This document shows positions 1 through 64,000 of a DNA stretch of 64,000 nucleotides, in pieces. The stretch comes from Pseudomonas svalbardensis. Lineage in GTDB: Bacteria; Pseudomonadota; Gammaproteobacteria; Pseudomonadales; Pseudomonadaceae. The stretch lies in the NCBI RefSeq assembly GCF_030053115.1, contig NZ_CP125619.1, forward strand, positions 2,047,001 through 2,111,000, given 5' to 3'. Under the pieces are notes generated by a model. It was not told where the DNA came from. It worked only from the letters and a program-made list of their open reading frames with translations, and ran no database searches. Each line of letters opens with the position of its first letter. The first letter of the stretch is position 1. Both the position numbers and the translations under genes were made by a program.

Positions 1-605
1 TGCTCGATCACGATGAATTCATCCGCGCCGAATCGACCATGGAGGGCTTGGGCAAGCTCAAGCCGAGCTTCGAGATGGTCGGGCAAATGGGCTTCGATGC
101 CACCGCGCTTCGGGTCTTCAGCCATGTTGAGCGGATCAACCACGTGCACACGGCGGGTAACAGTTCCGGGATCGTCGATGGCGCGGCGCTGATGCTGATC
201 GGCTCCGAAGCCAAGGGCCGGGCGCTGGGTTTGCAACCGCGGGCGCGAATCGTCGCCACCGCCGTCACCAGCACCGACCCGACCATCATGCTCACCGGTC
301 CCGCGCCGGCCACCCGCAAGGCTCTGGCCAAGGCCGGTCTACGGGTTGAAGACATCGACTTGTTCGAGGTTAACGAAGCCTTCGCCTCGGTGGTGCTGAA
401 ATTCATCAAGGACATGGCGATCGACCCGGACAAGGTCAACGTCAACGGCGGCTCCATCGCCATGGGCCACCCGCTGGGTGCCACTGGCTGCGCGATCCTC
501 GGCACGCTGCTCGACGAATTGGAAACCCGGCGCCTGCGTTATGGCCTCGCGACGCTGTGTGTCGGCGGCGGCATGGGCATTGCCACCATCATCGAACGCC
601 TCTGA
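1..605 (+). CDS. Thiolase, C-terminal part (acetyl-CoA C-acyltransferase), cut by window edge
   Basis: This is the 3' part of a thiolase; the reading frame is open from base 3, so the N-terminal half with the acylated active cysteine lies outside the window. The visible part carries the thiolase signatures [13 protein letters not shown] (the catalytic histidine) and a final CVGGGMG motif with the second catalytic cysteine. Thiolases cleave 3-ketoacyl-CoA with CoA in beta-oxidation, or condense two acetyl-CoA in the reverse direction. The next gene encodes a fused enoyl-CoA hydratase/3-hydroxyacyl-CoA dehydrogenase 29 bp downstream, so the two form a beta-oxidation operon. Chain-length preference cannot be read from this fragment. 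Confidence 0.93.
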
Positions 606-634
606 GCCCCGACCGACTTCAAGGAAATCCTTTC

Positions 635-2779
635 ATGACCGAAGCCATCCGTTACGAAAAAGGTCAGGACCAGATCGTCGTCCTGACCATCGACATGCCG
701 GGCCAGAGCGCCAACACCATGAACGCGGTCTACCGCGAAGCCATGGCCGCCTGTGTTGCCAGACTCGTTGCCGACAAAGACACCATCGCTGGCGTGATCA
801 TCACCTCGGCCAAGAAAACTTTTTTCGCCGGCGGCGACCTCAACGAACTGATCAAGGTCGGCAAGCCTGAAGCCAAAGCCTTCTATGACATGGTGCTGAC
901 GCTCAAAGGGCAGCTGCGAACCCTGGAAACCCTCGGCAAACCGGTGGTCGCCGCGATCAACGGCGCCGCGTTGGGCGGCGGTTGGGAAATCTGCCTGGCG
1001 TGTCATCACCGGATTGCGCTGGACGATTCTTCGGTGCAACTCGGCTTGCCGGAAGTGACCCTCGGCTTGTTGCCGGGGGGCGGCGGAGTGGTGCGCATGG
1101 TGCGGATGCTCGGTATTGAAAAAGCCTTGCCCTATCTGCTCGAAGGCAAGAAAGTCCGGCCGCAGCAGGCGTTGCGGGCAGGTTTGATTGATGAGTTGGC
1201 GGCGGATCGTGATGAACTGCTGGCTAAGGCTCGCGCCTGGATTATTGCCCATCCTTCAGCTGTGCAGCGCTGGGACGTGAAGGGTTACCAGATTCCCGGT
1301 GGTACGCCGTCGAACCCGAAAGTCGCGCAGATGCTGGCCATCGCGCCGTCGATCCTGCGCAGCAAAACCCAGGGCTGCCTGCCGGCGCCAGAGAAAATCC
1401 TCTGCGCCGCGGTGGAAGGCGCTCAGGTGGATTTCGACACCGCGCACTTGATCGAAACCCGTTACTTCACCGAATTGACCACCGGCCAGGTGTCGAAAAA
1501 CCTGATTGGCACGTTCTGGTTCCAGCTCAACGAAATCAATGCCGGCAGCTCGCGGCCTCGGGGGTTTTCGCCCTACGTGACTCGTCGCGTGGGCGTGCTG
1601 GGCGCAGGCATGATGGGCGCCGGAATCGCCTTTGTCAGCGCGTCGGCCGGCATCGACGTGGTGCTCAAGGACATCAACCTTGCGGCTGCACAGAAGGGCA
1701 AGGCTCATTCGGCGGCGCTGCTGGACAAGAAGGTTGCGCGTGGCCAATTGAGTGCCGATCAGCGCGATGCAACGCTGGCGCGAATTCACCCCACTGAAAG
1801 CGATGCCGACCTGGCCGGTTGTGATCTGATCATTGAAGCGGTGTTTGAAGATCGCGATTTGAAAGCCAAGGTCTCTTCGGCGGCGCAAAAAGTCGTTGGC
1901 CCGGATGCGGTGATTGCTTCCAACACGTCGACCTTGCCAATCAGCGGCCTCGCGACCGCCGTGCCGGATCAGAGCAAGTTCCTCGGCCTGCATTTCTTCA
2001 GCCCCGTGGAGAAAATGCCCTTGGTGGAAATCATCAAAGGCGCCCACACCAGCAACGAAACCCTCGCTCGCGGGTTCGATTTCGTCCTGCAAATCAAGAA
2101 AACGCCGATTGTGGTCAACGACAGTCGCGGTTTCTTCACCTCGCGGGTGTTCGGCACGTTCACCAACGAAGGCATCGCCATGCTGGGCGAAGGCGTGAGC
2201 GCGCCGATGATCGAGACCGAAGCGCGCAAGGCGGGCATGCCGATCGGACCTCTGGCGATCTCCGACGAAGTTTCCCTCAGCCTGATGAGCCATATCCGCC
2301 AGCAAACCGCCAAAGACCTGCAAGCAGAAGGGAAACCGCTGATTGAGCACCCGGCGTTCGCCGTGATTGACTTGCTACTCAACGAATACAAACGTCCGGG
2401 CAAGGCTGCGGGTGGTGGTTTCTACGATTATCCTGCCCGTGGGCAGAAGCATCTGTGGCCAGAGCTGCAACGCCGTTTTGAGAAGGCTGACGGGCAGATT
2501 TCGCCGAAGGACGTGCGTGATCGACTGCTGTTCGTGCAAGCCATCGAAACCGTGCGCTGTGTGGAGGAGGGGGTGTTGACCTCGACGGCGGATGCCAACG
2601 TCGGCTCGATCTTCGGCATCGGCTTCGCCGCCTGGACCGGCGGCGCGCTGCAGTTCATCAATCAGTACGGCGTGAAAGATTTCGTCGCCCGCGCCCAGTA
2701 CCTGGCGGAGCAGTATGGCGAGCGATTCGCACCCCCTGCGCTATTGCTGGAAAAAGCTGCCAAAGAGGAGGCGTTCTAG
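635..2779 (+). CDS. Multifunctional enoyl-CoA hydratase / 3-hydroxyacyl-CoA dehydrogenase (FadB/FadJ type)
   Basis: The 714-residue protein catalyses the middle two steps of fatty-acid beta-oxidation. The N-terminal ~190 residues form a crotonase domain with oxyanion-hole segments AGGDL and GGGWE. From about residue 320 comes an NAD-binding Rossmann domain (GVLGAGMMGAG), followed by the dehydrogenase motifs SNTST and HFFSPVEKMPLVEII and the two C-terminal 3HCDH domains. The start at 635 is preferred over upstream in-frame codons because AAGGAAA lies just upstream and the product begins MTEAIRYEKG. It follows the thiolase with a 29-bp gap. In P. aeruginosa the comparable pair is separate from the main fadBA operon; which acyl chains it prefers is not visible. 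Confidence 0.93.
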   Translation: MTEAIRYEKGQDQIVVLTIDMPGQSANTMNAVYREAMAACVARLVADKDTIAGVIITSAKKTFFAGGDLNELIKVGKPEAKAFYDMVLTLKGQLRTLETLGKPVVAAINGAALGGGWEICLACHHRIALDDSSVQLGLPEVTLGLLPGGGGVVRMVRMLGIEKALPYLLEGKKVRPQQALRAGLIDELAADRDELLAKARAWIIAHPSAVQRWDVKGYQIPGGTPSNPKVAQMLAIAPSILRSKTQGCLPAPEKILCAAVEGAQVDFDTAHLIETRYFTELTTGQVSKNLIGTFWFQLNEINAGSSRPRGFSPYVTRRVGVLGAGMMGAGIAFVSASAGIDVVLKDINLAAAQKGKAHSAALLDKKVARGQLSADQRDATLARIHPTESDADLAGCDLIIEAVFEDRDLKAKVSSAAQKVVGPDAVIASNTSTLPISGLATAVPDQSKFLGLHFFSPVEKMPLVEIIKGAHTSNETLARGFDFVLQIKKTPIVVNDSRGFFTSRVFGTFTNEGIAMLGEGVSAPMIETEARKAGMPIGPLAISDEVSLSLMSHIRQQTAKDLQAEGKPLIEHPAFAVIDLLLNEYKRPGKAAGGGFYDYPARGQKHLWPELQRRFEKADGQISPKDVRDRLLFVQAIETVRCVEEGVLTSTADANVGSIFGIGFAAWTGGALQFINQYGVKDFVARAQYLAEQYGERFAPPALLLEKAAKEEAF

Positions 2780-2874
2780 GGGACGGGTAACGCATTCCGG
2801 GGCTTGCCTTGCCACTGTGTTTCAAGGCAGGCTCAGGGGTGTGCATTATTCCCATCACGTGTCAGGTATTTTTT

Positions 2875-3606
2875 ATGTCGTTACGCATCTGCATTCTGGA
2901 AACCGACATCCTGCGTCCGGAACTGGTCGATCAATATCAGGGTTACGGGCAGATGTTCCAGCGTCTGTTTTCGCAGCAACCCATCGCTGCCGAGTTCACC
3001 GTGTACAACGTGATGCAGGGCGAGTATCCCGGCGATGAGCTGACGTTCGATGCCTACCTGGTCACCGGCAGCAAGGCCGATTCCTTCGGCACCGACCCGT
3101 GGATTGAAACCCTCAGGACTTATCTGCTGACCCGCTACGAGCGCGGTGACAAACTGCTGGGCGTGTGCTTCGGTCATCAACTGTTAGCGCTGCTGCTGGG
3201 TGGCAAGAGCGAACGTGCGACCCAAGGCTGGGGCGTCGGCACCCACAACTACAAACTCGCCGCCAAGGCACCATGGATGAGCCCGGTGAGGGAAGAGCTG
3301 ACCTTGTTGATCAGCCATCAGGACCAGGTCACCGCGCTCCCGGAAAACGCCACGGTCATTGCTTCCAGCGATTTCTGCCCGTTCGCCGCGTACCACATCA
3401 ACGATCAGGTGCTGTGCTTCCAGGGGCATCCGGAATTCATTCACGATTACTCGCGCGCGCTGTTGGACATTCGTCAGGAAGCGCTGGGCGAACAGATTTA
3501 TTCGAAAGGTATGGCGAGCCTTGAGCGCGACCATCACGGCACTACCGTTGCGGAGTGGATGATGCGGTTTGTGGCGCACAAGCCTGAAGCTGGATCGGTT
3601 CAATGA
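2875..3606 (+). CDS. Class I glutamine amidotransferase-like protein
   Basis: The 243-residue protein is a stand-alone class I glutamine amidotransferase domain like that of GuaA. The nucleophile elbow GVCFGHQ holds the catalytic cysteine near residue 98, and the GHPEF segment supplies the catalytic histidine and glutamate. Such free-standing proteins hydrolyse glutamine or gamma-glutamyl compounds; the acceptor is unknown here. The start at 2875 (MSLRICILE) is chosen because the conserved beta-strand begins there and the upstream in-frame codons look non-coding. It is monocistronic: a gap of about 95 bp precedes it and a hairpin follows. Confidence 0.87.
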   Translation: MSLRICILETDILRPELVDQYQGYGQMFQRLFSQQPIAAEFTVYNVMQGEYPGDELTFDAYLVTGSKADSFGTDPWIETLRTYLLTRYERGDKLLGVCFGHQLLALLLGGKSERATQGWGVGTHNYKLAAKAPWMSPVREELTLLISHQDQVTALPENATVIASSDFCPFAAYHINDQVLCFQGHPEFIHDYSRALLDIRQEALGEQIYSKGMASLERDHHGTTVAEWMMRFVAHKPEAGSVQ

Positions 3607-3625
3607 GCTGACAACGAACCTGTGA

Positions 3626-3645
3626 CGAGGGGGCTTGTCCCCTCG
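3626..3645. repeat. Short REP-like hairpin
   Basis: A perfect 7-bp inverted repeat CGAGGGG/CCCCTCG with a 6-nt loop lies between the convergent amidotransferase and CorA genes. The core resembles the short REP hairpins scattered in fluorescent Pseudomonas genomes. It has no T-run, so its role as a terminator is uncertain. Confidence 0.6.
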
Positions 3646-3658
3646 CTACAATAGCTTG

Positions 3659-4630
3659 TTAAAGCCAACCTGATTTTTTGAAGCTCGCCCACAAACCCAC
3701 ACAACCCACCGTAATAAACCCCACCACCCCGAAATACCCGTATTGCCACGTCAACTCCGGCATGTTCTCGAAGTTCATCCCGTAGATCCCGGCCACCGCC
3801 GTCGGGAACGCCAGAATCGCCGCCCACGCCGCAAACTTGCGCTGCACCACGCTTTGGCGTGATGCCTCCAGCAACACCCCGACCTCGATGGTCTGGCTCG
3901 CAATGTCTGCCAGGGTCGTCAGGTCTTCCATCTGTCGCGTGACATGAATCTGGACATCGCGAAAGTACGGCCGCATATTCTTGTCTATGAATGGAAAGCT
4001 CAGCTTCTGCAATTCCTCACCGATTTCTACCATCGGTGCCGCATACCGACGCAAGCGCAATACATCGCGGCGCAGGCTGTGGAGCTTCTGGATGTCATGT
4101 TCATTTAGATGCCCACACATTACGTTGCTCTCCAGCTCATCGATCTCGGCATGGATCGCTTCACCCACGGGCTGGTAGTTTTCAATCACGAAATCGAGGA
4201 TGGCATAGAGTACGAAATCTTCCCCGTGCTCCAGCAACAACGGACGCGCCTCACAACGCTGTCGGACATAGGCGTAGGACGCTGAATGACCATTGCGTGC
4301 GGTAATGATGTAGCCGTTGCCGGCAAAGATGTGAGTCTCGATGAACTGCAGTTTGCCTTCATTCCGGATCGGCGAATACGTGACGATGAACAGTGCGTCG
4401 CCGAAGGTTTCCAGTTTCGGTCGACTGTGTTTTTCCAGGGCGTCTTCGATGGCCAGTTCGTGCAGGTTGAACTGGCGTTGTAGATTGAACAGCTCCTGAG
4501 CGTTCGGCTCTTCGAGGCCGATCCAGACAAAGTGGTCGGGCTTTGCCGCCCAGGCGGCGCCTTCGTCGAGGGTGATATTGGTGACTTTCTTACCAGCGCT
4601 GTAAACCGCAGCAGCAACAACTCTACCCAT
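3659..4630 (-). CDS. CorA-family magnesium/divalent cation channel
   Basis: The 323-residue protein has the CorA layout: a long cytoplasmic N-terminal domain with predicted helices, then two membrane segments at the C-terminus. The selectivity signature YGMNF and the following loop ENMPEL lie near residue 285, between the two transmembrane helices. The family forms pentameric inner-membrane channels for Mg2+ (also Co2+ and Ni2+). The last residues KKSGWL are lysine-rich, as is usual. The window encodes a second CorA superfamily member at 47056, with a GIN motif instead. No operon partner is visible. Confidence 0.9.
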   Translation of the reverse strand: MGRVVAAAVYSAGKKVTNITLDEGAAWAAKPDHFVWIGLEEPNAQELFNLQRQFNLHELAIEDALEKHSRPKLETFGDALFIVTYSPIRNEGKLQFIETHIFAGNGYIITARNGHSASYAYVRQRCEARPLLLEHGEDFVLYAILDFVIENYQPVGEAIHAEIDELESNVMCGHLNEHDIQKLHSLRRDVLRLRRYAAPMVEIGEELQKLSFPFIDKNMRPYFRDVQIHVTRQMEDLTTLADIASQTIEVGVLLEASRQSVVQRKFAAWAAILAFPTAVAGIYGMNFENMPELTWQYGYFGVVGFITVGCVGLWASFKKSGWL

Positions 4631-4762
4631 GATAGTAATTCACTTCTTATTGGCAGCTTTCTATAAGCAAAGATGGCAGTGGCAGGCAGTGTCCAGCTTA
4701 GCCTTGTCTGCTGCTTGAGAGTCAATGAAATCTACTGAGTTCGCAGGCAATAGCTCGCAGAC

Positions 4763-4790
4763 GAAAGAAAACCCGCACAAGGCGGGTCTC
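4763..4790 (-). terminator. Intrinsic terminator of plsC
   Basis: Read on the minus strand, a 6-bp GC stem (ACCCGC with GCGGGT) is followed by TTTTCTTT. It starts only a few bases after the stop codon of the acyltransferase gene. Confidence 0.85.
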
Positions 4791-4792
4791 TT

Positions 4793-5515
4793 TTACGCGG
4801 CTTGAAGTTGCCGATCCATTGAAGCGATGCACTCGCGCATCTGCTCGCGGCACTGGGCAATCAGCAGCGGCATGTCATCCAGGCTCAATCCAGCCGTAGG
4901 AATCGCCGGTAACGAGCGGATCAGAATCTTCCCACTGCGCCAACGGTTCAATCGCATGTGTTTAACGTAACTGCTGACACACACCGGAACAATCGGCACC
5001 CCGGCGGCAATGGCCATTTGAAAGGCGCCTTTCTTGAACGGCAGCAACTCTTCGCCCAGGTTGCGCGTGCCTTCCGGGAAGACCCAGATCGAAGTGTCTT
5101 CATTCTGTAGCGTGTGAGTAGTGGTGAGCATCGACTGGCGCGCTTTCTGCGCATTGCCGCGATCGATCAGCACATTGCCTGCCAGCCAGAACAACTGACC
5201 AAACAGCGGCACCCACTTCAGACTCTTCTTGCCGATACACACGGTGCGGCGGGGCACCACGTTGCCGAACACGAACAGATCGTAGTTGGACTGGTGGTTG
5301 GCGATGATCACGCAGCTGTCGGGTTTATCCATCAGCGGTCCGACGTCGGCCTTCACCCGCAGACGCAAAATGCACATCGCCGGCCATGCATAAAGACGCG
5401 CGCACAAACGGCTGTTGTCCGGATTGAACGGTCGGCACAGGCCGAGAATCACTCCGAGCACACCAGCCAGAATAAAGTGCAGGCCCATCAGTAACATACG
5501 AAACACAAACAGCAT
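4793..5515 (-). CDS. plsC: 1-acyl-sn-glycerol-3-phosphate acyltransferase
   Basis: The 240-residue protein transfers an acyl group to lysophosphatidic acid to give phosphatidic acid in phospholipid synthesis. The acyltransferase block NHQSNYD (NHx4D) lies near residue 93, and the substrate-binding block FPEGTRN near residue 155. A hydrophobic N-terminal segment (residues 5–25) anchors it to the inner membrane. Pseudomonas genomes carry several PlsC paralogues, so the symbol marks the family rather than proving this is the main copy. It is monocistronic, with its own terminator. Confidence 0.87.
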   Translation of the reverse strand: MLFVFRMLLMGLHFILAGVLGVILGLCRPFNPDNSRLCARLYAWPAMCILRLRVKADVGPLMDKPDSCVIIANHQSNYDLFVFGNVVPRRTVCIGKKSLKWVPLFGQLFWLAGNVLIDRGNAQKARQSMLTTTHTLQNEDTSIWVFPEGTRNLGEELLPFKKGAFQMAIAAGVPIVPVCVSSYVKHMRLNRWRSGKILIRSLPAIPTAGLSLDDMPLLIAQCREQMRECIASMDRQLQAA

Positions 5516-5681
5516 TTACAGGCCCCACCGGGACAAAAGGTGGCGCAGTGTACGGATGTGCACTGTTTTCGGCAATTGTCGCTATAGAGGTGGGAGATAG
5601 GCGATGTTTGAGCGCATGTTTCCGACTTGTGGGTCAGACGCGATCTAGAGCGGTTTTAGGCTTTTCAACGGAGTGCGTAAG

Positions 5682-5711
5682 AAAAAGCCCGACACGACGG
5701 TCGGGCTTTTC
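5682..5711 (-). terminator. Intrinsic terminator downstream of the crotonase gene
   Basis: A 10-bp perfect stem AAAGCCCGAC/GTCGGGCTTT with a 6-nt loop is flanked by A- and T-runs. It serves the minus-strand crotonase gene and could act in both directions. Confidence 0.88.
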
Positions 5712-5729
5712 GGTGCGGCACGTTTGGCT

Positions 5730-6419
5730 TTAAACCAAAATCTCCTGATCCTGGATGATCGCGTTGTCCAGCGTCTCCAGCAGCGCCTTGCGCACTTTGA
5801 GCTTGGTGTTCTTGTGAGCGGTCATGTTGATCTTCTTCAACTGACGAGCCGCCGCCAGTGCCGCGCCTTGCAGCTCTTCAGCCGACACCACCACGTCGAG
5901 GAAACCGGCATCCACGGCGCTTTGCGGATTAAACATCTCGCCATTGATGACAGAGCGGTGGAACGCCGACTTGCGCAGACGATCACGGGCCAACTCAATA
6001 CCGGCGTGGTGCATGGTCATGCCGATCTGCACTTCGTTCAGACCAATGCTGAACGGGCCGTCGACACCAATGCGGTAATCCACCGACAACAGCAGGAACG
6101 CGCCCTTGGCCACCGCATGCCCAGGGCATGCCACGATCACCGGGAACGGGTGCGCCAACAGACGACGGGCCAGCGTCGAACCGGCAGTCACCAGCGCCAC
6201 GGCTTCTTTAGGACCGGAGGTCATCACCTTCAAGTCATAACCGCCCGACAGAATCCCGGGTGTACCGGTAATGATCACCACCGCACGATCAGTCACCGCC
6301 TGATCCAGCGCGGCGTTAAACGCAGCAATCACGTCTGGAGAGATGGCATTGACCTTGCCATTGCTCAAGGTCAGGGTCGCGATACCGTCTTCGAGATGGT
6401 AGGAAATCAACTCACTCAT
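5730..6419 (-). CDS. Crotonase-family enoyl-CoA hydratase/isomerase
   Basis: The 229-residue protein is a single crotonase domain. The oxyanion-hole segments are ILSGGYDLKVM near residue 57 and the HAVAKGAFLLL region near residue 105. The family hydrates, isomerises or hydrolyses acyl-CoA thioesters; the catalytic glutamates typical of hydratases are not obvious in the usual places, so the exact reaction is open. It starts ATG with GGAAT upstream. It is monocistronic, with its own terminator and tRNA-Ser upstream on the other strand. Confidence 0.87.
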   Translation of the reverse strand: MSELISYHLEDGIATLTLSNGKVNAISPDVIAAFNAALDQAVTDRAVVIITGTPGILSGGYDLKVMTSGPKEAVALVTAGSTLARRLLAHPFPVIVACPGHAVAKGAFLLLSVDYRIGVDGPFSIGLNEVQIGMTMHHAGIELARDRLRKSAFHRSVINGEMFNPQSAVDAGFLDVVVSAEELQGAALAAARQLKKINMTAHKNTKLKVRKALLETLDNAIIQDQEILV

Positions 6420-6483
6420 GACGCTATTCCTTTCAATAAAGTAGGGCAGACGTTACCCACCGCCGCAGGCCAGGTAAAGCGCC

Positions 6484-6633
6484 GTGACTGACCACCCAGT
6501 CACCCATTCCCCGCCCGGCAAGCGTCGCCCGCCGCACCAGCCGCGCATTCCCCTCTATATAGAGGAGGGCGCGAAGCCGGAGATTGGCGGGTTTGCCATG
6601 GATTGGAACCTGCTCGAACGACTAAAACGCTAA
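6484..6633 (+). CDS. Candidate small basic/proline-rich protein (49 aa)
   Basis: An open frame of 49 codons starts with GTG and ends TAA in the gap between the crotonase gene and tRNA-Ser. The product begins MTDHPVTHSPPGKRRPP and ends EIGGFAMDWNLLERLKR. Most third positions are G or C, as in neighbouring genes, and the C-terminal end looks like a real amphipathic protein end rather than random translation. No family is recognised. An AGGT sequence lies about 12 nt before the GTG, a weak ribosome site. A perfect 14-bp palindrome (CCTCTATATAGAGG, 6552–6565) lies inside the frame. It could also be untranslated spacer. Confidence 0.42.
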   Translation: MTDHPVTHSPPGKRRPPHQPRIPLYIEEGAKPEIGGFAMDWNLLERLKR

Positions 6634-6659
6634 GCGCATGAAAATTCTGCAAAAAAAGT

Positions 6660-6688
6660 TTGCCATCGGAAAAGCTTTCGACTACATT
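6660..6688 (+). promoter_or_regulatory. Sigma-70 promoter for tRNA-Ser
   Basis: TTGCCA (6660–6665) and TACATT (6683–6688) are separated by exactly 17 bp, about 38 bp before the mature tRNA start. A GC-rich stretch just after the -10 box resembles the discriminator of stable-RNA promoters. Confidence 0.65.
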
Positions 6689-6726
6689 AGCGCGCCTCGA
6701 CAGACAGAACATGTTTGACGAGATAC

Positions 6727-6816
6727 GGTGAAGTGTCCGAGTGGCTTAAGGAGCACGCCTGGAAAGTGTGTATACAAGAAATTGTATCGAGAGTTCGAAT
6801 CTCTCCTTCACCGCCA
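6727..6816 (+). tRNA. tRNA-Ser (anticodon GGA)
   Basis: The 90-nt gene folds as a class II tRNA. The acceptor stem GGTGAAG pairs with CTTCACC and is followed by discriminator G and an encoded CCA. The anticodon stem CACGC/GTGTG closes the loop CTGGAAA, with anticodon GGA at 6761–6763. A long variable arm (about 6771–6789) and the T-arm GAGAGTTCGAATCTCTC are clear. It reads UCC/UCU codons. The 3' end of tRNA genes is a common integration site, and accessory genes follow here, but no integrase or repeated 3' end was found. Confidence 0.97.
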
Positions 6817-6830
6817 AATTCGATGTAACC

Positions 6831-6872
6831 AAAACCCCTGATTTCGAGAGAAGTCAGGGGTTTTGTTGTTTC
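6831..6872 (+). terminator. Intrinsic terminator after tRNA-Ser
   Basis: An 11-bp perfect stem AAAACCCCTGA/TCAGGGGTTTT is followed by TTTTGTTGTTT, 14 bp after the tRNA CCA end. Confidence 0.92.
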
Positions 6873-7144
6873 TGGCGTCTGGATTTTGTGGATGGCAATG
6901 TTATTGACCCAAGACCATCGGCGAAGGCGCTTCCGAAATTCATGTAGGACGGGGGATAGGCATGTGGGAAGTAATGATGGAAAGCCAGGTAGTTGGGCGC
7001 TTTCATAGTTTCAGCGCCTGACACGAGCCGTTTCGTGAGGGGTATTCGCTTTGCGCCTTTAGGGGACAAAATGAATCAACGGCAAGGCACATGACGCGGC
7101 CTGTTATCTGGAAGGACGAACGCACGTTATGCAGGAAGTTCACC
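6873..7144. other. Spacer with no supported gene
   Basis: No coding frame with a ribosome site or a recognisable protein was found between the tRNA terminator and the next small gene. A 71-codon minus-strand frame exists, but it has no start context and overlaps the terminator. The sequence may be remnant DNA. Confidence 0.5.
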
Positions 7145-7327
7145 ATGGAACAGGCCGAACTGGAAAAGGTTCACGTGGAGATCGTCAAGCTGATGGCTGA
7201 GCAGCGCAAGCTGAACGCCGAGGCGGGGAAGATGACCCGTGAAGCTTTTTGGTATCCGGTGGCTGTAGCGACTGGGTTGATTGGCACGGTGGCCACTGTC
7301 ACAACTGTGTTGGTCAAGCTGCTCTAG
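7145..7327 (+). CDS. Small single-span membrane protein with N-terminal coiled coil (60 aa)
   Basis: The start at 7145 is preferred over an upstream in-frame ATG at 7091 because AGGAAG lies 8 nt before it. The product has a charged, Glu/Lys-rich helical N-terminal half (MEQAELEKVHVEIVKLMAEQ, likely coiled coil), then a WYP turn and a hydrophobic segment (about residues 38–58) ending KLL. Similar short coiled-coil plus TM proteins occur in Pseudomonas accessory DNA next to tRNA genes; this is recollection, not a search. Function is unknown. It stands alone, followed by a decayed gene. Confidence 0.65.
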   Translation: MEQAELEKVHVEIVKLMAEQRKLNAEAGKMTREAFWYPVAVATGLIGTVATVTTVLVKLL

Positions 7328-7442
7328 TACCTTGGCAGTAGCAGATGAACAAGGCGCTCCGCATCACGGCTGTGCAACGGGCGTGAGCTCTGTTAGACGA
7401 CTTTGCAAGCACGGTCTTCGAGGGTGTCCCAGATTTTGTGTA

Positions 7443-8224
7443 AACGGGATTTCTGTTAAACCGACAACAGCCGCTTCCCGCCGCATTGCTATTTCCCTCT
7501 CCGCCGTGTTGATGAGTACCGTCTCCTTATTCGCCACTGCATCCACGACTAAGACTTTCCCCGATGCTGAAGCCAGCGACCCCGCAAAACTAGGCTGGAT
7601 GGTCGGCTCGCCACCAAATGCAGATCGTACCGTGCGCTTCGAAGACGGCAGCTATTTCCAGTTCCCGGCGATGCGTTGGAGTGTCTCGAACTTCCGTCAA
7701 CTGATGCCTACGATCAACATTTTACGGGGGCTCGGTGCACCGGTTTCATTGGTATCTGCGCTGCGCAAAGACATCGATACGATCAGCTTCGTCCCGCTTG
7801 GCGCGAAGGCTCCGATGACCTGGGATCAATCCCTCGCGGCCACCTACACCGACGGGATTGTGGTGATGCATCGCACGGTTTGGCGAGATGTTTCGTAATG
7901 ACGGCCAGTTCAACGGTCAGCAAATCGTGCCCCAAGCGGTGGTCGACGACCATACGTCGCGGCGGTGACAAGCAGGCATTCGCCCTGGCGGGGTACTATT
8001 TGTTGAAGGGGTGGAGCTACTGTTCAATGTGGTGGGTGACCAACAAAGAAGGTGGAGCCTTCATGGCGCGCGGGGTCCATGGGCAACGCATCTATGTCGA
8101 CCCGAAAGCCGAGATGGTGATTGTTCGCTACGCCTCCCATCCGGTCGCCAGTAACTCGGCTAACAATCCGGTTACCTTGCCGGCGTTTGATGCGTTGGCT
8201 CAACATCTGTCCAGGTTGCCTTGA
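7443..8224 (+). pseudogene. Decayed serine hydrolase (beta-lactamase/6-aminohexanoate-dimer hydrolase type)
   Basis: The 5' part encodes a signal-peptide-like segment (RRIAISLSAVLMSTVSLFATAS), then DPAKLGWMVGSPP, FEDGSYFQFP and APMTWDQSLAATYTDGIVVMH, typical of secreted serine hydrolases of this family. After MH (about 7871) the sequence jumps to RFGEMFRNDGQFNGQQIVP, which belongs near the C-terminal third. The central part with the SxxK active site (on the order of 190 codons by family length) is deleted and the frame changes at the junction. A second lesion, an extra C near 7951, breaks the frame between VVDD and IRRGGDKQAF. The C-terminal end is otherwise intact (GWSY, ARGVHGQ, VDPKAEMVIVRYASHP). 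No good start codon remains. It cannot make an active enzyme. Confidence 0.87.
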
Positions 8225-8258
8225 GTAATTATCCCCGGACCCTGAAGAAGGAAATTTA

Positions 8259-8579
8259 ATGATCACCACCACAACCCACACCATCGAAGGCCGACAAATC
8301 ACCGCCTATCTGGACATTGTCAGCGCCGAGTCGGTGCAGGGTGTCAACGTTATCCGCGATATGTTCGCCGGGATGCGGGATTTTTTCGGTGGGCGCTCTC
8401 AGACATTGGAGCGGGCGTTGAAGGAAGCACGGATTCAGGCAACCGACGAGTTGAAGGAACGGGCGCGGGCACTTCAAGCTGATGCGGTGGTGGGGCTTGA
8501 TTATGAGATCAGCATGCCGGCCGGGAAGGGCGGGATGGTGGTGGTGTTCGTGACCGGAACGGCGGTCAAGTTGAGGTGA
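8259..8579 (+). CDS. YbjQ/UPF0145 family protein
   Basis: The 106-residue protein matches the YbjQ-like fold family: an N-terminal strand region (TTTHTIEGRQITAYLDIVSAE), a helix with QTLERALKEAR, the ADAVVGLDYEI segment near residue 75 and a final VFVTGTAVKL strand. Members form pentamers or decamers and are called putative heavy-metal-binding proteins; their biochemical role is unknown. AAGGAAA lies 7 nt before the ATG. It starts 34 bp after the decayed hydrolase but has no evident functional link. Confidence 0.87.
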   Translation: MITTTTHTIEGRQITAYLDIVSAESVQGVNVIRDMFAGMRDFFGGRSQTLERALKEARIQATDELKERARALQADAVVGLDYEISMPAGKGGMVVVFVTGTAVKLR

Positions 8580-8725
8580 ATGTGTCACGAGGCCGTTCGT
8601 CGGGGATGCAATAATCTGAACTACAAGTCCAGTAATGACTGGCTAGTCTCAGAAGCGTTGAAGGTCGATATTTTTCAGGCAAATAGGGCTTGCCGGTGTC
8701 GACCCTTTTTTGAGAGGGGAAAGGT

Positions 8726-8914
8726 ATGGCTGATTCGTATATCGAAGACGACGGATCTGAGTTTCCGATCAACAATTGCATGCAGTGTGGTCAAGCGGAG
8801 TATGTATCGGGCTTTGGAGAAGACCGGGACCAGGTCGCCAAAGTGAAATACAAGGTGCCCCGAACCGAAAAGGCGAATTTCTTGCCCAAGAGGATGCCGC
8901 CTTCCAGGAAGTAG
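8726..8914 (+). CDS. Small hypothetical protein with one CxxC motif (62 aa)
   Basis: The product begins MADSYIEDDGSEF and has CMQCG near residue 18, then a lysine-rich C-terminal half ending PKRMPPSRK. A strong ribosome site (GAGGGGAAAGG) precedes the ATG and an intrinsic terminator follows the stop by about 15 bp, which support it as a real transcription unit. No family is recognised. A single CxxC could be redox-active or metal-binding. Confidence 0.55.
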   Translation: MADSYIEDDGSEFPINNCMQCGQAEYVSGFGEDRDQVAKVKYKVPRTEKANFLPKRMPPSRK

Positions 8915-8929
8915 CCGTCAACCGGACAG

Positions 8930-8957
8930 CCCCCGCCATTGAGCGGGGTTTTCATTT
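8930..8957 (+). terminator. Intrinsic terminator of the CxxC small gene
   Basis: The stem CCCCGC/GCGGGG with a 6-nt loop is followed by TTTTCATTTT, just after the stop at 8914. Confidence 0.85.
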
Positions 8958-9078
8958 TCACAAGTTCGGCTGTTGAGATTTGGACTACAGATACACAACC
9001 CGCAGTTGGTGTTTTTTTTCACAAACTTTTCACACCTACCTACGTAGGCTCAACTCATCCGTTAGAAAGCAGTACCTG

Positions 9079-9105
9079 GCCCGTTCCCCCAGCGGGCTTT
9101 TTTTT
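9079..9105 (+). terminator. Second intrinsic terminator, no gene between it and the first
   Basis: GCCCG (9079–9083) pairs with CGGGC (9093–9097) and is followed by eight T. The 120 bp between this and the preceding terminator hold no ORF. The stretch contains a T-run (9012–9019) and the palindrome CCTACGTAGG (9039–9048). A short non-coding transcript ending here is possible. The remaining bases up to 9245 are the leader of the next gene. Confidence 0.75.
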
Positions 9106-9245
9106 GCCTGTCATAAAACCTTTTCTAAAAACGCTGTCCATCCGTCGCCTATTGCGACGTTGCACCCGTGCGTGTCTGGACTTTGTCTCCTCTAAAGCAT
9201 TCAATCTCGCCCCTTTCGGTTACCCCTTTTTTTGAGGTTCTTGTC

Positions 9246-9617
9246 ATGCGTTTAACACTGCCTGCTTTGGTTCTGGGGCTTTTGGTTGCTCAAGGTGCGA
9301 TGGCCGCGGGTGATGGCACTGCCGCCATCGGTGGTGGTTTGGGTGGCGCGCTGGGTAATGTGGTCGGCCAGAGCATGGGCGGCAGCACCGGTGCAGCGAT
9401 TGGTGCTGGTGTAGCGGGCGCGGCCGGCAGTGCCGTCGCAGCACGTAAAGGCAGCCGCACTAAGGCAGCCATTGGTGGTGGTGTCGGCGCGGCCGGCGGT
9501 TCGGTGATCGGCAATAGCTTGGGCGGCAAGACCGGTTCCACCATTGGCGCAGGCTTGGGCGGCGCATTGGGCGGCGGCGTGGGCAGCAACCTGGCCAAAG
9601 GTCACAAGCGTCACTGA
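9246..9617 (+). CDS. Exported glycine-zipper protein, paralogue A
   Basis: The start at 9246 gives a signal peptide (MRLTLPALVLGLLVAQGAMA, cleavage after AMA) and a mature protein of about 100 residues. It consists of Gly/Ala-rich GGxxGG and GxxxGxxxG repeats (glycine zippers), such as GGLGGALGNVVGQSMGG, ending in a short basic tail KGHKRH. GAGGTT lies upstream. Glycine-zipper proteins insert or pack helices in the cell envelope; the specific role is unknown. A close paralogue lies 1.6 kb downstream with the same signal peptide and repeat order, so the pair arose by tandem duplication. An insertion sequence has split the terminator of this copy. Confidence 0.78.
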   Translation: MRLTLPALVLGLLVAQGAMAAGDGTAAIGGGLGGALGNVVGQSMGGSTGAAIGAGVAGAAGSAVAARKGSRTKAAIGGGVGAAGGSVIGNSLGGKTGSTIGAGLGGALGGGVGSNLAKGHKRH

Positions 9618-9643
9618 TCCTGATTGATCAGCTCAAAAAGCCC

Positions 9644-9655
9644 GGCTTGATGCCG
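9644..9655. repeat. Target-site duplication, left copy
   Basis: GGCTTGATGCCG directly abuts the left IS end and is repeated exactly at 11084–11095. The 12-bp size fits IS4-family transposition. Joining the flanks recreates a perfect intrinsic terminator. Confidence 0.93.
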
Positions 9656-9701
9656 CAATGCTGTTCACTTAAGGATTGTTGACTAATCCTCAGGCAGCCG
9701 G

Positions 9702-9736
9702 AAAATCCGGAATCTGATAAGGATTCCGGATTTTTT
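9702..9736 (+). terminator. Intrinsic terminator/hairpin at IS left end, abutting the transposase ATG
   Basis: A 13-bp perfect stem AAAATCCGGAATC/GATTCCGGATTTT with a 7-nt loop is followed by T's that run straight into the transposase ATG at 9737. It would stop transcription entering from gene A. No ribosome site fits between it and the start codon. Confidence 0.85.
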
Positions 9737-11074
9737 ATGTCTGTTGCTCAGGATTTAAGCGCGGTTTTGGATTTTGCTAAGCAACCGCTCTCTCGCCTTG
9801 AGGTGTTCACCGATCATATTCCTCATGATTGGATCACCGCAGCGGCCGCTCTGGCGGATAAAGCCACGATCCGACGTCGGCGCTTGCCTTCGGACATAGT
9901 CCTTTGGCTGGTAGTCGGGATGGCACTTTTCAGAGGTGAGCCAATAGTCGAGGTCGCTCGCCGACTGAATATTTGTGCCGACGGTCTTGCTAATGAGGTG
10001 CTGTTAGCCAAAAGCGGGTTGTCGCAGGCGCGCCAGCGTCTGGGGAATCAGCCTGTCGCTTGGTTATTTCAACAGTGCGCCAATGTCTGGGGATACGAGC
10101 GCTACCCGCAAGATGACTGGCACGGTCTTCAAGTCTTTGCCGTCGACGGTGCCTTGTTTCGAACCCCGGAAACGTCGTCATTGCGGGACCATTTTGGCTC
10201 CGGCAATACCTCCTCCGATCGTCAAACCCCTTATCCGGTGCTGCGCCTTGTTGCGTTGATGAACGCCCGTTCTCATATCATCGCCAACGCGGCCATCAGC
10301 CCTTACCGCAAAGGGGAGATCCCGCTGGCCAAGGACTTCATCGAGAGCATACCCAACCACTCAGTGACCCTGCTGGACAAAGGGTTTTTCAGTGCGGACC
10401 TATTGTTGAGTATCCAAAGTACTGAAAAAAACCGGCATTGGATGATCCCGGAGCGTAAGGGTACTGTTCGCACGGAAATTGAACACTACGGCGATGGTGA
10501 TTACCTAGTCCAGATGAAGGTCTCGCAGCAAGCGCGTAAAAAGAACCCACTGTTGCCTGAGTACTGGCAAGTACGGGCGGTCACCTACGAGGTCGCCGGG
10601 AAAGAAAAAACCGTCTTCACCTCCCTGCCAGCCTCGCACTTTAGCGCTGAGCAGGTCGCCACCCTTTATCACGAGCGATGGGAAATCGAACTGGGTTTCA
10701 GGGATATCAAAAGCTCAATGCAAGACAATGCCTTGACCCTTCGCAGCAAGACTGTAGACCTGGTGTATCAAGAATTATGGGGGCTGTTACTGGCTTATAA
10801 CGTAGTGCGTCGAGAAGCCAGTCAGGCGGCTGTAGCTCATAAGCGGGCTCCCAGCGAGGTGAGTTTCAAGTTTGCCTGTCAGCACATCGCCAGCCATCTG
10901 GTGGTCATGGCCGGAGCGGTCTCGCCCTCACACACGCCAAGACGCCTGGACGAGCTTCGCGGCAGCATTGGTGTGCTCTTCATAGCAAAACGCCCCAGGC
11001 CTGCGAGGCCTAGGGCGGTGAAGATGTCAAAAACCCGGTATCCGGTTAACCGCAAGGCTGCTCCGCTTAAGTGA
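9737..11074 (+). CDS. IS4-family transposase
   Basis: The 445-residue DDE transposase carries the IS4 hallmarks. FAVDGALF holds the first aspartate (near residue 139), LLDKGFF the second (near residue 217), and YHERWEIELGFRDIKSSM matches the Y-(2)-R-(3)-E-(6)-K signature exactly, with the catalytic glutamate near residue 319. The N-terminal region (IRRRRLPSDIVLWLVVGMALF) resembles the IS4 N-terminal DNA-binding domain. The stop lies inside the right terminal repeat. The start is directly preceded by a terminator-like hairpin with no visible ribosome site, so translation is probably kept very low. Confidence 0.95.
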   Translation: MSVAQDLSAVLDFAKQPLSRLEVFTDHIPHDWITAAAALADKATIRRRRLPSDIVLWLVVGMALFRGEPIVEVARRLNICADGLANEVLLAKSGLSQARQRLGNQPVAWLFQQCANVWGYERYPQDDWHGLQVFAVDGALFRTPETSSLRDHFGSGNTSSDRQTPYPVLRLVALMNARSHIIANAAISPYRKGEIPLAKDFIESIPNHSVTLLDKGFFSADLLLSIQSTEKNRHWMIPERKGTVRTEIEHYGDGDYLVQMKVSQQARKKNPLLPEYWQVRAVTYEVAGKEKTVFTSLPASHFSAEQVATLYHERWEIELGFRDIKSSMQDNALTLRSKTVDLVYQELWGLLLAYNVVRREASQAAVAHKRAPSEVSFKFACQHIASHLVVMAGAVSPSHTPRRLDELRGSIGVLFIAKRPRPARPRAVKMSKTRYPVNRKAAPLK

Positions 11075-11083
11075 ACAGCATTG

Positions 11084-11095
11084 GGCTTGATGCCG
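11084..11095. repeat. Target-site duplication, right copy
   Basis: Exact copy of GGCTTGATGCCG (9644–9655) directly after the right IS end. It is followed by GGGCTTTTTG, the second half of the disrupted terminator. Confidence 0.93.
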
Positions 11096-11240
11096 GGCTT
11101 TTTGTATCTGGATATTTCTTATTCGCGCTCTTCGAATTTACAGCTGTCCAACGATCAGCGCTGGCGTGATGAAAAAGCTAAACTCACGCCATCCGTAACG
11201 CGTTCTCTTACCCCCGATACGGAATTTAGAGGTTCATATC

Positions 11241-11669
11241 ATGCGTTTGACATTGTCCACGTTGGTTCTGGGACTTTTGGTCGCTCAAGGTGCAATGGCC
11301 GCCGGTGACGGCACCGCTGCAGTTGGCGGTGGTATTGGCGGTGCGCTAGGTGACGTGGTCGGCCGGCAAATGGGCGGCAGCACGGGTGCCGCGATTGGCG
11401 CCGGTGTAGGCGGCGCGGCAGGTAGCGCGGTCGGCGCGAACAAAGGCAGTCGCACAGAAGCGGCTATTGGTGGTGGTCTGGGGTCGGCCGGTGGCTCGGT
11501 GATCGGCAATAGCCTGGGTGGTTCTACCGGTTCGACCATTGGTGCAGGTCTGGGCGGCGCAGCGGGTGGGGCGGTAGGCAACAACTTGGGTAACGATAGC
11601 GGCAGTTCGCACTCCGGTAGCGGCCACAAGCATAAGCATAAAAACAAGCACAAGAACAAACATCACTGA
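11241..11669 (+). CDS. Exported glycine-zipper protein, paralogue B
   Basis: The 142-residue product has the same signal peptide pattern as paralogue A (MRLTLSTLVLGLLVAQGAMA) and the same order of Gly/Ala repeats. It then carries a longer C-terminal tail with GSSHSG and a run of alternating His/Lys/Asn residues (KHKHKNKHKNKHH), which could bind metal ions or negatively charged polymers. TTAGAGGTT precedes the ATG. It lies just right of the IS. Function is unknown; envelope location is inferred from the signal peptide. Confidence 0.8.
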   Translation: MRLTLSTLVLGLLVAQGAMAAGDGTAAVGGGIGGALGDVVGRQMGGSTGAAIGAGVGGAAGSAVGANKGSRTEAAIGGGLGSAGGSVIGNSLGGSTGSTIGAGLGGAAGGAVGNNLGNDSGSSHSGSGHKHKHKNKHKNKHH

Positions 11670-11690
11670 TTCGACATCGAACTACACCAG

Positions 11691-11716
11691 AAACCCGGCC
11701 TAGCGCCGGGTTTTTC
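11691..11716 (+). terminator. Intrinsic terminator of paralogue B
   Basis: AAACCCGGC pairs with GCCGGGTTT across a 5-nt loop and is followed by T5, 21 bp after the stop. Confidence 0.9.
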
Positions 11717-11797
11717 ATTTCTGGTAGTAGGACTCTGGAACGTTTGGTCGTGGGCCGCCTCGAACTTCATACACCCCAGAATGTTGTGAGGCGTGCC

Positions 11798-11986
11798 ATG
11801 ACTCCTGAAACCGAAGGCAAGGAAGAAAAAGGCCCGAGCGGGCTTCCGTTTATTAACGATCCTGGTAACGAAGACCCAGGCTCCCTGATGGATGACGCAA
11901 CGGTGCCGCTCAATGATTCCGATGATGCGGGCGACGTCGGAAATATCGAGTTCGAAGACGAGGAAGAGGATGAGGACGAAGATTGA
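11798..11986 (+). CDS. Small highly acidic protein (62 aa)
   Basis: The product begins MTPETEGKEEKGPSG and ends with an almost pure Asp/Glu tail (EFEDEEEDEDED). GTGAGG upstream of the ATG supports this start over an earlier in-frame codon. No domain is recognised; it is likely disordered and cytosolic, with no signal peptide. It is the first of two small acidic genes between the glycine-zipper genes and a Gly/Ser-rich exported protein. Similar acidic ORFs of unknown role occur in fluorescent Pseudomonas (recollection, not searched). Confidence 0.6.
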   Translation: MTPETEGKEEKGPSGLPFINDPGNEDPGSLMDDATVPLNDSDDAGDVGNIEFEDEEEDEDED

Positions 11987-12094
11987 CCCTGCTGTGCGAC
12001 GGGTTCGACCGATCGTCTCTCTGATCGAACGCAATGCAGGGCGCGATCCTCGAAACCTCAGGGCCTGCTTTTCAGGCCCCACGAGAGGTGCTTT

Positions 12095-12307
12095 ATGAAC
12101 GCTGATCCGAAAGTCTCCGACATCGACGATACCCCCGAATATCCGCTGCCTTCACCGACCGATTCCCTGAGTCGTGATCAACGTCCGCCTGATGACGACA
12201 CCGCTGTAGAGCAGTTGCCGTCTGATGAAGTGAAGCGCGGAGATGTTGAAGCTCACCCTGACGACCCGGACATTGCCGGTGACGACGGTTCAAACGAATC
12301 GAGCTGA
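12095..12307 (+). CDS. Small acidic, proline-rich hypothetical protein (70 aa)
   Basis: The product is rich in Asp, Pro and Ser (PEYPLPSPTDSLSRDQ, HPDDPDIAGDDGSNESS) and is predicted disordered. GAGAGGTG precedes the ATG. A hairpin GGCCTG/CAGGCC (about 12062–12078) lies directly upstream of the ribosome site and could modulate translation or end the previous transcript. No family is recognised. Confidence 0.6.
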   Translation: MNADPKVSDIDDTPEYPLPSPTDSLSRDQRPPDDDTAVEQLPSDEVKRGDVEAHPDDPDIAGDDGSNESS

Positions 12308-12406
12308 ATTTACGCTGTGGCTCTGCGCCGCTCGTCGATGGTGCGGCACCTTTGAAAAGCGATGGCTGCCAGAAATCAGGTACGCACCTTTTAAAGGAGA
12401 TACACC

Positions 12407-12802
12407 ATGATCAGGTCAAAATTGACGGCCCTGACGGTGATCGGCGTGTTGTCGGCCGGTTCAATGTCGGCGTTTGCTCAGTCCTCCGGCAGCGATGCAC
12501 CTGTGGATAAGGGCGGGAGGCCACCGTACTCCGAAATGAATGCGGGCTCCTCGGACGGGAAGGCGTTGCCGCCTGGCACCATTGAGGGTGGGGATGGTGG
12601 TGATGCAAACGGGAGTAGCACCAGCCCGGAGAAGGGAAACGGGGCGATGAGTGGTGGAGGTTCGAGTGGGAGCGGTTCTGGGAGTGGGTCTGGAGGATCC
12701 GGTAGTTCCGGGATGAGTGGAAGCGGGAGCGGTGGGAGTTCTGGGTCTGCGGGAGGAGGCGCGGGTGGTGCTGGTGGGAGTACGAGAGGTTCGGGTGATT
12801 AA
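12407..12802 (+). CDS. Exported Gly/Ser-rich low-complexity protein (131 aa)
   Basis: A strong ribosome site (AAGGAGAT) precedes the ATG. A signal peptide (MIRSKLTALTVIGVLSAGSMSAFA) is followed by a 45-residue segment with PVDKGGRPPYSEMN and then about 60 residues made almost only of Gly and Ser (SGSGSGSGGSGSSGMSGSG). The tail is low-complexity and probably unfolded. Possible roles are a surface or matrix component or a flexible periplasmic protein; none can be shown. A clean terminator follows. Confidence 0.72.
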   Translation: MIRSKLTALTVIGVLSAGSMSAFAQSSGSDAPVDKGGRPPYSEMNAGSSDGKALPPGTIEGGDGGDANGSSTSPEKGNGAMSGGGSSGSGSGSGSGGSGSSGMSGSGSGGSSGSAGGGAGGAGGSTRGSGD

Positions 12803-12823
12803 GTAACTCAATATTTGCAACTG

Positions 12824-12851
12824 AATGCCCAGTAAACTGCTGGGCATTTTT
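12824..12851 (+). terminator. Intrinsic terminator after the Gly/Ser-rich gene
   Basis: ATGCCCAG/CTGGGCAT stem (12825–12832 with 12840–12847), 7-nt loop and T5. It lies just before the convergent immunity gene and may serve both strands. Confidence 0.9.
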
Positions 12852-12859
12852 GGCTCACC

Positions 12860-13291
12860 CTAATCCGTTGAAGCTTGAGATTTCGCTAATAGCGATTTGA
12901 GCTCAGGTTCAACCTCTTCGTGTGGGGTTGAGTTTATGATCTCAATTATCGCAGACGCATATTTGCTTTCTATTGCGACCTCGGCCCAGTCCAATTCGTA
13001 AATTGCGATTGTGCGGGCGTCAATATATGAAGAATCCATGAGGACAAGTTTCATTATTTCAATCGCTTCTGGTGAGCGGTTTTCTCCTAAGGAAACGATA
13101 CAACGCTGCTGCCAGTATTCAGCTTTGCTTAACACTGTTGCTGCAAGTTTTATCCAATCCTCGGCTGCAAAATCACACAACACCACTTTGGCCACAAGCT
13201 CGCTGGAATAGGCAGTCCAGTTGGAGTTTTCTGAATCACCCATCCAAGTCTCAAACTTTTGAAAAATGTCATTCTTATCTTCTGGCCTCAC
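12860..13291 (-). CDS. Presumed immunity protein for the Rhs toxin
   Basis: The 143-residue protein is all-helical by appearance, with repeated pairs such as WIKLAATVLSKAEYWQQRCIVSLGE and SPEAIEIMKLVLMDSSYIDARTIAIYEL that look like HEAT-type repeats. It starts with GTG, and this start overlaps the Rhs stop as GTGA; GGGAGGT sits 6–7 nt upstream inside the Rhs gene, so translation is probably coupled. Position directly after an Rhs C-terminal toxin is the standard place for the cognate immunity gene. The DNA is visibly more AT-rich than the Rhs core, as is the toxin tip. It resembles helical-repeat immunity families such as Imm30, but the family is not certain. Confidence 0.75.
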   Translation of the reverse strand: MRPEDKNDIFQKFETWMGDSENSNWTAYSSELVAKVVLCDFAAEDWIKLAATVLSKAEYWQQRCIVSLGENRSPEAIEIMKLVLMDSSYIDARTIAIYELDWAEVAIESKYASAIIEIINSTPHEEVEPELKSLLAKSQASTD

Positions 13292-16200
13292 GGCTTACCT
13301 CCCGTTGGATAGGATGAGGTGATCTGATCGTTTTCTTTAATCACTTGCCATTCGACGCCATCAATGACTTTTGTGTGTTGGGTGATTTTCATTCCAGCCT
13401 CATCGCGAATGATTGCACCTGGCGCACGTGCCACCTCATCTGTAGCTCTTAGGATCTTTTCGTCACTCCAGTTCTCCGGCGCAAACGTATGTCGATTAGG
13501 TGATTTAGCGGCCGACCAGCCTACTGTTCCATCTTTACGCTCCAGAATCATCTTGAAATTTTTTGCGCTGATGGTGCCATCTCTATTCGTCTGAAGTACG
13601 TCCACTTGATACTCCGGGGAGTTAAGTACTTTTGCGGAGTGCCCACCAATAGGGCTGTTATGCCTAGGGCTCCGAATCCCGTACAGAATCTTTTTCTGCA
13701 TTGCGGCTGAGATGGTTCCTGAATAGGGGAGGTCAGGCTCTCCATCATTTATTTTAGTGTTGCCTGTCTCATCCGGAGGTAGGCAATTTCCTGTTCCCGC
13801 CTGTGGGCAATTCTCACTCAACCCCAGCGGATCAACCCACCCCGTCGGGTTCCGCGTGTACCGATACCCGTTAATCCCACCCGCCAACCTACTCGGATCC
13901 GGCGTCAAATACCGTCCAACATCCGGATTGTAGTAGCGATGCCGGTTGTAATGCAGGCCGGTCTCCGCATCGAAATACTGCCCCTGAAACCTCAACGGCT
14001 GATCAAGCACCTGATGAGTGTCGCGGTTGAGGCGAGTCAGGCGGCCATAGGCTGTGTATCGGGCGGCCCAGATGATGTCGCCGCTGTAATCGGTGAGTTC
14101 TTGCGGTGTGCCGAGGTGGTCGAGTTGGTAGTAGAACGGGCAGGCCTGATGTGGGCCTTTGCCGTCGAGCATGGCCAGCGGGCGGAAGCTGCCCGGTTCG
14201 TAGACGTAGCTGCGGTAATGCTCGCCGCAGCTTTCGGCGACGAGGTGGTCGCCCTGCCAGAAGAACTCGGTGGTTTTGCCGTCGACGGTTTTGCTGATGC
14301 GGCGGCCGAAGGCGTCGTAGCGGTAGGTCGCATGGCTGCCGTTGGGCAGGGTGGCGCCGATCAGCCGATGTTGGCAGTCGTAGCGGTACTCGGTGACGAG
14401 ATTTTGCCCGGTGCCGCGGCGCTCGCGGATCAGGTTGCCAAAGGCGTCGTAGTCGTAATGGCGGTCGCCTTGCATCAGCAGACGATTGCCTTTGACGATC
14501 GCGGCGCCGGGGCGGTCCTGCATCAGCAGGTTGCCCGCCGGGTCGTGGGCGAAGGTTTCCGGTGGGTCGTCGCGAGTGTGGCGGACGCGGGTCAGGCGGT
14601 TGAGCGGGTCGTATTGGTAGTTGCGTTGGCCGTGACGGGTGTCGGCGATGCTGTCGAGATTGCCGTTGGCGCTGTAGGCATAGTCGCGGCGATACAGCGG
14701 TTGGAGGTGTTGGCTGACAGCGTGGGCTTTCAAACGGCCCTGATCGTCATACTGATAATCGCTGAGCAACAGGCCTTGTTGGCGGTTTAGTTCGCGCCCG
14801 GCGAAGAAGGTATGCGACGTCAGTCGGGTGCCGTTGAGGTCGATGGCCGTCAGCGCGCCGCCTTTGGCGTGGTGGTAGTGGAGTTTGCTGTTGTCCGGCA
14901 GGCGCAGGCGATTCAGCTGACCGCAGGCGTCGTAGCCATAATGCAAGGTGCCCCAACCTTGGTGTTCGCTGATCAGCCGGTCTTGCTGGTCGTATTCGAA
15001 CTCCAGCGGGTGATCGTGGCCGTCGTCGACGCTGACCAGTCGGCCGAGGCTGTCGTAGCGGTATTCAACTTTGATACCGTCGGGCAGGGTTTTGACCAGC
15101 AGGCGTCCGGCCGAATCCCGCTGATAAGCCGTCACCAGCTGCGAACCGTCCTCGCCGAACTCGGTTTTCTCCAGCAGATGGCCGTTGAGGTCGTACGCGT
15201 ACGCCGTGCGTTGGCCGTCGAATCCGGTTTCCTGTCGGATCAAGCCATTGGGCGTGTAGTCCAGCAGATATTTTTCGCCGGACTCGTTTTCGATTTCCGT
15301 GAGCAACAGCTGGGCGTTGTCGTAGCGGTACTTCAGTTGGGTGCCGTCGGCATTGATGCGGCGGCTGACCAGGTGCAGGTCGTCGATGTATTCGTAGCGG
15401 GTGACGCGGCCCAGTTCATCGCGTTCGGCGGTGATTTTTCCGTAGGCGTTGTAGCTGAAGGCGCGGCTCGCGCCTGTAGGAAGCGTCGTCTGGATCAGTC
15501 GTCCAACGGCATCCCATTGGTAGTGGGTAACGGCGCCGTGTTCATCCTGTCGGGTAATCTGCCGCCCCAACGCATCGTAAGAAAACCGCCGCACACCACC
15601 GTCCGGCAGCGTTTCTTCAACCAACTGCCCCAAGCCATTCCAAACGAACACATGCCGACTGTTGTCCGGGTAACGGATCGACAGCAGCTGCCCTTTTTCG
15701 TCGTAGTGAAAGTGACTGACATGGCCGTCAGGGTCGGTCGCTTCGGTGACGTCACCGTGCGCATTACGCTGATATTTCCACACCGCTTTACCGCGGTACC
15801 GCGCATGCAGGAAACCGTTGCGGTACTCGTAGGTCGTCGGCTCGTCTTCCGGCGGAATCAGCGCGATAAGCCGTCCGACTTCGTCATAACGGTATTCGGT
15901 GACGGCGCCGAGCGGATTCTGCTCAGCAAGCAACCGACCTTGATCGTCGTAGGCCTTGAGGTGTTCGCCGCCGTCCAGCTCGACCTTGCGCACCAGCCGC
16001 GCGCGGTCGTCGTGCTCGTAAATCTCTTCGCTACCGTCGGCGTTTTTAACCCGCACACTGCCGTTGTCGTCCCAGACATAACGCGTGTCCATCTGCGAAA
16101 AAGTCGCCCAATGCCGCACGCACCGGGCCGCCTTCCCGGCACGCTCCCACTCCCAGTAGAAACTCGCCCCACCGGCCAACTGCCGCTGCAGAATCACCTG

Positions 16201-18186
16201 CTGATCGTCGTAGTCGTAGCGTTCGCTTTCGCCGGCGGCATTGGTCGCTTCGATCAAGCGATGACGAGCGTCATAGCGGTAGGCAACCCGTGTTTGCTCG
16301 GTACGCCAGGCGTCTTCCAGGGTGTCGGCCGGATGAAAACGCTGATACTCGACGGCGACGATGTGCCGGCGCTCATAGCGCAACAGAAGGGAGCGCCCTG
16401 CGCCGTTATCGAGGCGCTTGATCCTGTCAGAAGAGTCCCGCTGCACCGTCAGCCGATTGCCGTAGGCATCGCTAATGGCCGTCAGACGCCCTGCACGAAA
16501 GTGGAAATAACGCGCTTTTTCGCCAGCTTGCGCGAGGATCAATTCTTCGGGTTCATCGCCGAGATAAATCGCCGCCCGCGACAGGCTATTGTGAATCGTC
16601 GGGCGCTCGATATTCGGTAGCGGAAAGGTCGTGCGGCGGTTTTCGTGGTCGATCCAGATGACGGTGTCGCCATCGATTTCCAGGTGATGCGCGAGGGAGT
16701 GACTCCAGCCGAATCCGAGCCCGCAATCGATCTCCACCGCACTGGTGCGATAGAGCCGGGTGAAGTCGAACGGCAAAATCCCGTCCAGCGAACCATCGGT
16801 TAGGGTGAGCAGTTCTTCGCCCGTGACCATCGATACCGGACAGCCATTGGTACAGGTCAACGGTCCGCAATCGGCGCTGTCACCGTTGGGGTTTTTCGCT
16901 TGATCCGGGGCATCGTTGCGATGTTCCTGCCTGCCAATCCTGGTCATGGCTTCAGACTTGTCGCGAGCAATGGCCAGCGGATTCTTCACCAACAAAACCG
17001 GCGCAATCCCCGCGGTGATTTGCAACGACACGGCGGGCGCAGGTTTGATCGGTGCATTCCGGGCATTGACCATCAGCGGTTTGAGCGCGCCAGCGTGGGC
17101 TGTCAGGTCGGACTTGGCGGTGAGCTCAGCCAATCGCAAACTGGCGGCCGCCAGCCATTGCCGGGTCTGCGGGGACTTGATCCCGGACAGCACCTTCTCA
17201 CTCAGGCGCAACTCCAGTCCCGCAGGACCGGTAAGGCACACGAGCAGGAAACTGATTAATATCTCCGTACGAATTTCCGCCACGACTTCGGCGATGTACT
17301 GCGGCGGCAGCATCCTCAGCCAACTGGTGAACGCCGCGAGATGAATGAACATCAACGGCTCGTCGCTCAGCATCAGCAACACCTTGGCGATGGACTCCGC
17401 CGAAGCGTTCAGCAGCGTTTCAAGCTCGGATCGGGTCAGGTATTCGAGGAGTTTTTCGCTGTTGGCTTGCAGGTCCGCGATCAGGGCGTAAATCTGTTTC
17501 ACGTCATCCCACAAACCGTTCAGCGAGTTCTCGAAGCCGCGCCAATCGGCTTGTTGCAGCATGCCGTAGCGCTTGATGAAACCGACCTGGGAGAACCCGG
17601 CCCACGCTGGTTCGAACTCGGTCGTCCATTCGTTGCGCAACCAGCGTTCCAGCTCGCCGATGACGCCCTGATAGGAGGCGTAAAGTGCTTTGACGTGATC
17701 AGCGGATACATCGGGAAAGAAGGTGATGCGATAACGCTGGCCGCGCTGGCAATCGCGGATTTCCAGGATGCCGCTGGGGCCGATCTCGTCGTAGATCGGC
17801 TCGCCGAACGTCTGTTCACCCGCCACATCGGAAAGCAAAGGTTCAAGCATCACCGGCGTATTGCCGATCGGCACGAAACGCGCTGCCTCAAACATATGCA
17901 CCAGGGTCAACGGACCGCTGGCCTGGCACGCGGCGACAGTCGCACTGACAGGCGTGGTCGAATTCTTCGGCGCGCTTAGACGGACTTCATTGCCGACCTT
18001 GAATACTTGCTCGACATCCAGGGCCTTGCCGGTCCAGAAATTTTCAGCCCAGGCATCGTAGTCATTGAGGCAGAGCCGAAAGTCATCGAGCAGCGCTTCG
18101 ACATCCGGGTGCTCAGGGTCCATGGCGGCGACCACCAGCAGCCCGATGGTATTGTTCAAGGCCAGGAGGTTGTCAGGTATGAACAT
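13288..18186 (-). CDS. Rhs polymorphic toxin with EndoU-like C-terminal nuclease
   Basis: The 1632-residue protein has an N-terminal region (1–440) with some hydrophobic helices but no PAAR motif. A conserved entry segment PVSMVTGEELLTLTDG lies near residue 450. Many YD repeats (RYDxxGRL type) follow to about residue 1400, then the Rhs core end RYLTPDPSRLAGG…WVDPLGL near residue 1450. Rhs cores form a shell around the toxin and cleave it off after the core motif. The last ~180 residues contain GGHS near 1515, HTFAPENWSDEKIL near 1565 and a final SSYPTGG, the pattern of the bacterial EndoU nuclease family. The usual first histidine (HxxxG) appears replaced by KKILYG. Delivery route is not visible; no VgrG or T6SS gene is nearby. 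The tip is more AT-rich than the core, suggesting tip exchange. Confidence 0.9.
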   Translation of the reverse strand: MFIPDNLLALNNTIGLLVVAAMDPEHPDVEALLDDFRLCLNDYDAWAENFWTGKALDVEQVFKVGNEVRLSAPKNSTTPVSATVAACQASGPLTLVHMFEAARFVPIGNTPVMLEPLLSDVAGEQTFGEPIYDEIGPSGILEIRDCQRGQRYRITFFPDVSADHVKALYASYQGVIGELERWLRNEWTTEFEPAWAGFSQVGFIKRYGMLQQADWRGFENSLNGLWDDVKQIYALIADLQANSEKLLEYLTRSELETLLNASAESIAKVLLMLSDEPLMFIHLAAFTSWLRMLPPQYIAEVVAEIRTEILISFLLVCLTGPAGLELRLSEKVLSGIKSPQTRQWLAAASLRLAELTAKSDLTAHAGALKPLMVNARNAPIKPAPAVSLQITAGIAPVLLVKNPLAIARDKSEAMTRIGRQEHRNDAPDQAKNPNGDSADCGPLTCTNGCPVSMVTGEELLTLTDGSLDGILPFDFTRLYRTSAVEIDCGLGFGWSHSLAHHLEIDGDTVIWIDHENRRTTFPLPNIERPTIHNSLSRAAIYLGDEPEELILAQAGEKARYFHFRAGRLTAISDAYGNRLTVQRDSSDRIKRLDNGAGRSLLLRYERRHIVAVEYQRFHPADTLEDAWRTEQTRVAYRYDARHRLIEATNAAGESERYDYDDQQVILQRQLAGGASFYWEWERAGKAARCVRHWATFSQMDTRYVWDDNGSVRVKNADGSEEIYEHDDRARLVRKVELDGGEHLKAYDDQGRLLAEQNPLGAVTEYRYDEVGRLIALIPPEDEPTTYEYRNGFLHARYRGKAVWKYQRNAHGDVTEATDPDGHVSHFHYDEKGQLLSIRYPDNSRHVFVWNGLGQLVEETLPDGGVRRFSYDALGRQITRQDEHGAVTHYQWDAVGRLIQTTLPTGASRAFSYNAYGKITAERDELGRVTRYEYIDDLHLVSRRINADGTQLKYRYDNAQLLLTEIENESGEKYLLDYTPNGLIRQETGFDGQRTAYAYDLNGHLLEKTEFGEDGSQLVTAYQRDSAGRLLVKTLPDGIKVEYRYDSLGRLVSVDDGHDHPLEFEYDQQDRLISEHQGWGTLHYGYDACGQLNRLRLPDNSKLHYHHAKGGALTAIDLNGTRLTSHTFFAGRELNRQQGLLLSDYQYDDQGRLKAHAVSQHLQPLYRRDYAYSANGNLDSIADTRHGQRNYQYDPLNRLTRVRHTRDDPPETFAHDPAGNLLMQDRPGAAIVKGNRLLMQGDRHYDYDAFGNLIRERRGTGQNLVTEYRYDCQHRLIGATLPNGSHATYRYDAFGRRISKTVDGKTTEFFWQGDHLVAESCGEHYRSYVYEPGSFRPLAMLDGKGPHQACPFYYQLDHLGTPQELTDYSGDIIWAARYTAYGRLTRLNRDTHQVLDQPLRFQGQYFDAETGLHYNRHRYYNPDVGRYLTPDPSRLAGGINGYRYTRNPTGWVDPLGLSENCPQAGTGNCLPPDETGNTKINDGEPDLPYSGTISAAMQKKILYGIRSPRHNSPIGGHSAKVLNSPEYQVDVLQTNRDGTISAKNFKMILERKDGTVGWSAAKSPNRHTFAPENWSDEKILRATDEVARAPGAIIRDEAGMKITQHTKVIDGVEWQVIKENDQITSSYPTGGKP

Positions 18187-18448
18187 TCGCAGTCCCTCGC
18201 GCGGATCAATTCAGAGCGCGAGACTTTGCGGGGGATCGGCGGGGAAAGAAGTCGGGAAAGTAAGTGTTTGGTGTAGGGGAAATCGCTAAATGACGGAGAG
18301 CACTTCGGCGCAGGTTTTAGTACCACTCAGGCATTGCCCGTTGCCCTATGCCAGTCGCGGTCGCTATGCTGCTGAATCCTTTAATCGATCGCGGACCCGG
18401 CCGTACCTGAGCCGCCTCTGGGATGTCATAGAAAACGGATCAGATGCG

Positions 18449-19144
18449 ATGAATGCACCGCTGAATGAATTCGGCCCGATCAAGGCCGTGATTTTCGATA
18501 TGGACGGCTTGTTGCTGGACACCGAGGGCATTTACACCGAGGTCACGTCCATGATTGCCGCGCGTTACGGTCGGGTCTTCGATTGGAGCGTCAAACAGCA
18601 CATCATCGGCCGTGGCGCGGGTGATCTGGCGCGTTATGTGGTCGAGGCGCTGGACCTGCCGATCACCGCCGAAGAGTTCCTGGTGATCCGCGAACCGCTG
18701 ATGCGTGAGCGTTTTCCTACAGCGCTGGCGATGCCTGGCGCGCAGGAGCTGGTTCGGCATTTGAAGGCCAACAACATTCCGATCGCGGTGGGCACCAGTT
18801 CGTCGCGTCAGTCGTTCGGCCAGAAAACCACGTTGCACCGCGACTGGTTCGCGCTGTTCGATTTCATCGTGACGGCCGATGATCCTGAAGTCGGCGCGGC
18901 CAAACCGGCACCGGACATCTTCCTCACGGCGGCGCGGCGCCTGGGTGTAGCGCCTGAAGATTGCCTGGTGTTCGAGGATTCACCGTTCGGTGTCACGGCG
19001 GCGAAAGCGGCGGGGATGACCGCGATTGCGATCCCGGATGCGGCGATGGCTGACGAAAAATACGCACACGCCGATGGCATTCTTCGTACGCTGAAAGCGT
19101 TCAATCCGAGCGCTTGCGGTTTGCCAGCGCTCGAATGGGCTTAA
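18449..19144 (+). CDS. HAD-superfamily phosphatase (beta-phosphoglucomutase-like subfamily)
   Basis: The 231-residue product has all HAD motifs. FDMDGLLLDTE (motif I, nucleophile and acid/base aspartates) lies near residue 15, GTSSSR is motif II, and AAKPAPDIF and VFEDSPFGVTAAKAAGM are motifs III and IV. The subfamily dephosphorylates small sugar or glycerol phosphates. The ATG at 18449 (MNAPLNEFG) is chosen because the conserved fold starts right after it; an earlier in-frame ATG at 18290 would add about 53 residues of unlikely sequence. It is monocistronic with a strong terminator. Confidence 0.88.
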   Translation: MNAPLNEFGPIKAVIFDMDGLLLDTEGIYTEVTSMIAARYGRVFDWSVKQHIIGRGAGDLARYVVEALDLPITAEEFLVIREPLMRERFPTALAMPGAQELVRHLKANNIPIAVGTSSSRQSFGQKTTLHRDWFALFDFIVTADDPEVGAAKPAPDIFLTAARRLGVAPEDCLVFEDSPFGVTAAKAAGMTAIAIPDAAMADEKYAHADGILRTLKAFNPSACGLPALEWA

Positions 19145-19157
19145 AGCTGCGTACATG

Positions 19158-19198
19158 AAAACGCCGGCAACCTGGTCAGGGTTGCCAGCGTTTTTTTA
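19158..19198 (+). terminator. Intrinsic terminator between convergent genes
   Basis: A long stem, AACGC-GGCAACC with GGTTGCC-GCGTT and one mismatch, has a 7-nt loop and T7. It ends the phosphatase gene and may also act on the convergent SDR gene. Confidence 0.9.
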
Positions 19199-19214
19199 TG
19201 CGTGATTCAGAACA

Positions 19215-19961
19215 TCAGGCGCCGAAACCACCGTCGATGGTCAGGCTGGCACCGGTGATGTAGCCGGCTTCGGGACCCACGAGGTAGGCGACGAAACTGG
19301 CGATTTCTTCCGCTTTGCCATAACGACCCACCGCCATCAATGGGATCAGGCTTTCGGCGAAGTCACCACTGGCGGGGTTCATGTCAGTGTCAACCGGGCC
19401 CGGCTGCACGTTGTTGATGGTGATGCCGCGCGGGCCGAGGTCACGCGCCAGGCCTTTGGTCAGGCCGACCAGCGCCGACTTGCTCATGGCGTAAGGGCCA
19501 CCTCCGGCGAACGGCATGCGGTCGGCGTTGGTGCTGCCGATGTTGATGATGCGACCGCCTTCGGTCATGTGTTTGGCTGCGGCCTGGGTGGCGATGAATA
19601 CGCTGCGCACGTTGATCGCGAGGGTCTGGTCGAAGTCTTCGAGTTTGAAATCTTCCAGCGGTGCAACGGCCAGCACGCCTGCGTTGTTGACCAGAATGTC
19701 CAGGCGGCCAAAGGCTTTTACGGTGGCGGTCACGGCGTTGCGGATGGCCTCGGCGTCGGCGCTGTCAGCCTTGATGGCGAGGGCTTTGCCGCCGTCACCG
19801 GTGATGCTGTTTTGCAATTCTTCGGCTTTGGCCGTGGAGCTGACGTAGGTGAAGGCCACTGTCGCGCCTTCAGCGGCCAGGCGTTTGACAATGGCGGCGC
19901 CGATACCGCGGGATCCGCCTTGAATCAAAGCCACTTTGCCGCTGAGGTTCTGAGTAGTCAT
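19215..19961 (-). CDS. SDR-family NAD(P)-dependent oxidoreductase
   Basis: The 248-residue protein is a classical short-chain dehydrogenase. The cofactor loop GGSRGIGAAI lies near residue 15, NNAG near residue 90, catalytic serine in NIGST near 142 and the YxxxK motif (YAMSK) near 156, with a C-terminal GASLTIDGGF. The fold resembles FabG, but single SDRs like this act on varied alcohols and ketones; the substrate is unknown. It is divergent from a LysR regulator 125 bp away, which probably controls it. Confidence 0.9.
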   Translation of the reverse strand: MTTQNLSGKVALIQGGSRGIGAAIVKRLAAEGATVAFTYVSSTAKAEELQNSITGDGGKALAIKADSADAEAIRNAVTATVKAFGRLDILVNNAGVLAVAPLEDFKLEDFDQTLAINVRSVFIATQAAAKHMTEGGRIINIGSTNADRMPFAGGGPYAMSKSALVGLTKGLARDLGPRGITINNVQPGPVDTDMNPASGDFAESLIPLMAVGRYGKAEEIASFVAYLVGPEAGYITGASLTIDGGFGA

Positions 19962-20086
19962 ATCGATCTCCAGAGTCCCGAGGCGAGATGTCTCGGTTGA
20001 TGGAGCCTAGTATCGATTCAGGATTACCGGCTGTGTAGACGGTAATTGCGATAGTCTGTGTAAACCAGAAGTTTATAGTGGTGCTT

Positions 20087-21010
20087 ATGGAAACCTTCAG
20101 CAGTATCGAATGCTTCGTGCGCAGTGCCGAGGTCGGCAGCTTCGCCGAAGCCGCGCGCCGCCTGAGTCTGACCCCGGCGGCGGTGGGTAAGAGCGTCGCC
20201 AAACTTGAGGCGCGACTGGGTGTGCGGCTGTTTCAGCGCAGCACTCGCAGCCTGACGCTCACTGAAGCGGGTCATCGGTTTCTCGGTGAAGTGAGTTCCA
20301 GTCTTCACACGATCCAGAATGCCGTGGCCAATCTGGCCAGCGCCGAGGGGCTACCTGCGGGGACGTTGAAGGTCAGCATGGGTACCGTGTTCGGGCGTTT
20401 GTACATCGTGCCGTTGCTCGGGGAGTTTCTGCGACGCTTTCCGGCGATCAACCCGGACTGGCATTTCGATAATCGTCAGGTCGATCTGATTGCTCAGGGG
20501 TTCGATGCGGCGATTGGTGGGGGATTCGAGCTGCCGCAGGGGGTGGTGGCGCGTAAGCTGACGCCGGCGCATCGGGTGTTGGTAGCATCAGCCGACTATC
20601 TTGCAGGGCGTGAGGTGATTGCCGAGCCCGATGATCTGAAGCATCACGATGGCATCCTGATTCGATCGCCGCAGACCGGTCGTGTGCGTTCCTGGCAATT
20701 GACCAGTCGCACCCAGCAACACAGCCCGCTGACGCTCAAGGCGCGGATGACCATGAGTGATTCGGAGGCGGCCTGCGCCACGGCCGCCCAAGGGTTGGGC
20801 ATTGCGCTGGTGAGCATGCCGTTTGCCGTGGGCTACCTGGAGGCCGGGACCTTGCAGCGGGTGCTGCCGGACTGGTATGTCGACGATGGCAACATTTCGA
20901 TTTATTACGCGGAGCACAAACTGCTGCCCGGCAAGACCCGGGCGTTTGTGGATTTCGTCATTGAGCAGTTTGCGGAGCAGGGGTTGGGGCAGCGGTTCAG
21001 TGCACTATGA
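20087..21010 (+). CDS. LysR-family transcriptional regulator
   Basis: The 307-residue protein has the LysR N-terminal winged helix (METFSSIECFVRSAEVGSFAEAARRLSLTPAAVGKSVAKLE) and a periplasmic-binding-protein-like effector domain after residue 90. The start at 20087 is preferred over a GTG three codons upstream because it gives the standard LysR N-terminus. It is transcribed away from the SDR gene, the usual arrangement for a LysR activator and its target; the shared 125-bp gap is AT-rich for this genome. The inducer is unknown. Confidence 0.92.
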   Translation: METFSSIECFVRSAEVGSFAEAARRLSLTPAAVGKSVAKLEARLGVRLFQRSTRSLTLTEAGHRFLGEVSSSLHTIQNAVANLASAEGLPAGTLKVSMGTVFGRLYIVPLLGEFLRRFPAINPDWHFDNRQVDLIAQGFDAAIGGGFELPQGVVARKLTPAHRVLVASADYLAGREVIAEPDDLKHHDGILIRSPQTGRVRSWQLTSRTQQHSPLTLKARMTMSDSEAACATAAQGLGIALVSMPFAVGYLEAGTLQRVLPDWYVDDGNISIYYAEHKLLPGKTRAFVDFVIEQFAEQGLGQRFSAL

Positions 21011-21035
21011 GCCGGCTTCAAAACCGAGGCGCGGC

Positions 21036-21114
21036 CATCGCGAGCAAGCTCGGCTCCCACAGCGGATTTGTGAACGCCGCAGATCCAATGTGGGAGCCGA
21101 GCTTGCTCGCGATG
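21036..21114. repeat. REP doublet
   Basis: Two inverted copies of a CATCGCGAGCAAGCTCGG…CTCCCACA unit flank a 27-nt spacer between the LysR and racemase genes, forming one long hairpin. It is of the Pseudomonas REP type. Confidence 0.88.
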
Positions 21115-21128
21115 AACGATGACGCGGT

Positions 21129-21857
21129 CTACCTGCCAAACCGCCCAGGCCAGCCAATAATTTTCTTCGGCCGCGGCGTCGCATAAGTCCGCACTTTCGA
21201 CGTCGACAATCCCAATCGCACCAACGACTCGGCAATCGTCACCGCCGCCGTCACACCATCCACCACCGGCACGCCAGTGCGCTGACGAATCTGTTCATCC
21301 AGCCCGGCCATGCCGCCGCAGCCCAGGCAAATCACCTCGGCCTTGTCTTCAAGCACGGCCAATTCCGCCTGACGAATAATTGCCTCCAGCGCACGCTCGG
21401 GATCGGATTCCAGTTCCAGCACCGCCAAACCACTGGCCCGCACCGACGCGCAACGGTCCCAGAGTCCGGACAGTTTGAGGCGATCCACGATCAATGGGAC
21501 GGTGCGGTCCAGCGTGGTGACCACCGAGTAGGCATGGCCGAGGAACATGGCGGTACTGGCCGCCGCATCGGTGATGTCCACCACCGGCACGTTGAGCAAC
21601 TCCTGCAAACCCTCGCGGCCGTGCTCGCCGTAACCGGCCTGGATCACGGCATCGAAGGGTTGGTCGTAGGACATCACCCGGTCCATCACCGCGATAGCAG
21701 CCAGATAACTTTCGAAATTGCCTTCGATGGAGTCAGCACCGAAGTAGGGCGTCAGGCCGATGATTTCTGTGCCGGGCGCGGCCACGGACTGAGCCGAGCG
21801 TGCGATGGCCTGGGTAATGGACTCGGTGGTGTTGACGTTGACCACGAGAATTCGCAT
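21129..21857 (-). CDS. Aspartate/glutamate (hydantoin) racemase family protein
   Basis: The 242-residue protein fits the Asp/Glu/hydantoin racemase family: MRILVVNVNTTESIT at the N-terminus, and cysteine-containing CLGCGGM near residue 185, followed by GVPVVDGVTAAV. Hydantoin racemases of this group use two active-site cysteines; the second conserved position appears changed to QAGYG near residue 75, so catalysis should be checked. It lies 56 bp downstream of an NCS1 permease in the same operon. That suggests uptake and stereochemical conversion of a hydantoin- or allantoin-like compound, though no hydantoinase gene is in the window. Confidence 0.85.
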   Translation of the reverse strand: MRILVVNVNTTESITQAIARSAQSVAAPGTEIIGLTPYFGADSIEGNFESYLAAIAVMDRVMSYDQPFDAVIQAGYGEHGREGLQELLNVPVVDITDAAASTAMFLGHAYSVVTTLDRTVPLIVDRLKLSGLWDRCASVRASGLAVLELESDPERALEAIIRQAELAVLEDKAEVICLGCGGMAGLDEQIRQRTGVPVVDGVTAAVTIAESLVRLGLSTSKVRTYATPRPKKIIGWPGRFGR

Positions 21858-21913
21858 GGGAAGTCCTTATAACAGGTGGTTCTGCGGCCCCAAGGTGCCG
21901 GGCCGCCAAGGGG

Positions 21914-23455
21914 TTAATGACTGACGTTATCGACGGCGATGGCTTCGCCGCTGACGTCTGCGTAATGGGGCTGCCGTTTGGCGATGATCAGGTAGAGCAT
22001 CCCGGCAATCCCGGCCCCAATCAGCCAGGAGAAGGGCGATACGCTGTCGAAGCCCGGGACCAGCGCCAGGACGATGGCGATCAGCGCGGCAGGAATGAAC
22101 GCCGCGACGGCGCGTAAATTGACTCCGCGGCTGTAGTAATAAGCGCCGTTGGGGTCTTCGCTGTACAACTGCGGCACGTTGACCTGACCTTTTCGTACGA
22201 GCCAGTAGTCGACCATGATCACCCCGTACAACGGGCCGAGCAGGGCGCCAAGGCCGGACAGGAAATACACGATCACCAGCGGGCTGTTGTAGAGGTTCCA
22301 CGGCAGGATCAGCACCGCGATGGTCGCGCTGATCAGCCCGGCGCGGCGGAACGTCAGGTATTTGGGCGCCAGATTGCTCAGCACGAAGGCCGGAGCGACG
22401 AAGTTGGCCATGATGTTCACCGCCACGGTGACGATCAGGAACGCCAGGCAGCCGAGCACCAGAAAGAAGGTGTTGGGGATCGAGGCAATAATTTCCGTCG
22501 GGCTTTCGATGATCCGTCCATTGATCTGAAATTGCGCGCCGCAGAGCAGGACTGTGATGCAGGCGAACACCAGAATATTTACCGGCAGGCCCCAGAAATT
22601 GCCGACCTTGATGGTCTTGCGGCACGGTGACGAGCGAGCGAAGTCGCAGAAGTTGAGGATCAGCGTGCCGTAGATCGACAGCCACAACGCACCACCGGCA
22701 AAGATGTTGCGCCACATCTCGCCGCCGGTCAGCGGTTCGCGGATCGACCAGGCGATGGTCGCGTTGGCCTGAAAGTACATCCACCCGGCAAGAGCGGCGA
22801 CGGTCAGCAGAATCACTGGCCCGGCGAACGCTTCGTAGCGCCGCACCATTTCCATGCCATAGGCGAGAATCGCCAGTTGCACGAACCAGATCGCCACGAA
22901 GCACACCCAGCCCAGGCTTGATAGGCCGAGGATTGAGTTGTGGTCGTAGTCAGCGAAACCTGGATGAACCGCTGTCAGCAGTACCCGAAAGACCACCGAG
23001 GCCAGGTACGTCTGAATTCCGAACCAGGCGATGGCGATAACGGCACGAATCAACGCAGGAATCTGCGCCCCGTGAATGCCGAAACTGATCCGGCTGATGA
23101 CAGGAAACGGCACGCCGGTTTTTTGCCCCATGTAACCCGAGAGGTTCATGAAGCAATACACCAACGCCGCGCCGATCCCCAGGGACAGCAGGATTTGCCA
23201 GCCGCCCAGTCCGAGCGCATACAGCCCGATGGCGAATGAGTAATTGGCGATGTTATGAACGTCGTTGGTCCACAGGGCGAAAATGCTGTAGCGGCCCCAA
23301 CGTCGACCTTCGGCTTTGGTCGGCGCCAGGTCCTTGTTGTGCAGGCGGGGGCTGAGTACGACGGGTTCTTGAAACGTTTGGTCGTGAGGGGTTGAAGTGG
23401 GTGGGAAGGGGGGCAGATCCAGCGCGATGTTGTTGTTGGAGAGGCTAGTACGCAT
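21914..23455 (-). CDS. NCS1-family nucleobase/hydantoin:cation symporter
   Basis: The 513-residue protein has about twelve hydrophobic segments and the NCS1 N-terminal motif LWTNDVHNIANYSFAIGLYALG near residue 65, as in Mhp1 and allantoin permeases. Family members import hydantoins, allantoin, purines or pyrimidines with Na+ or H+. The ATG at 23455 (MRTSLSNNN) has GGAG 9–12 nt upstream; an in-frame ATG at 23539 would add 28 residues that look non-conserved. It is followed by the racemase in one operon. Confidence 0.9.
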   Translation of the reverse strand: MRTSLSNNNIALDLPPFPPTSTPHDQTFQEPVVLSPRLHNKDLAPTKAEGRRWGRYSIFALWTNDVHNIANYSFAIGLYALGLGGWQILLSLGIGAALVYCFMNLSGYMGQKTGVPFPVISRISFGIHGAQIPALIRAVIAIAWFGIQTYLASVVFRVLLTAVHPGFADYDHNSILGLSSLGWVCFVAIWFVQLAILAYGMEMVRRYEAFAGPVILLTVAALAGWMYFQANATIAWSIREPLTGGEMWRNIFAGGALWLSIYGTLILNFCDFARSSPCRKTIKVGNFWGLPVNILVFACITVLLCGAQFQINGRIIESPTEIIASIPNTFFLVLGCLAFLIVTVAVNIMANFVAPAFVLSNLAPKYLTFRRAGLISATIAVLILPWNLYNSPLVIVYFLSGLGALLGPLYGVIMVDYWLVRKGQVNVPQLYSEDPNGAYYYSRGVNLRAVAAFIPAALIAIVLALVPGFDSVSPFSWLIGAGIAGMLYLIIAKRQPHYADVSGEAIAVDNVSH

Positions 23456-23837
23456 TCCGGCAGGCTCCGAGCTTGGCGTCGCGATGACTGTGCATGAGCG
23501 TTGGCTCGACAAATCTTCGTCGCGGGCAGTCAGCATCATTGGTTACGGGGCATCTGCAGCCTGTACGGGATAGGGCGCTTCAGGCTTGCGGATCTAAAAT
23601 GTGTGTATGTTTTGATGTGATTGTATACAAAACATGTATGCACTTAAGCCAGATCCATGCCAGTCAGCGATCTATGAATTTCACCGTTAATTTCGTTTTG
23701 TTATCTGTTTGCGATAAGTATCTGAAATAAAGGCGATAAAAATTGACTGTTTGAACAGGTATTTATTTTTCAGTGGGATGTGTACGAAAGGTCGACTGAG
23801 GAAGTCTGAAGAGGGGCGTGTAACTTTTTGGGGCGCT
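23456..23837. other. AT-rich regulatory spacer upstream of the NCS1 operon
   Basis: No supported gene was found. The stretch is visibly AT-rich compared with the surroundings. It contains the perfect palindrome TTGTATACAA (listed separately) and CTGTT/AACAG arms (around 23746–23757). It should carry the promoter of the permease operon. Confidence 0.5.
23621..23630. promoter_or_regulatory. Candidate GntR-type operator upstream of the NCS1 permease
   Basis: TTGTATACAA is a perfect 10-bp palindrome about 170 bp before the permease start. Its TTGT…ACAA arms are those of FadR-subfamily GntR operators. No regulator gene for it is adjacent. Confidence 0.45.
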
Positions 23838-23890
23838 GAAATGAAAAGTGCACACACAAATGGCACCTATGGTGACATTCGTGTGTACAC
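23838..23890 (-). terminator. Unusual AT-rich terminator of cysH (43-nt imperfect palindrome)
   Basis: Positions 23848–23890 form two 20-nt arms around a TAT loop, with 17 of 20 positions paired. On the minus strand the hairpin follows the cysH stop by 17 nt and is followed by TTTTCATTTC. The arms are rich in alternating GT/CA rather than GC. It could also be an operator. Confidence 0.65.
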
Positions 23891-23907
23891 ATTTATTGAG
23901 GCGGTTT

Positions 23908-24648
23908 TCAAGCCTTGGATTTGCTGATGATGTTGCCCGCATGCAGACCGCATTCCTTCTGCGTCGCTTCTTCCCACCACCAACGACCTTCGCGCTCGTG
24001 CTGGTTCGGCAACACCGGACGGGTGCAGGGCTCGCAGCCGATGCTGATGAACCCGCGTTCGTGCAGGCTGTTGTACGGCAGCTCCAGCATACGGATGTAA
24101 CCCCAGATCTCTTCACTGGTCATTTGCGCCAGTGGGTTGAATTTGTACAGGGTGCGTTCTGGAGTAGAGAACGCGGTATCAATTTCCAGCACCGCGACGG
24201 CGCTGCGAGTTCCAGGGCTCTGATCACGACGCTGCCCGGTGGCCCAGGCCGTCACTCCCGAGAGCTTGCGACGTAGCGGCTCGATCTTGCGGATGCCGCA
24301 GCATTCGCCATGGCCGTCCTTGTAGAAACTGAACAGGCCTTTTTCCTTCACGAAAGGTTCGAGCTTGGTGTAGTCCGGCGACACCAGTTCGATGTCGATC
24401 TTGTAGTGCTCGCGCACCTGATCGATGAAGCGGTAGGTCTCGGGGTGCAAGCGGCCGGTGTCGAGGCTGAACACTTTGACGTTCTTGTTCAGCTTCCAGG
24501 CCATGTCCACCAGCACCACGTCTTCGGCGCCGCTGAAAGATATCCACAGGTCATCGCCAAACTCAGCGAACGCGAGTTTCAGGATGTCCTGTGCGGATTT
24601 GTTGGCATAGGTCGTGGCGAGTTCCACGACGTCGAACGTTGGGCTCAT
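23908..24648 (-). CDS. cysH: Adenylyl-sulfate (APS)-type reductase of sulfate assimilation
   Basis: The 246-residue enzyme reduces APS to sulfite with thioredoxin-type electrons in cysteine biosynthesis. It has the nucleotide-binding [23 protein letters not shown], and the four cysteines of a [4Fe-4S] cluster: the CC pair in GECCGIRK near residue 130 and GCEPCTRP near 212. The catalytic cysteine lies in ECGLH near the C-terminus. The cluster cysteines mark an APS-reducing enzyme, as in other Pseudomonas, rather than an enteric PAPS reductase. GGAAG precedes the ATG. It is divergent from thrH. Confidence 0.95.
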
Positions 24649-24821
24649 CAGGGCGGCTTCCTACAGGTCGGTGGCGCTGGGCGCTCTATATGGGGCTGAT
24701 GGTAACAAAATCCTGCTGCTGCTGGCGCGCCCTCTGCGTTGCACCCGCCAGCCTGAGTCGCTAGAGTTCGGCAGTCCTTTTGCTCGCTCGACTCAATAAT
24801 CAATACAAATGGGAGTGTCTT

Positions 24822-25439
24822 GTGGAAATTGCCTGTCTGGATCTTGAAGGTGTACTGGTCCCGGAAATCTGGATCGCCTTCGCCGAAAAAACCGGGATTG
24901 AATCCCTCAGGGCTACCACCCGGGACATCCCCGACTACGACGTGCTGATGAAGCAGCGCCTGCGGATCCTCGACGAGCACGGCTTGAAACTCGCTGATAT
25001 TCAGGAAGTGATCGCCACGCTCAAGCCACTGGATGGCGCCATCGAGTTCGTCAACTGGCTGCGTGAGCGCTTTCAGGTGGTGATTCTGTCGGACACGTTC
25101 TACGAGTTCTCCCAGCCGTTGATGCGTCAACTGGGCTTTCCGACATTGCTCTGCCATCGCCTGATTACTGACGATTCCGGTCGGGTGACGAGCTATCAAT
25201 TGCGTCAGAAAGATCCCAAGCGCCAGTCGGTTTTGGCCTTCAAGAGCCTTTACTACCGGGTGATCGCGGCGGGGGATTCCTACAACGACACTACGATGCT
25301 GGGTGAGGCGGATGTGGGGATTCTGTTTCATGCGCCGGACAATGTGATTCGCGAGTTTCCGCAGTTCCCGGCGGTGCACAGCTTTGAAGCGCTGAAGCAG
25401 GAGTTCATCAAGGCTTCGAATCGGGCGTTGAGTTTGTAG
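24822..25439 (+). CDS. thrH: Phosphoserine phosphatase / homoserine phosphotransferase
   Basis: The 205-residue HAD enzyme matches ThrH in length and motifs. The nucleophile motif LDLEGVL is at residues 6–12, SDTFYEF is motif II, and AAGDSYNDTTML near residue 150 is motif IV. ThrH dephosphorylates phosphoserine and can transfer phosphate to homoserine, feeding serine and threonine synthesis. Translation starts at GTG 24822: GGGAG lies 6–7 nt upstream and the product begins MEIACLDLEG. Confidence 0.93.
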   Translation: MEIACLDLEGVLVPEIWIAFAEKTGIESLRATTRDIPDYDVLMKQRLRILDEHGLKLADIQEVIATLKPLDGAIEFVNWLRERFQVVILSDTFYEFSQPLMRQLGFPTLLCHRLITDDSGRVTSYQLRQKDPKRQSVLAFKSLYYRVIAAGDSYNDTTMLGEADVGILFHAPDNVIREFPQFPAVHSFEALKQEFIKASNRALSL

Positions 25440-25454
25440 TTGTTTTCAAGGACG

Positions 25455-25524
25455 CCTTCGCGGGCAAGCCTCGTTCCTACAGGTGATCACCGGTCACAGT
25501 AGGAGCGAGGCTTGCCCGCGAAGC
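25455..25524. repeat. REP doublet
   Basis: Inverted units CTTCGCGGGCAAGCCTCG and CGAGGCTTGCCCGCGAAG flank an 18-nt spacer between the convergent thrH and pabB genes. It also ends close to the pabB stop. Confidence 0.88.
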
Positions 25525-25526
25525 TT

Positions 25527-26864
25527 TTAAAGGTTTTTCAGGGTGTCGAGCAATACCTTCACCTTGGTTATCGACTCCTGATACTCAGCCTGCCACTCAG
25601 AATCCGCGACGATTCCGCCACCGCCCCAGCAACACACCTGCCCATCCTTGACCAGCAAACTGCGAATCGCGATCGAGCTGTCCATCTCGCCGCGCACGTC
25701 CAGATAGAGCAAAGATCCGCAGTACAACCCACGACGCGTCGGCTCCAGTTCGTCGATGATCTGCATCGCGCGAATTTTCGGTGCACCGGTAATCGAGCCG
25801 CCAGGGAAGCTGCCGGCGATCAGGTCCAGCGCATCCCGGTCATCCGCCAGCTCTCCGGTGACGCTGCTCACCAGGTGATGCACGTTCGGGTAGCTTTCCA
25901 GGATGAACAACTCCGGGACCCGCACCGAACCGATACGGCAAGTCCGGCCGAGGTCATTGCGCAGCAGGTCGACGATCATCAGGTTTTCTGCGCGGTCCTT
26001 GGGGCTGGCCAGCAGTTCAGCGGCGTTTGCCGCATCTTCGGCAGCGGTCAGTCCGCGAGGGCGGGTGCCTTTGATCGGGCGGGTTTCCACATGGCGTTCG
26101 CTGACTTTGACGAAGCGTTCTGGCGACAGACTCAGTACCGCACCGCCGTCAGGCAAGCTCTGAAAACCGGAAAATGGCGTCGGGCACGCCGCCCGCAGCG
26201 CGCAATACGCGGCCCAAGGATCACCCTGGCACTGCGCGCGGAAACGCTGGGCGAAGTTGACCTGGTAACAGTCGCCGGCCTGGATGTATTGCTGAATGCG
26301 TTCGAGCGCGTGGCGATACTCGTCAGCGCTAAGGTCGGCCTTCATCGGGGCTTTCAACTTGAAAGGCTCGACTGCTTCAGCCGTAGGCTTACTGAATAGC
26401 GTGATCAGACGCTGACGTTCGCTGTCGATCAGCGACGGGTGGAAGACCAACTGACTTGTACTCAGTTGGTGATCGCTGATCAGCGCCCAGTCATACAGCC
26501 CAAAGCGTGCATCGGGCAGTTGCAGATCGTCCTGCGCCTGACTCGGCAGGTTTTCCAGATGCCGACCGAAGTCGTAGCTCAGGTAACCGATGAGGCCGCC
26601 AGCGAAGGGCAAATCGTAAGGAGCAGCCGCTTCACCGAGTCGTGTCAGATTATCGCGAATGCGTTGCAGGAAATCGCTGCCACTTTCGTCAGGCAATACT
26701 GCTATTTGCTCCAGCGGCCAGGCACTGAGCAGGTCATAACGTCCACGCTCGGCACTCGGTCGGCCACTGTCGAGCAGCACGGCACCGGGGGCATGACGAA
26801 TCGCCGCGAAATACTCGGCGGGGTTGGCGCGATAGGGGAGCGGGTGTACGGAACAGGTCAACAT
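25527..26864 (-). CDS. pabB: Aminodeoxychorismate synthase component I
   Basis: The 445-residue enzyme converts chorismate plus ammonia to 4-amino-4-deoxychorismate in folate synthesis. It has the chorismate-enzyme signatures PIKGTRPRG near residue 270, ENLMIVDLLRNDLGR near 300 and GSFPGGSITGAPK near 355. The PIKGT lysine region is typical of PabB rather than TrpE. Its amidotransferase partner PabA is not in the window. The last ~15 codons approach the REP repeat. It is monocistronic. Confidence 0.93.
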   Translation of the reverse strand: MLTCSVHPLPYRANPAEYFAAIRHAPGAVLLDSGRPSAERGRYDLLSAWPLEQIAVLPDESGSDFLQRIRDNLTRLGEAAAPYDLPFAGGLIGYLSYDFGRHLENLPSQAQDDLQLPDARFGLYDWALISDHQLSTSQLVFHPSLIDSERQRLITLFSKPTAEAVEPFKLKAPMKADLSADEYRHALERIQQYIQAGDCYQVNFAQRFRAQCQGDPWAAYCALRAACPTPFSGFQSLPDGGAVLSLSPERFVKVSERHVETRPIKGTRPRGLTAAEDAANAAELLASPKDRAENLMIVDLLRNDLGRTCRIGSVRVPELFILESYPNVHHLVSSVTGELADDRDALDLIAGSFPGGSITGAPKIRAMQIIDELEPTRRGLYCGSLLYLDVRGEMDSSIAIRSLLVKDGQVCCWGGGGIVADSEWQAEYQESITKVKVLLDTLKNL

Positions 26865-26992
26865 GGGCGGGGCAGATCAGCCAACGAGGCGAGGGTGGCG
26901 ATTGTAGTCTCCTCGGGGAATTGCTCCTAGAGGGGATGTCGGGGATTGGCAGGTTGGTGGAGGTTCAGGATTTGTGTCGGATTCAAAAGCCA

Positions 26993-27165
26993 CCCCTCAC
27001 CCCAGCCCTCCCGAAACGTCGGACCGCCCCAGTGGGGAGAGGGGGAAAGGGAGCAGATTGGGGGCTTTTCAAAACCTGAGTTCGGCTCGGGCTTTCAGGT
27101 CGACGCAGCTCCAAGAACACCTCGGTCAGTCCCCTCTACCTCTGGGAGAGGGTTAGGGTGAGGGG
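26993..27165. repeat. 173-bp intergenic repeat with imperfect terminal inverted repeats
   Basis: The ends CCCCTCACCCCAGCCCTCCC and the complementary GGGAGAGGGTTAGGGTGAGGGG type sequence face each other; inside are GGGGAGAGGG and CTCTGGGAGAGG motifs. CCCTCACCC/GGGTGAGGG-ended repeats of this kind are widely dispersed between genes in Pseudomonas and other Proteobacteria. It fills most of the 306-bp gap upstream of pabB; its right end is only 6 bp from the ATP-grasp stop. Confidence 0.75.
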
Positions 27166-27170
27166 CGATT

Positions 27171-28157
27171 TCAGCCCTCAACCGCAGGAATATGCCCAAA
27201 CATTTCCTGAACAAACTCAACCCGCTCCTGCACCGTCTCAACAACCCCGCGAGCCTTCAACTCTTCAATTCGCGCCTCGACCGCATGGGTACGCAACGTC
27301 AGCCCACAATCATTAGCAATCTGAATATTCAACCCAGGCCGTGCGTTGAGCTCAAGAATCAGCGGCCCTTTCTCCTGGTCCAGCACCATGTCGACACCGA
27401 TATAACCCAGCCCGCACAGCTCATAGCAGCCCGCGGCAAGTTTCATGAAACCGTCCCAGTAGGGCAGTTGCACGCCATCCACTGCGTTGGTGGTGTCCGG
27501 GTGTTTGGTGATGATGTTATTCAGCCAGGTGCCGCGCAGGGTCAGGCCGGTGGCCAAGTCGACACCGACACCGATGGCGCCCTGGTGCAGGTTGGCCTTG
27601 CCGCCGGACTGGCGGGTGGGCAGCCGCAGCATGGCCATCACCGGATAGCCCATCAGCACGATGATCCGAATGTCCGGCACGCCTTCATAGCTGATGCTCT
27701 TGAAGATCTGGTCCGGGGTCACGCGGTACTCGATCAGCGCCCGATCCCGGTGACCGCCCAAGGAGTAGAGGCCGGTCAGGATGCTGGAGATATGGTGCTC
27801 GATTTCCTCATGGCTGATGATCTTGCCGGACACCGTGCGATAGCGGCCCTCAAAACGGTCGGCAATCACAATGATGCCGTCACCGCCCGCGCCCTGGGCC
27901 GGTTTGATCACGAAGTCGTTGCGCCCGCCGATGATGTCGTTGAGGTTGTCGATTTCTTTTTCGGTGGAAATCACGCCATACAGTTCCGGCACATGAATGC
28001 CGGCGGCGATGGCGCGTTCCTTGGTGATGATCTTGTCATCGACGATCGGGTACAGACTGCGCTTGTTGTACTTGAGCACGTAGTCTGCGTTACGCCGATT
28101 GATCCCCATGATGCCCCGGGCTTCCAGGGCCTTCCAGGTCTTCCAGAAGCCGAACAT
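27171..28157 (-). CDS. ATP-grasp ligase, RimK/alpha-L-glutamate ligase-related
   Basis: The 328-residue protein has an ATP-grasp fold. FVIKPAQGAGGDGI near residue 82 is the ATP lysine and glycine-rich loop, IEYRV lies near residue 142, and GVDMVLD…ILELNARPGLNIQIA near 270 binds Mg2+-ATP. The family joins an amino acid or amine to a carboxylate; RimK relatives add glutamate to protein C-termini. It follows the inactive transglutaminase/7TM gene with a 1-nt TGATG overlap, so it is third in a conserved three-gene operon. The substrate is unknown. Confidence 0.88.
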   Translation of the reverse strand: MFGFWKTWKALEARGIMGINRRNADYVLKYNKRSLYPIVDDKIITKERAIAAGIHVPELYGVISTEKEIDNLNDIIGGRNDFVIKPAQGAGGDGIIVIADRFEGRYRTVSGKIISHEEIEHHISSILTGLYSLGGHRDRALIEYRVTPDQIFKSISYEGVPDIRIIVLMGYPVMAMLRLPTRQSGGKANLHQGAIGVGVDLATGLTLRGTWLNNIITKHPDTTNAVDGVQLPYWDGFMKLAAGCYELCGLGYIGVDMVLDQEKGPLILELNARPGLNIQIANDCGLTLRTHAVEARIEELKARGVVETVQERVEFVQEMFGHIPAVEG

Positions 28158-29692
28158 CAGGCGTCAGCCTTCTTCAGGAAGGCCTTGAAACGCACCAGTT
28201 CGGTCAGGCGGTAGCCGCGATAACGCCCCATCGCCAGCATGAAGCCCACCAGGATCAACAGGATCGCCGGGAAGGTGAACACGAAGTAAACCAGTTCCGG
28301 AACGCTCATGATCAGGTGCGACAGCGACGCGGCGAACAGCGTACCGATCGCCACTTTCATGGCGTGGCCGGAGCCGCGTTCTTCCCAGGTAATCGACAGG
28401 CGTTCGATGGTCATGGTCAGAATCACCATCGGGAACAGCGCCACCGACAACCCGCGTTCCAGGCCGAGTTTATGGCTGAGCAGGCTGATCGCCGCGATCA
28501 GCACCACCACGAAAGTCAGCACCACCGACAGCCTCGGCAGCATTTGCAGCTTCAAGTGTTCAAGGTAGGAGCGCAGCGACAGGCCCAGCGCCGTGATGAT
28601 GGTAAACAGCACGATACCGAAGCCGAGCTGGGTTTCCCTGAAGGCGAGGGCGATCAGCACGGGAGTAAAGGTGCCGAGGGTTTGAATGCCGATCAGGTTG
28701 CGCAGGATCAAAATCACCAGCACACCGATCGGGATCATCACCATGATCATGAACGTCTGCTGGGTTTGCAGCGGCAAACCGTACAGCGAGTATTCGAGAA
28801 AGTTGGCGTCGGTGTTTTCGTCGGTCAGCTTGGCCAGGCGGATCGCATTCATCTCGCTGTTGTTCAGGCTGAAGGTAACGTTGGCTTTCTTGCCACCATC
28901 GACAGTGATCAGGTTTTCGTCACCGGTCCACCACAGCAGGCGGTCGGTCGGCAGGCCCTGTTCACCGGTTTCCGGGTTGAAATACAGCCAGTCGGTGCCG
29001 TTGAAACTGCGCAGCCAGAGTTCCGGCATTTGCGGCTGGTCGGCCACCAGACGAATGGTGTGGACCTTTTCCACCGGCACGTGGGCGATGGACAGCACCA
29101 GCTCGACGATTTTCGCCTTGTGGCCCGCGGATGGATCGCCGCCCAGCAGCAGTTTAACGTTGTCGTCGTTGAGGTTATTAACCCGCTTGATGGCTTCGCC
29201 GATGAAGGTTTCGACGTCGGCCGAGTGTTGGCGAATCGGTGCGAGCAGGGCTTCGGCGGCGACTTTTTCCGCGCCTTCGACGGCGATGCTGTCGCGGAAG
29301 GTCGGGCCTTTGATCTTGGATTTTTCACCGGTGTAGCGCTTGGTCAGCACCAGGCGGTAATAAAGCGTTTGATTCCCCTTGGCCCGACGTGCCGACCAGG
29401 TGACTTTGCGGTTGCCGTCGGCACGGTTCACGGCCACGCCGTAGTTATTGGAAATGAAGCTCTCGTTGAGGCTGACGTAATCGCGGCTCAGCGGCGGCAC
29501 GAACATCTGGATCTTGACCGGGTCCTTGGTACTGGCGACGAACTCGACTTTGGCGTCGATGTTCCACAAGTCGTCGGTGGCGTCTTCGGTCACGGGGATG
29601 CCGAGCACGAAGATCTGATAGGCCGTGACTGAAATACCCAGCACCACCAGGATGGCGATCAGGAATTTCAGGTGAAGGGTAAGAGAGCGCAT
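28157..29692 (-). CDS. Inactive transglutaminase-like protein fused to seven-helix membrane domain
   Basis: The 511-residue protein has one N-terminal membrane helix (residues 7–27), a large periplasmic region to about residue 270 that resembles a transglutaminase fold without a visible catalytic Cys-His-Asp set (GDPSAGHKAKIVEL, WLRSFNGTDWLYFNPETGEQGLP), then about seven hydrophobic helices (QTFMIMVMIPIGVLVIL… to …LILVGFMLAMGRY). It lies between a retropepsin-like protease gene (5 bp upstream) and an ATP-grasp ligase gene (overlapping stop/start). The trio suggests periplasmic peptide processing and sensing coupled to cytosolic ligation. No direct function is known to me. Confidence 0.85.
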   Translation of the reverse strand: MRSLTLHLKFLIAILVVLGISVTAYQIFVLGIPVTEDATDDLWNIDAKVEFVASTKDPVKIQMFVPPLSRDYVSLNESFISNNYGVAVNRADGNRKVTWSARRAKGNQTLYYRLVLTKRYTGEKSKIKGPTFRDSIAVEGAEKVAAEALLAPIRQHSADVETFIGEAIKRVNNLNDDNVKLLLGGDPSAGHKAKIVELVLSIAHVPVEKVHTIRLVADQPQMPELWLRSFNGTDWLYFNPETGEQGLPTDRLLWWTGDENLITVDGGKKANVTFSLNNSEMNAIRLAKLTDENTDANFLEYSLYGLPLQTQQTFMIMVMIPIGVLVILILRNLIGIQTLGTFTPVLIALAFRETQLGFGIVLFTIITALGLSLRSYLEHLKLQMLPRLSVVLTFVVVLIAAISLLSHKLGLERGLSVALFPMVILTMTIERLSITWEERGSGHAMKVAIGTLFAASLSHLIMSVPELVYFVFTFPAILLILVGFMLAMGRYRGYRLTELVRFKAFLKKADA

Positions 29693-29697
29693 TGGAA

Positions 29698-30234
29698 TTA
29701 CTCTGCGGTATGAGCGTCGGTGGCGCAGGCGGGTTTGCCAGCAGCGTATTTAAGACTGGGGTCGACCAGCGCATCGAAGCGTTTCAGTGCTTCGGAGCCG
29801 ATCAGGAGCGGGTATTGGAAAGCGCTGCGGTCGGTCAAGTTCACTTCGATGCTGCGTAAAGCCGAACCCATGCAGATATTCAGCTCGATCACCGGACGGG
29901 CGGTGTACTTCTTGCCTTCTTCCGGGTCGTAGTCGCCGGCCCTGCGCTTGATCTTGCTGACGCGGGCCAGTGGCCGTTCGATCGGGTGCGAGTGCGCAGC
30001 GTCGATCGCCAGATAGAAGCGCACCCAGGATTCGCCATTGCGTTTGAAGCGTTTGATGTCTCGGGCACTCAGGGACGCGGTTTTCGCCCCGGTGTCGAGT
30101 TTGGCGGCGACTTCCAGGTCGATGCCGTCCAGGGAGGCGTACTCGTTGAGGCCGTAAACAGTCTTTTCCCCCGCCGCGGCGAAACCGGGCAGGCAAAGAA
30201 GATAAAGGAAGGTGGGGAAGGGCTTGAGTCTCAT
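29698..30234 (-). CDS. Retropepsin-like aspartic (putative ATP-dependent zinc) protease, exported
   Basis: The 178-residue product has a signal peptide (MRLKPFPTFLYLLCLPGFAAA). It then carries the single-domain retropepsin motif LDTGAKTASLSA near residue 49, with the catalytic aspartate, plus RPVIELNICMG and YPLLIGSEALKRFDALVDPS. The family is labelled ATP-dependent zinc protease in databases, but the D-T-G motif indicates a dimeric aspartic protease. The start at 30234 has AGGA upstream; an upstream in-frame ATG would remove the signal-peptide position. First gene of the operon with the 7TM protein and ATP-grasp ligase. Confidence 0.83.
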   Translation of the reverse strand: MRLKPFPTFLYLLCLPGFAAAGEKTVYGLNEYASLDGIDLEVAAKLDTGAKTASLSARDIKRFKRNGESWVRFYLAIDAAHSHPIERPLARVSKIKRRAGDYDPEEGKKYTARPVIELNICMGSALRSIEVNLTDRSAFQYPLLIGSEALKRFDALVDPSLKYAAGKPACATDAHTAE

Positions 30235-30448
30235 AAATCCTGGTGCGCAGCGGTCCGTACTTCGATTCAAGGCCCTGGCATTGCTGCGCAAGCTCCCTCG
30301 TATGCCTATCAACTGTTTATGACAAGCAGTGCAGATGTCACAAACAAATGCGGCCGGCATTCTAGCACGGTGGTTTTATGGCGCCAGCGCCGGGAGGCGG
30401 CTATAAACAGAGGGACTGCTTCGTTAAGGTGCAGTCGGTTATTAGACG

Positions 30449-30460
30449 ATTGTCGACAAT
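30449..30460. promoter_or_regulatory. Candidate PrpR operator 1
   Basis: ATTGTCGACAAT is a perfect 12-bp palindrome 74–85 bp before the prpR start. A near copy lies at 30523–30533. FadR-subfamily GntR proteins bind TTGT…ACAA palindromes, so this is the likely autoregulatory site of the prp operon. The remainder of the 30235–30533 gap holds no ORF and serves two divergent promoters. Confidence 0.65.
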
Positions 30461-30522
30461 ACCTATTTATCCTTTGACTAAAAGGTCTGTATTAGCTAGT
30501 TTTTGCGGCATCAGCTTTCAAG

Positions 30523-30533
30523 GTGTCGACAAT
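30523..30533. promoter_or_regulatory. Candidate PrpR operator 2, next to the prpR start
   Basis: GTGTCGACAAT repeats the first operator core (TGTCGACA) with one mismatch in the outer arm. It abuts the prpR ATG at 30534, so binding would block transcription or initiation of translation of the whole prp operon. Confidence 0.5.
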
Positions 30534-31256
30534 ATGCTGGATCAACTCGATCCCCCGGTCATTGCCCAAGACGATTCCGAGACACTTTCCGAGAACGTCT
30601 TCCGGCGCATTCAGGCGGCCATCGTCAAGGGTGAGATCGCCCCGGGCAGCAAGATCTCCGAGCCGGAACTGGCGCGCACCTATGGCATCAGCCGCGGGCC
30701 GCTGCGTGAGGCGATCCACCGTCTGGAAGGCCAGCGCCTGCTGGTTCGCGTGCCGCACGTCGGGGCGCGGGTGGTTTCGTTGAGCCATGCCGAGCTGCTG
30801 GAACTCTACGAAATCCGCGAATCCCTCGAAGGCATGGCCTGCCGTCTGGCGGCCGAGCGCATGACCCTCGAAGAAATCGACGAACTGCGCCGGGTCCTCG
30901 AAACCCACGAGCGCGATGCGGCGTTTCAGGCCGGTGTCGGCTACTACCAGCAGGAAGGCGATTTCGACTTCCACTACCGAATCATCCAGGGCAGCGGCAA
31001 CCGCACCCTGACGCAGATGCTCTGCGGCGAGCTCTATCAACTGGTGCGCATGTACCGCATCCAGTTTTCCACCACGCCCAATCGCCCGCGTCAGGCCTTT
31101 GCCGAGCACCACCGAATTCTCGACGCCATCGCCGACCGTGACGGTGAGCTGGCCGAGTTGTTGATGCGCCGCCATATCGGCGCCTCCAAACGCAATATCG
31201 CTCGTCACTACCAGGACGGCGCAAACCAGACAGCCACTGAACGAGGTGAGTCATGA
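30534..31256 (+). CDS. prpR: GntR-family regulator of the methylcitrate operon
   Basis: The 240-residue protein has a GntR winged helix ([47 protein letters not shown], residues 18–65) and a C-terminal all-helical FCD ligand domain with metal-ligand histidines ([21 protein letters not shown]). It leads the prp operon and overlaps prpB by ATGA. It is expected to repress the operon and respond to a pathway intermediate such as 2-methylcitrate; the ligand is inference. The ATG at 30534 has AAGGTG upstream. Unrelated to the sigma-54-type PrpR of enterics. Confidence 0.9.
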
Positions 31257-32143
31257 GTTCCAACAAGAGCACTCCAGGCCAGCGTTTCCGCGATGCGGTC
31301 GCCAGCGAACATCCGCTGCAAGTGGTCGGCGCGATCAACGCCAATCACGCGCTGCTGGCCAAGCGCGCCGGTTTCAAGGCTATTTATCTGTCGGGTGGCG
31401 GGGTGGCTGCCGGCTCCCTCGGCGTGCCGGACTTGGGTATCACCGGTCTGGACGATGTGCTGACTGACGTACGTCGCATCACTGACGTCTGCGACCTGCC
31501 GCTGCTGGTGGACGTGGACACCGGTTTCGGTTCTTCGGCGTTCAACGTCGCGCGCACCGTCAAGTCGATGATCAAGTTCGGCGCGGCGGCGATTCACATC
31601 GAAGACCAGGTCGGCGCCAAGCGCTGCGGGCACCGTCCTAATAAAGAGATCGTGTCGCTGCAGGAAATGGTCGATCGCATCAAGGCTGCTGTCGATGCCC
31701 GCACCGATGACAGCTTCGTGATCATGGCCCGCACCGACGCCCTTGCGGTGGAAGGCCTGGAATCTGCACTGGATCGTGCCGCGGCGTGCATCGAGGCCGG
31801 CGCTGACATGATCTTCCCGGAAGCCATCACCGAACTGGACATGTACAAGCTGTTCGCCAACCGCGTGAAAGCGCCGATCCTGGCCAACATCACCGAATTC
31901 GGCGCGACGCCGCTGTACACCACCGAGCAACTCGCTGCTGCCGATGTGTCGCTGGTGCTGTACCCGCTGTCGGCGTTCCGCGCGATGAACAAAGCTGCAG
32001 AAAACGTCTACACCGCGATCCGCCGCGACGGCACGCAACAGAACGTCATCGACACCATGCAGACGCGCATGGAGCTTTACGATCGCATCGACTACCACAC
32101 CTTCGAGCAGAAGCTCGATGCGTTGTTCGCCGCGAAGAAGTAA
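31253..32143 (+). CDS. prpB: 2-methylisocitrate lyase
   Basis: The 296-residue enzyme splits 2-methylisocitrate into pyruvate and succinate, the last step of the methylcitrate cycle for propionyl-CoA. The active-site segment [11 protein letters not shown] near residue 121 holds the catalytic cysteine of the isocitrate-lyase family, and VDVDTGFG near 84 binds Mg2+. Start and prpR stop overlap as ATGA, so translation is coupled. Length matches known PrpB proteins. Confidence 0.96.
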
Positions 32144-32158
32144 TGACGAACGCACCTC

Positions 32159-32324
32159 TGTAGCAGCTGCCGAGCAGCGCGAGGCTGCGTTCGAGGCCGA
32201 AGGACTCGCCAAGCCGGGCAACCGTGCTTACAGGTTTTACGACTGCTTCGCAGCCGAACGCAGCCTCGCGCTGCTCGACAGCTGCTACGAGAGGACGCAG
32301 CCTCGCAGGCTCGACAGCTGCTAC
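32159..32324. repeat. Long inverted repeat with an extra half-copy between prpB and prpC
   Basis: A 34-nt arm (about 32159–32193, core AGCAGCGCGAGGCTGCGTTCG) faces its complement (32255–32288). A third partial copy of the complement, with a shortened core, follows at 32293–32324. It is a REP-like element of a different sequence class from the others in this window. It fills the prpB–prpC gap. Confidence 0.82.
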
Positions 32325-32386
32325 GAAAAGAATGTAACCGTGTAGAAATTGCAGATTCCCTAACAAATTCAAGATTGGAGACAGCA

Positions 32387-33514
32387 ATGGCCGAAGCAAA
32401 AGTACTCAGTGGCGCCGGGCTCCGTGGCCAGGTTGCCGGGCAAACCGCACTGTCCACCGTGGGCCAGTCGGGCGCAGGCCTGACCTATCGTGGCTACGAC
32501 GTTCGCGAACTGGCGGCTGACGCACAATTCGAAGAAGTGGCCTACCTGCTGCTTTACGGCGAACTGCCGACCAAAACACAACTCGCCGCTTACATCAGCA
32601 AACTGAGCAAGCTGCGCGACCTGCCGCAAGCGCTGAAAGAAGTGCTGGAACGCATCCCCGCCGACGCCCACCCGATGGACGTGATGCGCACCGGTTGCTC
32701 GTTCCTGGGCAACATCGAGCCGGAGAAGGACTTCTCCGAACAACACGACGTGACCGACCGCCTGCTGGCCGCGTTCCCGGCGATCATGTGCTACTGGTAT
32801 CGCTTCAGCCATGACGGCAAACGCATCAGCTGCGTGAGCGACGAACAATCCATCGGCGGCCACTTCCTGCACCTGCTGCACGACAAGAAGCCGAGCGAGT
32901 TGCACGTCAAAGTGATGAACGTTTCGCTGATTCTCTACGCGGAACACGAGTTCAACGCCTCGACCTTCACCGCACGGGTTTGTGCATCGACGCTGTCGGA
33001 CATGTACTCCTGCGTCACGGCCGCCATTGGCTCGCTGCGTGGTCCGCTGCATGGCGGCGCCAACGAAGCGGCGATGGAAATGATCGAGCGCTTCAGCTCG
33101 CCGGAAGAGGCGATCAAAGGCACCCTCGGCATGCTCGAGCGCAAGGACAAGATCATGGGCTTCGGTCACGCGATCTATAAGGACAACGATCCGCGCAACG
33201 AGGTGATCAAGGGCTGGTCGAAAAAACTCGCTGACGAAGTGGGCGACACCGTGTTGTTCCCGGTTTCCGAAGCCATCGACAAGACCATGTGGGAACAGAA
33301 GAAACTGTTCCCGAACGCCGACTTCTACCATGCGTCGACGTACCACTTCATGGGCATCCCGACCAAGTTGTTCACACCGATTTTCGTCTGCTCGCGCCTG
33401 ACCGGCTGGGCGGCGCACGTGTTCGAACAACGTGCCAACAACCGCATCATCCGCCCGAGCGCCGAGTACGTCGGCGTCGAACAGCGCAAGTTCGTGCCAA
33501 TCGAACAACGCTGA
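32387..33514 (+). CDS. prpC: 2-methylcitrate synthase
   Basis: The 375-residue citrate-synthase family enzyme condenses propionyl-CoA with oxaloacetate. Conserved pieces include GLTYRGYDVRELA near residue 27, GGANEAAMEMI near 224 (active histidine region HGGANE) and GFGHAIYKDNDPRNEVIK near 262. The ATG at 32387 has TTGGAG upstream and gives MAEAKVLSGAGLRGQ; an earlier TTG would add only four residues. Second enzyme of the prp operon. Confidence 0.95.
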   Translation: MAEAKVLSGAGLRGQVAGQTALSTVGQSGAGLTYRGYDVRELAADAQFEEVAYLLLYGELPTKTQLAAYISKLSKLRDLPQALKEVLERIPADAHPMDVMRTGCSFLGNIEPEKDFSEQHDVTDRLLAAFPAIMCYWYRFSHDGKRISCVSDEQSIGGHFLHLLHDKKPSELHVKVMNVSLILYAEHEFNASTFTARVCASTLSDMYSCVTAAIGSLRGPLHGGANEAAMEMIERFSSPEEAIKGTLGMLERKDKIMGFGHAIYKDNDPRNEVIKGWSKKLADEVGDTVLFPVSEAIDKTMWEQKKLFPNADFYHASTYHFMGIPTKLFTPIFVCSRLTGWAAHVFEQRANNRIIRPSAEYVGVEQRKFVPIEQR

Positions 33515-33556
33515 ATGGTGGAGGCTGAGGCAGCTAACTGAAGGAACCGGGAACCC

Positions 33557-33646
33557 TGTGGGAGCGAGCCTGCTCGCGAAGACGGACTGACATCCAACAA
33601 TGATGTCGACTGAAATACCGCTTTCGCGAGCAGGCTCGCTCCCACA
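33557..33646. repeat. REP doublet (copy 1 of a matched pair)
   Basis: TGTGGGAGCGAGCCTGCTCG and its complement flank a 42-nt spacer between prpC and acnD. The whole 90-nt element recurs after prpF at 37577–37666 with about six differences. Confidence 0.92.
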
Positions 33647-33716
33647 TTGGATCGTGTGACTTTCAGGGCTAGCGCCAGGCACCCACTTTCGCAACTACCG
33701 TGACCGAGTCCTGACG

Positions 33717-36314
33717 ATGAACACTGAATTCCGTAAACCGCTGCCCGGCAGCCATCTGGATTACTTCGACGTCCGCGCAGCTGTCGAGGCTATCCAGCCT
33801 GGCGCCTACGACACCCTGCCGTACACCTCCCGCGTGCTGGCGGAAAACCTGGTGCGTCGCTGTGACCCGGCCACGCTCACCGAATCCCTGAAGCAATTCA
33901 TCGAGCGCAAACGCGACCTCGACTTCCCGTGGTTCCCGGCCCGCGTGGTGTGCCACGACATTCTCGGTCAGACCGCGCTGGTGGACCTCGCCGGCCTGCG
34001 TGACGCCATCGCCCTGCAAGGTGGCGATCCGGCGCAAGTGAACCCGGTGGTGCCGACGCAATTGATCGTCGACCACTCCCTGGCCGTCGAGCGCGGTGGC
34101 TTCGATCCGGAGGCGTTCGAGAAGAACCGCGCCATCGAAGACCGTCGCAACGAAGACCGTTTCCACTTCATCAACTGGACCAAAAAGGCCTTCAAGAACG
34201 TTGATGTGATCCCGCCTGGCAACGGGATCATGCACCAGATCAACCTGGAGAAAATGTCTCCGGTGATCCAGGTGCGCGACGGCGTGGCGTTCCCCGACAC
34301 TTGCGTCGGCACCGACAGCCACACTCCGCACGTCGATGCACTGGGCGTGATCGCCATCGGTGTCGGCGGTCTGGAAGCTGAAAGCGTGATGCTCGGCCGC
34401 GCGTCCTGGATGCGTCTGCCGGAAAGCGTTGGCGTTGAACTGACCGGCAAGCTGCAACCGGGCATCACCGCCACCGACATGGTGCTGGCGCTGACAGAGT
34501 TCCTGCGTCAGCAAAAAGTCGTCGGCGCGTGGCTGGAATTCTTCGGCGAAGGCGCCTCGGCGCTGACCCTCGGTGACCGCGCAACCATTTCCAACATGGC
34601 CCCGGAGTACGGTGCAACTGCGGCGATGTTCTACATCGACCAGCAGACCATCGACTACCTGAAACTCACCGGCCGTGAAGACGAGCAGGTGCAGTTGGTC
34701 GAGAGCTACGCCAAGACCACAGGCCTGTGGGCTGACAGTCTGAAAGGCGCGCAATACGAGCGCGGGTTGACCTTCAACCTGTCCTCGGTAGTGCGCAATA
34801 TGGCTGGCCCGAGCAACCCGCACGCCCGCGTCGCCACCTCGGACCTCGCGGCTCAAGGCATCTCCGGCCAGTGGGACGACGTTCCAGGCCAGATGCCGGA
34901 CGGCGCGGTGATCATCGCCGCCATCACCAGTTGCACCAACACCAGCAACCCGCGCAACGTCATTGCCGCCGGCCTGCTGGCGCGCAATGCCAACAAGCTC
35001 GGGTTGACCCGCAAGCCGTGGGTCAAATCGTCCCTGGCGCCGGGTTCGAAAACCGTGGCGCTGTACCTCGACGAGGCCGGCCTGACCAGCGAGCTGGAAC
35101 AACTCGGTTTCGGCATCGTCGCCTTCGCTTGCACCACCTGCAACGGCATGTCCGGCGCGCTGGATCCGGTGATCCAGCAAGAGATCATCGACCGCGACCT
35201 GTACGCCACTGCTGTGTTGTCCGGTAACCGCAACTTCGACGGCCGGATCCACCCGTACGCCAAGAACGCCTTCCTTGCGTCGCCGCCATTGGTCGTGGCT
35301 TACGCCATCGCCGGCACCATCCGTTTCGACATCGAAAAAGATGTGCTGGGCCTGGACGCCGAGGGCAAGGAAATCCGCCTGAAAGACATCTGGCCGAGCG
35401 ACGAAGAAATCGACGCGGTGGTCAAGGCGTCGGTCAAGCCGGAGCAGTTCCGTCAGGTCTACATTCCGATGTTCGCCATCCACGAAGACACCGGCCCGAA
35501 AGTGACGCCGCTGTACGACTGGCGCGAGATGAGCACCTACATCCGCCGTCCGCCGTATTGGGAAGGCGCGCTGGCCGGGGCTCGTCCGCTGAAGGGCATG
35601 CGCCCGCTGGCGGTGCTGCCGGACAACATCACCACCGATCACCTGTCGCCTTCGAATGCGATCATGCTCGACAGCGCCGCCGGTGAATACCTGGCGAAAA
35701 TGGGCTTGCCGGAAGAGGACTTCAACTCTTATGCAACGCACCGCGGTGACCACTTGACCGCGCAACGCGCGACCTTCGCCAACCCGAAACTGTTCAATGA
35801 AATGGTTCAGGAAAACGGCAAGGTCAAACAGGGTTCGCTGACTCGCGTCGAGCCGGAAGGCCAGGTCATGCGCATGTGGGAAGCCATCGAAACCTACATG
35901 GAACGCAAGCAGCCGCTGATCATCATCGCCGGCGCCGACTACGGTCAGGGTTCGTCCCGCGACTGGGCAGCCAAAGGTGTGCGTCTGGCGGGTGTGGAAG
36001 CGATTGCGGCCGAAGGCTTCGAGCGCATTCACCGCACCAACCTGGTGGGCATGGGCGTGTTGCCGCTGGAATTCAAACCGGGCACCGACCGCAAGACATT
36101 GGGCATCGATGGCAGCGAAACCTACGATGTGATCGGTGAGCGCACCCCGCGTGCCGAGCTGACGCTGGTGATCAACCGCAAGAACGGCGAACGCGTCGAA
36201 GTGCCGGTGACCTGCCGCCTCGACACCGCCGAAGAAGTGTCGATCTATGAGGCGGGCGGCGTGCTGCAACGCTTCGCTCAGGACTTCCTCGAAGAATCGG
36301 CGGTTGCCGTTTAA
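33717..36314 (+). CDS. acnD: Fe/S-dependent 2-methylcitrate dehydratase (AcnD)
   Basis: The 865-residue aconitase-family enzyme dehydrates 2-methylcitrate to a methylaconitate isomer, which PrpF then isomerises. Cluster cysteines are in ITSCTNTSNP near residue 404 and the CTTCNGMSG segment near 472; GADYGQGSSRDWAAKG near 742 is the substrate-binding arginine/serine loop. GTDSHTPHVDALG near 198 is also typical. It is encoded directly before prpF, its functional partner. Presence of both AcnD/PrpF and PrpD gives this strain two possible dehydratase routes. Confidence 0.95.
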   Translation: MNTEFRKPLPGSHLDYFDVRAAVEAIQPGAYDTLPYTSRVLAENLVRRCDPATLTESLKQFIERKRDLDFPWFPARVVCHDILGQTALVDLAGLRDAIALQGGDPAQVNPVVPTQLIVDHSLAVERGGFDPEAFEKNRAIEDRRNEDRFHFINWTKKAFKNVDVIPPGNGIMHQINLEKMSPVIQVRDGVAFPDTCVGTDSHTPHVDALGVIAIGVGGLEAESVMLGRASWMRLPESVGVELTGKLQPGITATDMVLALTEFLRQQKVVGAWLEFFGEGASALTLGDRATISNMAPEYGATAAMFYIDQQTIDYLKLTGREDEQVQLVESYAKTTGLWADSLKGAQYERGLTFNLSSVVRNMAGPSNPHARVATSDLAAQGISGQWDDVPGQMPDGAVIIAAITSCTNTSNPRNVIAAGLLARNANKLGLTRKPWVKSSLAPGSKTVALYLDEAGLTSELEQLGFGIVAFACTTCNGMSGALDPVIQQEIIDRDLYATAVLSGNRNFDGRIHPYAKNAFLASPPLVVAYAIAGTIRFDIEKDVLGLDAEGKEIRLKDIWPSDEEIDAVVKASVKPEQFRQVYIPMFAIHEDTGPKVTPLYDWREMSTYIRRPPYWEGALAGARPLKGMRPLAVLPDNITTDHLSPSNAIMLDSAAGEYLAKMGLPEEDFNSYATHRGDHLTAQRATFANPKLFNEMVQENGKVKQGSLTRVEPEGQVMRMWEAIETYMERKQPLIIIAGADYGQGSSRDWAAKGVRLAGVEAIAAEGFERIHRTNLVGMGVLPLEFKPGTDRKTLGIDGSETYDVIGERTPRAELTLVINRKNGERVEVPVTCRLDTAEEVSIYEAGGVLQRFAQDFLEESAVAV

Positions 36315-36368
36315 CACGATGAGTTCGGGCGGGGCCATGCGGTCCCGCTCGATCCTAAAAGGAACATC

Positions 36369-37559
36369 ATGGCTCACGCACCCCAGATCAAAATCCCCGC
36401 CACCTACATGCGTGGCGGCACCAGCAAAGGCGTGTTCTTCAGCCTGAAAGACCTGCCCGAAGCGGCACAGATTCCAGGGCCTGCTCGCGATGCCTTGTTG
36501 CTGCGCGTGATCGGCAGCCCCGACCCGTACGACAAGCAAATCGACGGCATGGGCGGCGCGACCTCCAGCACCAGCAAAACCGTGATCCTGTCGAAAAGCA
36601 TCAAGGCCGATCACGACGTCGACTATCTATTCGGTCAGGTGTCCATCGATAAGCCTTTCGTCGATTGGAGCGGCAACTGCGGCAACCTGTCGGCAGCGGT
36701 CGGTTCGTTTGCTATCAGCAATGGTTTGGTGGACGCTAGCCGCATTCCGCAGAACGGCGTTGCCGTGGTTCGCGTGTGGCAGGCCAACATCGGCAAGACC
36801 ATCATCGCCCACGTGCCTATTACCAACGGTGAAGTGCAAGAAACCGGCGATTTTGAACTCGACGGCGTGACCTTTCCGGCTGCTGAAGTGCAGGTCGAAT
36901 TCATGGACCCGGCAGCGGAAGAAGAGGGCGGCGGCGGTTCGATGTTTCCTACCGGCAACCTGGTCGATGACCTCGAAGTGCCTGGCGTCGGAACCTTCAA
37001 GGCGACCATGATCAATGCCGGTATTCCGACGATTTTCGTCAATGCCGAAGACATCGGTTACACCGGCACCGAGTTGCAAGGCGCGATCAACAGTGATCCG
37101 AAAGCGTTGCTGATGTTTGAAACCATTCGGGCTTACGGCGCATTGCGCATGGGCTTGATCAAGGATCTGGACGAAGCGGCCAAGCGTCAGCACACGCCTA
37201 AGGTTGCTTTCGTGGCCAAGCCTGCGGACTACGTTGCTTCGAGTGGAAAAGCAATTGCGGCGGGCGATATCGATCTGTTGGTGCGGGCGCTGTCCATGGG
37301 CAAATTGCACCACGCGATGATGGGCACGGCGGCGGTGGCGATTGGTACGGCAGCGGCGATTTCCGGCACGCTGGTGAACCTCGCAGCGGGCGGTATCGAA
37401 CGCAATGCCGTGCGCTTTGGGCATCCGTCCGGCACCTTGCGCGTGGGTGCTGAGGCGAGCCAGGTGAACGGTGAATGGACTGTAAACAAAGCCATTATGA
37501 GCCGCAGTGCGCGGGTGTTGATGGAAGGCTTCGTGCGGGTGCCGGGCGACTGTTTCTAA
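36369..37559 (+). CDS. prpF: 2-methylaconitate cis-trans isomerase
   Basis: The 396-residue protein has the PrpF fold signatures: YMRGGTSKGVFF at the N-terminus, GGATSSTSKTVILSKS near residue 63, and WSGNCGNLSAAVG near residue 99. It converts the trans or off-pathway methylaconitate made by AcnD to the isomer used for 2-methylisocitrate formation. AAAAGGAAC precedes the ATG. It lies 54 bp after acnD. Confidence 0.95.
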   Translation: MAHAPQIKIPATYMRGGTSKGVFFSLKDLPEAAQIPGPARDALLLRVIGSPDPYDKQIDGMGGATSSTSKTVILSKSIKADHDVDYLFGQVSIDKPFVDWSGNCGNLSAAVGSFAISNGLVDASRIPQNGVAVVRVWQANIGKTIIAHVPITNGEVQETGDFELDGVTFPAAEVQVEFMDPAAEEEGGGGSMFPTGNLVDDLEVPGVGTFKATMINAGIPTIFVNAEDIGYTGTELQGAINSDPKALLMFETIRAYGALRMGLIKDLDEAAKRQHTPKVAFVAKPADYVASSGKAIAAGDIDLLVRALSMGKLHHAMMGTAAVAIGTAAAISGTLVNLAAGGIERNAVRFGHPSGTLRVGAEASQVNGEWTVNKAIMSRSARVLMEGFVRVPGDCF

Positions 37560-37576
37560 ACCGGACACCGAACCAA

Positions 37577-37666
37577 TGTGGGAGCGAGCCTGCTCGCGAA
37601 GACGGACTGACATCCAGAATTGATGTCAACTGATACACCGCTTTCGCGAGCAGGCTCGCTCCCACA
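37577..37666. repeat. REP doublet (copy 2 of a matched pair)
   Basis: Same length and layout as 33557–33646, including the spacer (GACGGACTGACATCCA shared). It sits in the prpF–prpD gap, so acnD-prpF is bracketed by the two copies. Confidence 0.92.
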
Positions 37667-37761
37667 GGGACTGCATTTCAACAATAAGAATGCTGTAGCT
37701 AATCGAGATTGATCCCTGAACCGAGGTCCCCTCAACGAACCACTTCAAGAGTGAATCGAAC

Positions 37762-39246
37762 ATGAGCACCAACGTCGACCAGAACAACCGCCCCGACTAC
37801 GACACGGTCCTGCAGGACATTGCCGACTACGTCCTCAACTTCAAGATCCAATCCGCCGAAGCCCTCGACACCGCCCGCAATTGCCTGATGGATACGTTGG
37901 GCTGCGGCCTGCTGGCCCTGCGCTTCCCCGAGTGCACCAAACACCTTGGCCCGATCGTCGAAGGCACCGTCGTCCCGTTCGGCGCTCGCGTCCCCGGCAC
38001 CAGTTATCGCCTCGACCCGGTCAAAGCAGCGTGGGATATCGGCTGCATCGTCCGCTGGCTCGACTACAACGACACCTGGCTCGCGGCCGAGTGGGGCCAT
38101 CCGTCCGATAACCTCGGCGGCATTCTCGCGGTGGCGGACCACTTGTCGCAAAAACGCCTCGCCAATGGCGATGCGCCGCTGACCATTCGCGTGGTGCTCG
38201 AAGCCATGATCATGGCTCACGAAATCCAGGGGGTGATCGCGCTGGAAAACTCCTTCAATCGCGTAGGCCTGGATCACGTCATTCTGGTGAAAGTCGCCTC
38301 GACCGCTGTGACCGCCAAGCTGATGGGCGCCAATCGCGAGCAGTTGCTGTCGGCGTTGTCTCACGCCTTCGCCGACGGACAGGCGCTGCGCACTTACCGT
38401 CATGCGCCGAATGCCGGATCGCGTAAATCCTGGGCGGCCGGCGATGCGTCCAGTCGCGGCGTGCGGCTTGCGGACATCGCAATGCGTGGCGAAATGGGCA
38501 TCCCCGGCGTACTGACCGCCAAACAATGGGGCTTCTACGACGTGCTGTTCAGCCACACCAACAACGACCTGGCGCTCAAGCCTGAAGACAAACGCGCGTT
38601 CAGCTTCTCCCGGCCGTACGGCAGCTACGTGATGGAAAACGTGCTGTTCAAAATCAGCTTCCCGGCCGAGTTCCACGCGCAAACGGCGTGCGAAGCCGCC
38701 GTTACGTTGCATCCGCAAGTCAGAAATCGCCTGCACGAAATCGACAAAATCGTCATCACCACCCACGAATCGGCGATCCGCATCATCTCCAAGGTCGGCC
38801 CGCTGGCCAACGCTGCGGACCGTGACCATTGCCTTCAGTACATGACCGCCGTGCCGCTGGCGTTCGGCAATCTGGTGGCCGAGCAGTACGAAGACGACTT
38901 CCACGCGGCGCATCCGATCATCGACGTGCTGCGCGAAAAAATGGTCATCGTCGAAGACCCACGCTACACCCGCGAATACCTGGAGGCCGACAAACGCTCC
39001 ATCGCCAATGCGATACAGGTGTTCTTCAAGGACGGCTCCAGCACCGAAAACGTATTGGTGGAGTACCCGATCGGCCATCGCCGTCGCCGCACCGACGGCA
39101 TTCCGCTGCTGGAAGAGAAGTTCAAGGCCAACCTGACTACGCGCTTCACGGCCCAGCGCAGCGCCGAGATCTTTGCATTGTGCAAGGATCAGGCTGCGCT
39201 TGAGGCGACACCGGTGAATCGGTTTGTGGATTTGTTTGTGATCTGA
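37762..39246 (+). CDS. prpD: 2-methylcitrate dehydratase PrpD
   Basis: The 494-residue MmgE/PrpD-family protein dehydrates 2-methylcitrate without an iron-sulfur cluster. Conserved stretches are [19 protein letters not shown] near residue 35, [10 protein letters not shown] near 96, and [18 protein letters not shown] near 220. Length matches family members of 480–495 residues. It is last in the prp operon after a REP element and may have its own promoter in the 200-bp gap. In organisms with AcnD/PrpF it is partly redundant. Confidence 0.94.
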
Positions 39247-39253
39247 CCGTCGC

Positions 39254-40201
39254 CTAGGGGTTTGCTTTTTTGCCGATGAGCCACTTTTCCACAGGTAATT
39301 TGGTGATCGCAAACCCCGTCAGCAAAATCGCCGAGTACATCATCAGTTCCCGGGACAAGGCTTGCCCCTCGTACCAGGCACCGATGATCACCGCGAACAC
39401 CGGAAAAATGATGAACACAAACGACAGAATGATCGGGCTCAGTCGCTTGAGCAGCAGGAAGTAAACGATAAACCCGCCCACCGACGCCACCAGTCCCAGA
39501 TAGAACAGGGCGCTCCACGAACGCGCGGTGATGGCATCGAACACCGGTGCTTCGACACTCAATCCGGCGACAAACAGCATCAGCCCGGCGATGCCAATGG
39601 GCAGCGTGTTGTAGGTGATGACGCTAATCGCCGTACCGTGTTTTTTCGTCACCACGTAACACAGCGCATGCATCACCGCGGCGCAGAGAATCGCCAACAC
39701 CCCGAGCAATTCGGCATGGTCCAGATACAGCCCTTGGCTGCGGATGATCATGAACAGGCTGCCGAAACCGATAGCGATGCCGAGCACTTGCGAGGGGTAG
39801 ATTTTCTCCCGCAGAAACAGCGCGGAAAACAGCAGGATGAACACCGGCATGCAGCTGAACAGCAGTGCCGTCAGGCCGGACGAAACGTGCATCTCGCCGT
39901 AATTGAGCAAGTAATACGGCAGGCTGAAATACGACAGCGTGACGAAGACAAAAAACCAGCGGCTTTCCTTGGGAAACAGCAGCGGCTCACGACGTATCAG
40001 GGCGAAGCCAAGAAATAACGGAAAAGCGATCAGGAACCGCAGGCCGGCAGCAATTAGTGGCGGCACGCTTTCAACGGCAATCTTGATCCCGAGCCACGTG
40101 GTGCCCCAACTCAGGCACACGATCAGGAACAACACGCTGGTGATCAGGGCGGCCAGCCAGGGTTTGGCAGTACGTGAAGGTACGCTGATGGCGATGGACA
40201 T
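39254..40201 (-). CDS. EamA/DMT-family transporter
   Basis: The 315-residue protein has ten hydrophobic segments in two EamA halves (LSWGTTWLGIKIAVESVPPLI near residue 27 is the typical first-repeat motif). DMT exporters move amino acids or metabolites out of the cell. The ATG at 40201 has AAAAGGAG directly upstream; earlier in-frame codons lack this. It is divergent from a MocR-type regulator, which most likely controls it. It converges on prpD with a 7-bp gap. Confidence 0.9.
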   Translation of the reverse strand: MSIAISVPSRTAKPWLAALITSVLFLIVCLSWGTTWLGIKIAVESVPPLIAAGLRFLIAFPLFLGFALIRREPLLFPKESRWFFVFVTLSYFSLPYYLLNYGEMHVSSGLTALLFSCMPVFILLFSALFLREKIYPSQVLGIAIGFGSLFMIIRSQGLYLDHAELLGVLAILCAAVMHALCYVVTKKHGTAISVITYNTLPIGIAGLMLFVAGLSVEAPVFDAITARSWSALFYLGLVASVGGFIVYFLLLKRLSPIILSFVFIIFPVFAVIIGAWYEGQALSRELMMYSAILLTGFAITKLPVEKWLIGKKANP

Positions 40202-40210
40202 GATCGAACT

Positions 40211-40247
40211 CCTTTTGTCGTCGGAATTGACCTTCATCTGCAAAAGG
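40211..40247. promoter_or_regulatory. Inverted repeat in the DMT/MocR intergenic region
   Basis: CCTTTTG (40211–40217) and CAAAAGG (40241–40247) face each other over 23 nt; a direct repeat ATTGACCT/ATTGAACCT lies alongside. One arm overlaps the transporter ribosome site. Candidate MocR operator. Confidence 0.35.
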
Positions 40248-40293
40248 TCTATCCCTGATTGAACCTGTTTCAAGCACGCTATTCGGGGCTGGA

Positions 40294-41703
40294 ATGACTG
40301 TCAAAACAAGTATTGCCATGGTGTCAATCCTGCGCGACGGCCTCGCCAATGGTCTGGGGGTGAAATACAAACGCCTCGCCGACGCGATCGAAAAAGGCAT
40401 CGCTGAAGGGCTGATCGAGCCCGCCAGCAAATTGCCGCCTCATCGGTTGCTGGCGGATAGCCTCGGCGTGACTATCGGTACCATCAGCCGCGCTTACGGT
40501 GAACTCGAACGTGTGGGATTGGTGGTCGCGCGGGTGGGGGACGGCACGTATGTGCGTCAGCGCGGAATGGAACGATCGCGGGACCGTGGCTTTCGCAATG
40601 TCAGTGATGAACCGCGGGCGTTTTTTGACATGAGCCGCAATCAACCGATTCCGGGGCAGGAAGCGCTTTTTTTGAGTCAGAGCCTGCAAGCGTTGTCCCT
40701 TGATCCTGAGGCGTTGCAACACATCAGTGGCTACACCGCCGATGTCGGTTTGCCACGCTATCGTGCGGCGGGCGCGCACTGGCTCAGGCATAAAGAGTTT
40801 GTCCCGAACACCGAGCAGATCGTTTGCGTGAACGGCGGCCAGCACGGCCTGTTGTGTGCCTTGATGGGGTTGCTCAAGGCAGGCGATACGTTGGTGACGG
40901 AGCACCTGACCTACCCGGGGTTGATCAGCGTCGCACGCCAGCTCGGGATAAAACTCATCGGTGTCGGGATGGATGATGAAGGGCTGATGCCCGATGCCCT
41001 GGAGGAGGTTTGCCGCAACCATCGTGTCTCGGCGCTGTATTGCACGCCGACGATCCAGAATCCTACGGCTGCAGTGATGTCCGTCGCACGGCGCGAGGCG
41101 ATTGCAGAGGTCTGTCGGCAGCACAATCTGTTGATCTTTGAAGACGAAGCCCACGCGGTATTAGCTCAACAGCGACCGTTGCCCTTGAGCCATTTCGCCC
41201 CGGAGCGTTCGGTGCTGATCGGCAGCCTGAGCAAGGCGGTTTCGGCGGGTTTGCGAGTCGGTTACCTGCATGCGCCGCAACCGTTGATCGGACGCTTGAG
41301 CGCCGCTGTGCGCGGGACGTGCTGGATGGCCAGCCCGTTGTCGCTGGAGGTGGCGAGTCTGTGGATAGAAAACGGCATTGCCGAGCAGTTGCTGGGCCAG
41401 CAGATTGCCGAGATCGGTCGGCGCAAGGCGTTGGTGAGTGGTGTGCTGGAGGGCTTGGCGTACAAAACCCATCCCCATAGCCCGCACTTCTGGGTCGAAG
41501 TGCCCGAGCCGTGGCGGGCCTCGCAGATTGCTGAGGAACTCAAGGTGAATAATTATCTGATCGCCACCGCTGAAGCGTTTGCGGTCGGGCATGGGGCGGT
41601 ACCGCAGTTCATCAGGGCGAGTGTTTGTAATTCGGCGGGGGATGATCGGTTGTTGCTGCAAGGATTTGATGCGCTGGTGGGGGCATTAACAGAGTCCGTG
41701 TAA
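40294..41703 (+). CDS. MocR/PdxR-type regulator (GntR DNA-binding domain fused to aminotransferase domain)
   Basis: The 469-residue protein has a GntR winged helix in its first ~90 residues (YKRLADAIEKGIAEGLIEPASKLPPHRLLADSLGVTIGTISRAY) and a fold-type I aminotransferase domain. The PLP lysine lies in SLSKAVSAGLRVGY near residue 312, and FEDEAHAVL near 284 is the PLP aspartate region. Such regulators bind PLP or PLP-amine adducts. It is transcribed divergently from a DMT exporter with a 92-bp gap, suggesting it controls export of an amine or amino acid. Confidence 0.92.
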   Translation: MTVKTSIAMVSILRDGLANGLGVKYKRLADAIEKGIAEGLIEPASKLPPHRLLADSLGVTIGTISRAYGELERVGLVVARVGDGTYVRQRGMERSRDRGFRNVSDEPRAFFDMSRNQPIPGQEALFLSQSLQALSLDPEALQHISGYTADVGLPRYRAAGAHWLRHKEFVPNTEQIVCVNGGQHGLLCALMGLLKAGDTLVTEHLTYPGLISVARQLGIKLIGVGMDDEGLMPDALEEVCRNHRVSALYCTPTIQNPTAAVMSVARREAIAEVCRQHNLLIFEDEAHAVLAQQRPLPLSHFAPERSVLIGSLSKAVSAGLRVGYLHAPQPLIGRLSAAVRGTCWMASPLSLEVASLWIENGIAEQLLGQQIAEIGRRKALVSGVLEGLAYKTHPHSPHFWVEVPEPWRASQIAEELKVNNYLIATAEAFAVGHGAVPQFIRASVCNSAGDDRLLLQGFDALVGALTESV

Positions 41704-41720
41704 TCGTTCATCGTCGGAAC

Positions 41721-41816
41721 GCCGCCCGGAGCAGGCTCGCTCCCACAGTTGATCTCCAGTGGACACAGCGTTTGTGTACGACAGAGATCCACTGTGGGAG
41801 CGAGCCTGCTCGCGAT
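41721..41816. repeat. REP doublet
   Basis: GAGCAGGCTCGCTCCCACA and TGTGGGAGCGAGCCTGCTCG flank a 45-nt spacer between the MocR and ppsR stops (convergent genes). Confidence 0.9.
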
Positions 41817-41841
41817 AGCGATGTAACTGTCGCCGAAAAAT

Positions 41842-42660
41842 CTACTTGAACCGCCGTTCGACGCCTTTCTCCACCAGAATCTTCGCCGAAATCTCTTCCA
41901 CCGAAAAATGCGTGGAATTGATGTGCGGAATGTTCTCGCGGCGGAACAGATTCTCCACCTCACGCACTTCGAATTCGCACTGTGCGTAGCTCGAATAGCG
42001 GCTGTTGGGCTTGCGCTCGTTGCGAATCGCGGTGAGGCGGTCCGGGTCGATGGTCAGGCCGAACAGTTTGTGCTGGTGGGCACGCAGGGTGCCTGGCAGT
42101 TGCAGGCGTTCCATGTCGTCTTCGGTCAGCGGGTAGTTGGCCGCGCGGATGCCAAATTGCATGGCCATGTACAGACACGTCGGCGTCTTACCACAACGCG
42201 ACACGCCCACTAGGATCAGGTCCGCCTTGTCGTAATAATGCGTGCGCGCGCCATCGTCGTTGTCGAGGGCGAAGTTCACCGCCTCGATCCGCTCCATGTA
42301 ATTGGAGTTGCTGCCAATCGAGTGGGATTTGCCGACGGTGTAGGAAGAATGCTCGGTCAGTTCCTGTTCAAGAGGCGCCAGAAAGGTCGAGAAAATGTCG
42401 ATCATGAAACCATTGGACGTTGCGAGGATCTCACGGATGTCCTGATTGACAATGGTGTCGAAGATGATCGGCCGAAAACCATCGTTTTCAGCGGCTTTGT
42501 TGATTTGTTGTACCATGACCCGCGCTTTATCAGCGTTGTCGATGTACGGCTTCGTGAATTTGCTGAAGGTAATGTTTTCGAACTGCGCCAGGAGGCTTTG
42601 ACCCAGGGTTTCGGCTGTGATGCCGGTGCCATCGGAGATAAAGAAAGCAGATCGTTTCAT
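41842..42660 (-). CDS. ppsR: Phosphoenolpyruvate synthase regulatory protein (kinase/pyrophosphorylase)
   Basis: The 272-residue protein belongs to the DUF299 family that phosphorylates (ADP-dependent) and dephosphorylates PEP synthase or [18 protein letters not shown] lies at the N-terminus and the P-loop-like [18 protein letters not shown] near residue 150. The ATG at 42660 has AAGGTG upstream, and the family starts exactly here. It is divergent from its target gene ppsA. Confidence 0.95.
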
Positions 42661-42682
42661 TTGCACCTTGGGCCTTAAGTGA

Positions 42683-42703
42683 GTGTCCTGTATCACAGGA
42701 CAC
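42683..42703. promoter_or_regulatory. Perfect dyad in the ppsR–ppsA intergenic region
   Basis: GTGTCCTG (42683–42690) and CAGGACAC (42696–42703) form an exact 8-bp inverted repeat around TATCA. It lies 23 bp before ppsR and about 155 bp before ppsA. TATGAT at 42721–42726 is a possible ppsA -10 box. It could be an operator or an RNA hairpin in the ppsR leader. Confidence 0.5.
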
Positions 42704-42857
42704 TTGTGACGAATCTTGGATATGATAGGCGCGATTTGCCGGCCGCCAGTGGCCCGCATTCTCACTTATTTTCCAGGTCCAGGCCATACAGCTGGCAAAC
42801 GCTCCCTGTAGCAGCCGGCTTCTGAGCTTTTCCAACACAGTTAGTGGAGAGATCACC

Positions 42858-45233
42858 TTGGTAGAGTACGTAGTTTCCCTCGATAAGCTCGGCGTCCATG
42901 ATGTAGAGCACGTAGGGGGCAAGAACGCATCCCTGGGCGAGATGATCAGTAACCTTGCAGGTGCCGGTGTATCGGTGCCCGGTGGCTTCGCCACGACAGC
43001 TCAGGCTTATCGTGATTTTCTCGAGCTGAGCGGCCTGAACGATCAGATCCACGCTGCCCTCGACGCCCTGGACGTCGACGATGTCAATGCCCTGGCCAAG
43101 ACCGGCGCCCAGATCCGTCAATGGATCATGGAAGCCGAATTCCCCGAGAAGCTCAACGCCGAGATCCGCACTGCGTTCGCTACGCTGTCGGCCGGCAACC
43201 CTGACATGGCCGTGGCCGTGCGCTCTTCCGCTACCGCCGAAGACCTGCCGGACGCTTCCTTTGCCGGTCAGCAGGAAACCTTCCTGAACATCCGTGGTGT
43301 CGAAAACGTTATTCGCGCCGCCAAAGAGGTGTTCGCTTCTCTGTTTAACGACCGCGCGATTTCTTACCGCGTCCACCAGGGCTTCGACCACAAGCTGGTA
43401 GCCCTGTCGGCTGGCGTGCAGCGCATGGTCCGCTCCGAAACCGGCACCGCCGGCGTGATGTTCACCCTCGATACCGAATCGGGCTTCCGTGACGTGGTGT
43501 TCATCACCGGCGCCTACGGCCTGGGTGAAACCGTCGTACAAGGCGCGGTGAACCCGGATGAGTTCTACGTCCACAAAGGCACGCTGGCAGCCGGTCGTCC
43601 GGCCATCCTGCGTCGCAACCTGGGCAGCAAAGCCATCAAGATGATCTACGGCGAAATCGCCACGGCCGGTAAGTCGGTCAAGACCATCGACGTCGACAAG
43701 GCTGATCGCGCACGTTTCTGCCTGAGCGACGCCGAGGTCAGCGAGTTGGCCAAGCAAGCGATGATCATCGAGAAGCACTACAAGTGCCCGATGGACATCG
43801 AATGGGCCAAAGACGGCGACGACGGCAAGCTCTACATCGTTCAGGCCCGTCCTGAAACCGTGAAGAGCCGTACCTCGGCGAACGTCATGGAACGCTACCT
43901 GTTGAAAGAAACCGGCACCGTGCTGGTTGAAGGTCGCGCCATCGGTCAGCGCATCGGCGCCGGCAAGGTGCGCATCATCAAGGACGTGTCCGAGATGGAC
44001 AAAGTCCAGCCAGGCGACGTACTGGTCTCCGACATGACCGACCCGGACTGGGAGCCGGTCATGAAGCGCGCCAGCGCCATCGTCACCAACCGTGGCGGTC
44101 GTACCTGCCACGCGGCGATCATCGCTCGCGAGTTGGGCATTCCTGCTGTAGTCGGTTGCGGCAACGCCACCCAGCTGTTGAAAGACGGCCAGGGCGTGAC
44201 CGTTTCCTGCGCTGAAGGCGACACCGGTTACATCTTCGAAGGCGAACTGGGCTTCGACATCAAGAAAAACTCCGTCGATGCCATGCCTGATCTGCCGTTC
44301 AAGATCATGATGAACGTCGGCAACCCGGACCGCGCCTTCGATTTCGCTCAGCTGCCGAACGCCGGTGTGGGCCTGGCCCGTCTGGAGTTCATCATCAACC
44401 GCATGATCGGTGTTCACCCGAAAGCGCTGTTGAACTACGACGGCCTGCCGCAGGACATCAAGGACAGCGTCGACAAGCGCATCGCCGGTTACGACGATCC
44501 GGTTGGCTTCTATGTCGACAAACTGGTTGAAGGCATCAGCACCCTGGCCGCCGCGTTCACCCCGAAAAAGGTCATCGTGCGCCTGTCGGACTTTAAGTCC
44601 AACGAATACGCCAACCTGATCGGCGGCAAGCTCTACGAGCCGGAGGAAGAAAACCCGATGCTGGGCTTCCGCGGTGCTTCGCGTTACATCAGCGAAGCGT
44701 TCCGTGACTGCTTCGAACTCGAGTGCCGCGCCCTCAAGCGTGTGCGCAACGAGATGGGCCTGACCAACGTTGAAATCATGGTGCCGTTCGTCCGTACCCT
44801 GGGCGAAGCTAGCCAAGTGATCGATCTGTTGGCCGAAAATGGCCTAGCCCGCGGTGAGAATGGTCTGCGCATCATCATGATGTGCGAACTGCCGTCCAAC
44901 GCGATCCTCGCGGAAGAATTCCTCGAGTTCTTTGACGGCTTCTCCATCGGCTCCAACGACCTGACCCAGCTGACCCTGGGCCTGGATCGTGACTCCGGGA
45001 TCATCGCGCACCTGTTTGACGAGCGTAATCCGGCGGTCAAGAAGCTGCTGGCTAACGCGATTCAGGCCTGCAACAAGGCTGGCAAGTACATCGGCATTTG
45101 CGGTCAGGGCCCTTCGGACCACCCTGATCTGGCCAAATGGCTGATGGAGCAGGGCATCGAAAGCGTTTCGTTGAACCCCGATTCCGTACTGGAAACCTGG
45201 TTCTTCCTGGCTGAAGGTCAGGCGCAGGCTTGA
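42858..45233 (+). CDS. ppsA: Phosphoenolpyruvate synthase
   Basis: The 791-residue enzyme makes PEP from pyruvate, ATP and water for gluconeogenesis. It has the N-terminal ATP-grasp nucleotide domain ([10 protein letters not shown] near residue 21), the phosphohistidine motif [15 protein letters not shown] near residue 417, and the C-terminal PEP-binding barrel with the active cysteine segment [15 protein letters not shown] near 745. Translation starts at TTG 42858: GGAGA lies 9 nt upstream and [15 protein letters not shown] matches the family start. It is divergent from ppsR. Confidence 0.97.
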
Positions 45234-45236
45234 CCC

Positions 45237-45336
45237 TGTAGGAGCGAGCCTGCTCGCGATGGACTGCAGAACGCCGCGTTTTTTCAGCATGAACGCGTTA
45301 TCGTTGGCGACCATCGCGAGCAGGCTCGATCCTACA
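45237..45336. repeat. REP doublet after ppsA
   Basis: TGTAGGAGCGAGCCTGCTCG and CGAGCAGGCTCGATCCTACA form inverted arms around a 48-nt spacer that holds a T6 run. Starts 3 bp after the ppsA stop. Confidence 0.9.
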
Positions 45337-45380
45337 ATGATTGGCAGCGTGGTCGGTGAACGCTGCCTTTAAGATTCAAG

Positions 45381-45414
45381 TAGGGCGGGCTCCTCTGGAA
45401 GCCGCCCTTTTTTG
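45381..45414 (+). terminator. Intrinsic terminator after ppsA
   Basis: AGGGCGG (45382–45388) pairs with CCGCCCT (45402–45408) and is followed by T6. It lies between the REP and the hydrolase gene, whose ATG is only ~13 bp further. Confidence 0.85.
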
Positions 45415-45426
45415 TGCAAGAGCATT

Positions 45427-46416
45427 ATGCAAAGCAGCAGCAACCTATTTCCTGTCGCCCTGATCAGCGCCGAGCGGCGCGGCGATCTGAGCGAAGACGT
45501 CTATCGTCTGAAACCCGGTAACAGCCCTGACGGCACCGTCGAGCTGGCTGTGACGCGCCTGGGCATGGCGGATGGCTCAGGCGCGCGTGGCGTTCCGGTT
45601 ATTTTGCTTCACGGCAGCTTTTCCAATCGCCGGTTCTGGTTTTCCCCGAAGGGGCTTGGACTGGGTGCCTATCTGACGCGTCTGGGATTCGATGTATGGA
45701 TTCCCGAAATGCGTGGCCACGGCCTGTCCCAGCGTAACCAGAACTACCGCAAGAACCGCGTTGCCGACTACGCCCGTTACGATTTGCCGGCCATTGGCGC
45801 GTTCGTGCGGGAGCAGAGCGGCCAGGTCCCGCACTGGATCGGTCACTCGCTGGGCGGGATTACGCTGGCGGCTGGACTGGGTGGGGAGTACATCGGCGAG
45901 CCGGTGGTGGCTTCCGCGGCGTTTTTTGGTACGCAAATCAGCCGCACCTACTGGCCGTTGAAGATTCCGCCGGTGGAGTGGAGCGGGCGCTTCATTCTCA
46001 AACGTTTTGCCCAGCTGTCCGGTTCACGGCTCAAGCGCGGCCCGGAGGACGAGCCCATTGGCCTGGCCCTGGAAAGCATGCGCTGGTATGGCCTGTTCGG
46101 GCGCTTTGGCGATGCCGATAAGGATTGGTGGGCCGGATTGGCCGACGTTCAGTTACCGGTATTGGCCGTGAGTGCCGCAGGTGACCATCAGGACCCGAGC
46201 TGGGCTTGTCGCAAGCTGTTCGATCAGGTGGGTTCCGAGCATAAGCAATTCATCAACCTGGGTCGCGAACAGGGCTTTGGCGATAATTTCGGTCATGTGG
46301 AGATGCTCGTCAGCAAAGCCGCCCAGACTGAAGTCTGGCCGCTGGTGGCGCGCTGGTTGGCAGATCAGCAAACGCCATTGCTGGGTGAAAAACCGGATCT
46401 GGCTGCGAAGGTCTGA
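45427..46416 (+). CDS. Alpha/beta-hydrolase family protein
   Basis: The 329-residue protein has an alpha/beta-hydrolase core: oxyanion strand VILLHGSFSNRRFW near residue 60, nucleophile elbow WIGHSLGG near residue 140 (Ser), a DADKDWW region and C-terminal NFGHVEML with the likely catalytic histidine near 296. Substrate is unknown; esterase or lipase activity is plausible. The ATG at 45427 lies right after the terminator, so its promoter must lie in or before the hairpin. Its place between ppsA and rraA is the same as in P. aeruginosa as I recall it. Confidence 0.86.
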   Translation: MQSSSNLFPVALISAERRGDLSEDVYRLKPGNSPDGTVELAVTRLGMADGSGARGVPVILLHGSFSNRRFWFSPKGLGLGAYLTRLGFDVWIPEMRGHGLSQRNQNYRKNRVADYARYDLPAIGAFVREQSGQVPHWIGHSLGGITLAAGLGGEYIGEPVVASAAFFGTQISRTYWPLKIPPVEWSGRFILKRFAQLSGSRLKRGPEDEPIGLALESMRWYGLFGRFGDADKDWWAGLADVQLPVLAVSAAGDHQDPSWACRKLFDQVGSEHKQFINLGREQGFGDNFGHVEMLVSKAAQTEVWPLVARWLADQQTPLLGEKPDLAAKV

Positions 46417-46537
46417 GCCTGATGCTCTAACAAGGGCATTTCGCTCTGTTCGGCTTGCGGCTAAGATATGACGCATTGAGCTGTTCTGGTCACGTTTCGA
46501 CACCCTCGATTGTCTTCCTCTTTACAGGAGTTTCTCG

Positions 46538-47029
46538 ATGAATCATTACCTCACGCCTGACCTGTGCGACGCCTATCCGGAGCTGGTGCAGGTGCTGGAA
46601 CCGATGTTCAGCAATTTCGGTGGCCGTGATTCTTTCGGCGGCGAAATCGTGACCATCAAATGCTTCGAAGACAACTCGCTGGTCAAGGAACAAGCCGAGC
46701 TCAAGGGCAATGGCAAGGTGTTGGTGGTCGACGGTGGCGGTTCCCTGCGTCGTGCGCTGCTGGGCGACTTGATTGCCGAGAAAGCCGCGAAAAACGGTTG
46801 GGAAGGGCTGGTGATCTACGGTTGCATCCGTGACGTCGACGTCATTGCGCAAACCGATCTAGGTGTTCAGGCGCTGGCCAGCCACCCGATGAAAACCGAC
46901 AAACGCGGCATCGGCGATCTCAACGTAGCCGTGACCTTTGCTGGCGTGACGTTCCATCCAGGCCATTACATCTACGCGGATAACAATGGCGTGATCATCT
47001 CGCCAAGTCCGCTGAAGATGCCTGAATAA
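46538..47029 (+). CDS. rraA: Ribonuclease E activity regulator A
   Basis: The 163-residue protein matches the RraA/HMG-aldolase-like fold. It contains [39 protein letters not shown] near residue 63 and [11 protein letters not shown] near 91. In Gammaproteobacteria RraA binds and inhibits RNase E; related proteins are HMG/CHA aldolases, and the GxxR…D residues of that activity are also present. ACAGGAG precedes the ATG. Confidence 0.93.
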
Positions 47030-47055
47030 AGCGCTACACCAACAAAGGGGTGAGG

Positions 47056-48051
47056 ATGTTCGAGGAAGAAAACGCGCAGTGGGGGCTGGTGCATGCCCTG
47101 GTGCTGGACGGTAAAGGCGGTGCGCGTTCGATAGCCCGGACTGAACTCGATGACTTGCAGCTACAGGCCCATGAAAGCCTGTGGCTGCACTGGGATCGCA
47201 GTCATCCGCAAACCCGGACCTGGTTGCGAAAATCCAGCGGTCTGAGCGAATTCAGCTGTGATCTTTTACTTGAAGAAAACACCCGGCCGCGTCTTTTACA
47301 GCTTTCGGACAGCGAACTGCTGCTATTTTTGCGTGGGGTCAACCTGAACCCGGGTGCCGAGCCGGAAGACATGGTCTCGGTGCGGATTTTCGCGTCAGCC
47401 CAGCGGGTTATTTCTCTGCGTTTGCGTCCGTTGCGCGCCACCGATGAGTTGCTGGTGCAGCTCGCCGAAGGCAAAGGACCGAAAACGGCGTCAGAACTCA
47501 TCCTTTATATGGCGCAATACCTCACCAACAAGGTGCAGGATCTGGTCAGTTGCCTCTCGGAAGTGGTCGATGAGGAAGAAGAAAAGCTGGATGCCGACGA
47601 ACGGTACACGCCCGAGCACGGTGCCGTTTTGCAGATCCGTCGAAGGGCCGCTGCGCTGAAACGTTTTCTTGCACCGCAGCGGGAAATATTCGGGCAGCTG
47701 ACACGGATAAAACTGCCTTGGTTCGTCGAAGACGACGGTGATTACTGGAACGAATTGAACAACAGCCTGACTCGGTATCTCGAGGAGCTGGAATTGACTC
47801 GGGAGCGGGTGGGGTTGGTCCTCGAGGCTGAAGATAGACGTTTGAGCGTGCGAATGAACCGCACGATGTACCGCTTCGGGATCATCACCGGGATCTTTTT
47901 GCCGATGAGTTTTCTGGCGGGGCTTTTAGGTATCAATGTCGGCGGGATTCCGTTCTCTGCAAGCCCCTATGGCTTCCTGATCGCGTGTCTGATGATGGTC
48001 TCGGTGGCGCTAGGGCAGTGGTGGTTGTTCCGACGTTTGCGCTGGGTCTGA
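47056..48051 (+). CDS. cmaX: CorA/ZntB-family transporter, CmaX type
   Basis: The 331-residue protein is a CorA superfamily member with two C-terminal helices. The loop motif is GIN (LLGINVGGIP) near residue 295 instead of the GMN of CorA, the pattern of ZntB proteins that move Zn2+. A coiled-coil region (VVDEEEEKLDADER, EELELTRERVGLVLEAEDRRL) precedes the helices. It heads the cmaX-crfX-cmpX unit upstream of sigX, so its role is probably in envelope stress or cation homeostasis. The ATG at 47056 is chosen over a GTG two codons upstream. Confidence 0.88.
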   Translation: MFEEENAQWGLVHALVLDGKGGARSIARTELDDLQLQAHESLWLHWDRSHPQTRTWLRKSSGLSEFSCDLLLEENTRPRLLQLSDSELLLFLRGVNLNPGAEPEDMVSVRIFASAQRVISLRLRPLRATDELLVQLAEGKGPKTASELILYMAQYLTNKVQDLVSCLSEVVDEEEEKLDADERYTPEHGAVLQIRRRAAALKRFLAPQREIFGQLTRIKLPWFVEDDGDYWNELNNSLTRYLEELELTRERVGLVLEAEDRRLSVRMNRTMYRFGIITGIFLPMSFLAGLLGINVGGIPFSASPYGFLIACLMMVSVALGQWWLFRRLRWV

Positions 48052-48114
48052 GGGTGAGCCATGTGACCCGAGCAAATTTGACCGCGTCTTTCACAGACAT
48101 CACGAGAGGTGCGT

Positions 48115-48363
48115 ATGCACGATCCGTTTGAACAGTCTTTGCGTGACATGCTCAAGGCATCACCGTCCACCCGGGACGATGATGCGTGCCTTGGGCGTGT
48201 ACTGAAAACCGCCAACCGCCAGGTCGGCGCCGGTGATCTGTTCAGCCTGCTGGGCCGCTGGTTGCCCGCGCTGATGATTGCCTTGAATAATGGATCGGCC
48301 CATGTCGCTCCGGTTTCCCGTCACCGTAAACCTACCGTTCGCACTGCTGATAAGGCTGATTGA
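48115..48363 (+). CDS. crfX: CrfX small protein
   Basis: The 82-residue product begins MHDPFEQSLRDMLKAS and ends in a basic tail (RHRKPTVRTADKAD), with a hydrophobic middle (LFSLLGRWLPALMIAL). GAGAGGTG precedes the ATG. The name rests on position and size between cmaX and cmpX, as in other Pseudomonas; its biochemical role is unknown. It ends 2 bp before cmpX. Confidence 0.82.
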   Translation: MHDPFEQSLRDMLKASPSTRDDDACLGRVLKTANRQVGAGDLFSLLGRWLPALMIALNNGSAHVAPVSRHRKPTVRTADKAD

Positions 48364-48365
48364 AT

Positions 48366-49190
48366 ATGGAACTTGATCTCTGGACTCAGAGCCTCGTCAC
48401 TGCAATGACTGCGTTATGGACCAAGGTTGCAAATTTCATCCCGAACCTGTTCGGCGCACTGGTTGTGTTGCTGTTGGGTTTCGTCGTTGCGAAACTTTTG
48501 GACACTTTGCTGTCGAAGTTGCTCGCCAAGCTGGGGCTCGATCGCCTGATGGGCGGCACTGGACTGACCAAATTGCTGTCTCGGGCCGGCCTTCAAGTGC
48601 CGATCTCGACCTTGATCGGAAAGATCGTCTATTGGTTCGTTCTGCTGATTTTTCTGGTTTCGGCCGCAGAATCCCTTGGACTTGAGCGAGTTTCGGCTAC
48701 GCTTGATATGCTTGCGCTGTATTTGCCGAAAGTATTTGGCGCCGCGCTGGTGCTGCTGGTGGGTGTTTTGCTCGCGCAATTGGCCAATGGGCTGGTGCGG
48801 GGGGCGGCAGAGGGCGTAGGGCTGGACTACGCTGCGGGCCTGGGGCGAATTGCCCAGGGCCTGGTGATTATCATCAGTATTTCGGTCGCAATCAGCCAGT
48901 TGGAGGTCAAAACTGACCTGCTCAACCACGTGATTGTGATTGTATTGATTACCGTTGGTCTGGCGGTTGCGCTGGCCATGGGGTTGGGAAGCCGGGAAAT
49001 TGCCGGTCAGATTCTTGCGGGAATCTATGTGCGTGAGTTGTATCAGGTTGGGCAACAAGTGCGTGTTGGCGAGGTCGAAGGTCAGATCGAAGAGATCGGC
49101 ACGGTTAAAACCACATTGCTGACCGATGAGGGTGAGCTAGTCTCTCTTTCCAATCGGATTCTCTTGGAACAGCATGTGAGTAGCCGCTAA
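48366..49190 (+). CDS. cmpX: CmpX, small-conductance mechanosensitive channel family protein
   Basis: The 274-residue protein has five or so hydrophobic segments and a C-terminal cytosolic stretch with AGQILAGIYVRELYQVGQQVRVGEVEGQIEEIGTVKTTLL, which is the MscS-type beta domain. In other Pseudomonas, CmpX affects membrane homeostasis and SigX activity. The ATG at 48366 is preferred over TTG at 48360 because it gives MELDLWTQSLV, the usual length. Overlapping context with crfX indicates one operon. Confidence 0.88.
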   Translation: MELDLWTQSLVTAMTALWTKVANFIPNLFGALVVLLLGFVVAKLLDTLLSKLLAKLGLDRLMGGTGLTKLLSRAGLQVPISTLIGKIVYWFVLLIFLVSAAESLGLERVSATLDMLALYLPKVFGAALVLLVGVLLAQLANGLVRGAAEGVGLDYAAGLGRIAQGLVIIISISVAISQLEVKTDLLNHVIVIVLITVGLAVALAMGLGSREIAGQILAGIYVRELYQVGQQVRVGEVEGQIEEIGTVKTTLLTDEGELVSLSNRILLEQHVSSR

Positions 49191-49214
49191 CCCGGCAAAC
49201 CCTGCTAATGTATG

Positions 49215-49249
49215 CCGCCGCAAAAATGCCCTGAAAAGGGTTGCGGCGG
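49215..49249 (+). other. Stable hairpin in the cmpX–sigX gap
   Basis: CCGCCGCAA (49215–49223) pairs perfectly with TTGCGGCGG (49241–49249), and CCCT/AGGG forms an inner stem. No T-run follows. It could be a partial terminator, an RNA processing site or a translational element 30 nt before sigX. Confidence 0.6.
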
Positions 49250-49279
49250 ACATTGACCTGACTGTCGGCCCGACTTGTT

Positions 49280-49870
49280 TTGAATAAAGCTCAATCGCTG
49301 TCCACGCGCTACGACCCCCGCGAGCTCTCTGATGAGGAGTTGGTCGCGCGCTCGCATACCGAGCTGTTTCACGTAACGCGCGCCTATGAAGAACTGATGC
49401 GGCGTTACCAGCGAACATTATTTAACGTCTGTGCACGGTATCTTGGGAACGATCGTGACGCAGACGATGTCTGTCAGGAAGTGATGTTGAAGGTGCTGTA
49501 TGGCCTGAAGAACTTCGAGGGCAAATCGAAGTTCAAGACATGGCTATATAGCATCACGTACAACGAGTGCATCACGCAGTATCGGAAAGAACGGCGAAAG
49601 CGTCGCTTGATGGATGCTTTGAGTCTGGACCCCCTTGAGGAAGCGTCTGAAGAAAAGGCGCCGAAACCCGAGGACAAGGGTGGACTCGATCGCTGGTTAG
49701 TGTATGTGAACCCGATTGACCGTGAAATTCTGGTGCTACGATTTGTCGCAGAGCTGGAATTTCAAGAGATCGCGGATATCATGCACATGGGTTTGAGTGC
49801 GACAAAAATGCGTTACAAACGTGCTCTAGATAAATTGCGTGAGAAATTTGCAGGCATTGCTGAAACTTAG
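49280..49870 (+). CDS. sigX: ECF sigma factor SigX
   Basis: The 196-residue protein is an extracytoplasmic-function sigma factor. Region 2 is LMRRYQRTLFNVCARYLGNDRDADDVCQEVMLKVL to WLYSITYNECITQYRK (residues 35–100), and region 4 is VNPIDREILVLRFVAELEFQEIADIMHMGLSATKMRYKRAL (about 142–183). SigX in Pseudomonas controls membrane fluidity, fatty-acid synthesis and oprF. Translation starts at TTG 49280, since MNKAQSLSTRYDP fits the family start. No anti-sigma gene is adjacent, as is usual for SigX. oprF lies 107 bp downstream. Confidence 0.95.
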   Translation: MNKAQSLSTRYDPRELSDEELVARSHTELFHVTRAYEELMRRYQRTLFNVCARYLGNDRDADDVCQEVMLKVLYGLKNFEGKSKFKTWLYSITYNECITQYRKERRKRRLMDALSLDPLEEASEEKAPKPEDKGGLDRWLVYVNPIDREILVLRFVAELEFQEIADIMHMGLSATKMRYKRALDKLREKFAGIAET

Positions 49871-49977
49871 TTCGGCGCAAATATCTCTTACGTGTAGGCA
49901 AGTTCTGATAGACTTGCCGCCGAGTTGTCCCCCGGTTTGCGGGACTGCTTCACAATCACCAGATGGGGATTTAACGG

Positions 49978-51012
49978 ATGAAACTGAAAAACACCTTGGG
50001 CTTGGCCATTGGTTCTTTGATTGCCGCCACTTCGTTCGGCGCTCTGGCACAAGGCCAAGGCGCAGTTGAAATCGAAGGCTTCGCCAAGAAAGAACAATTC
50101 GACAGCGCTCGTAACTTCAAGAACAACGGCAACCTGTTCGGCGGTTCGATCGGCTACTTCCTGACCGACGACGTTGAACTGCGTCTGGCTTACGACGAAG
50201 TGCACAACGTGCGTTCCGACGACGGTCGTAACATCAAGGGCGCTAACACCGCTCTGGACGCTCTGTACCACTTCAACAACCCGGGCGACATGTTGCGTCC
50301 GTACGTATCGGCTGGCTTCTCCGATCAAAGCATCGGTCAGAATGGCTCCGGCGGTCGTAACCGTTCCACTTTCGCCAACGTTGGCGGCGGTGCCAAGCTG
50401 TACTTCACCGAGAACTTCTACGCCCGTGCTGGCGTTGAAGCTCAATACAACATCGACCAGGGCGACACCGAGTGGGCTCCAAGCGTCGGTATCGGTGTGA
50501 ACTTCGGTGGCGGCTCCAAGCCTGCTGCTGCTCCAGTTCCAGCACCAGCTGAAGTCTGCTCCGACAGCGACAACGATGGCGTTTGCGACAACGTTGACAA
50601 GTGCCCGGACACCCCAGCCAACGTAACTGTTGACGCTGATGGCTGCCCAGCAGTTGCTGAAGTTGTTCGTGTTGAGCTGGACGTGAAATTCGACTTCGAC
50701 AAGTCGGTAGTCAAGCCTAACAGCTACGGCGACATCAAAAACCTCGCTGACTTCATGAAGCAGTACCCATCCACCAGCACTACTGTTGAAGGTCACACTG
50801 ACTCCGTCGGTCCTGACGCTTACAACCAGAAACTGTCTGAGCGCCGTGCAAACGCCGTTAAGCAAGTTCTGACCAACCAGTACGGTGTTGAATCGTCCCG
50901 CGTTCAGTCTGTTGGCTACGGCGAATCCCGCCCAGTTGCTGACAACGCGACTAAAGCTGGCCAAGCTGTAAACCGTCGCGTAGAAGCGCAGGTTGAAGCT
51001 AACGCTAAGTAA
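49978..51012 (+). CDS. oprF: Major outer-membrane porin OprF
   Basis: The 344-residue protein has a signal peptide (MKLKNTLGLAIGSLIAATSFGALA), an eight-strand beta-barrel of about 160 residues, and a proline-alanine linker (AAAPVPAPAEV). A thrombospondin-3-like segment with four cysteines (CSDSDNDGVC, DKCPD, DADGC) follows. It ends in an OmpA peptidoglycan-binding domain (VEGHTDSVG, ERRANAVKQVL, GYGESRPVADN). It is a structural and weakly permeable porin. The 107-bp gap after sigX holds hairpins GGCAAGT/ACTTGCC and GTCCC/GGGAC; sigma-70 and SigX promoters are known to lie here in other Pseudomonas. Third positions are more T-rich than in neighbours (GCT, GTT), typical of highly expressed genes. 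Confidence 0.98.
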   Translation: MKLKNTLGLAIGSLIAATSFGALAQGQGAVEIEGFAKKEQFDSARNFKNNGNLFGGSIGYFLTDDVELRLAYDEVHNVRSDDGRNIKGANTALDALYHFNNPGDMLRPYVSAGFSDQSIGQNGSGGRNRSTFANVGGGAKLYFTENFYARAGVEAQYNIDQGDTEWAPSVGIGVNFGGGSKPAAAPVPAPAEVCSDSDNDGVCDNVDKCPDTPANVTVDADGCPAVAEVVRVELDVKFDFDKSVVKPNSYGDIKNLADFMKQYPSTSTTVEGHTDSVGPDAYNQKLSERRANAVKQVLTNQYGVESSRVQSVGYGESRPVADNATKAGQAVNRRVEAQVEANAK

Positions 51013-51027
51013 TTAGCGCGCAGCTCT

Positions 51028-51060
51028 GAAAAGCCCGGCTTAGGCCGGGCTTTTCTTTGT
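51028..51060 (+). terminator. Intrinsic terminator of oprF
   Basis: A 12-bp stem GAAAAGCCCGGC/GCCGGGCTTTTC with a 4-nt loop runs into TTTTCTTTG, 15 bp after the stop. Confidence 0.95.
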
Positions 51061-51097
51061 CTGCGATTTGGTGAGGGCAGGGTTGAAGCAGGGAGAG

Positions 51098-51862
51098 TCA
51101 GGCTGACAGATTGACTGCATTCGCGGGAAAATCAGATACCGACAGGGGTACTTCTGCACAGGCCGCAACCGCGCCGATGACCAGGATTGCTGGGCTTTTC
51201 AACTCAAAGGCGTGGGCATCTTCTTCCATCGCTGTCAGATCGCTCCGACATTCACGTTGGTGTGGCAGGGAAGCGTTTTCAATCATCGCCACCGGTGTAT
51301 CCGCCGCCATTCCTCCGGCGAGCAACTGCTCACGAATCTCGCTCAGTTTTGCGACACCCATATACACCACCAGCGTCGTGCCACCTTGGGCCAGGGCTTG
51401 CCAGTTCAGACTGCTGCCATCCTGAGTGTGGGCGGTGACCAGCGTCACGCCGCGCGCAACACCCCGCAGGGTCAACGGAATATCGCATTGCGTTGCGCCG
51501 GCAAGCCCGGCAGTGATGCCGTTGACCAGTTCCACTTCGACCCCATGCTCACGCAGCCACTGCGCCTCTTCGCCGCCCCGGCCAAAAATGCACGGGTCGC
51601 CACCCTTGAGCCGCACCACGCATTTACCGTGGCGGGCATAACGAAGCATCAGGCGATGAATGAATGCCTGAGGTGTGGAGCGACAGCCGCCGCGCTTGCC
51701 CACGGGAATGATCCGCGCCTGCGGGCAATGCTCCAGCACCGCGTCGTTGACCAGGTCATCGATCAGCACCACATCCGCTTCGCTCAACGCCCGCACGGCC
51801 TTGAGGGTCAACAGTTCCGGATCGCCAGGACCCGCACCCACCAGCCAGACTTTTGCGCTCAT
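51098..51862 (-). CDS. cobA: Uroporphyrinogen-III C-methyltransferase
   Basis: The 254-residue SUMT enzyme makes precorrin-2 for siroheme and cobalamin. It carries VGAGPGDPELLTLKA at the N-terminus (SAM loop), RLKGGDPCIFGRGGEE near residue 85 and VNGITAGLAGATQCDIPLT near 113. It is the last gene of the nirB-nirD-reductase-cobA operon (10 bp after the reductase), so it supplies siroheme for nitrite reductase. Confidence 0.95.
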   Translation of the reverse strand: MSAKVWLVGAGPGDPELLTLKAVRALSEADVVLIDDLVNDAVLEHCPQARIIPVGKRGGCRSTPQAFIHRLMLRYARHGKCVVRLKGGDPCIFGRGGEEAQWLREHGVEVELVNGITAGLAGATQCDIPLTLRGVARGVTLVTAHTQDGSSLNWQALAQGGTTLVVYMGVAKLSEIREQLLAGGMAADTPVAMIENASLPHQRECRSDLTAMEEDAHAFELKSPAILVIGAVAACAEVPLSVSDFPANAVNLSA

Positions 51863-51872
51863 AGTGTTTTCC

Positions 51873-54587
51873 TCACGAGGTGACGGCGACCGGCTGCGCA
51901 GTGGCGGCCAGCAGACGCTTGATTTCCGGGACGCAGGAGCCGCATTGCGTGCCGCAGCCCAATTCTTGTTTCAAGCCCTGCAGGTCCAGGCCGCGGCTAA
52001 TGCCGGCGCAGACCGCGCTTTGGCTGACGTTTTTGCAGTTGCACAGGGTTTTGTTACCGATGGCCGGCGTACGGGTGTTGCCCGGTGGTGCGCTCAGCGG
52101 TGCCAGCAGCCAGCGCCGCAGCTGTTCGTCAGCGCGACCTTCCAGCCACAGGCTTTGCAGCCAGTGTTGGGCAAGGGTTTCACCGGCCAGGCGAATGGCA
52201 GTGATCCGGCCGTTCTCGATCCGCACCCGTTTACCGATGGAGCGCCGTGGGTCGTCGTAGGCCAAAACCGGGCCATCGTTGAGTCCCAGGCATTGATCGA
52301 TATCACGCAGCAATTGCGGATCGGGCGCGACGGCGCTGGCCGCGCGTACCAGCAGCGCGGGGCGTTCGCGGCCGGCCAGGCTGAGGCTGACGTAGGAAAG
52401 CGCCTCACAGAGCGGCCGTAGCGTCTCAAAATGCTGTTGAACATCGCCCTCGATCAGGGCGAACAGGTTCCACGGCAGTTCCACCGGTTCCAGGCGCACG
52501 CCGCTGTGTTTGAGTTCGGGCTGTTTCGATAGCGGGTCGAAGGCGGGAAGAGTGAGGGTATTTACGCCGCCCTTGAGGAAGCGATCACCCCAATGCATTG
52601 GCAGAAAGGCCTGGCCGGGTCGCACGCTGTCGTCACCGCCGACGGCGACAATCAACGCGCCACGGCGACTTTTCAGGCTGACCAGGTCGCCCGATTGCAG
52701 CCGATGCCGGCGTAGTTCATCCGGGTGCAAACTCAACACGGCTTCGCTGACGTGGCCGAATAGTTGTGCGGCGGTGCCGGTGCGGCTCATGCCGTGCCAT
52801 TGATCCCGCAGGCGGCCGGTGATCAGGGTCAGCGGGAAGCGCGCGTCGCGTTGTTCCTTGGCGGCGCGATACGGGTCAGCCACGAATTGCGCACGTCCAC
52901 TGGCCGTCGGGAAAATTCCGTCCAGGTACAGCCGCGCCGTACCTTCGCTGGCGCCAGTGGGGAAGGGCCATTGCTGCGGGCCGAGGTGGTCGATCAGTGC
53001 ATGACTGATGCCGGACAAGTCCAGATCACGCCCGCGCGTCAATTGCTTGTACTCGTCGAAGACCTGCGCCGGGTTTTCAAAGGCAAACAGGCTGGTTTGA
53101 TCGGGACGTAGATATTTTTCCAGGCGCTGTGCGAAATCAACGGTGATCGCCCAGTCAGAGCGGGCTTCGCCGGGTGCGACGATGGCTCGACGAACGTGGG
53201 AAATGCGCCGTTCGGAGTTGGTCACCGTACCGTCCTTTTCGCCCCAACTGGCGGCGGGCAACAACAGGTCTGCGAAGGCTGCGGTTTCGGTGGTGCGAAA
53301 GGCCTCCTGCAATACCACGAACGGGCAGGCTTGCAGTGCCGCGCGCACGGCGGTTTGATCCGGCATTGATTGCGCAGGGTTGGTGCAGGCGATCCACAGT
53401 GCCTTGATTTTTCCGCTGCGCATCTGCTCAAACAACTCGATAGCGGTGAGCCCGGTGTTTGCAGGCAGTTGATCCACGCCCCAATACGCTGCCACTTCCG
53501 CGCGATCTTCGGCATTGGCGGCCTCGCGATGGCCGGGCAGCAGGTTCGACAAGCTGCCGGTTTCGCGACCACCCATGGCGTTTGGCTGACCGGTCAGGGA
53601 GAACGGTCCTGCACCGGGGCGGCCGATTTGTCCGGTGGCCAGGTGCAGGTTGATCAGCGCACTGTTTTTCGCGCTGCCGGCGGTGGACTGGTTCAAGCCC
53701 ATGCACCACAGCGACAGGAAGCTCGGTGAAGTGCCAACCCATTCGGCGCATTGCTGCAGTTGCTCGACGCTGATCCCGCAGAGCTGCGAAACCATCTGCG
53801 GCGTGTAATCGCGCACCAGGTTTTTCAGTTCGGCCAAGCCTTCGGTGTGGGCCTTGATGAAGTCGCGGTCGACCCAGTCTTCCCACAACAGCAGGTGCAA
53901 AATCCCATGGAACAACGCGACATCGGTGCCCGGCAGAATCGCCAGGTGCAGGTCAGCCAAATCGCAGGTGTCGGTACGACGCGGGTCGATGACGATGACT
54001 TTCATCTGCGGCCGGCGGGATTTCGCTTCCTCCAGGCGACGGAAAAGTATCGGGTGGGCGTAGGCCATGTTGCTGCCGACGATCATCACGCAGTCGCTCA
54101 ATTCCAGGTCTTCGTAGCTGCATGGCGGTGCGTCGGCGCCCAGGCTGCGCTTGTAGCCGACCACTGCCGAAGACATGCACAGGCGCGAATTGCTGTCGAT
54201 GTTGTTGGTGCCCACCAGCGCTCGCGCCAGTTTGTTGAAGGCGTAGTAATCCTCGGTCAGCAATTGCCCGGAAATGTAGAACGCCACGCTGTCCGGGCCG
54301 TGTTCGGCGATGGTTTCGGCAAAAACGCTGGCGGCGTGATCGAGGGCGGTATCCCAGTCAGTGCGGCTGCGTGCCAGGCCTTTTCCCAGGCGCAGTTCGG
54401 GATACAACGCCCGGGCCGCGAGGTCGCCGGTCAGGTGCAAGGTAGAGCCTTTACTGCACAGTTTGCCGAAGTTGGCCGGGTGGGTCGGATCGCCGCTGAC
54501 GCCGAGAATGCGCTCGCCGTCATGCTCGATCAGCACGCCGCAGCCGACCCCGCAATAGCAGCAGGTGGAAGCGGTGATCTGGTTCAT
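51873..54587 (-). CDS. Assimilatory nitrate reductase, molybdopterin catalytic subunit
   Basis: The 904-residue enzyme reduces nitrate to nitrite. The N-terminal CCYCGVGCGV…KLCSKG binds a [4Fe-4S] cluster, and molybdopterin domains follow (NSNMAYAHPILFRRLEEAKSR type stretches). A C-terminal [2Fe-2S] BFD-like domain (LCNCKNVSQSAVC…GCGTQCGSCVPEIKRLL) takes electrons, as in NasA/NasC-type enzymes. The start MNQITASTC overlaps the nirD stop as TGATG; an upstream in-frame ATG would read into nirD. Twin-arginine signal absent, so it is cytoplasmic. Confidence 0.94.
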   Translation of the reverse strand: MNQITASTCCYCGVGCGVLIEHDGERILGVSGDPTHPANFGKLCSKGSTLHLTGDLAARALYPELRLGKGLARSRTDWDTALDHAASVFAETIAEHGPDSVAFYISGQLLTEDYYAFNKLARALVGTNNIDSNSRLCMSSAVVGYKRSLGADAPPCSYEDLELSDCVMIVGSNMAYAHPILFRRLEEAKSRRPQMKVIVIDPRRTDTCDLADLHLAILPGTDVALFHGILHLLLWEDWVDRDFIKAHTEGLAELKNLVRDYTPQMVSQLCGISVEQLQQCAEWVGTSPSFLSLWCMGLNQSTAGSAKNSALINLHLATGQIGRPGAGPFSLTGQPNAMGGRETGSLSNLLPGHREAANAEDRAEVAAYWGVDQLPANTGLTAIELFEQMRSGKIKALWIACTNPAQSMPDQTAVRAALQACPFVVLQEAFRTTETAAFADLLLPAASWGEKDGTVTNSERRISHVRRAIVAPGEARSDWAITVDFAQRLEKYLRPDQTSLFAFENPAQVFDEYKQLTRGRDLDLSGISHALIDHLGPQQWPFPTGASEGTARLYLDGIFPTASGRAQFVADPYRAAKEQRDARFPLTLITGRLRDQWHGMSRTGTAAQLFGHVSEAVLSLHPDELRRHRLQSGDLVSLKSRRGALIVAVGGDDSVRPGQAFLPMHWGDRFLKGGVNTLTLPAFDPLSKQPELKHSGVRLEPVELPWNLFALIEGDVQQHFETLRPLCEALSYVSLSLAGRERPALLVRAASAVAPDPQLLRDIDQCLGLNDGPVLAYDDPRRSIGKRVRIENGRITAIRLAGETLAQHWLQSLWLEGRADEQLRRWLLAPLSAPPGNTRTPAIGNKTLCNCKNVSQSAVCAGISRGLDLQGLKQELGCGTQCGSCVPEIKRLLAATAQPVAVTS

Positions 54588-54904
54588 CAGCTTGCTTCCC
54601 GCAGGGCCAGAAACACCCGGCCATTCTCGACCCGTGCTGAATGGTGGTGAGCGCAACCGATGTCCGGGGCCTGTGCTTCGCCGGTTTCCAGGTCGATCTG
54701 CCAGTTATGCAGCGGGCAGGCGACCCGTTTGCCGTAGATCAAACCTTGGGACAGTGGCCCGCCCTTGTGCGGGCAGCGGTCATCGAGTGCGAAAACCTCA
54801 TTGTCGCTGGTACGAAAAATCGCGATGTCGCCTTTCGGGCCGGCAATGATCCGCGAGCCCAGGGCATTGATTTCTTCCAGTGCGCAGATATCCAGCCAGT
54901 TCAT
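54587..54904 (-). CDS. nirD: Nitrite reductase small subunit
   Basis: The 105-residue Rieske-like subunit of NADH-nitrite reductase keeps both cluster pairs, CPH (RCPHKGG near residue 44) and CPLH (VACPLHNW near 62), so it probably binds a [2Fe-2S] cluster, unlike enteric NirD, which lacks them. The start MNWLDICALEEIN overlaps the nirB stop as ATGA and its stop overlaps the reductase start as TGATG, so the three genes are translationally coupled. An in-frame upstream extension is inside nirB and is not used. Confidence 0.93.
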   Translation of the reverse strand: MNWLDICALEEINALGSRIIAGPKGDIAIFRTSDNEVFALDDRCPHKGGPLSQGLIYGKRVACPLHNWQIDLETGEAQAPDIGCAHHHSARVENGRVFLALREAS

Positions 54905-57354
54905 GCCGGCACCTCCAGATTCTTCACCGTGATGACGTCGAATTCTTTCTTCAGCAGCGGCTGTTCCAGGCGTTCCTTCCACGGGTCCTGTTCGAACGAC
55001 AAGGAGAATTGCAAGCGATCGTTGAGTGCCTTGCGCCGCTCCGGGTCTTCCAGCACGGCTTTCTTGATGTGTTCCATGCCGACCCGTTGCAGGTAGTGCA
55101 CGGTGCGTTCGAGGTAGAAAGCTTCTTCGCGATAGAGCTGCAGGAACGCGCCGTTGTATTCGCGCACTTCCTCGGCGGTCTTGAGCTTGACGAAGAATTC
55201 CGCGACTTCGGTTTTGATCCCGCCGTTGCCACCGATGTACATCTCCCAGCCCGAATCCACGCCGATAATTCCGACGTCCTTGATGCCTGCTTCCGAACAG
55301 TTGCGAGGGCAACCGGAGACGGCCAGTTTCACTTTGTGCGGCGACCACATGTTGAACAGGTCGTGCTCAAGCTCGATGCCCAGTTGCGTGGAGTTCTGGG
55401 TACCGAAGCGGCAGAACTCACTGCCGACGCAGGTTTTCACGGTGCGGATGGATTTGCCGTAGGCGTGGCCGGACGGCATGTCGAGGTCCTTCCAGACGCC
55501 CGGCAGGTCCTGCTTCTTGATCCCCAGCAAATCGATACGCTGGCCGCCGGTCACCTTGATCATTGGCACGTTGTATTTGTCGGCCACGTCGGCAATGCGC
55601 CGCAGCTCCGAAGGATTGGTCACACCGCCCCACATCCGCGGGACTACAGAGTAAGTGCCGTCTTTCTGAATGTTGGCGTGGGCCCGTTCGTTGATCAGGC
55701 GCGATTGCGGGTCGTCCTTGGCTTCGCCAGGCCAGGTGGAAATCAGGTAGTAGTTGAGCGCCGGCCGGCACGTGGCGCAGCCGTTCGGCGTGCGCCAGTT
55801 CAAATAGCTCAGGGTGCCGGAGATGGTCAGCAGATGCTGCTCGCGGATGGCCTGGCGGATTTGCCCGTGGTTCAAGTCGCTGCAACCGCAAATGGCTTTT
55901 TCGCTTTTCGGTTTGACGTCCGCTGCGCCGCCCACGGTGTTGATCAGGATCTGTTCCACCAACCCGGCGCAGGAGCCGCAGGAGCTGGCAGCCTTGGTGT
56001 GTTTCTTGACGTCGTCGACGCTGAACAACCCGTGCTCCTGAATCGCCTTGACGATGGTGCCTTTGCACACGCCGTTGCAGCCGCAGACTTCGGCGGTGTC
56101 GGCCATGCTCATGGCTTTGTCCTGGCCTTGATGTCCTACATCGCCTAAAGCGTTTTCACCGAACATCAGGTGATCGCGGATCTCGTCGATGGCGTGATTC
56201 TCACGGATCTGCCGGAAATACCAGCCACCGTCTGCCGTATCGCCGTACAGACAGGCCCCGACCAGCACGTCATCCTTGATCACCAGTTTTTTGTAGACCC
56301 CGCCGATAGGGTCGGAAAGGGTGATGGTTTCGGTGCCTTCGCCGCCCATGAAGTCGCCGGCGGAGAACAGGTCGATGCCGGTGACTTTCAATTTGGTCGA
56401 CGTCACCGAGCCCTTGTAGGTGGCGAAGCCCAATTGGGCGAGGTGGTTGGCGCAGACCTTGGCCTGTTCGAACAGCGGCGCCACCAGGCCGTAAGCGATG
56501 CCGCGGTGACTGGCGCATTCGCCGATGGCGTAGATGCGTGGGTCGTAGGTTTGCAGGGTGTCGTTGACCAGAATCCCGCGGTTGCAGGGAATACCGGATT
56601 TTTCCGCGAGTTCGGTGTTGGGTCGAATACCGGCGGCCATCACCACCAGGTCGGCGGGGATGATGTCGCCATTCTTGAACTCAACCGAGCCGACCCGGCC
56701 ATTGCCGGCATCGTGCAGGGCCTGGGTTTGCTCGCAAAGACGAAAGTGCAGGCCGCGGGCTTCCAGGGCGGTTTGCAGCAACTGACCGCTGGTTTTGTCC
56801 AGTTGCCGTTCCAGCAGCCATTCACCGATGTGCACCACGGTGACGTGCATGCCGCGCAGCATCAGGCCGTTGGCGGCTTCCAGGCCGAGCAGGCCGCCAC
56901 CGATCACAACGGCGTGCTTGTGGGTTTTCGCGGTGTCGATCATTGCTTGGGTGTCGGCGATGTCGCGGTAGCCGATCACGCCGTCCAAGGTGTTGCCGGG
57001 GATCGGCAGGATGAACGGAGTCGAGCCGGTGGCGATCAGCAGGCGATCGTATTCGGCCTCGCTGCCGTCTTCGGCGATAACCCGGCGTTTGACCCGGTCG
57101 ATCTCCACCACTTTGCGGTTGAGCAGCAGCTTGATGTTGTTGTCCAGGTACCAGTCCAGATCGTTCAGCACGATCTCTTCGAAGGTTTGTTCGCCGGCCA
57201 GCACGGGCGACAGCAGGATGCGGTTGTAGTTGGTATGAGGTTCGGCGCCGAAGACCGTGATGTCGTACAGCTCATTGCTCAACTTGAGCAGTTCTTCCAG
57301 GGTGCGAACCCCGGCCATGCCGTTGCCGATCATCACCAGTTTTAGTTTTTTCAT
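54901..57354 (-). CDS. nirB: NADH-dependent nitrite reductase large subunit
   Basis: The 817-residue enzyme reduces nitrite to ammonium. The FAD/NAD domains begin MKKLKLVMIGNGMAGVRTLEE. Two BFD-like [2Fe-2S] units follow (CGCNGVCKGTIV near residue 420 and SSCGSCAGLVEQIL near 458). The siroheme/[4Fe-4S] site TCVGSEFCRFGTQNS … VSGCPRNCSEA lies near 640–685. The start at 57354 gives the family N-terminus; an upstream in-frame ATG at 57423 falls in the leader terminator. First gene of the operon, preceded by the NasT-target leader. Confidence 0.96.
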   Translation of the reverse strand: MKKLKLVMIGNGMAGVRTLEELLKLSNELYDITVFGAEPHTNYNRILLSPVLAGEQTFEEIVLNDLDWYLDNNIKLLLNRKVVEIDRVKRRVIAEDGSEAEYDRLLIATGSTPFILPIPGNTLDGVIGYRDIADTQAMIDTAKTHKHAVVIGGGLLGLEAANGLMLRGMHVTVVHIGEWLLERQLDKTSGQLLQTALEARGLHFRLCEQTQALHDAGNGRVGSVEFKNGDIIPADLVVMAAGIRPNTELAEKSGIPCNRGILVNDTLQTYDPRIYAIGECASHRGIAYGLVAPLFEQAKVCANHLAQLGFATYKGSVTSTKLKVTGIDLFSAGDFMGGEGTETITLSDPIGGVYKKLVIKDDVLVGACLYGDTADGGWYFRQIRENHAIDEIRDHLMFGENALGDVGHQGQDKAMSMADTAEVCGCNGVCKGTIVKAIQEHGLFSVDDVKKHTKAASSCGSCAGLVEQILINTVGGAADVKPKSEKAICGCSDLNHGQIRQAIREQHLLTISGTLSYLNWRTPNGCATCRPALNYYLISTWPGEAKDDPQSRLINERAHANIQKDGTYSVVPRMWGGVTNPSELRRIADVADKYNVPMIKVTGGQRIDLLGIKKQDLPGVWKDLDMPSGHAYGKSIRTVKTCVGSEFCRFGTQNSTQLGIELEHDLFNMWSPHKVKLAVSGCPRNCSEAGIKDVGIIGVDSGWEMYIGGNGGIKTEVAEFFVKLKTAEEVREYNGAFLQLYREEAFYLERTVHYLQRVGMEHIKKAVLEDPERRKALNDRLQFSLSFEQDPWKERLEQPLLKKEFDVITVKNLEVPA

Positions 57355-57425
57355 CAGGTTCTCCGGGGAGCTCGGACCCGCCTCATCAGGGCTTTCAGGT
57401 CTTGCTCGACAAAATTTGCGCAAAC

Positions 57426-57512
57426 AAAAAAAGGCGTCCCGCTAGTTGCCTAGCGAGGACGCCTTTGTCCTGGTCCCGTTCTCTCGGGCAGCGCATCCTT
57501 CATCGTTGAAGG
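57426..57512 (-). promoter_or_regulatory. ANTAR-type antitermination leader of nirB
   Basis: On the minus strand, hairpin P1 is CCTTC-AACGAT-GAAGG (57497–57512) and P2 is CCCG-AGAGAA-CGGG (57475–57488). Both have six-base loops with A at position 1 and G at position 4, the ANTAR recognition signature. Then come GACAAAGGCGTC and a strong terminator: AAAGGCGTCC/GGACGCCTTT (57430–57439 with 57457–57466) with an inner CGCTAG/CTAGCG stem and U7. NasT, released by nitrate-bound NasS, should bind P1/P2 and prevent termination. Confidence 0.88.
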
Positions 57513-57541
57513 CTGGGCTTTATGTATGGTGAGAGAGGTAA

Positions 57542-57557
57542 TGCAGTGGTTGTGCCA
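57542..57557 (-). promoter_or_regulatory. Sigma-54 promoter of the nirB operon
   Basis: TGGCACAACCACTGCA on the minus strand matches the -24/-12 consensus with exact GG–GC spacing. The predicted start, about 57532, places both ANTAR hairpins inside the leader RNA. Confidence 0.78.
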
Positions 57558-57621
57558 AGTTCTTCAGGTACCCGGATTTACTGGGGTTGGTCGCGGACTC
57601 GGCATTTGATTTGGATGTTTT

Positions 57622-57638
57622 TGCACTGAAACATTGCA
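57622..57638. promoter_or_regulatory. Candidate NtrC site upstream of nirB
   Basis: TGCACTGAAACATTGCA is a 17-bp dyad (one mismatched pair) that fits the TGCACC-N5-GGTGCA pattern of NtrC sites. It lies about 65–80 bp before the sigma-54 promoter, a usual enhancer distance. Confidence 0.6.
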
Positions 57639-57708
57639 CGTTGCCCGCAATTGGAGCGGTCTGTAGCAACTGGCGAAGCCTGCGTTCGGCTGCTACAGGG
57701 GATCGGTG

Positions 57709-59379
57709 TTAGCCGTGAAATATCAAAACCAGCAACACCAGGTTCACCAGCAACGACACCAGCGCCAAGGTCCGCCAGACCTTCAACGGTTCGCGCTCCA
57801 GCAGCGGTCTGGGTCGCACGCTCAAACTGCGCCGCTCGCCCTGTTCCAGCAGCAGCAACCATTCTTCCGCCGTTTCAAAGCGTTGATCCGGATCCGCCGC
57901 CACGGCGTGCTCCAGACTTTGCGTAATCCATTCCGGCAGGTCGGGTCGATAGCGACTGGCGCTGACAGGAACCCCGAACCGTGGGCGCTGGAAGGCTTCG
58001 ATTTCGCCGTAGGGATAATGCCCGGTGAGCAGGAAATACAAGGTCACGCCGACGGCATACAGGTCCTGTTGCGGTGTCGGTGCTTCCCCGCGAAAGGCTT
58101 CCGGCGCGATGTAACTGGGTGTTCCGGGCAGGGCAGAAGGCTGATCTTCGGAAAGGCCCGGGCAGTAGGCGAGACCAAAGTCCAGCAGGCGTAATTCGCC
58201 GTCGTCCCCCAGCAGCAGGTTCTCCGGTTTGATATCGCGATGGAGAATCTGCCGTCGATGCAGCATGCCAACGGCGCGCAGCAGGCGTTCGGCCAAATCC
58301 TGCCATTGGGGCAGAGGCAGCGGTCCGACATCGGCGTGCAACTCCGCCAAGGTAGATCCGGAATATTCCCGCATCACGTAGTACAAATGCTGACGCTGAC
58401 TGGCGGCGTGGACTTCAGGGAAATGCCGCCCGGCCACGCGCTTGAGAAACCATTCTTCCGACAGCAACGCCTGCCCGGCCAAGTGATCGTCGCGCAGTGC
58501 ACCGGGCAAGGTTTTCAGCAGCCAGGGTTGTTGTTGCCCATCGCGTACCCGATAGAGCAGCGACTGCTGGCTCTGGCCGAGTAATCCCTCAATCTGCCAG
58601 CCCTCGAAAGTCTGGCCAGCTTTCAAGGCTGGCGGCAGCGGCCATTGCTGCAAATGAATCAACGCATCGCCGATGCTCGTTTCACCGAGGGCATCGACCC
58701 GCACCAGCAAGGCGCTGGCATTGTCCTGGCTGCCGGCCAGATGCGCCGCGTTGACCAAGGTCTGCGCGGCGCTGTTCAGATCCGGTTGATCGCGCAGAAT
58801 TGCCGCAATCGCGGTGTCACCCAGCACGGCCCAAATGCCGTCGCTGAGCAGTACGAAACTTTCGTTCAACCGCAGTTCGCCATCGAGAAAATCCAGCACC
58901 AAATGCTGATCGAGCCCAAGGGCCCGTTTGAGCACATGCTGCATGCCGGGCTGGTCCCAGACGTGATCCTCGCTGACCCGCTGCAAGGTGTCGGCGTGCC
59001 AGCGATAAACCCGGCAATCTCCGACATGGGCCAAGGTAAAACGCCTACCGCGCATCACCAAAGCACTGACCGTGGTGAGCAACGGTTGCCCACCGCCATT
59101 GGCCTGCAACCAGCGATTTTGGGCCAGTAGCAGACGATCCAATGCCTGTGCGACACCCCAGGTTTCCGGTGTGGCGTAGTAATCCAGCGCCAAAGCCTGC
59201 AACGTCGAGCGGGCGGCGAGGCCACCATCGGCGCACTGGCTGACGCCATCGGCGATGGCGAACAGGTAACCCTTGCTCGCCGCCAGCGCCGGGGCCGGAG
59301 TCACCAGGCGCAGGGCGTCCTGATTCTCCTCGCGAGGGCCGATGGCGCTCGCTTCGGCAAAACTCAGTTGCAGGCTCAT
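57709..59379 (-). CDS. PP2C phosphatase–Ser/Thr protein kinase fusion
   Basis: The 556-residue protein begins with a PP2C domain (residues 1–240: ENQDAL, AIADGVSQCADGG, AHVGDCRVYR, LLSDGIWAVLGD). A Hanks-type kinase domain follows (about 265–520: HRDIKPENLLL, DFGLAYCPG, GTPSYIAPEAF) and a C-terminal membrane helix (LALVSLLVNLVLLVLIF) ends it. It starts 7 bp after the nasA transporter stop, in one operon. The fusion puts opposing activities in one membrane-bound chain. Targets are unknown; nitrate transporter or reductase control is a guess from context. Confidence 0.9.
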   Translation of the reverse strand: MSLQLSFAEASAIGPREENQDALRLVTPAPALAASKGYLFAIADGVSQCADGGLAARSTLQALALDYYATPETWGVAQALDRLLLAQNRWLQANGGGQPLLTTVSALVMRGRRFTLAHVGDCRVYRWHADTLQRVSEDHVWDQPGMQHVLKRALGLDQHLVLDFLDGELRLNESFVLLSDGIWAVLGDTAIAAILRDQPDLNSAAQTLVNAAHLAGSQDNASALLVRVDALGETSIGDALIHLQQWPLPPALKAGQTFEGWQIEGLLGQSQQSLLYRVRDGQQQPWLLKTLPGALRDDHLAGQALLSEEWFLKRVAGRHFPEVHAASQRQHLYYVMREYSGSTLAELHADVGPLPLPQWQDLAERLLRAVGMLHRRQILHRDIKPENLLLGDDGELRLLDFGLAYCPGLSEDQPSALPGTPSYIAPEAFRGEAPTPQQDLYAVGVTLYFLLTGHYPYGEIEAFQRPRFGVPVSASRYRPDLPEWITQSLEHAVAADPDQRFETAEEWLLLLEQGERRSLSVRPRPLLEREPLKVWRTLALVSLLVNLVLLVLIFHG

Positions 59380-59386
59380 TAAGGCT

Positions 59387-60598
59387 TCAGACCCGAGCAG
59401 CGGTCACGGCTGCCGAACCCCAAGTGGTTCTCCAGCGACGTTTCACGCCGTGCAGACCGAACCAGGCCAGAACGCCAAGGCTGGCGAACAACCACAAGGC
59501 CAGTTGATAGCTGCCGGTGCTTTGTTTGATCGCGCCCATGCCCGCTGCCAGTGCAAATCCACCAATACCGCCGGCCATGCCGATCAAACCGGTCATCACA
59601 CCGATCTCGCGACGAAAGCGCTGCGGCACCAATTGGAAAACGGCGCCGTTACCTGCGCCCAAACCGAGCATGGTGCAGACGAAAAGTGCCAGTGCCGCGT
59701 AGGAACTCGGCAGATTGAAACCCACCGCTGCGATGCAGACCGCCGCCACCGTGTACATCCCCAAGAGGGTGCGAATGCCACCGAAACGGTCGGCCAGAGC
59801 GCCGCCCAACGGACGCATCAAGCTGCCACCGAACACGCAGGCTGCGGTGTAGTAACCGGCAGTCACCGGGCTCAGGCCATATTGGTCGTTGAAATAGCCG
59901 GGCAGGGCGCTGGCGAGGCCGATGAAGCCGCCGAAGGTCACGCTGTAGAAAAACATGAACCACCAGCTGTCGCGGTCGCCCAAGGCCTTGAAGTAGTCGG
60001 ACATCGATTTGGCTTTTGGCCGTTCAGGCGCGTTTTTGGCCAGCCAGGCGAAGACGATGAGGGTCAGGATCAGCGGGATCAGGGCGAAGCCGAACACGTT
60101 GCTCCAGCCAAATGCAGCGGCCAGCACCGGGGCGATCAGTGCAGCGAGCACTGTGCCCGAGTTACCGGCACCGGCGATGCCCATGGCTTTGCCTTGGTGT
60201 TGTGGCGGATACCATTGCGACGCCAGCGGCAGAGCGACGGCGAAGGATGCGCCGGCCATGCCGAGGAACAGGCCCAGCACCAGCGCTTGTTCATAACTGT
60301 GGATGCCGAGTTTCCAGGCGCCGAACAGGGCGCAGATGACGATCACCTGTCCAATCAGCCCGGCGGTTTTCGGCGACAGGCGATCAGCCAGCAAGCCCAT
60401 CACAAAGCGCAATACCGCCCCGGCCAGAATCGGCGTGGCCACCATCAGTCCGCGCTGTTGGGTGGTCAGCTGCAGATCGGCGGCGATCTGCACCGCCATT
60501 GGACCGAGCAGGTACCAGACCATGAAACTCAGGTCGAAATAGAGGAAGGCCGCGAACAGTGTCGGGGTATGGCCGGATTTCCAGAAGCTTGAATTCAT
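59387..60598 (-). CDS. nasA: Nitrate transporter, MFS NarK/NasA family
   Basis: The 403-residue protein has twelve hydrophobic segments and the NNP signatures: FLGMAGASFAVALPLASQWYPPQHQGKAMGIAGAGNSGT near residue 100–140 and the second nitrate signature GMAGGIGGF near residue 345. It imports nitrate for assimilation. It is the first gene of the nasA-kinase unit and is preceded by a NasT-type leader and sigma-54 promoter. Confidence 0.94.
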   Translation of the reverse strand: MNSSFWKSGHTPTLFAAFLYFDLSFMVWYLLGPMAVQIAADLQLTTQQRGLMVATPILAGAVLRFVMGLLADRLSPKTAGLIGQVIVICALFGAWKLGIHSYEQALVLGLFLGMAGASFAVALPLASQWYPPQHQGKAMGIAGAGNSGTVLAALIAPVLAAAFGWSNVFGFALIPLILTLIVFAWLAKNAPERPKAKSMSDYFKALGDRDSWWFMFFYSVTFGGFIGLASALPGYFNDQYGLSPVTAGYYTAACVFGGSLMRPLGGALADRFGGIRTLLGMYTVAAVCIAAVGFNLPSSYAALALFVCTMLGLGAGNGAVFQLVPQRFRREIGVMTGLIGMAGGIGGFALAAGMGAIKQSTGSYQLALWLFASLGVLAWFGLHGVKRRWRTTWGSAAVTAARV

Positions 60599-60697
60599 CG
60601 CGCACCTCAGCTGTTAGGAGTCTCGAGAAGGAGTCATGAGCTTGCAGGTGGGGCGCCGCATCGGCCGCACCACCGGCCCCGGTCTGTGGGGCCAAAA

Positions 60698-60784
60698 CAA
60701 AAAAACGCCGCCACCGGATTCGCCAAAGGGCAAATGAGGTGAGCGACGTCTTTGTCGTAGGTGGGGCAACCGCCGTTGGTTACC
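60698..60784 (-). promoter_or_regulatory. ANTAR-type antitermination leader of nasA
   Basis: On the minus strand, the hairpin GGTAACC-AACGGC-GGTTGCC (60765–60784) has a six-base loop with A1 and G4. GACAAAGACGTC follows, then a terminator in which ACGTCGCTCACC pairs with GGTGGCGGCGT (one bulge) and U7 follows. A second hexaloop hairpin is not evident upstream. Confidence 0.8.
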
Positions 60785-60798
60785 TGTGGCGATTACCT

Positions 60799-60814
60799 AG
60801 CGAGATCTGTGCCA
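60799..60814 (-). promoter_or_regulatory. Sigma-54 promoter of nasA
   Basis: TGGCACAGATCTCGCT on the minus strand keeps the -24 GG and -12 GC with correct spacing. The predicted start is only a few bases before the hexaloop hairpin. Confidence 0.62.
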
Positions 60815-60837
60815 ACAGGTGAAACCGAGTCGCCGCC

Positions 60838-60916
60838 ATTCGCGAGCAGGCTCACTCCCACAGGGAATTGCGCCGTACACAAATCAACTGTGGGAGTGAG
60901 CTTGCTCCGGGCGGCG
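60838..60916. repeat. REP doublet between nasT and the nasA leader
   Basis: CGCGAGCAGGCTCACTCCCACA and TGTGGGAGTGAGCTTGCTCC form inverted arms around a ~27-nt spacer. The arms carry an ACTCCC variant of the usual GCTCCC core. The rest of the 60599–60952 gap is the nasA leader and promoter. Confidence 0.85.
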
Positions 60917-60952
60917 TTCCGACGATGGGGTCCTTTCAGGCACTACAGAGCT

Positions 60953-61528
60953 TCAGCCGAGCAACTCACTCATGGCGATGATCTGCTCCGCCACCTGAAT
61001 CAGCTTCTGCTGCCGGCTCATGGCCTGGCGGCGCATCAGGGTGTAGGCCTCTTCCTCGTTGCAGTCCTTCATTTTCATCAGCAGCCCTTTGGCCAGCTCG
61101 ATGCGCTTGCGCTCGGCAAGTTGCTGGTCGCGGGCGTTGAGCTGGGCGCGCAAGGCCTGGTCGCTTTCAAAACGCGCCATGGCCACGTCGAGAATCGGCT
61201 GCAAGCGCTGTGCGTGGATGCCTTCGACGATGTAGGCACTGACGCCGGACTTGATCGCCTGACGCATCACATCGGGGTCATGTTCATCGGTAAACATCAC
61301 GATCGGCCGCGGTTGGTCGCGGCTCACCAGCACCACTTGTTCCATCACATCGCGGCTCGGTGACTCGGTATCGATCAAAATCACGTCCGGACGCACCGTT
61401 TCGACGCGCGCGGGCAAGTCGATGGTCAGGCCCGACTCGTCGATCACCTCGAACCCGGCTTCGGTCAGGGCCGCCTTCAGGCGACCGACTTTCTTCGCGG
61501 TGTCGTTGATCAGCAGGATACGCAACAT
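60953..61528 (-). CDS. nasT: NasT, ANTAR RNA-binding antiterminator
   Basis: The 191-residue protein has a response-regulator-like N-terminal domain (MLRILLINDTAKKVGRLKAALTEAGF … VILIDTES) and a C-terminal three-helix ANTAR domain (RKRIELAKGLLMKMKDCNEEEAYTLMRRQAMSRQQKL, about residues 130–170). It binds hexaloop RNA hairpins and prevents termination at nitrate-assimilation leaders. It lies 15 bp after nasS. In the absence of nitrate NasS is known to hold NasT inactive. Confidence 0.94.
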   Translation of the reverse strand: MLRILLINDTAKKVGRLKAALTEAGFEVIDESGLTIDLPARVETVRPDVILIDTESPSRDVMEQVVLVSRDQPRPIVMFTDEHDPDVMRQAIKSGVSAYIVEGIHAQRLQPILDVAMARFESDQALRAQLNARDQQLAERKRIELAKGLLMKMKDCNEEEAYTLMRRQAMSRQQKLIQVAEQIIAMSELLG

Positions 61529-61543
61529 ATTCGTAGTCTCCTG

Positions 61544-62755
61544 TCAGCGGCTGGCGAGAAGGGGCGAGCTGTCGCTCATGGCGTGCAGCTTGAAACTGCG
61601 GGCATAGCCGGCGGGGTCCAGGCCATCCCAGACCTTGCCGTCGATCAACTGGCTGCTGCGCATTGGCTGATCACTCACGGCCACACCTACGGTGGTGGCG
61701 GCCTCTCGATACAAGTCTAGTTGCTGGACCTGACGGGCCACGCCGAGGTAGTCCGGGTCGTCGCGCAACAAACCCCAACGGCGGAACTGAGTCATGAACC
61801 ACATGCCATCGGACAGATACGGCAGATTGACCTCGCCATCACCATGGAAGCGCAGCGCGTGCGGGTCTTGCCAGCGATGACCCAGGCCATCGGCGTAGTC
61901 ACCGAGCAATCGCGGTTCGATGCAGTCGAGCGGTGCGTCGAGGTATTGCGGGGCACTCAACAGCTTCGCGGTGCTGCGGCGATTCTCGGTGCTTTCTTCG
62001 ATGAAGCGGCTGGCCTCCAGAATCGCCATCACCAGCGCCCTTGCGGTGTTGGGGTATTGCTCGACAAAGGCGCGGGTGCAACCGAGGACTTTTTCCGGAT
62101 GATCGGGCCAGATGGTCTGGGTGGTTGCCATCGTGAACCCCAGACTTTGCTGCACCGCGCTGGCGGACCATGGCTCGCCGACGCAGAAGCCGTCGATGCG
62201 CCCGGCTTGCAGGTGCGCGACCATTTGCGGCGGCGGCACCACCACGCTGTCGACGTCCTGCAACGGGTGGATGCCCTGACTCGCGAGCCAGTAATACAGC
62301 CACATGGCGTGGGTGCCCGTAGGAAATGTCTGGGCGAAGGTGAGTTTTGGGCGACTTTGGTGCACGTGCCGTTCCAGTGCTTCAGGACTGGTCACGCCCA
62401 GCGCCTGCAAGCCATGGGAGAGGTTGATGCTCTGGCCATTCTGATTCAGGCCCATGAGCACCGCCATGTCGGTCGATGCGACACCGCCGATGCCCAAATG
62501 CACGGCGTAGATCAAACCGTACAGGCTGTGGGCGGCGTCGAGTTCGCCACTGACCAGTTTGTCCCGCAGGTTGGCCCAGGACGACTGGCGCTTGAGGTTC
62601 AGGGTCAGGCCATAAGGTTGGGCAAAGCCCTGCGTGGCCGCGACCACTACCGAGGCGCAGTCGCTCAGGGCCATGAAGCCGAGGCTGATTTCGGTCTTTT
62701 CCGGGGCATCGCTGCCGTTGACCCAGGCCAGGGGGTTGGCTGGAACTTCAATCAT
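61544..62755 (-). CDS. nasS: NasS, nitrate sensor of NrtA/CmpA-type solute-binding fold
   Basis: The 403-residue protein resembles periplasmic nitrate-binding proteins (ISLGFMALSDCASVVVA, ARGLHAHHSLYGLIYAVHLGIGG-like region, FCVGEPWSASAVQQ near residue 205). It lacks any signal peptide, so it is cytoplasmic, as expected for NasS. It binds nitrate/nitrite and then releases NasT. The start MIEVPANPLAW at 62755 has GGAAGGTG about 10 nt upstream. First gene of nasS-nasT; a NasT-type leader precedes it. Confidence 0.93.
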   Translation of the reverse strand: MIEVPANPLAWVNGSDAPEKTEISLGFMALSDCASVVVAATQGFAQPYGLTLNLKRQSSWANLRDKLVSGELDAAHSLYGLIYAVHLGIGGVASTDMAVLMGLNQNGQSINLSHGLQALGVTSPEALERHVHQSRPKLTFAQTFPTGTHAMWLYYWLASQGIHPLQDVDSVVVPPPQMVAHLQAGRIDGFCVGEPWSASAVQQSLGFTMATTQTIWPDHPEKVLGCTRAFVEQYPNTARALVMAILEASRFIEESTENRRSTAKLLSAPQYLDAPLDCIEPRLLGDYADGLGHRWQDPHALRFHGDGEVNLPYLSDGMWFMTQFRRWGLLRDDPDYLGVARQVQQLDLYREAATTVGVAVSDQPMRSSQLIDGKVWDGLDPAGYARSFKLHAMSDSSPLLASR

Positions 62756-62772
62756 CAGTAAACACCTTCCAT

Positions 62773-62859
62773 AAAAAAGCGCCGGACCGGGCTGCTTGCC
62801 AGGGCAAGGCCAAGTGACGACGCCGTTGTCTTTCGACTCATCCCGCCGTTGGCATGAGT
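62773..62859 (-). promoter_or_regulatory. ANTAR-type leader of nasS-nasT itself
   Basis: On the minus strand, ACTCAT-g-CC, loop AACGGC, GG-g-ATGAGT (62836–62859) gives a hexaloop with A1 and G4, identical to the loop of the nasA leader. GACAACGGCGTC follows, then a GC-rich stem (GCGTCG with CGGCGC, plus inner CTTGCC/GGCAAG) and U6. The layout matches the other two leaders. Confidence 0.72.
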
Positions 62860-62876
62860 GCTGATGTCAGTGACGG

Positions 62877-62892
62877 TGCAAGGCATATGCCA
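62877..62892 (-). promoter_or_regulatory. Sigma-54 promoter of nasS-nasT
   Basis: TGGCATATGCCTTGCA on the minus strand matches the -24/-12 consensus closely (TTGCA intact, correct spacing). The predicted start near 62866 lies just before the leader hairpin. It is divergent from pyrD. Confidence 0.75.
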
Positions 62893-62941
62893 TCGCACGC
62901 TGATTTTGTCGCGCGCCTCGCCTGCAACCCCGATGCCCGGC

Positions 62942-62947
62942 TATAAT
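62942..62947 (+). promoter_or_regulatory. -10 box of pyrD
   Basis: A perfect TATAAT lies 37 bp before the pyrD ATG. No clear -35 element is at 16–18 bp spacing, so the promoter may be activator-dependent or rely on the extended region. Confidence 0.5.
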
Positions 62948-62984
62948 CGCCGCCACTTTTCGTAGCCCAGAGTCAAACCCGCCC

Positions 62985-64000
62985 ATGTACACCCTGGCCC
63001 GTCAGCTGTTGTTCAAACTTTCCCCGGAAACCTCCCACGATCTGTCCCTGGACCTGATCGGCGCGGGCGGGCGTTTGGGCCTCAACGGCTTGCTGTGCAA
63101 GGCACCGGCGAAAATGCCGGTGACCGTCATGGGCCTCGACTTCCCGAACCCGGTGGGTCTGGCGGCCGGTCTGGACAAGAACGGCGCGGCCATCGACGGT
63201 TTTGCGCAACTGGGTTTTGGTTTTGTCGAAATCGGCACCATCACGCCGCGCCCGCAGCCGGGCAATCCGAAGCCACGGATTTTCCGTCTGCCGGAAGCCG
63301 AGGCGATCATCAATCGCATGGGGTTCAACAACCTCGGCGTTGATCACCTGCTGGCGCGAGTGGCGGCGGCCAAGTTCAAGGGCGTGCTGGGCATCAATAT
63401 CGGCAAAAACTTCGATACCCCGGTTGAGCGGGCGGTCGACGACTACCTGATCTGCCTGGACAAGGTCTACGCCCACGCCAGCTATGTGACGGTCAATGTC
63501 AGTTCGCCGAACACCCCGGGCCTGCGCAGCCTGCAATTCGGCGATTCGCTGAAGCAGTTGTTGGCCGACCTGGCAACGCGCCGCGCAGAACTGGCGCTGC
63601 GCCACGGCAAACATGTACCACTGGCGATCAAGATTGCGCCGGACATGACCGACGAAGAAACCGCTCAGGTCGCGCAAGCGCTGATCGAAACCGGGATGGA
63701 CGCGGTGATCGCCACCAACACCACCCTCAGTCGCGTCGGTGTAGAAGGCATGGAGCATGGTGACGAGGCGGGCGGTTTGTCCGGCGCACCGGTTCGCGAC
63801 AAGAGCACCCACACCGTGAAGGTGCTGGCGGCCGAGTTGGCCGGTCGCTTGCCGATCATCGCCGTGGGCGGCATCACCGAAGGCAAGCACGCGGCTGAGA
63901 AAATCGCTGCGGGTGCCAGCCTGGTGCAGCTCTATTCCGGCTTCATCTATAAAGGTCCGGCGCTGATTCGTGAATCTGTAGACGCCATCGCCGCCTTGCG
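62985..64000 (+). CDS. pyrD: Dihydroorotate dehydrogenase (quinone), 3' end cut by window edge
   Basis: The frame runs open from ATG 62985 to the window end, 338 codons; family length (about 340) says only a few residues are missing. The product is a class 2, membrane-associated flavoenzyme that oxidises dihydroorotate with quinone in pyrimidine synthesis. It shows [18 protein letters not shown] (N-terminal membrane-contact helices), [16 protein letters not shown] near residue 60, [16 protein letters not shown] near 83, [11 protein letters not shown] near 172 with the catalytic serine, and IAVGGI near 290. Confidence 0.95.

Follow-up and report, generated by a model that had tools for sequence, protein, structure and literature searches.

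The window analysed here, a stretch of 64,000 nucleotides from Pseudomonas svalbardensis, carries a nitrate locus on its minus strand in the order nasS, nasT, nasA, a phosphatase-kinase fusion, nirB and a molybdopterin oxidoreductase. nasS (61544..62755, with its ATG at 62755) encodes a nitrate/nitrite sensor of the NMT1_2 family and nasT (60953..61528) a protein with a receiver-like and an ANTAR domain (Pfam ANTAR, 61.5 bits). nasA (59387-60598) is a narK-type transporter gene by domain content, nirB occupies 54901-57423 and the oxidoreductase of the nitrate-reductase type 51873-54656. The names nasS, nasT and nasA were assigned from domain content and from the order described in the literature. 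Between the transporter gene and nirB sits a fusion of a PP2C phosphatase and a protein kinase (57709-59379), recognised by its domain content. NasT is 99-100% identical to the NasT of strains filed as P. fluorescens, P. mandelii and P. frederiksbergensis, and its PDB relatives by sequence are 1s8n, 6wsh/6ww6, AmiR (1qo0) and the nitrate regulatory protein 4akk. When the whole genome was searched, NasT was the sole ANTAR match, which leaves one candidate reader for any ANTAR-type leader in this genome.

The leader of nasS begins with a putative sigma-54 promoter element, TGGCATATGCCTTGC (62878..62892, minus strand), which has the GG-N10-GC pattern in a TGGC..TTGC context. It is followed by the P1 hairpin ACTCATGCC-AACGGC-GGGATGAGT (62836..62859, minus strand), which was identified by folding, by covariation and by a finder for A1/G4 hexaloops. 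The P1 stem has one G-G mismatch and its A1/G4 hexaloop is closed by a C-G pair, a combination that was defined by SELEX for NasR (PMC7496416). After a linker of 5 nt comes the P2 hairpin GAC-AACGGC-GTC, the 12-mer GACAACGGCGTC (62819..62830, minus strand), which has a stem of only 3 bp and a 6-nt loop that, as in P1, begins with A and has G as its fourth base. The predicted intrinsic terminator (62773..62824, minus strand) consists of the stem GGCGTCG ... CGGCGCT and the T6 at 62778-62773, and the RBS of nasS, GGAAGG (62765..62770, minus strand), is directly downstream of the U-run. The preliminary description had named a sigma-54 promoter, a hexaloop, a GACAAnGrCGTC segment, a terminator-like stem and a U6 run, and all of these were found in place on the minus strand. 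The folds showed moreover that the GACAAnGrCGTC segment is itself a hairpin that overlaps the 5' arm of the terminator.

In the free fold, GGCGTCG (62824-62818) is paired with CGGCGCT (62784-62778). This 5' arm comprises the last six letters of the P2 12-mer and the next base. Since the terminator draws its 5' arm from the 3' half of P2, the RNA can form either P2 or the terminator base but not both; such a competition is described for ANTAR targets (PMC3369936, PMC8934654). The linker is short; for EutV, antitermination was lost when the linker was extended by 20 nt (PMC8934654). P1, P2, the exclusivity with the terminator, the short linker and a cognate ANTAR protein, by which a two-hairpin ANTAR attenuator is recognised, are thus all present in the window. 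Judged from its sequence, the nasS leader of roughly 112 nt is a real, conserved ANTAR-type attenuator in front of nasST.

Folded as a single sequence, the whole leader was not exceptionally stable (z -1.06, with 32 of 200 shuffles doing as well), and the terminator alone gave a z of -1.86 with 7 of 200 shuffles as good. A simple terminator scan found none in the nasS leader, because internal loops interrupt the stem. The sound terminator fold would also be in keeping with a simple intrinsic terminator, an insulator or an attenuator that is read by a small RNA, Rho or the translation of a leader peptide and not by NasT. Two A1/G4 hexaloops and a P2 that overlaps the terminator are, however, the signature of ANTAR targets, and NasT is the only ANTAR protein matched in the genome, so that we give this explanation hardly any weight. 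In the terminated single-sequence fold P1 is left free and exposes its A1/G4 loop, which would suit a leader that chiefly yields a short terminated RNA to titrate NasT. Rfam lists the nirB leader under the name 'Pseudomonas sRNA P11', and PMC8934654 discusses how EutX may sequester an ANTAR protein. A titrating RNA as the chief product is nevertheless unlikely, because the U-run directly precedes the RBS and the start of nasS and because P2, which is important for antitermination, is conserved. It would also be compatible with self-antitermination by NasT.

The leaders of nasA and nirB were compared with that of nasS. The nasA leader (60699..60814, minus strand) contains a sigma-54 element, P1 with an AACGGC loop, P2 as CGAC-AAAGAC-GTCG and a terminator with T7, and the Rfam narK RNA RF03032 matches within it at 60743-60813 with 81.2 bits. 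The nirB leader (57433..57569, minus strand) matches RF00625 (P11) with 127.9 bits and contains P2 as GGAC-AAAGGC-GTCC together with a terminator. The order of the elements is common to all three leaders and the P1 loop of nasS is identical to that of nasA, both of which the preliminary description had proposed and the sequence and the Rfam matches bore out; the P1 loop of nirB is AACGAT. The first positions of the RF03032 family coincide with the sigma-54 promoter, and the consensus of the family leaves the P2 segment ACGACAAAGACGUCGC unpaired, although CGAC-AAAGAC-GUCG could form a second ANTAR hairpin. In the nirB leader three A1/G4 hexaloop hairpins follow each other, CCTTC-AACGAT-GAAGG, CCCG-AGAGAA-CGGG and GGAC-AAAGGC-GTCC, and at least two such hairpins precede P2 in 58 of the 62 nirB loci of the relatives. 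These three hairpins bear on the question of whether an ANTAR dimer requires two loops.

The forcing of P2 in the window costs 4.1 kcal/mol in the nasS leader, 11.1 in nasA and 11.8 in nirB. Among close relatives, P2 was cheaper to force than in nirB at 51 of 61 loci for nasS and at 59 of 61 for nasA, and nasS was cheaper than nasA in 32 of 78. The median terminator energies in close relatives were -27.8 (79 nasS leaders), -27.5 (79 nasA) and -26.4 (62 nirB). A leaky nasS terminator that provides basal expression of the sensor was therefore rejected as a nasS-specific property, since there is no such trend across the close relatives.

The specificity of the leader within the genome was examined with the P2 12-mer GACAANGRCGTC. 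It occurs at 20 sites in the 6.36-Mb genome, versus 22 for the reversed control; this is a chance-level frequency, and the 12-mer was rejected as stand-alone evidence. We called a site complete if its P2 core is preceded by a sigma-54-like element at no more than 100 nt and followed by a T-run at 30-90 nt. The complete sites among the 20 are three, those in the nirB, nasA and nasS leaders, and at the remaining 17 both the sigma-54-like element and the T-run are missing. With RF03032, the nasS leader of the window obtained 31.5 bits (E 2e-4 locally), below the gathering score of 43.2, in an alignment that runs end to end (model 1-72). In the ranking over the genome the nasA leader came first (81.2 bits, E 2.5e-15), the nasS leader second (E 0.001) and the third hit had an E of 0.11. 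Of 20 family loci searched with this model, 7 have a nasS leader above the gathering score (L134, L127, L150, L114, L122, L117 and L123); the 20 include L113 and L158, which have no P2 core, and L157, which is not a nasST locus. The best score was 58.3 bits for L134; L122 belongs to the genus of the window and the other six to other genera. The gathering score was reached in none of the 10 close-relative loci that have a nasS leader; the 11th, L081, is without one.

We then turned to the conservation of the leader. The combination of sigma-54 element, GACAANGRCGTC and at least five T was present in 80 of 81 leaders, i.e. those of 80 named Pseudomonas nasST loci and of the window, and the sigma-54 element alone in all 81. 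The hairpin and the U-run, on whose conservation in related strains the preliminary description had let its claim depend, are thus kept at 79 of the 80 named loci. The sole exception is P. psychrophila (L081), in which the sigma-54 element is located 37 nt before the start codon and P2 and the T-run are absent, although the sites of the nasA and nirB leaders are retained. Strict P2 sites were found in the leaders of nasS, nasA and nirB at 60 of the 80 loci, of nasS and nasA only at 18, of nasS and nirB only at 1 and of nasA and nirB only at 1 (L081), where some loci stop before nirB. In the nasS leaders of L069 and L073, P1 and P2 are separated by a linker that far exceeds that of the other close relatives, with P1, P2 and the terminator retained. 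Extra GACAATGGCGTC sites far upstream, at about -3873 from nasT in L018 and about -3769 in L073, showed no sigma-54-like element or T-run nearby and were taken as chance.

For the family, 198 genomes were searched, 155 had a NasS match and 90 loci were read; the denominator used here is the 88 loci in which NasT adjoins NasS, including that of the window. A P2 core was found at nasST in 66 of the 88 with variants allowed and in 55 under the strict pattern. Among the 66, P2 is followed by at least five T in 51 and at least four T in 64, which leaves 15 without a run of five T. A looser sigma-54 pattern was present at 77 of the 88 loci and accompanied the P2 core in 59 of the 66. Of the 22 loci without a P2 core, 18 keep the sigma-54 pattern and 4 have neither, as scored by regular expression, so that some of these leaders may be degenerate and not empty; in two of them, L108 and L153, a terminator-like end is still visible. 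In L081, L092, L095, L096, L099 and L100 the sigma-54 element and the start are 31-47 nt apart, a distance that would fit the excision of the entire module. On a quick NasS tree with 101 rows, the presence of P2 required 9 changes, 6 of them forced by starred branches. We read this as an attenuator that is old in the Pseudomonadaceae and was often lost, while the count of changes itself does not separate gain from loss.

The class-wide draw comprised 274 genomes, 41 of which had a match, and 28 non-family loci were read. All 16 non-family nasST pairs are nasT-first. A P2-like motif was found within 260 nt upstream of nasT in none of the 16, two of which are weak NasT matches (29-31% identity) and some of which have an unsure nasT start. 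In this sample the nasS-first order with an attenuator of its own thus appears as a feature of the Pseudomonadaceae.

Several other arrangements were seen in the family. The nasS-nasT operon is present twice in each of three genomes of one sister genus, G094 (L135/L136), G070 (L138/L139) and G011 (L168/L169), and every copy has an attenuator-like leader. The P2 loop starts with G instead of A (GACGATGGCGTC) in L136, L138 and L169, whose NasT proteins are 77-79% identical, and also in L168, which suggests an altered recognition; among the 66 family loci that have a P2 core, 6 show a loop with an initial G. P2-like cores and T-runs also stand before NasS-like genes that have no adjacent NasT match, in L157, L167, L205, L219, L225 and L228, with a sigma-54 element as well in the first three. 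These genes presumably encode NrtA-like transporter proteins, and their leaders are perhaps further ANTAR targets in other genomes.

Compensatory base changes were analysed in an alignment of 43 leaders, with NasS proteins of the rows down to about 64% identity, and compared with 500 shuffles, which ignore the relatedness of the rows. In P1, 77.9% of the cells form standard pairs versus 58.9% in the shuffles (reached by 0 of 500), 75 cells are changed on both sides versus 28.2 (0 of 500) and the covariation score is 0.343 versus 0.129 (0 of 500). When the partners were slid, at most 48.6% were paired. Changes on both sides occur in 8 of the 9 pairs versus 6.7, a count that 80 of the 500 shuffles reached and for which the control is weak. 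At the terminator base, 98.8% of the base-stem cells are paired over the 43 rows (0 of 500 shuffles, also for the score), and 11 cells are changed on both sides versus 3.2 (0 of 500). The both-side changes affect 3 of its 8 pairs, again a weak control with 27 of 500 shuffles reaching this number. At the terminator pair 74/147, U-A replaces C-G in 2 rows, and in L103 and L116 the core GGTGTC is matched by the terminator partner GGCACC.

The three core pairs of P2 are invariant in all 43 rows and therefore give no covariation support for P2; the fourth pair fails in 24 of the 43, the window included. The covariation that the preliminary description had suggested looking for was accordingly obtained for P1 and the terminator base, next to an invariant P2 core. 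A P1 with a C-G-closed A1/G4 hexaloop and a score of at least 4.5 was found in 121 of 145 leaders, versus 4.6% of the shuffles. None reaching this threshold was found in the other 24, among them the seven leaders of one genus, g5 (L141, L146, L151, L152, L154, L156 and L165), in which the P2 core and the T-run are kept.

These data bear on whether the leader is a relic or a passive duplicate of the nasA leader, with nasST controlled by sigma-54 and NtrC only and the hairpins of minor importance. The attenuator is dispensable, as 22 of the 88 family loci and 1 of the 80 genus loci, P. psychrophila L081, manage without a P2 core, and 18 of the 22 as well as L081 keep the sigma-54 pattern. The expression of nasS and nasT is also strongly lowered in an ntrC mutant of P. 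stutzeri (PMC8443478). Yet P1 and the terminator base show compensatory changes over rows with NasS down to about 64% identity, and the module, where it is lost, often disappears whole. In addition, the P2 loops of close relatives are specific for the gene: AAAGAC at 79 of the 79 nasA sites found, AAAGGC at 62 of 62 for nirB, and for nasS AATGGC at 59 of 79, AAAGGC at 12, AACGGC at 5 and others at 3. This argues against recent copying, and we regard the relic as very unlikely.

We consider it highly probable that the leader of nasS-nasT is a two-hairpin ANTAR attenuator that answers to NasT, a product of its own operon. The control of nasS-nasT by its own antiterminator, the central claim of the preliminary description, is strongly supported by the comparative anatomy and by NasT as the only ANTAR match, and NasT very probably antiterminates its own operon in a positive feedback behind a sigma-54 gate. 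The anatomy, the exclusivity of P2 and terminator, the conservation, the compensatory changes and the uniqueness in the genome were computed directly, and we propose the following course of events. At sigma-54 promoters, transcription begins about 11 nt beyond the GC element, and the polymerase would initiate near 62867, probably activated by NtrC. Without nitrate, NasS would retain NasT, P2 would fail to persist and the terminator would form, so that most transcripts would end at the U-run, just short of the nasS RBS, and the leak would give both proteins at a basal level. Once nitrate or nitrite is present, NasS would release NasT, which would bind to the A1/G4 hexaloops of P1 and then of P2. 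A P2 held by NasT would withdraw the 5' arm of the terminator base, and the polymerase would read into nasST. NasS and NasT would be made together and provide a larger pool for the readthrough of the nasA and nirB leaders. The co-production of NasS could, on the other hand, buffer the loop instead of amplifying it.

The involvement of NtrC was examined with a consensus of 12 positions. The best match upstream of nasS in the window agrees at 9 of the 12 positions, which is not convincing. In the 80 relatives the best scores ranged from 7 to 10 (38 at 9 and 36 at 8), with 14.2 per 80 at 9 in the shuffles. Most of these matches come from a small set of recurring stretches, 172-175 or 294 nt upstream, which probably fall inside the divergent pyrD. 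In the same scan nirB showed TGCAATGTTTCAGTGCA 81 nt upstream. A 7.25-fold increase of nasT under nitrogen limitation is reported for P. putida (PMC7801951); this fits a nitrogen-gated promoter and says nothing on the attenuator.

The behaviour of the feedback was followed in a toy model with arbitrary parameters. The loop narrowed the 10-90% input range from 44.7-fold to 11.2-fold at a Hill coefficient of 1 and from 8.9-fold to 1.4-fold at 2. Two stable states required a cooperativity of at least 2 and a low leak: they appeared at Hill 2 up to 8% leak but not at 10%, at Hill 3 up to 20% but not at 30%, and not at all at Hill 1, and bistability as a necessary outcome was rejected accordingly. 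Since the model sharpens the response and is bistable only with cooperativity and a low leak, a switch-like behaviour is possible but not implied. We give a rather low probability, though not a negligible one, to the wider picture in which the self-antiterminating nasS-first operon is old in the Pseudomonadaceae and was repeatedly lost, its loop is cooperative and possibly bistable, and an isogenic population divides, at intermediate nitrate, into cells that use nitrate and cells that do not.

If NasT antiterminates its own operon, the NasST of pseudomonads would be a self-amplifying sensor and not a fixed pool. The levels of nasST would depend on nitrate, and the induction would be sharper or dependent on history. 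Signals that act on NasT would then also alter its amount, for which c-di-GMP in P. putida is an example (PMC12830290). Strains that have the sigma-54 element but lack the whole attenuator offer ready-made comparisons with and without the loop.

Among the known systems, the narK RNA RF03032 shares with the nasS leader the sigma-54 element, P1 with the AACGGC loop and the P2 core, but it precedes a transporter gene, whereas the nasS leader precedes regulator genes, and its Rfam consensus has P2 unpaired. The nirB leader (RF00625 P11 or NalA), which is antiterminated by NasT in P. aeruginosa and P. putida (PMC12830290, PMC7261876, PMC7801951), likewise has the sigma-54 element, hexaloop hairpins and a P2 overlapping the terminator. 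It differs in having mostly at least two A1/G4 hexaloop hairpins before P2, whereas the nasS leader of the window has one. The attenuators of EutV at eutP and of NasR at nasF also have A1/G4 hexaloops in P1 and P2 and a P2 that is exclusive with the terminator (PMC3369931, PMC3369936, PMC7496416, PMC8934654). Their inputs are different, as EutV depends on the kinase EutW and NasR on its NIT domain, whereas NasT is held by its partner NasS.

In Paracoccus, nitrate or nitrite frees NasT from NasS, and NasT binds to the nasA leader RNA (PMC3795266). The nasTS genes of Paracoccus denitrificans resemble the locus described here in the NasS-NasT pair, and an NtrC-type site is reported before nasT, which is raised by nitrate; in contrast, nasT comes first and the antitermination is assigned to nasA (PMC5424462). 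In B. diazoefficiens, hairpins in the leaders of genes that are lowered in the nasT mutant are clear for two genes (PMC6759348). The accessible portions of the open-licence literature contained no statement of a nasST leader of this kind. A precedent for such control is AmiC-AmiR of the amiECBRS operon of P. aeruginosa, in which a ligand-binding protein also holds the ANTAR protein (PMC3369936). There the amiE leader under control precedes amiR in the same operon, which implies that AmiR controls itself, and a self-controlled ANTAR regulator is thus of a known kind. AmiR, however, rides on the structural operon, whereas the nasST leader is separate from the leaders of its targets. In conclusion, the new element seems to be a dedicated attenuator on a separate regulator operon.
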